Shown here in pieces: positions 1 to 35,676 of a stretch of 35,676 nucleotides of DNA. How positions within the stretch are numbered: position 1 is the first letter of the stretch; every line of letters begins with the position of its first letter. The DNA comes from Methanotrichaceae archaeon (lineage in GTDB: Archaea > Halobacteriota > Methanosarcinia > Methanotrichales > Methanotrichaceae), in assembly GCA_016927425.1 (NCBI GenBank), contig JAFGMR010000056.1, positions 1 through 35,676 on the forward strand, written 5' to 3'. Under the pieces are notes generated by a model. The model ran no database searches. It was not told the origin of the DNA and saw nothing but the letters and a program-made list of their open reading frames with translations. The translations under genes were made by a program, and so were the position numbers.

Positions 1-498
1 ACAACGGATTTAAATACTTTTCCGACAGCCTCAGTGTTGCGATTTGGCACTTCTCCTGAACGGCTAAAAGTGCTCAGGGGATTTATTTCGTTCCGCTTAG
101 AATTACATAAAGTTGGACTTACGCGAGGATTTCAGTGGGTAGATGGAAGTTTCTTGGAAAACATTGAATTACTAGAATCCCGCCCTCCCAAAGACATCGA
201 TGTAGTCACCTTCTTTCATCTACCCAATAACTCTACACAGCAAGATCTACTCGATACGTCTCCGCGGCTTTTCAATAGCAAAGATACCAAGGATGACCAC
301 CATGTAGATGCCCACTTTGTGCAATTAAATGGCAATATACCTGAAGATCTCGTATTTAAATCCACATATTGGCATAGCATCTGGTCTCACCGACGCGACT
401 TACTCTGGAAAGGCTATCTGCAAATTAATCTCTCTCAAACACAAGACGGCTCTGCAAGAGATGAACTCAATCGAATAACTTCTGGAGGCGTGTTATGA
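1..498 (+). CDS. DUF6932-like nucleotidyltransferase-fold protein (5' end cut by window edge)
   Basis: The reading frame is open to base 1, so the gene probably begins before the window; a GTG at 34 is a possible internal start. The visible part has a short helical region, then the polymerase-beta-type nucleotidyltransferase signature: a DGSF turn followed about 14 residues later by the acidic DID triad piece (KDIDVVTF). This layout (VDGSF...DID) resembles the DUF6932 family, whose biochemical activity is not established as far as I know. The C-terminal half has a DDHHVDAHF stretch, and the end of the protein is polar. The stop overlaps the start of the next gene by 4 bp (ATGA), so the two are very probably translated together. 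Base composition is visibly richer in A+T and in CGT/CGA arginine codons than the rest of the window, which suggests horizontal transfer. Family call moderate, function unknown. Confidence 0.7.
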   Translation, partial: TTDLNTFPTASVLRFGTSPERLKVLRGFISFRLELHKVGLTRGFQWVDGSFLENIELLESRPPKDIDVVTFFHLPNNSTQQDLLDTSPRLFNSKDTKDDHHVDAHFVQLNGNIPEDLVFKSTYWHSIWSHRRDLLWKGYLQINLSQTQDGSARDELNRITSGGVL

Positions 499-1400
499 TA
501 TTAAAAGAACATCATTATCTCTTATCAGAGCTGACCACTTTGGAGAGATTGATAAGTAAGTTGCCTGAATCTAGCGTGATCGAGAAGATGAGTCTAGAAG
601 CCCGCTTGAATGAGGTGAAGGAGATAATATCTGCTCAACAGACTCCTTTTTTTGAGCCAGCCCGTGTTCGATTGACATTCCGTGGAAAACCTGTCGTGAA
701 AAATTATGGGATATTCACTGAGTTTGCCGCTACCGTTTTAGATAAGTTTGTGAATATGGTTGCTGCTGTCGGCGCCAGCCAAAACGTTCCGTTGGGCACA
801 CGTGGCATGATCCCAAATCGTGAGGACTACCGTTTGATAATAACTGGAACGACTCCAGGATCATTTGGGTTCGAACTTGAAGAGGCACCTAGAGATGAAA
901 TATTAATTTCTCCTGTTAAGGCAGCGATCGAACAGACTATGTCGATTATGGAATCGGCTGTTGGATCAGATGATGACTTAGCAGATGCCATAGCTGAGGT
1001 TAATCCACGTGCTATTGAAGCAATGCGTGCATTTCTCGGTGCGATGGTAGAACATGAAGCATTATGTCTTCTTGAGATAGAGGAGAAAAAATTCCAATTT
1101 GATGATGTGAGTTCTGTCCGGATTACGAAGGAACGCCTTAGTCAAGATAATATCCACGAAGAAGACAAGGAACTTATAGGTATGTTCCAAGGTGTTTTGC
1201 CTACACGTCGCACCTTTGAATTTTCGATCAAAGAGGAAGATATAATCGTGGGAAAGGTTGGACTGGAGATTGAAGATGCAAGCAAAATTAATCACGTCAT
1301 CGAAAAGCCGATGAAGATCCAAGTCCATAAAAGACAAGTAGGAACGGGACAACCACGTTATGTCCTTCTTGGTTATAAAGAGATGGGAGAGCAAATATAA
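495..1400 (+). CDS. Conserved protein of unknown function, partner of the DUF6932-like NTase
   Basis: A 301-residue soluble protein with no signal peptide or membrane segment. Residues 1-50 are helical, with heptad-like leucines and a MSLEARL motif, and may form a coiled coil. A second region from about residue 55 carries RLTFRGKPV, then a mixed alpha/beta segment with TGTTPGSFGFELEE. An acidic, probably beta-rich C-terminal third ends in a lysine/glutamate-rich stretch. I recognise this as a protein type found next to DUF6932 genes but can assign no activity. Start ATG 495 overlaps the upstream stop by 4 bp. Like its partner it is AT-rich compared with downstream genes. A toxin-antitoxin or defence role is only inferred from the nucleotidyltransferase partner and the foreign composition. 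Confidence 0.75.
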   Translation: MILKEHHYLLSELTTLERLISKLPESSVIEKMSLEARLNEVKEIISAQQTPFFEPARVRLTFRGKPVVKNYGIFTEFAATVLDKFVNMVAAVGASQNVPLGTRGMIPNREDYRLIITGTTPGSFGFELEEAPRDEILISPVKAAIEQTMSIMESAVGSDDDLADAIAEVNPRAIEAMRAFLGAMVEHEALCLLEIEEKKFQFDDVSSVRITKERLSQDNIHEEDKELIGMFQGVLPTRRTFEFSIKEEDIIVGKVGLEIEDASKINHVIEKPMKIQVHKRQVGTGQPRYVLLGYKEMGEQI

Positions 1401-1498
1401 AAAGATCTCTCGTGTTACAGCAATCTCGGCACGCTATCCTCTCGAAATCCTCAAATATCGACCAGACCCGATAAAGAGCGATGAGTCTGGTGGGTACG

Positions 1499-2494
1499 AT
1501 GAGAGAGATATCTCGCACAACGCGACGCATAGGGGCATTGATCGCGCCCATAATTGCGCTTTTCGCCTTGATCAGCTGCGCGCTTGCTGGGACCGAGGAT
1601 GGCTCCTTCTGCCCCACATGTCCCGACTGGAACAACCTTGACGGCTGGTTCGAGCAGAAGGAGGCCTACTACACTCCGCCTCAAGCAACGACCCCCGCCG
1701 CCCAAGCGGCGCCAGCCCAAATTTCCGCTACACCGTCATATCCCCGAGCTTGGCTTGCAACCTCCGCTGACCATATTCTGGAGGGCCAGGTCATCCTTGA
1801 TGCACGATCCCCAGAGGAGTTTTCCACTGGTCACATTCCCGACGCGAGGAACGTTTACTGGGAGACTCTCCGATCAGGCGACTCCCTGGATCCTGAGAAG
1901 GTAGAGCAGGCCCTGGAAAAGGCTGGGGTGAACCGCTCAGACCATCTCCTGATCTCCGGAGGCACCGATGATGCGGCCTACCTGTTCTGGGCTCTGGAGT
2001 ACCTCGGGCAGGATAACCTAAGCCTCCTCGACGGCGGGCAAGAGGCCTATAGAGCAGGAGGCCATGCACTCGTGAATGGGGAAGACGATTACGGCAATCG
2101 GTCCAACACATCAGACTACGCAGTCGAGGCCCGCACCTGGCTTCTCGTAAACGAGAGCACGCTCGAGGCCACGGCCAGAAGCGTGGGCGTCCAGCTGGTG
2201 GATGCCCGAAAGAGCTTCGCGGACTATGGAAGAATCCACCTCAGAGGCGCCATACAGATCCCGGCAGAGGAGATCTACTCCGACGGCAGATTGATAGGAC
2301 CAGACGCTCTCGATGAGCTGTTTGCCGGCAGGGGGCTCGAGCAGAAGAAGACGATCATAGTCTACGCACAACCTGAAGCTGCCTCCCTCTACTGGGCCCT
2401 CAGGACGATGGGCTACAATGTCGCAATCATCGATGGAAGCTGGTGGATGGACTCTGCCATGGCCGTGAGCAACATCCGGCCTGGCAAGGCCTGA
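1499..2494 (+). CDS. Exported tandem rhodanese-fold protein lacking both catalytic cysteines
   Basis: A basic N-terminus and a hydrophobic stretch form a signal peptide. It contains LISC, a possible lipobox, just before ALA, a possible signal peptidase I site. A short CPTC motif and a Pro/Ala/Thr-rich linker follow. Two rhodanese-like modules come next: the first near residues 85-190 (VILDARSPEEF, GHIPDARN), the second near 220-325 (QLVDARKSF, HLRGAIQIP). In active sulfurtransferases a cysteine begins the loop after the central strand; here those loops read ISGGTDDA and VYAQPEAA, with no cysteine in either. The protein is therefore probably a binding or structural pseudo-rhodanese outside the cell membrane. 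ATG 1499 is preferred because GGTGGG lies just upstream; ATG 1481 in the same frame is the alternative. It is convergent with the epimerase gene. Confidence 0.82.
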   Translation: MREISRTTRRIGALIAPIIALFALISCALAGTEDGSFCPTCPDWNNLDGWFEQKEAYYTPPQATTPAAQAAPAQISATPSYPRAWLATSADHILEGQVILDARSPEEFSTGHIPDARNVYWETLRSGDSLDPEKVEQALEKAGVNRSDHLLISGGTDDAAYLFWALEYLGQDNLSLLDGGQEAYRAGGHALVNGEDDYGNRSNTSDYAVEARTWLLVNESTLEATARSVGVQLVDARKSFADYGRIHLRGAIQIPAEEIYSDGRLIGPDALDELFAGRGLEQKKTIIVYAQPEAASLYWALRTMGYNVAIIDGSWWMDSAMAVSNIRPGKA

Positions 2495-2530
2495 GGGGGA
2501 GGGGAGGCCTTGCCCTCGGCGAAGATCCAC

Positions 2531-3490
2531 TCAATAGACGGATCGCAAGAGCGCCTCTGTAGCCACTTCTATCGACTCCCTTGAGGAGTGGCCGGGGCTC
2601 CAGCCAGCCCTCTCCATCTCCTCTATCGAGAGAAGCATCTCGAAAACATCTCCCCTCCAGCCACGTCCATCGATTCCGCCAGTGAAGTTATATCTCACGT
2701 CCGAGAGGCCCATACTCTCAACCACGATATCTGCGATCTCGCTGACATCGATCGCATCCCTAGATCCGATGTTGAATATGTTCACATCCCCCTCTGAGGC
2801 CACCACGCCCTGGACCATCGCTCTTGCGCAGTCCCTGACCTCCAGGTAGGACTTCCTCTGCTTGCCTGAGCCCAGTATCTCGAGCTCCTCAGGGTTGGCG
2901 CGAAGCTTGCGAATGAAGTCAACGAGGACACCATGCGTTCCCCTCTCCCCCACGATGTTTGCGAAGCGATAGATCCAGGACTGCATATCGAATGTGTGGC
3001 AGTATGCCGATATCAGAGCCTCACAGGAGAGCTTCGATGCGCCGTAGAGGGAGATCGGCTTGAGCGGCCCATAGCTCTCCGGAGTTGGGATCATCGTCGC
3101 CTCCCCGTAGATAGTGGATGTGGAGGTGAAGGCGATCCTCCCAACCCCTCGCCTCCTCATGGCCTCCAAGAGGTTGTATGTGGCAATTACATTTCGGGCC
3201 AGGTGTGTGCGAGTATCGCGAGCCCCGACCTGGACGTCGGGATTGGCTGCCAGGTGGAAGACCAAGTCGGTCCCTTCCAGCACATCGTAAGCTGCTAAGG
3301 AGTCGAGAAGGTCGCCTTCCACAAGATGGAAGCGAGGGTTGGAGAGGTGCCCTTCCAGGTTCTCCCTCCTTCCGGAGCTCATGTTGTCGAGCACAGTGAC
3401 ATCGTTTCTCCCGACCAAGAGATCCACCAAATGGCTGCCGATGAAGCCCGCGCCCCCTGTAACCAAAATGGACAAGTCTTCTAGCATCAT
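2531..3490 (-). CDS. NAD-dependent nucleotide-sugar epimerase/dehydratase (SDR family)
   Basis: An extended short-chain dehydrogenase/reductase of about 319 residues. The N-terminal Rossmann motif is VTGGAGFIGSHL, followed by an acidic strand end (VLDNMSSGR) that would bind the NAD ribose. The catalytic region shows TSTSTIYGE, with the YGASK motif (YxxxK) about 25 residues later. The C-terminal half carries the substrate-domain pattern ANIVGERGTHGV and RKSYLEVRDCA typical of UDP-glucose/GalNAc 4-epimerases and dTDP-glucose 4,6-dehydratases. Specificity cannot be read from sequence; a UDP-sugar 4-epimerase for surface glycans or protein glycosylation is most likely. The frame extends to a GTG at 3559, but the family begins just before the Rossmann motif, so ATG 3490 or 3487 is preferred. 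It is divergent from tupA. Confidence 0.88.
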   Translation of the reverse strand: MMLEDLSILVTGGAGFIGSHLVDLLVGRNDVTVLDNMSSGRRENLEGHLSNPRFHLVEGDLLDSLAAYDVLEGTDLVFHLAANPDVQVGARDTRTHLARNVIATYNLLEAMRRRGVGRIAFTSTSTIYGEATMIPTPESYGPLKPISLYGASKLSCEALISAYCHTFDMQSWIYRFANIVGERGTHGVLVDFIRKLRANPEELEILGSGKQRKSYLEVRDCARAMVQGVVASEGDVNIFNIGSRDAIDVSEIADIVVESMGLSDVRYNFTGGIDGRGWRGDVFEMLLSIEEMERAGWSPGHSSRESIEVATEALLRSVY

Positions 3491-3577
3491 CTGTCCACAT
3501 TTGTCGGCGACTTGATGATATATCTTGCCCATCCGCGAGGACTTAAGGGACGACCGCACTACTGTTAAGCGCTATAC

Positions 3578-3594
3578 AAAACCAAAATGGTTTT
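3578..3594. promoter_or_regulatory. Perfect inverted repeat in the epimerase/tupA divergent promoter
   Basis: AAAACCA and TGGTTTT form 7-bp arms around AAA. The right arm runs into TTTTAAGG (3591-3598), which sits about 30 bases before the tupA ATG at 3628 and looks like its TATA element. A repressor bound here could block TBP, so this is a candidate metal-responsive operator. No ModE-type consensus was recognised, and chance cannot be excluded at this length. Confidence 0.35.
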
Positions 3595-3627
3595 AAGGTG
3601 AGCGGCTACGCTTATTAATCGATCTCA

Positions 3628-4539
3628 ATGGACTGCAGAACATTTAGGATAGCCCTATCCCTTTTAGGCATTGCGCTCTTATGCTCGAGCGCTGCTGCTG
3701 ATGGCGATAGGTTAAGGCTGGTTACCACAACCAGCCTGTATGACACCGGCCTATTGGACGTTATCAAGGAGAGGTTCGAGGAGAAGTACAATGTGACGCT
3801 TGATATCGTCTCCAAGGGGACCGGAATCGCAATCGAGCTCGGCGAGAGGGGCGACGCCGATGTGATCATGGTCCACGACAAAGTAAGGGAGATAAAGTTC
3901 GTCGAGGACGGCCACGGCCTGGAGCGGCGTTGCGTTGCCTATAACTACTTCTATGTATTGGGGCCTGCCAGTGATCCCGCTGGCATAAGAGGCTTGAGCC
4001 CCTCCGAGGCGTTCCTCGCCTTCATGGAGAAGGGGCGCGATGATCCCGGAAGCGTATGTTTCGTCTCGCGAGGCGACAACTCCGGAACGCATGCGAGGGA
4101 GAAGCTGATATGGAATAGCGTTGGCTTCAACGCATCCGAGTTCAATCGGAGCGAGGAATGGTACACTGAGGCCGGATCTGGCATGGGCGCAACCCTTGTG
4201 ATGGCAAACGAGAAGTCGGCATACACCCTATGCGATATGTCCACCTTCATGGCCTATCAGGGGCAGATAGAACTAGAGGCCCTCGTAACGGAGGGAGATG
4301 AGCTGCTCAACGTCTACGTGGCGATACCTGTGAGTCCGATAACGCATCCGGGCGTCAACTGCGAGGACGCGATGAACTTCGTCGACTTCCTCGTCTCAGA
4401 AGAGGGACAGGGAATCATAGAGGATTATGCAGTAGATGGGAAGACGCTCTTCTTCAAGGCGGCCGGCAACTGCGATATAATTGGGTGCTCACCAGATATA
4501 TGCGCAGTTCCGACATCCGGCTGCCCGGCTGAGGCATAA
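3628..4539 (+). CDS. tupA: Tungstate ABC transporter substrate-binding protein TupA
   Basis: An exported periplasmic-binding-type protein of 303 residues that should bind tungstate outside the membrane and deliver it to the TupB permease. Residues 1-24 form a signal peptide. The TupA family signatures are all present: TTTSLYDTGLL (33-43), GTGIAIELG (64-72), SRGDNSGTH (147-155) and GSGMGATL (183-190). These oxyanion-binding loops distinguish TupA from ModA and from WtpA. Four cysteines near the C-terminus (CDIIGCSPDIC and CPAE) form an extra tail that could be disulfide-linked. The gene leads a tupABC operon, and the GTG of tupB lies 13 bases after its stop. Tungstate would serve W-dependent formylmethanofuran dehydrogenase or aldehyde oxidoreductases; that link is inference. 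Confidence 0.93.
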   Translation: MDCRTFRIALSLLGIALLCSSAAADGDRLRLVTTTSLYDTGLLDVIKERFEEKYNVTLDIVSKGTGIAIELGERGDADVIMVHDKVREIKFVEDGHGLERRCVAYNYFYVLGPASDPAGIRGLSPSEAFLAFMEKGRDDPGSVCFVSRGDNSGTHAREKLIWNSVGFNASEFNRSEEWYTEAGSGMGATLVMANEKSAYTLCDMSTFMAYQGQIELEALVTEGDELLNVYVAIPVSPITHPGVNCEDAMNFVDFLVSEEGQGIIEDYAVDGKTLFFKAAGNCDIIGCSPDICAVPTSGCPAEA

Positions 4540-4552
4540 TAGGAGAGGTAAT

Positions 4553-5239
4553 GTGGATGAGATCTCCGCGGGATTGATTCAGGCCGTTTGGCTCATAGCC
4601 TCCCTCGATCCCGAGGTGATGGAGATTGCGGGAAGGTCGCTAGCCATTACGCTTGCCTCCACCGCTCTGGCCTCCGCGGTCGCCGTCCCCCTGGGAGGCC
4701 TCATCCACTTTCAAGATTTCTACGGAAAACGGCCCCTGATCAACCTGATCCAGACTCTCTACAGCTTGCCGACGGTAATAGTCGGCCTTCTCGTCTTCCT
4801 GTTCATCTCGAGGTCCGGCCCTCTCGGAAGCCTGGGCCTTCTCTTCACCCCCCAAGGCATGGTCGTAGGCCAGACGATGCTGATCCTTCCGATCATCATA
4901 GGATTGACGATATCCGCACTTGGCGGCGTCAATCCACAGATCAGGGAGACGGCCCTCACCCTTGGAGCCACCCGATCCCAGGCCATAGTCGCAATTGTAG
5001 GCGAGGCAAAGCCCGCGGTCTTCGCTGCCGTCCTTTTGGGATTTGGCCGGGCGCTATCCGAGGTCGGAGTGGCCATGATGATAGGTGGAAACATTCGCGG
5101 CTATACTCGCATTCTCACAACTGCCATTGCGCTCCAGACCTCCATGGGAAATATCGAGCTCTCCATGGCGCTTGGGATCATCCTATTAACCATCTCTCTT
5201 GCCGTAAACCTCCTCATGGCAAGGCTCAGGGGGGACTGA
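4553..5239 (+). CDS. tupB: Tungstate ABC transporter permease TupB
   Basis: An integral membrane permease of 228 residues with about five to six hydrophobic helices. It carries the binding-protein-dependent transport signature: ETALTLGATRSQA corresponds to the EAA loop that docks on the ATPase. The N-terminal ASLDPEVMEIAGRSL and LYSLPTVIVGLLVF match TupB-type permeases. The frame is open further upstream, but GTG 4553 is preceded by AGGAGAGGT at the right distance and starts at the usual family N-terminus. The stop at 5237-5239 lies immediately before the presumed tupC start. A run of six G's (5229-5234) inside the last codons probably doubles as the tupC ribosome-binding site. Confidence 0.9.
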   Translation: MDEISAGLIQAVWLIASLDPEVMEIAGRSLAITLASTALASAVAVPLGGLIHFQDFYGKRPLINLIQTLYSLPTVIVGLLVFLFISRSGPLGSLGLLFTPQGMVVGQTMLILPIIIGLTISALGGVNPQIRETALTLGATRSQAIVAIVGEAKPAVFAAVLLGFGRALSEVGVAMMIGGNIRGYTRILTTAIALQTSMGNIELSMALGIILLTISLAVNLLMARLRGD

Positions 5240-5240
5240 A

Positions 5241-6002
5241 ACGCCGCTCATCGAGGCAAGGGGGCTCTGCAGGAAAGTCGGCGAAGCGGAGATCCTAAAG
5301 GGGGTCGACATTGGAGTCGAGAAAGGGGAGGTCTTAGCCCTCATCGGCCCTACCGGCTCTGGAAAGACCACCCTCCTGAGACTGCTCAACTTGCTCGACC
5401 CACCCTCCCGGGGGACGCTCCTCTTCGATGAGATTGATGTGTCCGGGCTATCTGAGGCAAAGCGCCTTCTTATTCGACGCAGGATGTCGATGGTCTTCCA
5501 AAAGCCCCTCATGTTCAAGAGAAGCGTTGGAGAGAACGTGGCCTTTGGCCTGAAGGTCCGAGATTGCCCACGAACCAGCATGGCAGAACTGGTCTCGGGA
5601 GCGCTCGATGAGGTCGGCCTTGCAGAATATAGGGACCGGCTCGCGACCACCCTATCCGGGGGGGAGATGCAAAGGGTGGCCTTGGCTCGATCGATCGTCA
5701 CAAAGCCGGATCTGCTCCTGCTCGACGAGCCAACCGCCAACCTGGACCCAGGTGCGGCAAGGGCCATGGAGGAGATCATAACCCGCCTCACCAAGAGCAA
5801 GGTCACGATCATCATGGCCACACACGACCTCTCCCAGGCAAGACGGCTGGCCCAGCGCCTCGCCTTGATCATGGACGGCCGCGTGGTCCAGGCGGGAACC
5901 GCTAACGATCTCTCAGACCATCCTGCCTCAATGAACGTGGCACGTTTCCTATCGGGGGAGTACTGGCAACCCATCTCGTCCTATCAAGGTGGAAAAGTTT
6001 AA
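5241..6002 (+). CDS. tupC: Tungstate ABC transporter ATP-binding protein TupC (non-canonical ACG start)
   Basis: The ATPase that powers TupB, about 253 residues. Walker A GPTGSGKTT is at 36-44, the Q-loop is FQKPLMF, the signature is LSGGEMQRVALARS near 138, Walker B LLLLDEPTANLD lies near 157-168, and the H-loop is ATHD. The fold is complete from PLIEARGL onward, but between the in-frame stop at 5205 and the Walker A motif there is no ATG, GTG or TTG. The first TTG (5391) lies after Walker A and would give a dead protein. ACG at 5241 sits six bases after a G-rich Shine-Dalgarno run and two bases after the tupB stop, exactly where a start is expected. It may be a true ACG start, a point mutation of ATG, or a sequencing error. 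ATC at 5250 is a weaker alternative. Confidence 0.85.
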   Translation, partial: TPLIEARGLCRKVGEAEILKGVDIGVEKGEVLALIGPTGSGKTTLLRLLNLLDPPSRGTLLFDEIDVSGLSEAKRLLIRRRMSMVFQKPLMFKRSVGENVAFGLKVRDCPRTSMAELVSGALDEVGLAEYRDRLATTLSGGEMQRVALARSIVTKPDLLLLDEPTANLDPGAARAMEEIITRLTKSKVTIIMATHDLSQARRLAQRLALIMDGRVVQAGTANDLSDHPASMNVARFLSGEYWQPISSYQGGKV

Positions 6003-6028
6003 TCCCCTAGCAATCGAAGGCATCACAT

Positions 6029-6934
6029 ATGCAGCCATCGCTCCCCAGAGTGGCCCTCACCTGTATCCTACTCCTATGGGAGGCCTCGTCCGCAGCGCCA
6101 TATGCCTTCATCGGCCAGAGCACGGAGGACCTGGTGGGAGCCTTCTCAATAGAGAAGACCATCCGCTTTGGCGATTCGGGCTGCTTCTTTGAAGACGCTT
6201 CAATGCCATCAATAGCCCAAGGGAAGATCGAACCCCAAAGGGTCAACGTGACCGGGCTTTCCCAGGCCGTCAACCTGACCATGGAGTTGGAAGGAGCCCT
6301 ACCATCGACTGCAACTGCCGAGTTTATCAGCCCGACTGGCCTAGAGGAGCTCGCAATCGAGCTCCTGCCGGCTGGCGCCTCGACCTACCATGGCTCAGCC
6401 ACCCTTCCCGCCGGAAGCGAGCCCGGCCTCTGGAGGCTTTACCGAGTTGAGTATATGGAAGGCGATAAGATGGGGAATATCACCGATCCACATGAGCTCT
6501 CATTTCTGGTGGAGTCGATGGACCGCTACCCGCCCCACTTGATAGACCTGCGTTTCGAGCCAAAGACCATCAATCGTCTCGACCTCCAACCGATCGAGTT
6601 TCAGCTGGTGGCAGCCGACGCAAACGCCCTCTCTCCCGATGCAAGCGCTCGATTCGCCAGCCCCTCCGGATCTCAGATGGCCCTCGTCCGATTCGCAGGC
6701 GTTGAAGGAGGAGGCCAATTCCTCCCTTCCGAAGCCGTCCCTGGAGCCTGGACGGAGAATGCACCCACTACGAGGAGGTGGCAGGCCGGAAGCCTCATCC
6801 TTTCCCCCAATGCCGAGCCAGGAGCATGGATGCTGCTGAACCTGACCCTACTCGATACGGCCGGTAACTACCAGGTCCTCTGCCGGGAGGATCTGATCGA
6901 GGCCGGCCTCCCGGCGGAGTTCATGGTGGAGTAG
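6029..6934 (+). CDS. Exported protein with two Ig-like/beta-sandwich repeats
   Basis: A 301-residue protein with an N-terminal signal peptide (hydrophobic LTCILLLWEASSAA) and no other membrane segment. The mature part looks like two related beta-sandwich units. The first holds ISPTGLEELAIEL, then GSEPGLWRLYRV and GNI. The second holds ASPSGSQMALVRF, then NAEPGAWMLLNL and TAGNY. The repeated sequon (SP/PSG, EPG-W, then a glycine-asparagine turn) is the pattern of extracellular Ig-like domains in archaeal surface proteins. Several N-x-S/T sites suggest glycosylation. It begins 26 bases after tupC and may be in the tup transcript, but no metal-binding motif ties it to tungstate. Function unknown. 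Confidence 0.75.
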   Translation: MQPSLPRVALTCILLLWEASSAAPYAFIGQSTEDLVGAFSIEKTIRFGDSGCFFEDASMPSIAQGKIEPQRVNVTGLSQAVNLTMELEGALPSTATAEFISPTGLEELAIELLPAGASTYHGSATLPAGSEPGLWRLYRVEYMEGDKMGNITDPHELSFLVESMDRYPPHLIDLRFEPKTINRLDLQPIEFQLVAADANALSPDASARFASPSGSQMALVRFAGVEGGGQFLPSEAVPGAWTENAPTTRRWQAGSLILSPNAEPGAWMLLNLTLLDTAGNYQVLCREDLIEAGLPAEFMVE

Positions 6935-7351
6935 TTACTCCCCCATGATTTGAGCAACAAGGCGGCGATGACGGGGTTTGTTATCCATGTCCAAGAAGAC
7001 GATCTGCTGCCAACTGCCAAGGGCAAGCCTTCCATCGATGAAAGGCACTGTGAGGCTTGGACCGAGAAGCGATGCCCGGATGTGAGAGTGGCCATTTCCA
7101 TCCCTCCAGCGACGATCGTGAGCGTACTCGGCCGCGGCCGGGGCAAGCCTCTCGAGGGCTTCCAACATATCCTCGACGAGGCCCGGCTCGTACTCGATCG
7201 TAGTCAAGGCCCCCGTGGCGCCAGGGACGAAGAGCACGACAGACCCAGATGAGATGCCGGATCCCTCGACCACCATCGATACCTCGCCCGTTATATCCAC
7301 CATATGGCCATTTCCGGCGGTCTCGAACTCGATGTACTCCGTCGCAATCAA
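6935..7351 (-). CDS. YjbQ family protein (UPF0047)
   Basis: A compact cytoplasmic protein of about 138 residues with the full UPF0047 signature set: GALTTIEYEPGL, DGNGHSHIRASLLGPS, VPFIDGRL and LGSWQQIVFLD. Members of this family have weak thiamin-phosphate synthase activity in Escherichia coli, but their real role is unresolved. The frame opens at GTG 7360, but TTG 7351 is preceded by AAGGGTGA at ideal distance and gives the usual family N-terminus (IATEYIEFET), so it is preferred. The gene starts just after the stop of the upstream exported SCP2-like gene, and its Shine-Dalgarno lies near that stop, which indicates translational coupling. Confidence 0.85.
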   Translation of the reverse strand: MIATEYIEFETAGNGHMVDITGEVSMVVEGSGISSGSVVLFVPGATGALTTIEYEPGLVEDMLEALERLAPAAAEYAHDRRWRDGNGHSHIRASLLGPSLTVPFIDGRLALGSWQQIVFLDMDNKPRHRRLVAQIMGE

Positions 7352-7365
7352 ACCGTTCACCCTTC

Positions 7366-7827
7366 TCAGCCACGGATCAGCTGCAGGAAGAACCTCAAGA
7401 TATCCATGCTGGAGAGAGCTGCGGCAAGCTTCAGCTTCGCTGTGAAGGTCATTCCCTCAATCACCATATCGCCCGCCTCCCGGGATCGCTGGAACTCGGC
7501 GATGGGGTCGCTTGCTCGAAGGATCCTATAGATCACATCCTCCCTGGTCTCGGCAACGATCGATGGATTCCCCACTCCACCGGGCACGGTCCCTGTAATC
7601 CTCCCCCCTTCGGTCTCCAATCCCATCTTGAAGATGGTGCCATTGACGAGCAGGATCTCCACATCCACCCTCTCATCACCGACGACGCTTCTCAGCAGCG
7701 CTGGAGCGTTATCGATGTTGGCGTTGTAGCGGTCGATATAATTCTGCATGGTGGCCGAATCGAATAACGCCGATGCCGGGGCGAGGAGGATGAATAGGGC
7801 TAACAAGGCAAATAACGCCGGTCTCAT
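7366..7827 (-). CDS. Exported small protein, possible SCP2-like fold
   Basis: 153 residues with a clear signal peptide (hydrophobic ALFALLALFILLAPASA). The mature part has a helix (TMQNYIDRYNANID), two or three beta strands, and the segment TREDVIYRILRASDPI followed by EAGDMVIEGMTF, then a C-terminal helix. This order resembles sterol-carrier-protein-2-like folds, in which a similar strand-helix-strand element closes a hydrophobic pocket. The similarity is by eye and weak. It is first in a two-gene unit with yjbQ and is divergent from the DUF373 gene across 125 bases. Confidence 0.7.
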   Translation of the reverse strand: MRPALFALLALFILLAPASALFDSATMQNYIDRYNANIDNAPALLRSVVGDERVDVEILLVNGTIFKMGLETEGGRITGTVPGGVGNPSIVAETREDVIYRILRASDPIAEFQRSREAGDMVIEGMTFTAKLKLAAALSSMDILRFFLQLIRG

Positions 7828-7952
7828 GCTTCTAAGATTGATCTTGGATGATAAAAGGATTATGATAGATGCTATCGCGTCGGATTATCGTTCCACTTCG
7901 AGCCACCATTCATGGAATCATTTAAGTACAGCCCGGCCCAATAGAACGAGAT

Positions 7953-9062
7953 ATGCAAACCCTGGTCCTCTGCATCGACCGGGACGACGACCTGGGACGC
8001 AAGACTGGTATAGGCAGCCCTGTGATCGGCAGATCCTCCAACCTCGATGCCGCCGTCCACCTGGCCATAGCCGATCCGGAGGACTCCGATACCAACACCA
8101 TCTTCGGTGGGATAAAGGCCTACGACGAGATCCAGGCAGCAGGCGAAGAGGTCGAGATCGTAACCATCACCGGAGATATCCATGTGGGCCAAACCTCGGA
8201 CAAACGGCTGGTGGAACAACTCGATGAGCTGATAGAGCGCTTCCAACCCAAGGGCATCATCGTCGTCTCCGATGGAGCTGAGGACGAGGCCATAATGCCC
8301 CTCATACAGTCCCGTGTCAAGGTGAACGGGATGAGAAGGGTGCTCGTCAAGCAGAGCGCCAACCTGGAGAGCACCTATTACCTGCTCAAGCAGGTATTCA
8401 CCGATCCAAAGATCAGCCATACGATCTTCATCCCCCCAGGCCTTGCCCTCTTGATGTACGCAATCTTCAGCTTCCTGGGCTATCCTGGAGGGGCGGTTAT
8501 CTCCATCACAGGAGCCGTGGGGCTTTATCTGCTCTTTCGGGGGCTCGGCCTCGACGACCTCATGGACGAGACCAAGAGGACGCTAAGAGGATCCCTCTAC
8601 GCAGGCAAGATCACCTTCATCACATACATCATGGCTGCCATGCTTATCGTCATCGCAACCATCCAAGGGGCTACCGAGACCTGGTACGCTTACGAGAACC
8701 CCATCTGGTCCGGCTATCTGACGAGAGTCATGATATTCATCAACGCGAGCGTCTGGTGGTATGTGGCAGCCGGGATCTGCGCAAACCTGGGCAAGATCAT
8801 AGATATGTACCTGGAGGGGATGAAGGATCCGCGCACGTACTCCTTTCCATTCTTCATGTTCGCAACAGGCCTTGTATTCTGGAGCGCGAGCGTCTTCATA
8901 CTGGAGTTCGATCAGACGCCTGTTCGAAGCATCCAGTACCTGGCCTTCTCTGCAATGCTAGCGCTCTTGATCGCCCTAACAGGGGTGAAACTGAAGGGAT
9001 ATATCGCTCGCACATATGAGAAAGAGGGGCACGCATCTCCGACCTTCGATGGGGAGGGTTGA
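7953..9062 (+). CDS. DUF373 family membrane protein
   Basis: A 369-residue archaeal protein. The first 140 residues are a soluble alpha/beta domain starting with the family hallmark LVLCIDRDDDLGRKTGI and containing GGIKAYDE and VSDGAEDE. About six transmembrane helices follow, beginning at IFIPPGLALLMY and ending at AFSAMLALLIALTG. DUF373 is widespread in Euryarchaeota and its function is not known to me; the acidic CIDRDDD strand suggests metal or nucleotide binding. A TATA-like ATTTAAGT lies about 30 bases before the ATG, so the mRNA may have little or no leader. The 3' end overlaps possible upstream starts of the next gene. Confidence 0.88.
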   Translation: MQTLVLCIDRDDDLGRKTGIGSPVIGRSSNLDAAVHLAIADPEDSDTNTIFGGIKAYDEIQAAGEEVEIVTITGDIHVGQTSDKRLVEQLDELIERFQPKGIIVVSDGAEDEAIMPLIQSRVKVNGMRRVLVKQSANLESTYYLLKQVFTDPKISHTIFIPPGLALLMYAIFSFLGYPGGAVISITGAVGLYLLFRGLGLDDLMDETKRTLRGSLYAGKITFITYIMAAMLIVIATIQGATETWYAYENPIWSGYLTRVMIFINASVWWYVAAGICANLGKIIDMYLEGMKDPRTYSFPFFMFATGLVFWSASVFILEFDQTPVRSIQYLAFSAMLALLIALTGVKLKGYIARTYEKEGHASPTFDGEG

Positions 9063-9069
9063 TCGGGCT

Positions 9070-9954
9070 GTGGAGATCCAGTCCAGCGGCGAGAGCTCCA
9101 TTGGGGATTTCACATTCGACTTCTACTGGCAGCACAAGGGAAGCCGGCTCGATCCCGACTCCTTCGTCGGCGGGCACAGCCACAGGGAGATCGTCGATGC
9201 CCTGAAGAGGGGCGAGGACGTCCACATCTCCGGGGACGTCGGAGGGAGGCTCGGCTCCAGCATGGGCGTGGAGCTGGTTGCCTTCGGCGGCCGCGGTCGT
9301 GAAATCGAGGGGACGGGTCGATTGATCGTGGAGGGCGATGCTGGTTCGAGGATGGGCATCAGCATGGTCAGAGGGTCGATCTACCTCTCCGGCCGGCCTG
9401 CACCACCCTTGGGAAACGTCATCGAGGTGGAGTCTGATCTAAGCGGTTACCGAAAGTTCATCTCGATAACCGAGGCGATCAAGCGATCAATTGAGGTGCT
9501 CGACCCAAACGAGCTCGTCGCGTGGGGGCTTCTGCTCAGGGACTCCACCCTAAGAGAGACGGTGGGTGCTAGAAACCGGCAGGATAAGACGATCTCGCTG
9601 GAAGGCAACGCCGGCATGAGCACCGGGATCTTGATGAGGGCTGGGCGCATAGTCGTCGAGGGATCTGCCGGCAGAAACACGGGCGTCCTCTTGCGAGGTG
9701 GAACGATTGTCGTCAAAAAGGACTGCGAAGACTTCACCGCAACGGAGATGGTTGGAGGGGAGATATTCGTGGGCGGAGACGCCGGAAACTTCATCGCGTC
9801 GCAGATGGTAGGAGGGGCGATATACGCAAGGGCTGGCAAGCCGGTCCCACCGGCCAAGTCCTATCCCCCCGGGGAGAAAGATCTGCGACGGATAACAAGC
9901 GAGCTGGGATTGAGCCCGATCCAGGCCATGGCCTATCGAAAGTTCTGTCCGTGA
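9070..9954 (+). CDS. GXGXG-motif beta-helix protein (GltB/FwdC-like)
   Basis: A stand-alone right-handed beta-helix of about 294 residues built from Gly-rich repeats, e.g. ISGDVGGRLGSSM, VEGDAGSRMGISM, LEGNAGMSTGILM, VEGSAGRNTGVLL and VGGDAGNFIASQM. This is the GXGXG fold found at the C-terminus of glutamate synthase large subunits and in formylmethanofuran dehydrogenase subunit C. No glutamine amidotransferase, FMN-binding or iron-sulfur partner gene is adjacent, so the partner complex is unknown. GTG 9070 is preferred because GGAGGGTTGATC lies just upstream. ATG 9049 and ATG 9016, which overlap the DUF373 gene, are alternatives. The C-terminal LGLSPIQAMAYRKF looks like a helical cap. Confidence 0.82.
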   Translation: MEIQSSGESSIGDFTFDFYWQHKGSRLDPDSFVGGHSHREIVDALKRGEDVHISGDVGGRLGSSMGVELVAFGGRGREIEGTGRLIVEGDAGSRMGISMVRGSIYLSGRPAPPLGNVIEVESDLSGYRKFISITEAIKRSIEVLDPNELVAWGLLLRDSTLRETVGARNRQDKTISLEGNAGMSTGILMRAGRIVVEGSAGRNTGVLLRGGTIVVKKDCEDFTATEMVGGEIFVGGDAGNFIASQMVGGAIYARAGKPVPPAKSYPPGEKDLRRITSELGLSPIQAMAYRKFCP

Positions 9955-9962
9955 AGATCGGT

Positions 9963-11069
9963 TTAATAGATCTCTTCGAGATCGTTGATATGCTCGAATG
10001 CCTCGTTCAGCTGGCTTCTAGAGCGCTCCCGCCGATCCCGTTCCTCATGGATAGCCCGCTTTGCCCTCTCGTATAGGTCTACGACGCCTGGAACCTTCTC
10101 GAGGGCTATGACCGAGAGGACCTTTGGCGGACCTCCCCTCACCACAATTCCCTTGAAAACGTGGCCGATGGTGGAGGATAGCTCCTCGATCTCCTTGGTT
10201 ATCTCGTCGACGTCCAGGTGGTCCTTTGACCCCTGTATGATGATCATGGCTCGCGCTGCCTCTCCCGCGTCGACATTGGCAGGGTAGAGGAGACCCATCT
10301 CCTTGAGGCTGCCCTTGATCGCCGCCCGGACCGAGGGATTCTTCTTATCCCCCTGGTAATAGCCGAGCGTGCCCATCCTCAGCCCACCGTTCATCACCGT
10401 CTTGAAGTCGCCCAGATCGGTCACAGAGAGCATCTCCGTATCAAGCGACTCTATGAGGAAGAGGATCCTCTGGGCCAACATGTTATTGATCTTATCGTAG
10501 GCCGAGCCTATATCCCCGCTGCATCTCTTCAGGTATTGGTTGTCCACCAATACCATGCCATCTGCCTCAACCTCCATCAGCTCCCTTAGGGCGAATGCCG
10601 AGTTCTGCAGGTAGATGGATCCTTCCTCGCGGAAGGGCAAAACAGAGATCGGGATTAGGGTGATGTTCTTGTAGCGGGATTTAAGCTCGTGGATGAGCAA
10701 AGGCGAGAACGAGGACCCGGTCCCCCCTGAGACCGAGGTCATGACGAAGGCGATATCGAAGTCACCCCGCCTCTCGATCTCCTCCATGATCATATCCCTG
10801 TTGTCCCAGAAACCCTCCTTGCCCTTGTTCCGGTTGGCTCCTACGCCGTGCAGATTGGGCACATGAAGCCGATCCTTTGCCTGGGTGAACTTCAGCTCCT
10901 TCAGGTCGTTTATGGCCGTGTTGACGGCTAGGGTCTCGACCCTGCTGGGAAACTTCTGCCTTGAATAGTACTTGGATAACCTGGAGGCCCCCCCAAAGGC
11001 CTGCCTGTTTACGGCATCAAGTATCCTGTTGCCACACTGCCCCACCCCAATCATCAGTACGTTCAACAT
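9963..11069 (-). CDS. CetZ-like tubulin/FtsZ superfamily GTPase
   Basis: A 368-residue tubulin-superfamily GTPase. The N-terminus has the nucleotide-binding GVGQCGNRI (8-16), the tubulin signature loop is SGGTGSS (114-120), and the catalytic T7 loop reads VTDLGDFKTVM with D218 and D221 spaced as in the FtsZ NxDxxD loop. Both nucleotide binding and polymer-activated hydrolysis therefore look intact. Overall it fits the archaeal CetZ or FtsZ-like group better than canonical FtsZ: it lacks the FtsZ C-terminal tail peptide and ends in a charged helix (RAKRAIHEERDRRERS). CetZ proteins control cell shape in haloarchaea. The frame runs up to 11102, but ATG 11069 starts just before the first strand. 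It follows an envelope-protein gene on the same strand. Confidence 0.87.
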   Translation of the reverse strand: MLNVLMIGVGQCGNRILDAVNRQAFGGASRLSKYYSRQKFPSRVETLAVNTAINDLKELKFTQAKDRLHVPNLHGVGANRNKGKEGFWDNRDMIMEEIERRGDFDIAFVMTSVSGGTGSSFSPLLIHELKSRYKNITLIPISVLPFREEGSIYLQNSAFALRELMEVEADGMVLVDNQYLKRCSGDIGSAYDKINNMLAQRILFLIESLDTEMLSVTDLGDFKTVMNGGLRMGTLGYYQGDKKNPSVRAAIKGSLKEMGLLYPANVDAGEAARAMIIIQGSKDHLDVDEITKEIEELSSTIGHVFKGIVVRGGPPKVLSVIALEKVPGVVDLYERAKRAIHEERDRRERSRSQLNEAFEHINDLEEIY

Positions 11070-11142
11070 GATCTCAAACCCAGATGCCCCTTCCCAGTAC
11101 AATGATCGCTCATCATGCCCCCCGGGTTCTCCAAGCCAATCC

Positions 11143-12306
11143 TCAATATTTATATTCGCGATAGCGCTTGAGTACCCAAAGGGCGATCAACACAACTGGT
11201 ATGATCAGTAGGTAATACAAGTATTTATAGTCTTGTCCCAGCACAACGATATCGCAAGCATCCTCCTCCATGACCAACCCTTCGCCACCCTGGAAGCTGG
11301 CCCGGAGCTTGACGGTGTAGTTTCCGCTCTGCTCCCCCTTGATCATCACCGTGAAGTTCTCCGTCCTTCCGGGCGGGATCTCGAAGTAGCTCCGGCCGAT
11401 GCTCGGCCCCATGATCCTCAGCCCATCCGCCGGCTTGACTTCCGATGTGAGCTCCACCCGATAGGCGCTTGCCTGGCCGGAGTTGGTGATGCGCACGTTG
11501 AGCAAGGCCGTGCTGCTGTAGTTGATGGGCTTCACCGGATCCATGCGAAGCTCGATCTTTGGCCTGCGGGCCGGATTGATATTGATCGAGCTCTCCTTGG
11601 ACTGGTTGGACTTGATGTTGTCCTTCTTGTCAGAGTACCTGACTTCTATTGGAGGGACCTTCACAATGCCCTCCTTGACCGCGTTCATAACGTACAGGGC
11701 AGAATCGGACTCCCCGGGCTCCAGGCTCTCCCTGATCTTCGGTGGATAGCCGGCGATGTACAGGAACTCAGCCAGGGGCGGCTGGTCCAGGACTTGGATA
11801 TTCTCAGCAACATCGGTGCCAACGTTCTTCACTGCGATGGTGACCTTGACCGAGTCGCCCACGTTCAATTTATCCCGGTCGAAGCTCTTCGTTACGATCA
11901 GGCTGGGGGCAGCCCTGGTCCGAGCTGAGACGTCCCCTGTACGCTTGCGTGGGGTACCGATCCCAGTAGGATATTCTATCCTCACCTTGGCCGATATGTC
12001 GTCGAAGATTGCCGCCACAGTGATGGTGAGGCCGTCATCATCCGCACCTCCCTCGAAATCGTTTGCACGATCCAGTACGAGCACCCTCTGCTCATCCATG
12101 CCGGTACTCGACTGAGAGACGCGGAGGACCGTCAGGCCATCCCTGATGGACTGGACCTCCACAAGCTCAACCCGGAAGCTCCCTATATCGACCCGATCGC
12201 CCAGTTGTAGCGTGAACTCTTCGTAGCTGATGCTTGACTCGTCGGCCCCTTCCCCGAGATGTACTGCCAACAGAAGGGCGATGATGACCAGATGAACGAC
12301 CCGCAT
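11143..12306 (-). CDS. Surface protein with DUF11/CARDB-like repeats and C-terminal membrane anchor
   Basis: About 387 residues. A signal peptide (VVHLVIIALLLAVHLGEGA) precedes an N-terminal beta domain. Two adhesin-like beta-sandwich modules follow: VGDSVKVTIAVKNVGTDVAENIQVLD is the DUF11-type pattern, and NYSSTALLNVRITNSGQASAYRVEL with PPGRTENFTV is CARDB-like. The C-terminus has one transmembrane helix (YYLLIIPVVLIALWVL) and a short basic tail (KRYREYKY), so the bulk lies outside the cell. Several N-x-S/T sequons are present. It is upstream of, and probably co-transcribed with, the CetZ-like gene. A link between envelope and cytoskeleton is inference. ATG 12324 is an alternative start. Confidence 0.82.
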   Translation of the reverse strand: MRVVHLVIIALLLAVHLGEGADESSISYEEFTLQLGDRVDIGSFRVELVEVQSIRDGLTVLRVSQSSTGMDEQRVLVLDRANDFEGGADDDGLTITVAAIFDDISAKVRIEYPTGIGTPRKRTGDVSARTRAAPSLIVTKSFDRDKLNVGDSVKVTIAVKNVGTDVAENIQVLDQPPLAEFLYIAGYPPKIRESLEPGESDSALYVMNAVKEGIVKVPPIEVRYSDKKDNIKSNQSKESSININPARRPKIELRMDPVKPINYSSTALLNVRITNSGQASAYRVELTSEVKPADGLRIMGPSIGRSYFEIPPGRTENFTVMIKGEQSGNYTVKLRASFQGGEGLVMEEDACDIVVLGQDYKYLYYLLIIPVVLIALWVLKRYREYKY

Positions 12307-12379
12307 ACATTCCCACCGTATCATTCAAGGACGACGACAGCGATAGAGCCCAAGCCTTCATATACCTTGCCCAAACTCA

Positions 12380-13198
12380 TCATGAACCCACAATCTCCAT
12401 ATTCAAATCTATCCATCGAGCATCCTTAATCAGGGACCCCATGGAGATGACATCGACCCCGGACGAGGCATACTCCTCCAGGTTATTAGGAGTAATGCCC
12501 CCCGACGCCTCCAGGATCAGCCCCTTCCTCAAGCCCATCTTCTCCAAGAGGGCCACGCCTGAACGAATCTCCGATGGTCTCATATTATCGAACATGATGA
12601 TATCCGCTCCTAGCTTTGCCGCGAGCAGTGCGTCGTCTTCCCCTTCCACCTCCACCTCGATCTTCTTTGTGAAGCTCGCCAGGGACTTGGCAGTCCGAAT
12701 GGCAGCCTCTAGCCCCATCAGCTTGATGTGGTTGTCCTTGATCATAACCGCTCCTGACAGGTCATGGCGGTGAGGGTCTCCCCCGCCCAACTTGACAGCC
12801 CGCTTCTCAAATCTGCGAAAGCCAGGCGTGGTCTTGCGGGTGCAGGCGATCCGGACGCGAGGGGCCAGAAGAACGCAAGAGCGAGTCAGTGTGGAGATCC
12901 CACTCATGCGCCCGAGGAAGTTGAGCATGAGCCGCTCTGCCCTAAGGATGGACGCTGCCTTCCCCTTCAGCACCATGACCGCAGAGCCGCTGAAAACGAG
13001 CTCCCCATCGTCGAACAGCCTCTGAGCCGCTAGCCCCAGATGGACTGCGATCTCCTCGGCCTCCCTCAGACCCGATATGATGCACTCTTCCTTGGCAATG
13101 ATTTCTGCCTCGGCCTCCATCTCACCGACTATCTCGTTCGAGTCATCACAGGGCCCTAGGTCCTCCGCGAGGAGGCGCTCCATCTCCGATTGTAGCAT
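12380..13198 (-). CDS. nadC: Nicotinate-nucleotide pyrophosphorylase (carboxylating), quinolinate phosphoribosyltransferase
   Basis: Converts quinolinate and PRPP to nicotinate mononucleotide, CO2 and PPi. The 272-residue protein has the family motifs ERLMLNFLGRMSGI, RIACTRKTTPG (substrate-binding Arg/Lys), KLGGGDPHRHDLSG, VMIKDNH, VEVEGEDDALLA, ADIIMFDNM and LEASGGITPNNLEEYA. The frame extends to 13276, but this would overlap the divergent nadX gene; ATG 13198 or 13183 fits the family N-terminus. It is divergent from nadX with only 41 bases between them, so two consecutive parts of NAD synthesis share one promoter region. Confidence 0.95.
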   Translation of the reverse strand: MLQSEMERLLAEDLGPCDDSNEIVGEMEAEAEIIAKEECIISGLREAEEIAVHLGLAAQRLFDDGELVFSGSAVMVLKGKAASILRAERLMLNFLGRMSGISTLTRSCVLLAPRVRIACTRKTTPGFRRFEKRAVKLGGGDPHRHDLSGAVMIKDNHIKLMGLEAAIRTAKSLASFTKKIEVEVEGEDDALLAAKLGADIIMFDNMRPSEIRSGVALLEKMGLRKGLILEASGGITPNNLEEYASSGVDVISMGSLIKDARWIDLNMEIVGS

Positions 13199-13239
13199 AC
13201 CGGAAGGGTTTTTTATCTCCAATCGATTTATAGGCTGCG
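13199..13239. promoter_or_regulatory. Shared nadC/nadX divergent promoter region
   Basis: A 41-base AT-rich gap between two divergent starts. On the plus strand TTTTTTATC (about 13209-13217) lies about 25 bases before the nadX ATG, which suggests a leaderless nadX transcript. On the minus strand TAAATCGATT would serve nadC. No Shine-Dalgarno is evident before either gene. Assigned from position and composition only. Confidence 0.45.
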
Positions 13240-14049
13240 ATGGCTCTGAAGATAGGCCTTGTTGGCTGCGGCGCAATAGGGTCGGAGATGGCTAAGTACA
13301 TCGATAGAGGGGAGATCTCCGCCGAACTGGTGGCCGTGTGCGATAGAAACGAAGAGCGGGCCAGGGCGATGATCGAGAGCATGCAGAGGCGGCCGAGGCT
13401 CGCCAACCTGGAGGAGTTGGTGGAGATATCCGACCTGGTGGTCGAGGCGGCATCCCAAAAGGCGGTGCCGGCAGTGGCCAGGGCAGCCCTGGCCAAGGGG
13501 CGCGACCTGATGATCATGTCTGTTGGGGCGCTCATGGAGAAGGACCTATGCAAGATGATCCGCAGCCTCGCCGAGGAGAGTGGAGGCCGAGTATTCATCC
13601 CCTCGGGCGCCGTATCCGGGCTCGACGGCCTCAAGTCGGCAAGCCGGGGAAAGATAGACCGCGTGACGCTCACAACGACCAAACACCCCCGAGGCCTTGA
13701 GGGCGCTCCCTACATACTGGAGAAGGGCTTGGATCTCCAGGCATTGAAGAAGGCAACATTGATCTTCCAAGGCCCTGCCTCCCAGGCGGTATTGGCATTT
13801 CCCGCCAACGTCAACGTCGCAGCAACCCTCAGCCTGGCCTACGGGAGCGACGTGTTCGTCAGCGTCGTCGCAGATCCGAATATAAAGGTGAATATGCACG
13901 AGATCGTGATAGAGGGTGACTTCGGCCGCATTACAACGAGGGTGGAGAACGTGCCGTCCCCACAAAATCCGCGCACAAGCTACCTGGCAGCCCTATCGGC
14001 GATTGCAACGCTTCGTTCGATCACCGATCAGGTGAGGATAGGGACTTAG
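13240..14049 (+). CDS. nadX: L-aspartate dehydrogenase
   Basis: Oxidises L-aspartate to iminoaspartate with NAD(P), replacing the oxygen-dependent L-aspartate oxidase NadB, which suits an anaerobe. The 269-residue protein begins with a Rossmann nucleotide site (GLVGCGAIGSEMA). It continues with VEAASQKAV and MSVGAL, then the central SGAVSGLDGLKSA region, TTTKHPRGL, FPANVNVAATLSLA and NMHEIVIEGDFG, all typical of NadX. It faces nadC across a short shared promoter region, and iminoaspartate would feed NadA (not in this window) and then NadC. Confidence 0.93.
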   Translation: MALKIGLVGCGAIGSEMAKYIDRGEISAELVAVCDRNEERARAMIESMQRRPRLANLEELVEISDLVVEAASQKAVPAVARAALAKGRDLMIMSVGALMEKDLCKMIRSLAEESGGRVFIPSGAVSGLDGLKSASRGKIDRVTLTTTKHPRGLEGAPYILEKGLDLQALKKATLIFQGPASQAVLAFPANVNVAATLSLAYGSDVFVSVVADPNIKVNMHEIVIEGDFGRITTRVENVPSPQNPRTSYLAALSAIATLRSITDQVRIGT

Positions 14050-14062
14050 ATGGGGAGGAGGC

Positions 14063-15529
14063 CTAGAAGGCCGCCTTATTCCCCGGCGCATCATCGAACC
14101 GAGGGGGTCCCTGGGGCCGCTTGGCAGATATGACGAGCGCTCCGCCCTCCACCCTCACTGTCTGATCTTCGACAGGGTCGTAGCAGACATACCTATCGAC
14201 CTCGTCCATGGCCCAATCGAGATCCATCTCCGGCGATCCAGTGGCAGGCTTTATCAGAGGGCGGTAGTCGACGCCTTCGGAGTTGCCCATGGGTATGTGG
14301 TATGGGGCGTCTCCAATGCCGTCCCCATCGCCGTCCGTCCCAGAGTAGTCGCTGTAATAGTTACCCACGGTTCCATTCCAGGAGTTATGGCTCTGGTTGT
14401 CCTCGATGCTGATGAGATTGTTCACGAGGTTGTTTCGGGAAAAGAGGTTGTTCTGGTTCATCTTCACCCTGATGCCATGGGTGTTCAGGGTTATGTAGTT
14501 TCCAATCAAGGCGTTTCTCTCGCATCCATCGATCAGCTCGAGGCCATTGAAGCTCTTGCTTATCCGATTGTCGGCGACGAGGTTGTAGGAGCTGTTCTCC
14601 TCGAGGCTTATCCCCACGCCGAATCGGATCCCAATGTCCTCACGATTGTTCTCATCGAGGAGGTTTCCTTGAATCGTGTTGTTATCGGAGCCTGAGACCA
14701 ATAGGCCGTAATAGTTTCCACCTATGCGGTTATCGAGCAGATCGCAATGGGCCGTATCCCATAGCGCCAAACCCTCCATGCTGCCAAAGATGGTATTATC
14801 TTCTGCCAGACAGCGGCTGGAATCCCTCAAGAGAACCCCGTAGTGAGTGTTGTTCAGGGCCGTGCAGCGGCGTAGCGTCAGGTTGATCGACTCGAGGGCT
14901 GTCAAGCCTTTGGAGCAGTCGCTCCAAGAGCAGCGCTCCAGGAGGCAATCGTTGCACCCGTTCATGCTGATGCTCGTCTCGCATCTATCGAAGCTGGAGT
15001 TCTTCAAGGTTATCGACGAGACGTCCCTCATGAAGATCCCAACCTCGGCTTCGATGACGTTGGTATCGTTTAAGAGGAAGAAATCCCCTTCTACGAGCAA
15101 GGCGGCGTTGGGAAGGTCCAGCTCCAGGGGGGCCACCTGAAAGGAGCCACTTCGCCCGGCCATGAAGCGGTTGAACTTCGCAGTGGTGTCCTCCGGAACC
15201 CCGATTATGGTGAAGCCCGAGATGACGACGCCATCGGCCATGATCGCAAAGGCTGGGACCTGGATATCGGCTGAGATCTCGGGCTCGCCAACGCCGATCA
15301 GCGCCAGGGGCTTGTCCACGACCACCGGTCCATAGGCTCCAGGCCCGACCAGCACCGTCTCGCCCGGCGCCGCCCCACTAATTGCAGCCTGCAGGTCATC
15401 GCCCGCCTGAACCTCCGCAGCTGACTGGGCGGAGAGGCAGAGAAAGGAGAAGCAGAGTAGGATGATGAGAAGAGCATTCAGCGTCCTTGCCTTAGATATA
15501 TATAGGAGATCACGGATGCGTTCTGACAT
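14063..15529 (-). CDS. Exported NosD-like right-handed beta-helix protein
   Basis: About 488 residues with a signal peptide (LNALLIILLCFSFLCLSAQSA). A beta-helix domain starts with DDLQAAISGAAPGETVLVGPG, the usual first coil of NosD/CASH proteins, and then has many coils of about 22-24 residues with N-x-I and N-N/T-I patterns (e.g. CLAEDNTIFGS, NNTIQGNLLDEN). Near the end is a calcium-type loop GTDGDGDGIGDAPYH followed by DYRPLI, a common end signature of archaeal NosD-repeat surface proteins. It probably binds or cleaves extracellular polysaccharide or is structural. No nitrous-oxide reductase genes are near. ATG 15529 directly precedes the signal peptide; 15562 is the upstream alternative. 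Confidence 0.83.
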   Translation of the reverse strand: MSERIRDLLYISKARTLNALLIILLCFSFLCLSAQSAAEVQAGDDLQAAISGAAPGETVLVGPGAYGPVVVDKPLALIGVGEPEISADIQVPAFAIMADGVVISGFTIIGVPEDTTAKFNRFMAGRSGSFQVAPLELDLPNAALLVEGDFFLLNDTNVIEAEVGIFMRDVSSITLKNSSFDRCETSISMNGCNDCLLERCSWSDCSKGLTALESINLTLRRCTALNNTHYGVLLRDSSRCLAEDNTIFGSMEGLALWDTAHCDLLDNRIGGNYYGLLVSGSDNNTIQGNLLDENNREDIGIRFGVGISLEENSSYNLVADNRISKSFNGLELIDGCERNALIGNYITLNTHGIRVKMNQNNLFSRNNLVNNLISIEDNQSHNSWNGTVGNYYSDYSGTDGDGDGIGDAPYHIPMGNSEGVDYRPLIKPATGSPEMDLDWAMDEVDRYVCYDPVEDQTVRVEGGALVISAKRPQGPPRFDDAPGNKAAF

Positions 15530-15587
15530 GGGACGGCCTCCGCTCCGCTTGTTTGGCCTCAAGGGTTATAAGATCGATGCCCAGCCA

Positions 15588-16952
15588 TCAATGCCTGAAA
15601 TGCCGCATCCGGGTAAACACCATCGCCATATCGTGCTCGTCAGCTGCCGAGATCACCTCGGCATCCCTTATGGATCCGCCGGGATGGACGACCGCAGTTG
15701 CGCCTGCCAAATGGACCGCATCTAGCCCATCGCGGAATGGGAAGAACGAGTCCGTTGCAGCGACCGTCCCCCTCGTATCGAGGCCATGCTCCTCTGCCTT
15801 CTCAGCCCCGAAGCGAGCGGAGTCGACACGGCTCACCTGGCCTGAGCCGATCCCGATTGTGCGGTCCGCTGTGGCGTAGACTAGGGAATTGGACTTGACG
15901 TACTTGGTGACCTTCCATGCGAATCGAAGCGCCCTTGTCTCCTCCTCGGTAGGAGAGCGCTTCGTCACCACGCGCCACTCTGCTATATCGCCGCAATCGT
16001 AGTCCTGGGCCAGAAGCCCACCCATGATGGTCTTGGATGCGTAACCACGATAGAGGTCGTCTCCTCGCTCAAGCATATCCCCAAGATCCAATATGCGCCT
16101 GTTCGGCTTGGAGATAAGGAACTCCAAGGCATCATCATCGTATCCCGGAGCTATTAGTACCTCAACGAAGCTCTCGCCGATCGCTTTTGCGGTCTCAAGA
16201 GAGACGATGCGATTGAAGCCGATCACGCCGCCAAAGGCGCTCTTGGGATCCGTCGAAAAAGCCAAGCGATAAGCCTCCTCCTGGCTTTCGCCGTAGGCGA
16301 TGCCGCAGGGATTTGCGTGCTTGACTATCACAGACAGATCCCTCTCGACCTTTCGGCCGTCGTACTCGGAAAGATCGATCAGCATCTCCAGTACCGACTC
16401 TGCATCGACCACGTTGTTGTAGGAGAGCTCTTTGCCGCAAAGCTTCTTTGCTCTAAAGAGGCCCAACTCACCAGGGCTGCGGTACAGCGCGGCTTTCTGA
16501 TGCCAGTTCTCCCCATAGCGCAGGTCCTGTACCAACTCGTAGGCCTTCACAAGGTACCGGCTCCCCAGTCCATCGCCCTGCAGGGAGGCGAGGCGACGAG
16601 ACTCGATAAGCATAATCCGAAAGAGGGCTCTGGCTGCAAGGTCGCGCCTTGTCTGGATGGAGAGATCGCCCCTCTCTCGCAGCTCCTCGACTACTGGGCC
16701 GTACATCTCGGGATCAACGAGGACGACAGAGCCGCAATCGGCCGCACATCGCACCACGGCGCATGTATGTGGCCCCTCCAGGGTCGGGGGTGGAATTAGG
16801 AGACGATCGCTCCAATCGGACGAGAGTTCCATCTCCTTCAAAATATTGTAATTATCGTGATTGCTTATCTGCAAGCCTAGCTCTTCCAGGCCCCTGAGGG
16901 CCTCGGCTTCAGCAAAGACGCCGGCCAAGAAGATGGCTTGCTTGATCTGCAT
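15588..16952 (-). CDS. purH: AICAR transformylase (PurH) with degenerate IMP cyclohydrolase domain
   Basis: Catalyses formyl transfer to AICAR from 10-formyl-tetrahydrofolate (or an archaeal equivalent) in purine synthesis. The C-terminal about 320 residues are a complete transformylase: LRYGENWHQKAALY, LSYNNVVDAES, VKHANPCGIAYG (with the catalytic Lys-His pair), TDPKSAFGGVIGFNR, KYVKSNSLVYA, IGIGSGQVSRVDSA, DSFFPFRDGLDA and HPGGSIRDAEVI, ending in TRMRHFRH. Bacterial PurH has about 200 residues before this; here there are about 130. The STGGT and DGRVKTLHP motifs of the cyclohydrolase/MGS domain are missing, leaving only a remnant (VVRCAADCGSVVLVDPE). IMP closure is therefore probably done by PurO or another enzyme. 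Encoded just upstream of the NosD-like gene. Confidence 0.93.
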   Translation of the reverse strand: MQIKQAIFLAGVFAEAEALRGLEELGLQISNHDNYNILKEMELSSDWSDRLLIPPPTLEGPHTCAVVRCAADCGSVVLVDPEMYGPVVEELRERGDLSIQTRRDLAARALFRIMLIESRRLASLQGDGLGSRYLVKAYELVQDLRYGENWHQKAALYRSPGELGLFRAKKLCGKELSYNNVVDAESVLEMLIDLSEYDGRKVERDLSVIVKHANPCGIAYGESQEEAYRLAFSTDPKSAFGGVIGFNRIVSLETAKAIGESFVEVLIAPGYDDDALEFLISKPNRRILDLGDMLERGDDLYRGYASKTIMGGLLAQDYDCGDIAEWRVVTKRSPTEEETRALRFAWKVTKYVKSNSLVYATADRTIGIGSGQVSRVDSARFGAEKAEEHGLDTRGTVAATDSFFPFRDGLDAVHLAGATAVVHPGGSIRDAEVISAADEHDMAMVFTRMRHFRH

Positions 16953-17038
16953 GGAACCTTGGGCAAGAGCGCACTAGCATTATTTAAGATTGCCCCCCGT
17001 GGGAAGCTATAAGTCGCATCGAGGAAGAGATCACCCAC

Positions 17039-17362
17039 ATGGATGAGGCCATCCGCTCTGCCCTGGATAGGCATCCTAAGGGGGTGACGCTTCGCTTCGA
17101 GGTCGTCCCGGGAACCTCGCGGACAGTTGTCCCCTCGGGAGTCAACCGCTGGAGGCATAGCCTCGAGGCCCGGCTCACCGCGGAGCCCTCGCGAGGGAAG
17201 GCCAACAGGCAGCTCATCGAGGAGCTTGCCTTGCGCCTTGACGTCCCCCCCGGCCGGGTGGAGGTGTTGAGCGGGCACAAGAGCTCGCGTAAGCTCCTAC
17301 TCGTGCACGGCCTGGAGATCGATGAGGCCCTGGATAGGCTTGCCCTCGGGGGACAAAAATGA
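17039..17362 (+). CDS. DUF167 (YggU/UPF0235) family protein
   Basis: A 107-residue cytoplasmic protein with the DUF167 core: VTLRFEVVPGTSRTVV, EARLTAEPSRGKANRQLIEELA, then VPPGRVEVLSGHKSSRKLLLV. The A-x-P-x-x-G-K-A-N and S/G-x-x-S-R-x-K motifs are intact. The family role is unproven. The stop overlaps the ATG of the Toprim gene by 4 bp, and the start lies opposite purH across 86 bases holding TTATTTAAGA, a likely TATA element. Confidence 0.9.
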   Translation: MDEAIRSALDRHPKGVTLRFEVVPGTSRTVVPSGVNRWRHSLEARLTAEPSRGKANRQLIEELALRLDVPPGRVEVLSGHKSSRKLLLVHGLEIDEALDRLALGGQK

Positions 17363-17784
17363 GGCCCGAGCCTCGCCTCGGCCGGGCCAAGGGCACCTAT
17401 GACCTAGACGCCCTGGAGGAGCAGATAACATCTCTCCTCGACGCATCGAAGCGAGGGGCAGCGATAATCGTCGAGGGCTTGCGCGACAAGAGGGCTCTTC
17501 GATCGCTCGGCGCAGAGGGTCCTGTGATCATGGCATCAAGGCGGCCCTCGCTAGATCTGGCGGAGGAGGCTGCCCGGGAATACGAGGAGATCATCGTGCT
17601 TACCGACTGGGACCGCCAGGGGGAGGAGATGGCGCGAAAGATCCAGCACCATCTCCAGGCAACCTCCGTTCCCGCCGATCTGGATATCAGGGAGCGGCTG
17701 AAGAGGCTCGTTAGAAAGGAGATAAAGGATGTGGAAAGCCTCGACAACTACGTGCGAAGGATGAGGGAGCAAAGTGGCCCTTAG
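17359..17784 (+). CDS. Small Toprim-domain protein (archaeal, RNase M5/primase-like)
   Basis: A 141-residue protein formed almost entirely by a Toprim fold. The conserved glutamate is in IIVEGLRDKRAL, and the metal-binding D-x-D is in VLTDWDRQGEEMA. This resembles archaeal small Toprim proteins related to RNase M5 and DnaG primase, so nucleic-acid cleavage or strand transfer is likely, but no substrate can be named. The C-terminal tail is basic and helical (RLKRLVRKEIKDVESL). It overlaps its upstream neighbour by 4 bp and its downstream neighbour by 11 bp, so the three proteins are probably made together. Confidence 0.85.
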   Translation: MRPEPRLGRAKGTYDLDALEEQITSLLDASKRGAAIIVEGLRDKRALRSLGAEGPVIMASRRPSLDLAEEAAREYEEIIVLTDWDRQGEEMARKIQHHLQATSVPADLDIRERLKRLVRKEIKDVESLDNYVRRMREQSGP

Positions 17785-18355
17785 AATCGCCGTGACCGGA
17801 TCGCCGGGATCTGGCAAGTCCACAACGGTGCAGAAGGCGCTCGAGATCTCGGGCGTCAAGGCCTCCGGCATGCTCTCGAGGGAGCGAAGGGAGGGTGGCC
17901 GGCGTATCGGCTTTGCGATAGAGAACCTGGCTACAGGCGAGGTCGGAACGCTTGCAAGCCTCGATGGGGAGGGGCCGCGCCTTGGCAGATACGTCGTCGA
18001 TATCGGAGACCTCGATGGGATCGGGGCCAGGGCAATCGAGGAGGCCCTCTCTTCAGAGCTGATCGTAATCGACGAGGTAGGGCCAATGGAGCTTGCATCG
18101 AGCCGCTTTGTCTCCGCAGTAAAAGCTGCCCTCGAGACGGATCGGCCGATGCTCGTTGTGCTGCATGCAAAAAGCCGGCATCCGCTTGCAAGACGCATCA
18201 GGGAGGACTTTCGCCTGCTCGCGGTGACGGCGGAGACGAGGGATGCCATCGCCCGCGAGATTGGAGAGGAGCTGAGGTTGTGCCTTGGAGGGAAGGGGGG
18301 GAATGATCTGCAAGATCCCAATCAGGGGAAGATCCCTCACACAGGGCGCCGATGA
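17774..18355 (+). CDS. THEP1-type nucleoside-triphosphatase
   Basis: A P-loop NTPase of 193 residues. Walker A is TGSPGSGKST near residues 8-17, Walker B is LIVIDEVGPMEL, and SGMLSRERREGGRRIGF is the characteristic segment after the P-loop in the THEP1/NTPase_1 family. These enzymes hydrolyse several NTPs and resemble nucleotide kinases; the in vivo role is unclear. Start GTG 17774 overlaps the Toprim gene by 11 bp. The last about 20 residues are Gly/Lys-rich and unlike the family. TTG or ATG alternatives are not evident. Confidence 0.88.
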   Translation: MALRIAVTGSPGSGKSTTVQKALEISGVKASGMLSRERREGGRRIGFAIENLATGEVGTLASLDGEGPRLGRYVVDIGDLDGIGARAIEEALSSELIVIDEVGPMELASSRFVSAVKAALETDRPMLVVLHAKSRHPLARRIREDFRLLAVTAETRDAIAREIGEELRLCLGGKGGNDLQDPNQGKIPHTGRR

Positions 18356-18467
18356 CGGGCCACTGCCAAGATGCTGCAGTGGGATCGGATGATTGGCGAT
18401 CTCATCTGCCTAAACACATACATCTCATTTAAATCAACATGTGCCTAATCAAATGAGAACTCATAAT

Positions 18468-19430
18468 TTACATCCACCGATAGTGCGCAAGCACCTCGGG
18501 GACGAGATCGTAGAGGAGGCTGTTCTCCACATAACCGAAGAAGAGGCACCCTTTGCACTCCACAGCCTGCCGCATCGGCCTCGATGCATCCCACGCCCGG
18601 CCAAGGCCCTCCGAGACGTCTCCGGTCACCCCTTTCATCGCTCGACAGCGCCGGAGCGTGCCGTCTGCTGCAACGTGCATTATGATATCGCCTGCATGGC
18701 AGCGAAACCGCGGCTCCAAAGAGGAGATCATCTGGAGATATGTGATCGAGTTTATGATCGGAGCCCCCCCCCTCTTCAGCTCGATTAGCTCCCCTACAAC
18801 CTGACGGAGGCGGACGAGGTCCCTTATCCTCAGATCCTCCCAGGCCTCTTCATCCATCTCGAAAGGCTGGATCGGCTCAAAAGAGATCAAGGCGCCCATC
18901 TCCTGCGCTAGCCCTACGATTCCTGCGACCTCGTCGAGGTTCCTCTCGCTTATGACGCAGTTGATGAGGACCTCGTGCCCCGCCCTCTTTGCCGCATCGA
19001 TTCCGGAAAGGACCTTCTTGGGATCGACGCCGCGCAGGTCCCTTGTGGTCTCCTCGCCATCGAACGAGACGGAGAGGTAGTCGAGGTCGGAGAGCTCTTC
19101 CACCCTTCGGCCTAGAAGCACCCCGTTTGTGACAAGCGACGTGATCAAGCCTTCTGCCTTTGCCTTGCCGAGTATGGCCGGCAGGTCCTCTCGAAGGAGG
19201 GGCTCAGCCGTCCATGCATTGTAGACGCCTATCCCAAAGGCGCGTGCCTCCTCGAGCATCCTCATGATGGCGGGCGTGCTCATCTCAGGCCCTGCATCCT
19301 TCCAGTAGCTACAGAAGGGGCAGCGGAGGTTGCATCGAGAGGTGATTCCATGGGAGAGAACGAAAGGCCGGCGCCTGACCCTCATCTGCCATAAGGCCCT
19401 TGCTGCTATTAGGGGATCGAAGCTCCTCAT
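18468..19430 (-). CDS. Radical SAM protein with C-terminal twitch-like cysteine cluster
   Basis: A 320-residue radical S-adenosylmethionine enzyme. C33, C37 and C40 in CNLRCPFC bind the catalytic [4Fe-4S] cluster. Later segments (TSLVTNGVLL, YLSVSFDG, EVLINCVISERN, ISFEPIQPF) are TIM-barrel strands. The C-terminus holds CHAGD, RRCRAM and CKGC, the spacing of a SPASM/twitch auxiliary cluster, as in peptide- or sugar-modifying enzymes. No peptide precursor was identified nearby, so the substrate is unknown. ATG 19430 overlaps the recQ stop by 4 bp, so it is co-translated with recQ; the open frame upstream of it is recQ in another phase. Confidence 0.88.
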   Translation of the reverse strand: MRSFDPLIAARALWQMRVRRRPFVLSHGITSRCNLRCPFCSYWKDAGPEMSTPAIMRMLEEARAFGIGVYNAWTAEPLLREDLPAILGKAKAEGLITSLVTNGVLLGRRVEELSDLDYLSVSFDGEETTRDLRGVDPKKVLSGIDAAKRAGHEVLINCVISERNLDEVAGIVGLAQEMGALISFEPIQPFEMDEEAWEDLRIRDLVRLRQVVGELIELKRGGAPIINSITYLQMISSLEPRFRCHAGDIIMHVAADGTLRRCRAMKGVTGDVSEGLGRAWDASRPMRQAVECKGCLFFGYVENSLLYDLVPEVLAHYRWM

Positions 19431-20740
19431 TCCCTCCTCCGGCCGCTCGTTGCCCGCTTCCTTCGCACCCGGCGGGGGGCAACCTCGGCCTCGGTCGCAA
19501 GGCCTGCGCCTGTGCAATTGTCGCAGCCTCCGCAGTTGGCCTTTTCAAGCGACTCGCCGAAGTATGCGAGAAGCGCCTTTCTGCGACAACCCCGCGTCAT
19601 GCAAAATCTTACCATCTCCTGGAACTTCCGCAGCGCAATCCTTCGCTTCACCTCGTCCGCCCCCTGGCTTATGAGGTACTCCATCTTCCATCGGTCTCCA
19701 GCCTTGAAGAGGAGAAGGCAATCGCTTGGAAGGCCGTCTCTCCCAGCCCGGCCGGTCTCCTGATAGTAGCTTTCCAGGTCCTTTGGAAGGTCATGGTGAA
19801 CGACGAAGCGGATATCCGGCTTGTCTATGCCCATGCCGAAAGCAATCGTTGCAACGACCACGTTCACCTCGCCGCGGATGAAGTTGTTCTGGGTCTTTTC
19901 CCTCACATGAGGATCGAGGCCTGCATGGTAGGGAAGGGCGACGTGGCCTTGATGCTGGAGCCATGTTGCGACCTGCTCTGTGGACTTCTGGCTCAGGCAG
20001 TAGATGATCCCCGACTGGCCTCGGCGCTCCCGCATGAATGACCGCAGATGATCGAGCCCCTCGTCCTTGGGCTTGACCTGGTAAAAGAGGTTTGGCCGGT
20101 TGAAGCTTGCCCTGTAGATGCGGGGCCGAACGAGCCCCAAGAGGTCGATGATCTCCCTTTGCACCCCCTGGATCGCTGTAGCCGTAAGCGCGATCGTCGG
20201 AACCTCCGGGAACCGCTCTCTTAGAGTCCTTAACTGGCGGTATGCCGGCCTGAACTCGTGCCCCCACTCTGAGATGCAATGGGCCTCGTCGACGGCGATC
20301 AAGCTTACGTTTAGAGTCTGTAAGAAGCCCAGGAACTCGGGGATGAGTATCCTCTCGGGGGCCAGGTAAAGGATCTTGATCTCGCCCTCCTGGAGCCTCT
20401 TTCTCTCGGCCTGCATCTCGCTATAGCCCATGCCGCTATGAAGGCATGAAGCAGAGATCCCCCTCATCAAAAGGGCATCGACCTGGTCCTTCATGAGCGC
20501 GATCAAGGGGGAGACCACGATCGAGAGGCCATCCATGAGGAGGGCCGGGAGCTGGTAGCAGAGCGACTTGCCGGCTCCCGTCGGAAGAAGGGCGAAGACA
20601 TCCTTTCCGGCCAGCAGGTCGGCCACGATCTCCTCCTGGGGCGGGATGAAGGCGTCGTGGCCGAAGTGTCTCTGGAGCGCGGAGCTGAGCTCATCCATGG
20701 CGAGGGCTTTCTGGGTCGGCATCCTTAAGCCTTTCCTCAT
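19427..20740 (-). CDS. recQ: RecQ-type ATP-dependent DNA helicase, short form
   Basis: A 3'-5' superfamily 2 DNA helicase of about 437 residues. Motif I is LLPTGAGKSLCYQLPAL, motif II DEAH with the RecQ aromatic-rich loop (VDEAHCISEWGHEFRPAY), motif III ALTATA and motif VI YYQETGRAGRDG. The zinc-binding RecQ-Ct part is present (FCMTRGCRRK then CGGCDNC), but the winged helix of RQC and the HRDC domain are absent; the protein ends in a basic tail (RRVRRKRATSGRRRE). AAGGGTG six bases before ATG 20740 favours that start over 20785. It is first in a unit with the radical SAM gene. Confidence 0.92.
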   Translation of the reverse strand: MRKGLRMPTQKALAMDELSSALQRHFGHDAFIPPQEEIVADLLAGKDVFALLPTGAGKSLCYQLPALLMDGLSIVVSPLIALMKDQVDALLMRGISASCLHSGMGYSEMQAERKRLQEGEIKILYLAPERILIPEFLGFLQTLNVSLIAVDEAHCISEWGHEFRPAYRQLRTLRERFPEVPTIALTATAIQGVQREIIDLLGLVRPRIYRASFNRPNLFYQVKPKDEGLDHLRSFMRERRGQSGIIYCLSQKSTEQVATWLQHQGHVALPYHAGLDPHVREKTQNNFIRGEVNVVVATIAFGMGIDKPDIRFVVHHDLPKDLESYYQETGRAGRDGLPSDCLLLFKAGDRWKMEYLISQGADEVKRRIALRKFQEMVRFCMTRGCRRKALLAYFGESLEKANCGGCDNCTGAGLATEAEVAPRRVRRKRATSGRRRE

Positions 20741-20874
20741 CGAGTGCACCCTTCCTCCGCAACCGATCCTCCGCCTGGGAAACATCCTCCCGAAGATCGA
20801 TCAGGTCGTCCTGACAGGTCATGGCATATTCCTTCCCAGAATTGGATTTATAGGTTTAGCTCCCGATTTCATGC

Positions 20875-21300
20875 ATGAGCTGCTGCATCCGTTGCAATGA
20901 GCGGATAATGGAATGCGCCCGCCTCGTGGCCGAGGAAGGCCCCTTCCAGGCCCTGGGCCATGCGGCGCTTCGGATCAGGGCCGGGAGGATGGACGCGGGG
21001 CGGATACTGGAGGTCGGAGGCTACGAACTCCTGGTGGAGGAGGACGATCGCCTGGGAATGGTCGTCCAGCTCAGCCTCCCTCGACGGGAGGTCGAGAGGA
21101 TGGCGGGGGAGTTTGGCGAGAGGCTGGGCTATCCTGCGCCCCGGTCGGGCGAGGAGAGGAAGGCCTGGATGGAGGAGTTCCATCGGGGGTTAAGGCAGGT
21201 TCTAAGGGAGAGGCACGATATACGCTATGTCCAGGCCGGGGCCATCGATCTGGTCTTCGAGAGGAGCGCTCCTAGGCCATCGCCGAGGGAGACCTTCTAA
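20875..21300 (+). CDS. Hypothetical protein
   Basis: A 141-residue soluble protein that I do not recognise. It has a cysteine-containing N-terminus (SCCIRCNERIMEC) if translated from ATG 20875; ATG 20908 would drop most of these. The rest is helix-strand-strand-helix: an Arg-rich segment (GHAALRIRAGRMDAGR), two strands (ILEVGGYELLVEEDD, LGMVVQLSLP), a helix (REVERMAGEFGERL), then YVQAGAIDLVF. The amino-acid composition is that of a real protein, and overlapping frames look like shadows. It is divergent from recQ. Confidence 0.6.
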   Translation: MSCCIRCNERIMECARLVAEEGPFQALGHAALRIRAGRMDAGRILEVGGYELLVEEDDRLGMVVQLSLPRREVERMAGEFGERLGYPAPRSGEERKAWMEEFHRGLRQVLRERHDIRYVQAGAIDLVFERSAPRPSPRETF

Positions 21301-21330
21301 ACCAGGCTGTGGGGAGGGGGCATGCACCGG

Positions 21331-21441
21331 CAAAGGTTCTTTGCCTAAGGGAATAGAAAGGCCAAGAGGGGATTTCCAATGAGACGCCGCATCCTGCAAT
21401 TCGTAGCACTATTGATTGTCGCCGTACATGGGAGCCGCTGA
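21331..21441 (+). pseudogene. Broken copy of the 5'-nucleotidase 5' end (leader plus signal peptide)
   Basis: A 20-codon ORF (ATG 21379, TGA 21439) reads MRRRILQFVALLIVAVHGSR and matches the signal peptide of the intact nucleotidase at 22662, which starts MRRHLLPLVALLL. Of the first 42 coding bases 31 are identical. The leader is also shared: CAAA(G/A)GTTCTTTGCC begins exactly 48 bases before the ATG in both copies. The fragment is 5 bases shorter before GCCGCTGAG, which shifts the frame and creates the stop. The remainder of the paralogue is missing and the methyltransferase begins four bases later. Confidence 0.72.
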
Positions 21442-21442
21442 G
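21331..21442 (+). repeat. Direct repeat, copy 1 (paired with 22614-22730)
   Basis: Imperfect direct repeat of about 110 bases that flanks the methyltransferase gene. It spans a leader beginning CAAAGGTTCTTTGCC, an ATG 48 bases on, a signal-peptide coding region and GCCGCTGAG. The other copy is the functional 5' end of the 5'-nucleotidase. Divergence by substitutions and a 5-base length change shows that it is not a recent duplication. Confidence 0.7.
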
Positions 21443-21444
21443 GT

Positions 21445-22560
21445 ATGCACGAGAATATGGTGGTAATCGAGTCCTCCGATGTTGGGCAAGGCTTAGAGGA
21501 TCTAGTCCCGGCAGAAGCCCTAAGGTTTGCCCAAAGCGAGAAACAGAGGGCAATTCCAGCCATAGCCAAGAATCCGAAGATCCTTCAGGAGATCGAACGG
21601 GCGGTCAAACAGGTTCCAACCCGCCATCAGCTCTTCCTCGGTGACTGCAGGTTCATGGAGGAGGTTCCCGACGAGAGCGTTCATCTGGCAGTCACCTCTC
21701 CGCCCTACTGGACCCTTAAGGAGTACCCAACCAACGAGGGACAGCTCGGCCACGTAGAGGACTACGAGGAATTTCTAAACGAGCTTGACAGCGTGTGGCA
21801 GAACGTCTTTAGAGCTCTCGTTCCCGGCGGCCGTCTGGTGGTCGTTGTGGGAGACGTCTGCCTTCCAAGGCGCTGCTTTGGAAGACACGTGGTCTTTCCG
21901 CTGCACGCCAGCATCCAGGAGCAGTGCCGGAGGATAGGATTCGACAACCTCTCGCCGATAATCTGGTATAAAATTGCAAACGCCAGGTTTGAGTCGAACA
22001 ACGGATCCAAGTTCTTGGGCAAACCATATGAGCCAAACGCCATTGTGAAGAACGACATCGAGTATATATTATTTCAGAGAAAGCCAGGAGGGTACCGAAA
22101 GCCCTCTCAGGCCGCCCGTCTCCTATCGGTGATTCCAGAGGACCTTCACAAGGAGTGGTTCCAGCAGATATGGACCATCACCGGGGCATCGACGAAGAAG
22201 CATCCCGCCCCTTTCCCACTGGCCCTTGCAGAGAGGCTCGTTAGGATGTTCTCCTTCGTCGGAGATACGGTTCTCGATCCCTTCATGGGTACGGGAACTA
22301 CAAATCTGGCCGCTGGCGAGTGGGGACGAAACAGCATAGGATTCGAGATCGAGCCGACCTACTTTGAGATGGCCTCCAATCGACTTAGAAAGATAAGAAA
22401 GAGGCTGCTCACATTGGAGAGGCAGTACAATGCCGCATGTTTCCTGATGGCCGATCATGAAAAATTGAACTCCGCTGAGAACTACATCGAACCGGCAGAG
22501 GACCTTTCTGCAAACCTGTTCTTGTCTCAGCTGATACGCCATGTAGGCGATCGAAGGTAG
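21445..22560 (+). CDS. Solitary site-specific DNA methyltransferase (N4-C/N6-A, beta-class order)
   Basis: A 371-residue SAM-dependent amino-methyltransferase. The catalytic motif IV is TSPPYW (84-89), a form most common among N4-cytosine enzymes, and it precedes the SAM-binding motif DPFMGTGTT (about 277-285) with GFEIEPTYFEMA after it; this order defines the beta class. The central target-recognition region includes GKPYEPNAIVKNDIEYILF. No restriction endonuclease gene is adjacent, so it is an orphan methylase, perhaps regulatory or self-protective. Start may be ATG 21445, which touches GAGGT, or ATG 21457, which is better spaced. It sits between a broken and an intact copy of the 5'-nucleotidase leader, which suggests insertion by recombination. 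Confidence 0.88.
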   Translation: MHENMVVIESSDVGQGLEDLVPAEALRFAQSEKQRAIPAIAKNPKILQEIERAVKQVPTRHQLFLGDCRFMEEVPDESVHLAVTSPPYWTLKEYPTNEGQLGHVEDYEEFLNELDSVWQNVFRALVPGGRLVVVVGDVCLPRRCFGRHVVFPLHASIQEQCRRIGFDNLSPIIWYKIANARFESNNGSKFLGKPYEPNAIVKNDIEYILFQRKPGGYRKPSQAARLLSVIPEDLHKEWFQQIWTITGASTKKHPAPFPLALAERLVRMFSFVGDTVLDPFMGTGTTNLAAGEWGRNSIGFEIEPTYFEMASNRLRKIRKRLLTLERQYNAACFLMADHEKLNSAENYIEPAEDLSANLFLSQLIRHVGDRR

Positions 22561-22613
22561 GATTCGCTTCCGAGACCATTATGGCGAGCCAGCCGATAGC
22601 TCGATACTCCCCG

Positions 22614-22730
22614 CAAAAGTTCTTTGCCGATCAGGTACATAATGATCGTTGAGGATTCCATATGAGACGTCACCTCCTACCACTCGTAGCGCTATTGTTG
22701 CTGATCTCGCCCGCTATCGGGGCCGCTGAG
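22614..22730 (+). repeat. Direct repeat, copy 2 (5' end of the 5'-nucleotidase)
   Basis: Intact partner of the repeat at 21331-21442. It starts CAAAAGTTCTTTGCC and includes the nucleotidase leader and signal-peptide codons, ending at GCCGCTGAG. The conserved leader may hold the promoter or ribosome-binding region (GTTGAGGATTCC before the ATG). Confidence 0.7.
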
Positions 22731-24272
22731 CCGCCGTTGAGGATAGCCATCATGACCACATCGGACCTGCAGAGCCAGGTCGAGCCGTTCGAGTCGGATG
22801 GCGCAATGGTCGGCGGCATCGAGAGGATAGGCGCCCTTGCCAGAAACGTGAGCCTCGATTTCGACGGCGCCCTTCTGTTCTCCACCGGAGACGACCTGAT
22901 GGGCAACTTCTATCGGGTCTTCCAGGGGGAGCCGGAGTTCGCCGGAATGGAGCTAGCTGGATACGACGCAGTCTGCCCAGGAAACCATGAGTTCGACTAC
23001 GGCTGGCCCCTCTACTTGAACGCCACAGCGTACGCCAGCTTTCCCATCCTCTGCGCGAACCTCGAAATCGAGGACGAGCAACTGAGGAAGGCGATAGAGC
23101 CGCGGATCATTCTGGATATGGCAGGCGTGAAAGTGGGCGTATTCGGCCTCATGACACCTGAATTGAGCCTCTTGACCAACGCCGGCGAGGGGATTTCGGT
23201 GAACGGCGACTTCGAGTGTGTGGCAAGGGAGGAGATCGCGCACCTGAGGGATGAAGGCGCTGACCTCGTAATAGCGCTTTCCCATATGGGAACGGCAGTC
23301 GATCTCCAGCTTGCAAGAAACGTCTCAGGGATCGACCTGATCCTCGGAGGCCACGATCACATCTACTTCAACTCCACAGTGGACGGGCCAGATGGATGGA
23401 GGACTATCCTTGTTCAGGACGGAATGCGGGGGGCTCGGCTTGGGATACTGAGCTTCAACTTCTCAGGGAATGGCATGGACGATATCCACTGGGAGACCAT
23501 GCCTCTCAATGAGAGCGCGGGAGCTTTTCCTGAGATCAAAGACCTCTTGGAGCCCTTCGTCGACCGATACGATAAGGAGCTCGAAGCCGAGGTGGGATCG
23601 ACCAATGTCGATCTCGACGCTCGCGAGCCGATGGTGCGCGACAGAGAAGCTCCAATAGGAGACCTCATAACAGACGCCTGGCTTGCCTGGTTCGAGGATG
23701 CAGACATTGCCGCAATCAACGGCGGAGGCATTCGCTGCGACTGCATACTGCCAAAGGGGCCCCTCAGCATTCGCGACCTTTCAAACCTCCTCCCCTATCG
23801 AGGCTACATATACGCCCTCAACATGACAGGAGAGGAGGTCGAGCAGATGCTGGAGATCAGCGCATCAGCCCTTGGAACTGCCGAGGGAAAGGTCCCGAAC
23901 GGCGCCTTTCTCCAGGTGAGCGGGATCAAGTTCACAATAGACCTCTCTTGCGAGCCCTATTCGGCGGTATATAACGGCTCGGAGGTGGTCGAGGTGATCA
24001 ATCCAGGTTCGCGCGTCTCAGGGATCCAGATCGCGGCCAACGACACATGGACATCCCTCGAACCGGAGGGAGAGTACATGGTCCTCGTCAACGACTGGCT
24101 GGCCAAAGGCGGCGATGGCTATGCCCTCCTCTCAGACATTCCAGACGAGAGGAGAAGGGATACGACCGTTCTGGATATCGATCCGGTGATCGCCTATCTT
24201 AAAGAGATGAGCCCTGTTGAGCCGGTCGCCGAGGGGAGGATCGTTATCATAAATGGCACGTCCACAGGATGA
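22662..24272 (+). CDS. Exported UshA-type 5'-nucleotidase/metallophosphatase
   Basis: A 536-residue exported phosphoesterase that should release phosphate from extracellular nucleotides. A signal peptide (LPLVALLLLISPAIGA) is followed by the calcineurin-like metallophosphoesterase domain to about residue 310: TSDLQSQ (34-40), STGDDLMGN (D77), PGNHEFDYG (N108, H109), ALSHMGTAVD and GGHDHIYF. The 5'-nucleotidase C-terminal domain follows, with APIGDLITDAWLAW, AINGGGIRCD, LSNLLPYRGYIYALNMTG and NDWLAKGGDGY. The usual first motif is D-x-H; here it is D-L-Q, so one dimetal ligand is altered. A cysteine pair (GIRCDC) is present in the nucleotide-binding loop. The 5' region is duplicated upstream of the methyltransferase gene. 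Confidence 0.9.
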   Translation: MRRHLLPLVALLLLISPAIGAAEPPLRIAIMTTSDLQSQVEPFESDGAMVGGIERIGALARNVSLDFDGALLFSTGDDLMGNFYRVFQGEPEFAGMELAGYDAVCPGNHEFDYGWPLYLNATAYASFPILCANLEIEDEQLRKAIEPRIILDMAGVKVGVFGLMTPELSLLTNAGEGISVNGDFECVAREEIAHLRDEGADLVIALSHMGTAVDLQLARNVSGIDLILGGHDHIYFNSTVDGPDGWRTILVQDGMRGARLGILSFNFSGNGMDDIHWETMPLNESAGAFPEIKDLLEPFVDRYDKELEAEVGSTNVDLDAREPMVRDREAPIGDLITDAWLAWFEDADIAAINGGGIRCDCILPKGPLSIRDLSNLLPYRGYIYALNMTGEEVEQMLEISASALGTAEGKVPNGAFLQVSGIKFTIDLSCEPYSAVYNGSEVVEVINPGSRVSGIQIAANDTWTSLEPEGEYMVLVNDWLAKGGDGYALLSDIPDERRRDTTVLDIDPVIAYLKEMSPVEPVAEGRIVIINGTSTG

Positions 24273-24412
24273 GTGTCACCCAAGAGGTCGACCAATAGGG
24301 CGAGTGGCTGGGCCGCGCCCGCCATCCCCTGGATTGGAGGCCCCACCCCTTGGATCGAAGGGATCGCGAGATCAAGAGGTCACGAGCAAGATAGACGGCT
24401 TGGGGTGAAGGA

Positions 24413-24985
24413 ATGTACATACCGGTGATCCTAGGCACGGCCCGGGAAGGCCGCCGGTCCGAGAATGCAGCGAAGTTCATGCTCCAGGAGGCCATGAAGG
24501 CCGGCCTGAAGAGCGAGATCATCGACGTTCGCGATTACAGGCTTGAAGCGACGGACAACACCGAGAGAGAACCGCAGGCGCTGCGCTTTGCTCAGAGGGT
24601 CCTTTCTGCCGATGCCCTGATCATAGTTGCCCCCGAGTACAACCGGGGCTATCCAGGCGAGCTCAAGATGATGCTCGATATGATCTACCGACAGTACGCA
24701 GGGCTGCCTGTAGCCATATGCGGCGTCTCATCGGGATCCTTCGGCGGAGCGCGGATGATCCAGCAGCTAAAACTCGTCTGCATAGCGCTTGGAATGCATC
24801 CCCTGGAGGAGGCGGTCTACTTCTCCAATGTGGAGACGCTTTTTTCCGAGGACGGGAGGATCGCGAAGGAATCCTACTATAAAAGGGCGCAAGCCCTGAT
24901 AGAGGAGCTCGTCTTGCACGCTCATGCGCTTCAGAGCCTCCGGAAAGGGGACTCTTCGAGGAAAACGAGACGGCCAAAAGCTTAA
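24413..24985 (+). CDS. NADPH-dependent FMN reductase family flavoprotein
   Basis: A flavodoxin-fold protein of 190 residues. The phosphate-binding loop is GTAREGRRSENAAKF after the first strand (YIPVILG), and the isoalloxazine loop is APEYNRGYPGELKMMLDMIY, followed by AICGVSSGSFGGAR; all three are hallmarks of the NADPH-dependent FMN reductase (chromate/quinone reductase-like) family. It would use NAD(P)H to reduce FMN or a quinone-like acceptor. GGGGTGA four bases before ATG 24413 supports the start. It lies upstream of superoxide dismutase on the same strand, consistent with an oxidative-stress role. Confidence 0.9.
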   Translation: MYIPVILGTAREGRRSENAAKFMLQEAMKAGLKSEIIDVRDYRLEATDNTEREPQALRFAQRVLSADALIIVAPEYNRGYPGELKMMLDMIYRQYAGLPVAICGVSSGSFGGARMIQQLKLVCIALGMHPLEEAVYFSNVETLFSEDGRIAKESYYKRAQALIEELVLHAHALQSLRKGDSSRKTRRPKA

Positions 24986-25039
24986 TGGGCCATGAAAGAT
25001 AATATGGAAATGGATATTCTATCTGGGGGTTATCGTTAG

Positions 25040-25657
25040 ATGGATGCCAAGAAGTTCTATACCCTTCCCGATCTGCCCTACGGGGCAAATGAGCTCGAGC
25101 CCTACATATCGGAGGCTCAGCTTGCGCTTCACCACGACAAGCATCACATGGCCTACGTAAAAGGGGCAAACGCGGTCTTTGAGGCGATGGAGAAAGCCCG
25201 CGCGGATGAAAGGGATTTCGATGTCAAGGCCACGCTCAAGGAGCTATCGTTCCATATCGGCGGCCATCTTCTCCACAGCCTCTTCTGGGCTAACATGGCC
25301 CCTGCGGGAAAAGGAGGAGGCGCGCCAAAAGGACGCCTGGCAGAGGCCCTGGACGAGGAGTTCGGAAGCTTCGAGCGCTTTAGAAAGGAGTTCTCGAAGG
25401 CCGCCGCAAGCGTGGAGGGATCGGGCTGGGCAGCTTTGACCTTCTGCCGCATGACCGAGAGGCCGATCATAATGCAGGTCGAGAAGCACAACACCAACGT
25501 CTACCCGATGTTTGGCATACTGCTGGTGCTGGATCTATGGGAGCACGCCTACTACCTGGATTACAGAAACGAGAGGCCAAAGTTCGTGGAGGCCTTCTGG
25601 AATATCGTCAACTGGGAAGAGGCTGAGAGGCGGCTCGATAATGTGTTAAGGGCCTGA
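25040..25657 (+). CDS. sod: Superoxide dismutase (Fe/Mn family)
   Basis: Converts superoxide to oxygen and hydrogen peroxide in the cytoplasm. The 205-residue protein has the full Fe/Mn-SOD layout. The first metal ligand is in [13 protein letters not shown] (H31), the second in [12 protein letters not shown], and the last two in [11 protein letters not shown] (Asp and His). The segment GSGWAALTF is also characteristic. Iron versus manganese cannot be decided by eye, though methanogen enzymes are usually iron-dependent. Fifty-four bases separate it from the FMN reductase gene; a TAATATGG element lies in that gap, so it may have its own promoter. Confidence 0.95.
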
Positions 25658-25768
25658 GCCGGCGCGTGGGGGGGGGCCACGCTCTCCCCTACATCACTTC
25701 CCGATCTCTTGCCGCGTCCTATCCCATGGGCCGCACGTGGAGCCGATGCAGTGCGCTCCACGCGTCCC

Positions 25769-26059
25769 CTATCGATCGCCGCGCCCTTTCGTCCCGATCT
25801 CCGCCTCCAAGAGCTCGACAAGCCGCCTTGTCCTCTCCAGATGCACCTCCATCCTCCTCTGGAGGATGGGGGGAGACTCCACCGCGGCGGTGCACTGGTC
25901 CAGCCAGTAGGAGACATCCCTCATCACCTCCCGGGCGTGCTCCTCAATCTCTGGCAAGAGCCTCCCCTCCACTTCCAGCAGCTCGATCCCTTCCCATACT
26001 CGCTCCTGCAGCTCTGCAAGGGCGACCAAGAGTTGGTCGAGCCGCTCTTCCCTCTGCAT
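25769..26059 (-). CDS. Small acidic coiled-coil protein, unknown
   Basis: 96 residues, almost entirely helical and rich in Glu and Leu (EERLDQLLVALAELQERVWEGIELLEVEG, then RTRRLVELLEAEIG), with one cysteine and a WLDQ segment near the middle. It has no signal peptide or recognised domain. The composition is protein-like, whereas overlapping frames on the plus strand are Pro/Arg/Ser-rich shadows. A GGAGGAG lies 13 bases before ATG 26059, a long spacing, and ATAGGTATATTG upstream could be a TATA box. It is convergent with sod. Confidence 0.6.
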   Translation of the reverse strand: MQREERLDQLLVALAELQERVWEGIELLEVEGRLLPEIEEHAREVMRDVSYWLDQCTAAVESPPILQRRMEVHLERTRRLVELLEAEIGTKGRGDR

Positions 26060-26312
26060 ACGCCGTTTCCGTCTCCTCCTGGCAATATACCTATTCGAGG
26101 AGGGGCTCGGCCTCCATCACTTGCGCCTCGCCCGCAAAGGCCATAAGGCCCAAGGAGAGGAACATATAGTGATCGATGGTTGGATATATCATAAATGAGA
26201 TTTTTAGATTGTTATATTCCGCCCGCAAGGGCAATAAGCAGGATAGGCGCAAGGGTCTGGTTGATAAGAGGTAGAAGGATGTCGTATTTACATTTCATTG
26301 GGGAGGGCCGTC
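26060..26312. promoter_or_regulatory. Intergenic region with nrdD promoter and leader
   Basis: This is the longest gene-free stretch in the window (253 bases). It holds AT-rich tracts (GGATATATCATAAATG around 26180; GTTATATTCC around 26210) that are candidate TATA elements for nrdD, which would give a leader of roughly 70 bases or more. Within the leader GCCC-GCAA-GGGC (26221-26232) can form a tight GNRA-loop hairpin. No riboswitch, tRNA or clear NrdR box was recognised. Confidence 0.4.
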
Positions 26313-29300
26313 ATGAGGGGTAAGAACAAGCAGCTGACCCTCACCGGGGTGATTGTGGAGACGATGCCCCGTGTGAGGACCACAGACGGGCATCTGCTCA
26401 AATGGGAGAGAGAGGCTGTGGCAAAGCAGCTCCTGAAGGAGACAAAGCTATCAGAGAAGTTCTATAAAGTTCCTGGGATATCCGTGGAGGAGGCAAAGGA
26501 GATCGCCAGGGAGGTCGAGAGACGCATCAGGTGGATGGATGTGGAGTACCTGAGCGGCCCCCTCGTACGGGAGATCGTAAACGTCATCCTAATCGAGAGG
26601 CATCACCCTGAATGGCGTAACATCTGCACAAGGGTCGGCACCCCGGTCTACGACGCCCATCTGATCGATGTGGGATCGGGCTTCGAGGCCCACGAGAACG
26701 CAAACCTCCAGGAGAACGCCGAGACCAGCCACAAGAAGAAGGCCGACAAGATCAGCAAGGAGCAGTACCTTTTGCTGCTTCCCCCTTACCTTGCCGATCA
26801 CCACCTGGCAGGCGACCTCCACATCCACGACCTGGAGTACTTCGGAACGAGGCCGTTTTGTCTTGACGGGAGCACAGCTGTGCCAGTAATCGATAAAGGC
26901 AGAAGAAAGATCATCAGGCCAGACGAGCTGCCGTTCCTTGGAGATTATTATTACCCAAAAGACCTCTTTGCCATATCACCTTCCGGACCCAAGAAGGTCA
27001 AGAAAATCTCACGGCGACCGGCCGAAAAAAGCCTTCTGAAGATAAGGACGAGAACGGGCAAGTCCCTTAAGGTCACCCGTGAGCACAGGATACCTGTTAG
27101 CGGCAAAGGCATAAGAAAAGCAGAGGAGATTCAGCCTGGAGATATCTTAGGCGGGGCCTTCGAGCATCGACTGAACCTGCGCGGCGAGCCAATCGAGCGC
27201 TTGGATCTCATAAGCGAGTTCTTGAATAAAGTTCCTGCGCCGCATTTGGAAAACGTGTTCGTGCGCGGCGCGCGTCCCCTCTTCCAGAAGATTATAGATG
27301 ATGGGAGATGCAGCTCGTTCTCGGAGTTATCCAGGAATATGGGTGTTGAGCATCATAAGGAGTGGTACACAAGTGGCATTATGCCAATCTTGCAGTTCAA
27401 GAGGCTATCCGATCTCTACGGCCTGGATGGCTTTTCGAACTTGAGGCTCGGCGTTGCTGGAAGCAAGATCGATCTTCCCGCCATCTTCCCCCTCACGACA
27501 GATGTCGCAACGCTGCTCGGCTACTTCATCTCCGAGGGAAACTACAACGTCCAGGAAGCCTGCAACTACAATTTGGTCATTACAGGAAGCCAGCATGCAG
27601 AGACCGTGCAATGCTGTGCAGGAAGCGCTTTCAATACATACAGAACGACGACCGAGGGGATGCTGTCCACAAGAATGATCTGGGGCATAGAGGGCGAATG
27701 GGAGAGGTCCAAACAAGTATACTTCGGAGGCGAGCTGATCTACCTGCTCTTCCGCTATGTATTCGGCATAACGGGGAAAAGCTACGATAAGAGGCTTCCT
27801 AACATCGTTTACCATCTAGACGACGAGCTTCTCTCCTGCTTCCTAAGTGCCTTATTTACGGGGGACGGATCTGCATTCTATCGACCCGAAAAGTCGGACT
27901 GCATCATCAACTATACCACAGCTTCGGAGATGCTCCGCCAGGAGCTATCTCTGCTCCTCATAACCCTTGGGATGAATCCGCATATAGTCGAGCTCTACGA
28001 GGGGGAGGAGAAGCGAACTCTCTACAGGATACAGATGAATGGATTTGCGAACATCCAGGCCTTCAGAAGATGGGCCCAGTTTTACGATGAGCGCAATGAG
28101 CATATCGATAGATTCCTCGCCGACGTCAAGGAGATTACGAGAAGTCCGAGGCCTGAAGAAGTCAAGGAGATAGTTCCTTCTCTGCCATCGGGCGAGTACG
28201 TCTACGACCTCTTCTTGGAAGGAGATGACGAAGAGAGCCATACATACTTTGCCTCGGACGGCTTGCTGGTACATAACTGCCAGGACTGGGATCTTCGCTA
28301 CTTCTTCTACTACGGGCTTATGCCCGACGGACTGGGGACCAAGGCGAGCGTGGCCGGGCCTGCCAAGAAGGCAGAGGTAGCAATCCTTCACGCCGTAAAG
28401 GCTCTCGGCTCGGCGCAGACCAACTTCGCCGGAGGCCAGGGCTTCTACAACTTCCTCACCTTCATCGCCCCATACTTCGAGGGCCTCCCCTATTCTGAGA
28501 TCTACCAGCTAATGCAGATGTTCGTCTACGAGATGACGCAGATGATGGTTGCCCGCGGCGGACAGCTCGTCTTCTCCTCTGTTCAGCTCACGCCAGGGGT
28601 ACCTGCCCTCTGGAGGGATAAGCCCGCCGTCTACGCAGGCCAGGTCTGGGACGGGACTAGGTCGGACCGGCGAACCTACGGGGAGTTCGAGAGGGAGGTG
28701 AGGCTTTCCTTCAAGGCATTGATGGAGGTAATGCTTGGAGGCGACCACTGGGGAAAGCCCTTCAACTTCCCCAAGCCCGAGATATCCATAGAGCCGGACT
28801 TCATGAAGGAGGACGAGGAGTACAACGTAAGCCATCCAGACCTTCCCACCTACAGCGATCTCTATCTACTGACGTTCAAGCTGGCCGCGGAGTACGGCAC
28901 CCCATACTTCGACAACCAGCTTCCCGCGTATCGAGGTGCTGGAAAGGGGATATCGTGCTATCAATGCTGCGCGTATCAGTTCGCTGCCACGTTCGAGTCC
29001 GATAGCGAGTTCGAGGAGAAGCTCAACTTCGAAGAGGGAAAGCATTTCTCCATGGGCTCCTGGCAGGTGGTCTCCTTGAACTGTCCCCGCGCGGCATACC
29101 TCGCCCGGGGCGACGACGAGCTCCTCTTCGAATACCTGCGCGGGCTAATGGACATCTCCGTCGAGATATTCAAGGTCAAAAGGGAGTGGATGAACCAGAT
29201 CCTTGCCAACCATCGGATGCCGTTTGCCACACAGAGGCCGAGGGATCCCCACACGATGGAGAAGGGGTCTATCGCTGTCGGCCTCGAAGGCCTAGTCTAT

Positions 29301-29999
29301 ACGATAGGGGTCGTTGGCGTAAACGAGATGGTCCAGTTCCATACGGGAAAACAGATGCACGAGTCGAAGGAAGCCTGGAAGCTTGCCGTTCGGGCGATGA
29401 CCGAGATGGAGCTATACGCAAAGGCTCTGAGCCAGCGCCATGACATGACCATCGCCCTCGCACGAACGCCGGCGGAGACGACGGCGCAGAGGTTCGCCGT
29501 CTCCGACCTGATCCGCGAGGAGTTCAGGGACTGCGCAATGCAAGTGGTCAAGGGAGATCTCGATACAGCCATGCGCGAGGCGAACACCCGCGATCTGCCA
29601 GTCTACTACACGAATGGGACGCACCTGCCGCCTGGGGCTGACGTCTCCCTGCTCGAGAGGGCCCAGCTGGAGCACGTCTTCTTCCCGATCGTGGACGGGG
29701 GGAACATCTTCCACATCTTCCTCGGCGAGGCGACGCCGGACCCCAAGGGGCTGATGGAGTTTGGCATGCGCCTTGCCCGCACAACCCAGATCGGGTACTT
29801 CACCTTCACAAGGGATATGACCGTCTGCCTCAACTGCTACGAGGTCGCCCCAGGCCTCCAGGAGAGATGCCCTCGCTGCGGCTCAGATGAGATCGACCAC
29901 ATAAGCCGGATAACAGGCTACCTCCAGGCGGTGAGCGGATGGAACGTCGCAAAGCAGCAGGAGCTTAAAGATCGAAAGCGATACACGGAGCTGGCCTGA
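26313..29999 (+). CDS. nrdD: Anaerobic (class III) ribonucleoside-triphosphate reductase with an intein
   Basis: Reduces ribonucleoside triphosphates to dNTPs without oxygen, using a glycyl radical. ATG 26313, six bases after GGGAGGG, is preferred to the TTG at 26298, giving 1228 residues. The N-terminus is an ATP-cone ([20 protein letters not shown]) for allosteric control. The extein then reads to [11 protein letters not shown], where a 473-residue intein is inserted, and resumes [18 protein letters not shown]. The catalytic barrel contains [10 protein letters not shown] and APAETT-like segments ([12 protein letters not shown]). The C-terminus has a zinc site (CLNCYE and CPRCG) and the glycyl-radical segment [13 protein letters not shown]. 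Without the intein the protein is about 755 residues, normal for archaeal NrdD. Its activase NrdG is not in the window. Confidence 0.94.
26859..28277 (+). mobile_element. NrdD intein with LAGLIDADG homing endonuclease
   Basis: A protein-splicing element of 473 residues. The first residue is Cys ([10 protein letters not shown], block A). Block B is VTREHRIPV with the conserved T-x-x-H. Two LAGLIDADG-type helices are [11 protein letters not shown] and [13 protein letters not shown], whose acidic residues (E and D) are intact. Block F is YVYDLFLEG, and block G ends LLVHN followed by extein Cys at 28278. All splicing residues (Cys1, block-B Thr/His, His-Asn at the end, Cys+1) are present, so it should splice. 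An insert of about 220 bases between block B and the first endonuclease motif (the [11 protein letters not shown] to MPILQFKRL region) may be a DNA-recognition module. Confidence 0.93.
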
Positions 30000-30002
30000 G
30001 GA

Positions 30003-30018
30003 GGGGGCGCTCCCCCCC
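30003..30018 (+). other. G5/C7 hairpin-forming sequence after nrdD
   Basis: GGGGG-CGCT-CCCCC(CC) lies directly after the nrdD stop and can form a 5-bp GC hairpin. No T-run follows, so it is at best a pause or RNA-stability element rather than a standard archaeal terminator. Confidence 0.25.
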
Positions 30019-30045
30019 ACCCCCACATTTAAGACCTCCAACGGA

Positions 30046-30062
30046 AAGATATATATCATATC
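30046..30062 (+). promoter_or_regulatory. Promoter (TATA element) of the ferredoxin gene
   Basis: AAAGATATATATCATAT is a strong archaeal BRE/TATA-like element about 45-60 bases before the ferredoxin ATG. It implies transcription start near 30085 and a short leader containing the GGAGG ribosome-binding site. Confidence 0.55.
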
Positions 30063-30106
30063 TACTTATCCCTTTATCTGCCGATAGGCAAATGGAGGAG
30101 TTTATA

Positions 30107-30283
30107 ATGCCGGCTGTGGTTAACAGAGAGGAGTGTGTTAGCTGCGGGACTTGCGTTGACGAGTGTCCCGAGGAAGCAATCGCCCTGGACGATGAAGAGA
30201 TAGCAGTGGTGGACGCCGACAAGTGTACCGAGTGCGGGACGTGCGTAGAAGCCTGCCCGTCAGAGGCCATCTCCATCGAGTGA
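30107..30283 (+). CDS. Ferredoxin, 2[4Fe-4S] clostridial type
   Basis: A low-potential electron carrier of 58 residues. It has two cysteine motifs, [12 protein letters not shown] and [12 protein letters not shown], each the CxxCxxCxxxCP pattern that ligates one [4Fe-4S] cluster, with near two-fold internal repetition and a very acidic surface. In methanogens such ferredoxins link CO dehydrogenase/acetyl-CoA synthase, Fpo/Rnf-type complexes and biosynthesis; the specific partner is not shown here. The frame is open from an ATG at 30092, but GGAGG eight bases before ATG 30107 and the family N-terminus ([10 protein letters not shown]) set the start. Its own promoter and T-tract terminator make it monocistronic. 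Confidence 0.95.
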
Positions 30284-30302
30284 TCTGCGCCTCTTCCGTA
30301 TC

Positions 30303-30311
30303 TTTTTTTTT
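30303..30311 (+). terminator. T-tract terminator of the ferredoxin gene
   Basis: An uninterrupted run of nine T's lies 20 bases after the ferredoxin stop. Archaeal RNA polymerase terminates at such T-tracts without needing a hairpin. The position between a strongly expressed small gene and the convergent DUF116 gene fits. Confidence 0.6.
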
Positions 30312-30342
30312 CGTCGACCTCTAGAATCGCGACCAATGGCAT

Positions 30343-30987
30343 TTACTCGGATATGGCCTCGTAGAACTGATCCCAATCAAGCGTGGTTGCAACGCATCCG
30401 GCCTTGGTTAGCATCACGCCGATCGCCGGAATATCCTTGCTGTGGCACATTGCCAAACCCTCTTTGATCTCCATCTGGCAGCCCACGCCGACTATGGCCT
30501 TCGGCCTGTACTTCTTGATTATCCTCTTTATGAAGCTGGACCCAGGGACGATGAAGAATTTATATCCAAGGCTTTCGGCGTACTCCTTGGCTTGCCCCAT
30601 CTGGCATCTCCCGCAGTTAACGCAGGCTATGCCCTCGGGACCCAGCTTCGCAGGGCAGTCGACGCTTCTTAGGCATTGGGGCATGAAGATGTATCTGTCG
30701 CCATTGGAGACCTCGTGGAACTTCCTGTGGTTGATGTAGTTCCGAAGAAGTATGCTGAAGTCGTCGACCAAGGCGTCGTCCGCCCGCCCCAGCCATAGGA
30801 TGGCCTTGATTACGCTTTCGAGCAGGCTGAGGGCGATGAGCATGATCCGAGCGTAGAAGAAGCGCCCGGTCTTGAAGGAGTAGAGTATGACCAAAGCCCC
30901 CATGAAGGAGAATATGAGGACCAGCGCGATGACAATTACCACTGCCTTTCCCACGATGTAGAAGAGGGGGTCCAGATACTCGATCAT
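30343..30987 (-). CDS. DUF116 family membrane protein with cysteine motif
   Basis: A 214-residue protein. The first 75 residues hold one or two transmembrane helices (GKAVVIVIALVLIFSFMGALVILY; ARIMLIALSLLESVIKAILW). A soluble domain follows, with MPQCLRSVDCPA, GIACVNCGRCQMGQ, FFIVPGSSFIKRIIKKY, AIVGVGCQMEIKEGLAM and TKAGCVATTLDW. The many conserved cysteines (C-x5-C, CVNCGRC, GCQ, GC) suggest a metal or iron-sulfur centre at the membrane. DUF116 is typical of methanogens and some anaerobic bacteria and has no assigned reaction that I know. It is convergent with the ferredoxin gene. Confidence 0.88.
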   Translation of the reverse strand: MIEYLDPLFYIVGKAVVIVIALVLIFSFMGALVILYSFKTGRFFYARIMLIALSLLESVIKAILWLGRADDALVDDFSILLRNYINHRKFHEVSNGDRYIFMPQCLRSVDCPAKLGPEGIACVNCGRCQMGQAKEYAESLGYKFFIVPGSSFIKRIIKKYRPKAIVGVGCQMEIKEGLAMCHSKDIPAIGVMLTKAGCVATTLDWDQFYEAISE

Positions 30988-31127
30988 CGGATCGAGTTAG
31001 AACTCGTGGGGTATAAGCCGCTTGCGGGATCCCAGCATGTCCGGACGGGCGGCGCAAGTTTTTTATCCCTGGTAGGGTTTGACTCATCCTGCCTTCGCGC
31101 TTATCAAGGTTTTAATGAGGATTAGAA

Positions 31128-31583
31128 ATGGCCAGAATGCATAGCAGAAAGAAGGGAGCATCCAGATCCAGGCCGCCATCTAGAGATTCGCCTCCGGAAT
31201 GGTGCGACATGACTCCTGAAGAGGTTGAGAAGATCGTGCTGCGAATGTTCGATGGGGGCATGTCCACAAGCAAGATAGGGCTCACGCTTAGAGATCAGTA
31301 TGGCGTGCCAAGCTCCAAGCTTCTGTTGGGAAGGAACATGACGAGGTTCCTCAAGGAGAGAACCACGGTGCCGGAGATCCCAGAGGATCTCGCAAACCTG
31401 ATGAGGAAAGCCCTCGTGATTCGAAGACACCTTCGCAGCAACCAAAACGACGTTCACAACAAGCGATCCCTCCAACTCTGCGAGGGAAAGATCAGGCGGC
31501 TCGTCAGATACTACATAAAGTCCGGCAAGCTTGCAAAGGGCTGGGAGTACAAGCCCGAGACGGCAGAGATGCTGGTGACATGA
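31128..31583 (+). CDS. rpsO: 30S ribosomal protein S15 (uS15)
   Basis: An archaeal uS15 of 151 residues, longer than bacterial S15 because of the N-terminal extension (MARMHSRKKGASRS). Key family segments are MTPEEVEKIVLRMFDGGMSTSKIGLTLRDQYGVPS, EIPEDLANLMRKA, then RRHLRSNQNDVHNKRSLQLCEGKIRRLVRYYIKSGKL, the 16S rRNA-binding helices. GAGGAT six bases before the ATG is the ribosome-binding site, and TTTTTTATC (31059-31067) is a possible promoter. It leads the translation/DNA-repair operon; the recJ-like gene follows after 10 bases. Confidence 0.95.
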   Translation: MARMHSRKKGASRSRPPSRDSPPEWCDMTPEEVEKIVLRMFDGGMSTSKIGLTLRDQYGVPSSKLLLGRNMTRFLKERTTVPEIPEDLANLMRKALVIRRHLRSNQNDVHNKRSLQLCEGKIRRLVRYYIKSGKLAKGWEYKPETAEMLVT

Positions 31584-31593
31584 ACCTCGCCTT

Positions 31594-32889
31594 ATGAAAC
31601 GGCTGGATAAGCCTGCTTTGGCCATCGCCAGGGCCATGCTCCGCTGCGAGAGCATGAGGGTGATATCCCACAACGATGCCGACGGCATCACCTCCGCGGG
31701 AATCATCTGCAACGCCCTTCATCGAGCAGGGATACGATTTCACGCCACATTAGTGGGCAGGCTCGATCCGGCCGTTGTTGAGGACCTGGAAGGGCCTGTG
31801 GTCTTCTGCGACATGGGAAGCGGCCAGCCCGACCTCGTCTCCCGCGTCCCCGGCGATGTATTCGTCGTAGATCATCACCGCCCAGTTGGGACGCTGAGCT
31901 GCATGAGCATAAACCCGCATCAGGTCGGCATAGATGGTGCCTTCGAGATGAGCGCATCCGGCACTGCCTATGCGGTGGCCAGGCAGATGGGGGAGAACGT
32001 GGACCTCTCGGGCCTCGCGCTCGTGGGCGCCATGGGCGACCGGCAGGCAATGATCGGAGCGAACAGGGCCATACTGGAGGAGGCGGTCCTCGGAGGAGCG
32101 GTGGAGGTCAGGCCCGGCCTCAAGATGGAGGACGGCGACGCGCAGGATGTATTCGAACAGGCCATCGAGCCGCTTCTCGACATCACGGGAGATACCGTAA
32201 AGGTGAGAGGATTCCTAGAAGGGATCGGCATCTCCGGCAAGCTTCAGAGCATTTCGAGCGCAGAGCTCTCCCGCCTTTCCACGGCATTGGTGCTTAAGAT
32301 GCTAATGCAGGGAAGCTTTGCCGCCGACTCGATTGTGGGCGAGGTCATTCGCCTTCGTTGCGAAGTAGTGGAGAACGCAGCAGAGATGGTCACAATGCTC
32401 AACGCCTGCGGCAAGCTAGATACTCCAGGGCTTGGGCTGACCCTCTGCTTGAGGGATGAATTTGCAATCGGTGGTTGTCGAAAGGCCTCGCAGGAGTATA
32501 GAAGATGGATCCTCGACGAGGTGAACGTGCTGAAGGCCGGCTGCAAAGAGCTCAAAAATATCCGATATCTCCTAGCCGAGGACATGGTTGCCGGGGGCGT
32601 TGTGGCGGGACTAGGCATCCGCTATCTATTCTCTGATCGCCCGCTCCTCGTTCTCAACAAGTTTGAGGGCAAGGTCAAGATCTCGGCAAGAGGGAACAAG
32701 CCGCTGGTATCCCAAGGTCTTGACCTGTCCCAAGCCCTGAGGGAGTCTGCTGAGGCGGTCGGCGGAGCTGGCGGAGGCCATAGCGTGGCAAGCGGTGCTG
32801 CCATTCCCATCGGCACAGAGGATCGTTTCCTCGCCCAGGTCGATGATATGGTGGGAGAACAGATTGGCCGATCGAGGGTTGAGCGATGA
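31594..32889 (+). CDS. DHH-family single-strand exonuclease (archaeal RecJ/GAN-like)
   Basis: A 431-residue DHH phosphoesterase. The N-terminal metal-binding motifs are SHNDADGITSAG, VVFCDMGSG, VVDHHRP (the DHH signature) and GAMGDRQ. The C-terminal DHHA1 nucleotide-binding domain ends in GAGGGHSVASGAAIP. All catalytic acidic residues and histidines are present. Archaeal relatives (RecJ1/RecJ2, GAN) degrade single-stranded DNA or RNA 5'-3' or 3'-5' and associate with the GINS replication complex. It is 10 bases downstream of rpsO and overlaps pcc1 by 4 bp, an arrangement known in many Euryarchaeota. Confidence 0.92.
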   Translation: MKRLDKPALAIARAMLRCESMRVISHNDADGITSAGIICNALHRAGIRFHATLVGRLDPAVVEDLEGPVVFCDMGSGQPDLVSRVPGDVFVVDHHRPVGTLSCMSINPHQVGIDGAFEMSASGTAYAVARQMGENVDLSGLALVGAMGDRQAMIGANRAILEEAVLGGAVEVRPGLKMEDGDAQDVFEQAIEPLLDITGDTVKVRGFLEGIGISGKLQSISSAELSRLSTALVLKMLMQGSFAADSIVGEVIRLRCEVVENAAEMVTMLNACGKLDTPGLGLTLCLRDEFAIGGCRKASQEYRRWILDEVNVLKAGCKELKNIRYLLAEDMVAGGVVAGLGIRYLFSDRPLLVLNKFEGKVKISARGNKPLVSQGLDLSQALRESAEAVGGAGGGHSVASGAAIPIGTEDRFLAQVDDMVGEQIGRSRVER

Positions 32890-33107
32890 TGCGAGCCCGG
32901 CTGACCTTTCGCGGTCCCTGGGCACCCAAGGCCGCGAGGTCGCTTGCGCCCGACAACCTCCCAGATATGGTCATGGATGTGCGCCGCGAGGAAGTGGTCG
33001 TTGAGCTTTCCGCAGATAAGCCTGGAAGGCTCCTTTCCACGGTCGATGATCTGTTAATGAATATGAAGATTGCTGAGGAGACGTTGAACTCCTCGGAGGT
33101 ATTATGA
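32886..33107 (+). CDS. pcc1: KEOPS complex subunit Pcc1
   Basis: A small subunit (73 residues) of KEOPS, the complex that makes threonylcarbamoyl-adenosine (t6A) on tRNAs together with Kae1, Bud32 and Cgi121. The fold is visible as strand (RARLTF), helix ([12 protein letters not shown]), two strands ([17 protein letters not shown]) and a C-terminal helix ([20 protein letters not shown]). Pcc1 dimers bridge Kae1. It overlaps both neighbours by ATGA (4 bp), so it is translated with the DHH nuclease and seryl-tRNA synthetase. Two successive ATG codons give a one-residue ambiguity at the start. Confidence 0.88.
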
Positions 33108-34600
33108 AGTTTCACCTTGAGGCAAGCTTCCGCCTCAGTGGCGATGCCAGTTGTGCCCTGCCCGACCTCGCCGATCTATTCCAGGGCTCTGCAGATATAC
33201 TGCAGAAGGGCGCACCAGTTGGACACGGCGCTAGGCTTGCGGATTGGAGGCTTGAGGAGAACCAAATCTTTTTGGTCCTGGATAGCGATAAGTACGTGCG
33301 AGCTCACGATGCCCTCCTGAGGCTAAGGAGGCCGCTTGCCCAGATGCTTGGCAAGAAGCATAGAATAGGAGTGCGTGGCATCGAAGTGACCCGTTTCGAG
33401 ATCGAGGTGGAGTCGAATAGGGAGATCTCCCACAAGATCCCCTACGTGAACAAGATCGATTTCGAGGACGGAAAGCTCCGCCTTCTGCTCGATGTGGGTC
33501 CAGGCGGAATTGGCGAAGCCGAGCTCGACGGCCGGATACCCGACCGGATAGTCTCCCTATTGGAGGAGAAGCTCGCCGACTATGGGGGCAAGGGAGAGCA
33601 TTGGGAGCTCCTCTGGGAGAGCCCAAGAAGGATGCCCATATTCGACTCGGATCCAACCGAGGAGATGGTGAAGCTCGGCTGGATAAAGCATGGATCCTCA
33701 AGAGGCCAGTGGATCCACGGCCCTGAGTCGACGCACCTCTTTAGAACCTTCGAGAGGATCGTCCTAGAGGATATGCTCGAGCCGCTTGGTTATCGCGAGA
33801 TGATATTTCCAAAGCTCGATACATGGGACGTCTGGAAGAAGAGCGGCCATGCTCTCGGCGTCTATCCCGAGATATACTTCGTCTGTCCGCCAAAGACCAG
33901 GGACCCGGCCTTCTGGGAGGAGGTGATGGACCATTATAAGGTCACCCACGAAATCCCCCTGGAGTTGGTCAAGGAGAAGATCGACTATCCCATAGGCGGC
34001 ATGTGCTATGCGCAATGTCCCACATTCTGGGGTTTCCTACAGGGAATGACCCTTCCAAGCAACGATCTCCCCATCAAAGTCTTTGATCGATCCGGAACCA
34101 GCCATCGTTACGAGAGCGGGGGAATCCATGGAATCGAGCGAGTGGACGAGTTCCACCGAGTCGAGATAGTATGGCTTGGCACGCGCGACCAGGTTTTGGA
34201 GGAAGGGGAGCGACTGAAGGAGGGGTACAGGAGGATCTTCGAGGAGGTCCTCGAGCTGCAGTGGCGCATGGCCTGGGTCACCCCTTGGTTCATGGCCCAG
34301 GAGGGAAAGGCCGGCCTCTCGGAGATGGCAGGGGCGGGCACGGTGGACTACGAGGCCCTCCTCCCCTACAACGGCAACTGGATCGAGTTCCAGAACCTGA
34401 GCGTCAACGGGGAGAAGTATCCAAAGGGCTTCACGGTCAAGTCCCAGAGCGGAGAGCCCCTCTGGAGCGGATGCAGCGGAGTAGGGCTTGAGCGATGGGC
34501 AAGCGCCTTTCTCTCACAGAAGGGGCTCGACCCAGACGGCTGGCCAGAGGCCTTCCGAAAACGCCTGGGGAAGATGCCTTCGGGGATCAGGTTCCTCTGA
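33104..34600 (+). CDS. serS: Seryl-tRNA synthetase, methanogen type (type 2, SerRS2)
   Basis: Charges tRNA-Ser with serine. This 498-residue enzyme is the rare zinc-dependent form restricted to methanogens, rather than the common SerRS with a coiled-coil arm. Its N-terminal tRNA-binding domain (to about 165) is mixed alpha/beta. The catalytic core shows motif 1 ([19 protein letters not shown]), CYAQCP (zinc-ligand Cys region), motif 2 ([14 protein letters not shown]...FHRVEIVW) and motif 3 ([15 protein letters not shown]), which carries the C-terminal zinc Cys. Serine specificity in this form depends on the zinc. It overlaps pcc1 by 4 bp and ends the cluster. Confidence 0.95.
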
Positions 34601-34685
34601 GGCATCAGATACACCCAAACGATCCCCCTCACGGCGACTCTTGGGCCAAGAGGGGGAACCACTCGATTACCGCCGCTACTCACCC

Positions 34686-35636
34686 TCAGATTATTTGAAG
34701 GCGAGGCGTCTCCTGAGACGATTTTCCTGTCGTTGAGCCAGTTATGTAGTGACGTCTGTTCACCTCACCAGATGTATCCTCGCCGGATGCATCCGATGGG
34801 GTTGCAGGCAGCTCTGGCAGGCGGAGGTTCAGGCTGGGAGTCGTGCCCCCGGCAGGAGGTGGAGTGTTCGAAGCCACCTGGTTGTCTGCATTGAGGCCTA
34901 CGATATCGGGATCTACTCCAAGCTCTTTTGCTCGACGAAATGCCGCCTCTGCCTCGAACTCTCGATTGAGCAGCTGAAGGGCAACGCCCTTGGAATAATA
35001 GTTCCAGCCGTCGTTTGGATCGATGCGGATGGACTGCTCAAAGCACTGGAGCGCTTCGGTGTACATCCCACATTCCCGGTAGGCGATCCCCTTATAATAC
35101 CAGGCATTCTCTATCGAGGAGTCGAGATCGATTGCCATATAGAAGTAGTAGATCGCATCGCTGTACCTTCCTTGAGCGTTGAGCGCCCGGCCATAAGAGT
35201 ACCAGTTCCAGGCATCCAGATCGTCCTGATTGATGGACTGGAGGAAGTCGGCTTCCGCCTGGGCGTAGTCCCCCCGGTCGTAGTAGGACCATCCCCGATA
35301 GTACCAGGCATCCTCCATCCCCGAGTCGAGGCTGAGGGCTGCGCTGAAGCACTGGATTGCCACATCGTGGGACTCGAGCTTCCGGAAGGCCCTTCCTTCC
35401 CAGTACCAGTTGTACCGATCGTACATATCGATGGAAAGCGCATTGTAGATGCTGACGGCAGCGTCTGCGTAGTCCTCCAGATTGTACTGGCATATCCCCA
35501 TGTAGTACCAGGCATCCTCCAAGTTGGGATCCTGGTTTGTGGCGAACTGAAAGTTCTGTATTGCCAGCTGGTAATTTCCAGAGTTGTAATAGCTTGACAT
35601 TGTCACATCCTTTACTTTGTCAGATAAGGTGATCAT
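34686..35636 (-). CDS. Tetratricopeptide-repeat protein with aromatic-rich repeats
   Basis: A 316-residue protein with about six TPR units of 34-37 residues, each with the pattern DAWYY-G-x-Y...YA/DAI..F..A..D (e.g. LEDAWYYMGICQYNLEDYADA, MEDAWYYRGWSYYDRGDYAQA, IENAWYYKGIAYRECGMYTEA). Unusually many Tyr and Trp residues fill the helix surfaces, as in TPR families expanded in Methanothrix and Methanosarcina. The last 80 residues are a disordered Pro/Ser/Thr/Gly-rich tail. There is no signal peptide, so it is probably a cytoplasmic protein-protein scaffold. ATG 35636 or ATG 35600 (with AAGGATGTGA before it) could be the start; TTTTATATTTT near 35670 is a likely promoter. Confidence 0.85.
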   Translation of the reverse strand: MITLSDKVKDVTMSSYYNSGNYQLAIQNFQFATNQDPNLEDAWYYMGICQYNLEDYADAAVSIYNALSIDMYDRYNWYWEGRAFRKLESHDVAIQCFSAALSLDSGMEDAWYYRGWSYYDRGDYAQAEADFLQSINQDDLDAWNWYSYGRALNAQGRYSDAIYYFYMAIDLDSSIENAWYYKGIAYRECGMYTEALQCFEQSIRIDPNDGWNYYSKGVALQLLNREFEAEAAFRRAKELGVDPDIVGLNADNQVASNTPPPAGGTTPSLNLRLPELPATPSDASGEDTSGEVNRRHYITGSTTGKSSQETPRLQII

Positions 35637-35676
35637 GATTCGATAGGGGTCGTCCCGAATATAAGAAAATATAAAA

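Follow-up and report, generated by a model that had tools for sequence, protein, structure and literature searches.

A divergent archaeal member of the phage defence candidate PDC-M63 encodes a non-HEPN protein with a domain in common with DUF6575 proteins

Analysis of a 35,676-nt stretch of DNA from a Methanotrichaceae archaeon (hereafter, the window), representing the complete contig G000:C88 of a 2.3-Mb draft genome that is 99% complete, revealed that its first two genes belong to a divergent branch of PDC-M63, a phage defence candidate that is already catalogued and for which defence is unproven. The upstream gene (A) encodes a DUF6932 protein carrying an intact nucleotidyltransferase motif, and the downstream gene (B) encodes a protein that is not HEPN and that has a domain in common with DUF6575 proteins. 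As a listed candidate the pair is ordinary in kind; the link for its obscure half is new and testable. It ties that half to the family that appears to supply the toxin of a proven abortive-infection system, thus offering a concrete and cheap test, and it extends PDC-M63 to archaea, whose branch goes largely undetected by the standard PDC-M63B models.

We found both reading frames as the original prediction had described them. A (positions 1 to 498, + strand; 165 aa) and B (495 to 1,400, + strand; 301 aa) overlap by 4 bp in an ATGA (495 to 498, + strand) that joins the stop codon of A to the start codon of B, an arrangement suggestive of translational coupling. The AT-richness claimed for the pair was equally evident: the GC content of positions 1 to 1,400 is 42.5%, compared with 57.3% in the remaining window, where the lowest value for any other 1,400-base stretch is 51.4%. 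More specifically, GC3 is 0.38 in both genes relative to 0.52 to 0.78 in the other called genes of the window. The enrichment in arginine codons CGT and CGA that had also been proposed held for CGT (9 of 28, or 32%, versus 6% elsewhere) but was marginal for CGA (5 of 28, or 18%, versus 13%), with AGG (1 of 28, versus 33%) giving way to CGT. Rather than matching the remaining window, then, the pair differs from it in composition, and this cassette of a methane-producing archaeon was apparently acquired. Alignment with full-length relatives revealed that A lacks approximately 30 N-terminal residues found in those proteins and that its first ten or so residues are unlike theirs, indicating that the contig start truncates the 5' end of the gene. 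No other contig end of the genome overlapped this edge so as to continue the gene, and the window copy may be broken here.

Protein A matched Pfam PF22014 (DUF6932; E 1.2e-24, above the curated cut-off) and phrog_9194 (9e-29), and in the PADLOC scan it matched PDC-M63A alone (7.2e-10), with no match to AbiEii. Likewise, PDC-M63A was matched by all 22 A-family members that we scanned. Consistent with the polymerase-beta-type assignment made originally, the catalytic motif (145 to 201, + strand) comprises GSF (145 to 153) followed by DID (193 to 201), i.e., GSX14DXD, and the glycine, the serine, both aspartates and the preceding proline of GS...P.DxD are invariant in 28 aligned A proteins. A probable third catalytic aspartate lies in a VDAHF strand (304 to 318, + strand) whose conservation in alignment A2 is at least 90%. 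We predict that A is a metal-dependent nucleotidyltransferase. A sequence search of solved structures with A returned no match at all; the AlphaFold2 model of a full-length relative (locus L043; pLDDT 93.5) was nearest to the minimal nucleotidyltransferases 2rff and HI0073, both weak matches (E about 0.01). Alignments for structure prediction were built without plasmid-derived rows.

Protein B strongly matched phrog_18731 (4.7e-57) and more weakly, over part of its length, PDC-M63B (2.3e-4). The window therefore carries adjacent homologues of PDC-M63A and PDC-M63B, the same two gene families that stand side by side in PADLOC PDC-M63AB, and relatives with strong PDC-M63B matches align with window B; accordingly, we accept the pair as a member of PDC-M63, from a divergent branch. 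The suggestion that the system might be undescribed did not survive, as it corresponds to PDC-M63AB and a published study has already deleted a member in E. coli, with no defence phenotype (PMC12409345). What distinguishes the window pair is that the PDC-M63B models only just detect its B. A related Pseudomonas B (L013:11971-12876) is missed by these models entirely despite matching phrog_18731 at 7e-106, demonstrating that the PADLOC catalogue under-calls this branch. PDC systems were catalogued through 'guilt by embedding' (PMC10855318, PMC12988326), and in the sole reported test, in which E. coli NILS69 was deprived of PDC-M63AB by deletion, no defence was seen against 10 virulent dsDNA phages (PMC12409345).

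A Pfam scan of B matched no family, a sequence search of solved structures with B yielded nothing significant, and B displays no standout catalytic residues. Modelling of B by AlphaFold2 (pLDDT 90), a step proposed together with the original prediction, gave a helical hairpin (residues 2 to 47), an alpha/beta core, helices and a C-terminal beta barrel. The core (663 to 1,139, + strand; residues ~57 to 215) contains a GSFGF motif (858 to 872; residues 122 to 126) and, according to hhalign, is common to DUF6575 proteins. The barrel (1,146 to 1,385, + strand; residues ~218 to 297) is OB-like in the strand pattern of the model, and its best partial PDB matches in Foldseek were the OB folds of RPA14/32, archaeal RPA, the LysRS OB domain and CusF (probability about 1.0, E 0.02 to 0.1); this modelled fold most likely binds nucleic acid. 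Release-factor matches topping the PDB fold search were rejected (TM about 0.15, rmsd >20 A). We also ruled out a HEPN partner, given that no RX4-6H column is conserved among 31 B proteins, no HEPN match was obtained and the fold is a different, OB-like one. The earlier doubt about a HEPN fold was thus well founded, whereas the statement that B has no recognised domain holds for Pfam but not for the domain that it has in common with DUF6575 proteins.

The relation to DUF6575 proteins emerged from both structure and profile comparisons. In the Foldseek viral library, B matched a DUF6575 phage protein (E 4.9e-13). The DUF6575 proteins retrieved by our family search carry the DUF6575 domain at the N terminus, and their C-terminal part is matched by the PDC-M63B models (three proteins, best 1.1e-9). 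Comparing the B family with four such proteins by hhalign gave a probability of 98.9 (E 1.9e-17) over 249 columns, falling in the C-terminal half of the DUF6575 proteins, whereas controls (the A family, and reversed and shuffled alignments) reached at most 0.4%. The match to PD-T4-10-type DUF6575 proteins was confined to the GSF core (95.2, E 2.7e-8), and that to a DUF6575 profile led by E. coli sequences was weak (12%, E 0.0024) and in the same region. The two DUF6575 groups matched each other with a probability of 99.8 over 339 columns. At the level of sequence profiles, these comparisons demonstrate homology of the B core to DUF6575 proteins; the weakness of the direct match to E. coli DUF6575 proteins makes the connection with PD-T4-10B a partly transitive one. 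Neither B nor its aligned relatives matched the N-terminal DUF6575 domain (PF20215).

PD-T4-10 is described by Vassallo et al. (2022, PMC9519451) as an abortive-infection toxin-antitoxin system of two overlapping open reading frames, in which B alone is toxic, A neutralises B and is not deletable, and T4 resistance is abolished by loss of B; the same source names DUF6575 among defence domains. As the PADLOC PD-T4-10_B and PD-T4-10_A models match some DUF6575 proteins and their upstream partners, we infer that PD-T4-10B is a DUF6575 protein. The window pair resembles PD-T4-10 in its overlapping two-gene layout, with an upstream partner and a downstream protein whose alpha/beta GSF core may correspond to that of the PD-T4-10 toxin. 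However, its upstream gene encodes a nucleotidyltransferase and not PD-T4-10_A, its B protein is devoid of the DUF6575 domain, and the OB-like C terminus of B can be aligned to the alignment A5 group of DUF6575 proteins and not to the PD-T4-10 type; the different upstream gene and the missing domain rule out membership of PD-T4-10. As a separate observation, at five further loci (L129, L130, L132, L133 and L134), located in E. coli chromosomes and on plasmids of Rahnella, Pantoea and Oscillatoria, each DUF6575 gene is preceded by a partner of 135 to 145 aa; several lie in prophages or near integrases, and they appear as PD-T4-10-like pairs with an alternative antitoxin.

In MntA-HepT, the HEPN toxin receives AMPs from an enzyme with the motif GSX10DXD (PMC7641770). 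The window pair is similar in combining a small GSXnDXD nucleotidyltransferase with a second protein, but the spacing in A is X14 rather than the X10 of that motif definition (PMC7641770), and B differs in fold and lacks the RX4HXY motif of HEPN proteins. Membership of MntA-HepT was ruled out on motif spacing and the missing HEPN motif.

The pairing of A with B is real and near-constant. Iterated profile searches of fetched loci recovered both genes in 39 loci, in all of which A lies upstream of B on the same strand, the two overlapping by 4 bp in 15 loci and by 14 bp in 14. In the archaeal samples (order plus phylum), B adjoins a full-length DUF6932 match in 11 of 11 cases, so that the homologues nearly always occur together, as the original prediction had implied. 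The exceptions are L049, in which an apparently intact B has no A in the 524 bp up to the contig edge; L017, with A but no B; and L051 to L053, in which B is truncated or fragmentary. Concerning the last of these, L053 (G013:C1, from a related genome) retains only a C-terminal piece of B beside a run of Ns, possibly a decayed or masked copy. The pair spans archaea, Proteobacteria, Planctomycetes and Spirochaetes, having been found in the window's archaeal phylum, Phycisphaera, Spirochaeta, a deltaproteobacterium, Pseudomonas, Paraburkholderia, Bradyrhizobium and Methylobacterium. Its distribution is sporadic: counting fragments, it occurs in 3 of 50 genomes of the order and 9 of 295 of the phylum, and, again with fragments included, in 7 of 237, 4 of 246 and 2 of 247 genomes of three bacterial phylum samples. 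Searching E. coli DNA with the Pseudomonas pair recovered none, and tblastn of named phage genomes with window A, window B, the Pseudomonas B and a DUF6575 protein detected no close relatives.

The neighbourhoods of the homologues, as anticipated, are often prophage, plasmid or restriction contexts. In two archaeal loci (L041 and L042) the pair is inserted between HsdM and HsdS, in a deltaproteobacterial locus (L004) between HsdS and HsdR, and in L003 it precedes HsdM. On a Paraburkholderia plasmid it lies near methyltransferase and helicase genes, and on a Bradyrhizobium plasmid beside DUF6527, ThiF and multiubiquitin genes and near a VPA1262-family gene. The Bradyrhizobium locus (L014:11468-15760) has an arrangement of its own, in which opposite-strand genes for DUF6527, a ThiF-type adenylyltransferase and a multiubiquitin-domain protein, together a bacterial ubiquitin-like cassette, directly follow A-B, with the VPA1262-family gene on the other side. 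Fourteen viral contigs carry the pair, and 8 of these have a homologous repressor gene a short distance upstream in the same orientation; in the four repressors that we read, an HTH precedes a C-terminal region bearing the G-x-SM motif known from S24-type (CI-like) repressors. From this co-directional placement we infer that A-B is expressed in the lysogenic state, as is usual for cargo that acts against superinfecting phages. In the window, a rhodanese gene adjoins the pair. The closest relative (L043, from Methanotrichaceae; 77% identity in B) has different flanking genes, none of the relatives inspected (L112 to L118) has A-B beside the rhodanese gene, and L116 has a different gene on the rhodanese side where the window has A-B. 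In L112 (G002:C39:1-3686), from the same family, the rhodanese gene is accompanied by a TnpB-like gene (1 to 732) and a different nucleotidyltransferase-like gene (3,093 to 3,686), both named by eye; given these genes, the rhodanese side may be an accessory hotspot. The original reading of a two-component conflict-type module, comparable to MNT/HEPN pairs but with a non-HEPN partner, is supported: of the refuting conditions proposed with it, those on pairing, on genomic context and on composition did not hold.

We favour, at roughly even confidence for and against, the explanation that A-B forms an antiviral module that resembles a toxin-antitoxin system and moves horizontally, and in which B is an effector restrained by A, probably via nucleotidylation. 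A shared mRNA would yield A shortly ahead of B, and B would be the toxin side, its core being common to DUF6575 proteins, the putative family of PD-T4-10B. In the resting cell, A would restrain B, most likely by attaching an NMP, as MntA does to HepT, or else by binding; nucleotidylation is the leading hypothesis because of the MntA-HepT precedent. Infection would upset the A/B balance, upon which B would stop growth or viral replication. In favour of this explanation we counted the near-constant pairing and the fixed order, the same layout in PD-T4-10, the homology of B to DUF6575 proteins, the restriction, plasmid and viral contexts, the sporadic distribution, and the rhodanese gene that has no A-B neighbour in the relatives inspected. 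Against it we counted the negative NILS69 deletion test (PMC12409345), the transitive nature of the PD-T4-10B link, the absence of the N-terminal DUF6575 domain and of standout catalytic residues in B, the L049 and L017 exceptions, and the possibly broken window copy.

The intact and highly conserved motif of A, together with a B protein that has no obvious catalytic residues and an OB-like fold suited to RNA or DNA binding, would also accommodate reversed roles, with A a toxin that, like MenT/AbiEii, modifies a host molecule such as tRNA, and B an antitoxin or nucleic-acid-binding sensor that checks it. Nucleotidyltransferase toxins are known, but the core of B is probably common to the PD-T4-10 toxin family, in which the downstream gene is the toxin, and A has no AbiEii match in the PADLOC scan, leaving this arrangement unlikely though still a serious contender. 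The same OB-like fold and motif, and the embedding of the pair between restriction operon subunits, fit a direct two-protein immune enzyme as well, B binding viral nucleic acid through the OB fold and A adding nucleotides to that nucleic acid or to a bound protein, such that replication is blocked without cell killing and no toxin-antitoxin is involved; the core-domain homology points instead to a toxin family, and we know of no precedent for such an enzyme, so we hold it to be distinctly improbable. That the pair is selfish or housekeeping cargo, serving to maintain plasmids or prophages and having no part in antiviral defence, agrees with its occurrence on those elements and with the negative phage test (PMC12409345), but maintenance alone does not readily account for its repeated embedding within type I restriction operons across unrelated phyla, and we give this little credence. 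Least credible is a CBASS-like, second-messenger scheme in which B is activated by a nucleotide signal that A synthesises: A does carry a polymerase-beta nucleotidyltransferase motif, and CdnC is among its weak structural matches, but only at E 0.13, with the minimal nucleotidyltransferases 2rff and HI0073 ranking best. No CBASS model in PADLOC matched A or B, B contains no recognised effector domain, and membership of CBASS was ruled out.

Building on the favoured reading of B as an effector restrained by A, we tentatively raise the bolder, and rather doubtful, idea that a single superfamily of non-HEPN toxins, with interchangeable upstream antitoxins, has PDC-M63 and PD-T4-10 as two of its branches, the antitoxin of PDC-M63 being an enzyme that switches off an OB-fold effector by nucleotidylation. 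If true, MntA-type chemistry would be used a second time, on an unrelated toxin, in archaea as well as bacteria.

A minor observation concerns the record from which the Pseudomonas relative was taken (CP109682.1; L013). This 425-kb 'plasmid' contains the core chromosomal genes holC, leucyl aminopeptidase and lptF/lptG, and is therefore probably a mislabelled piece of chromosome.
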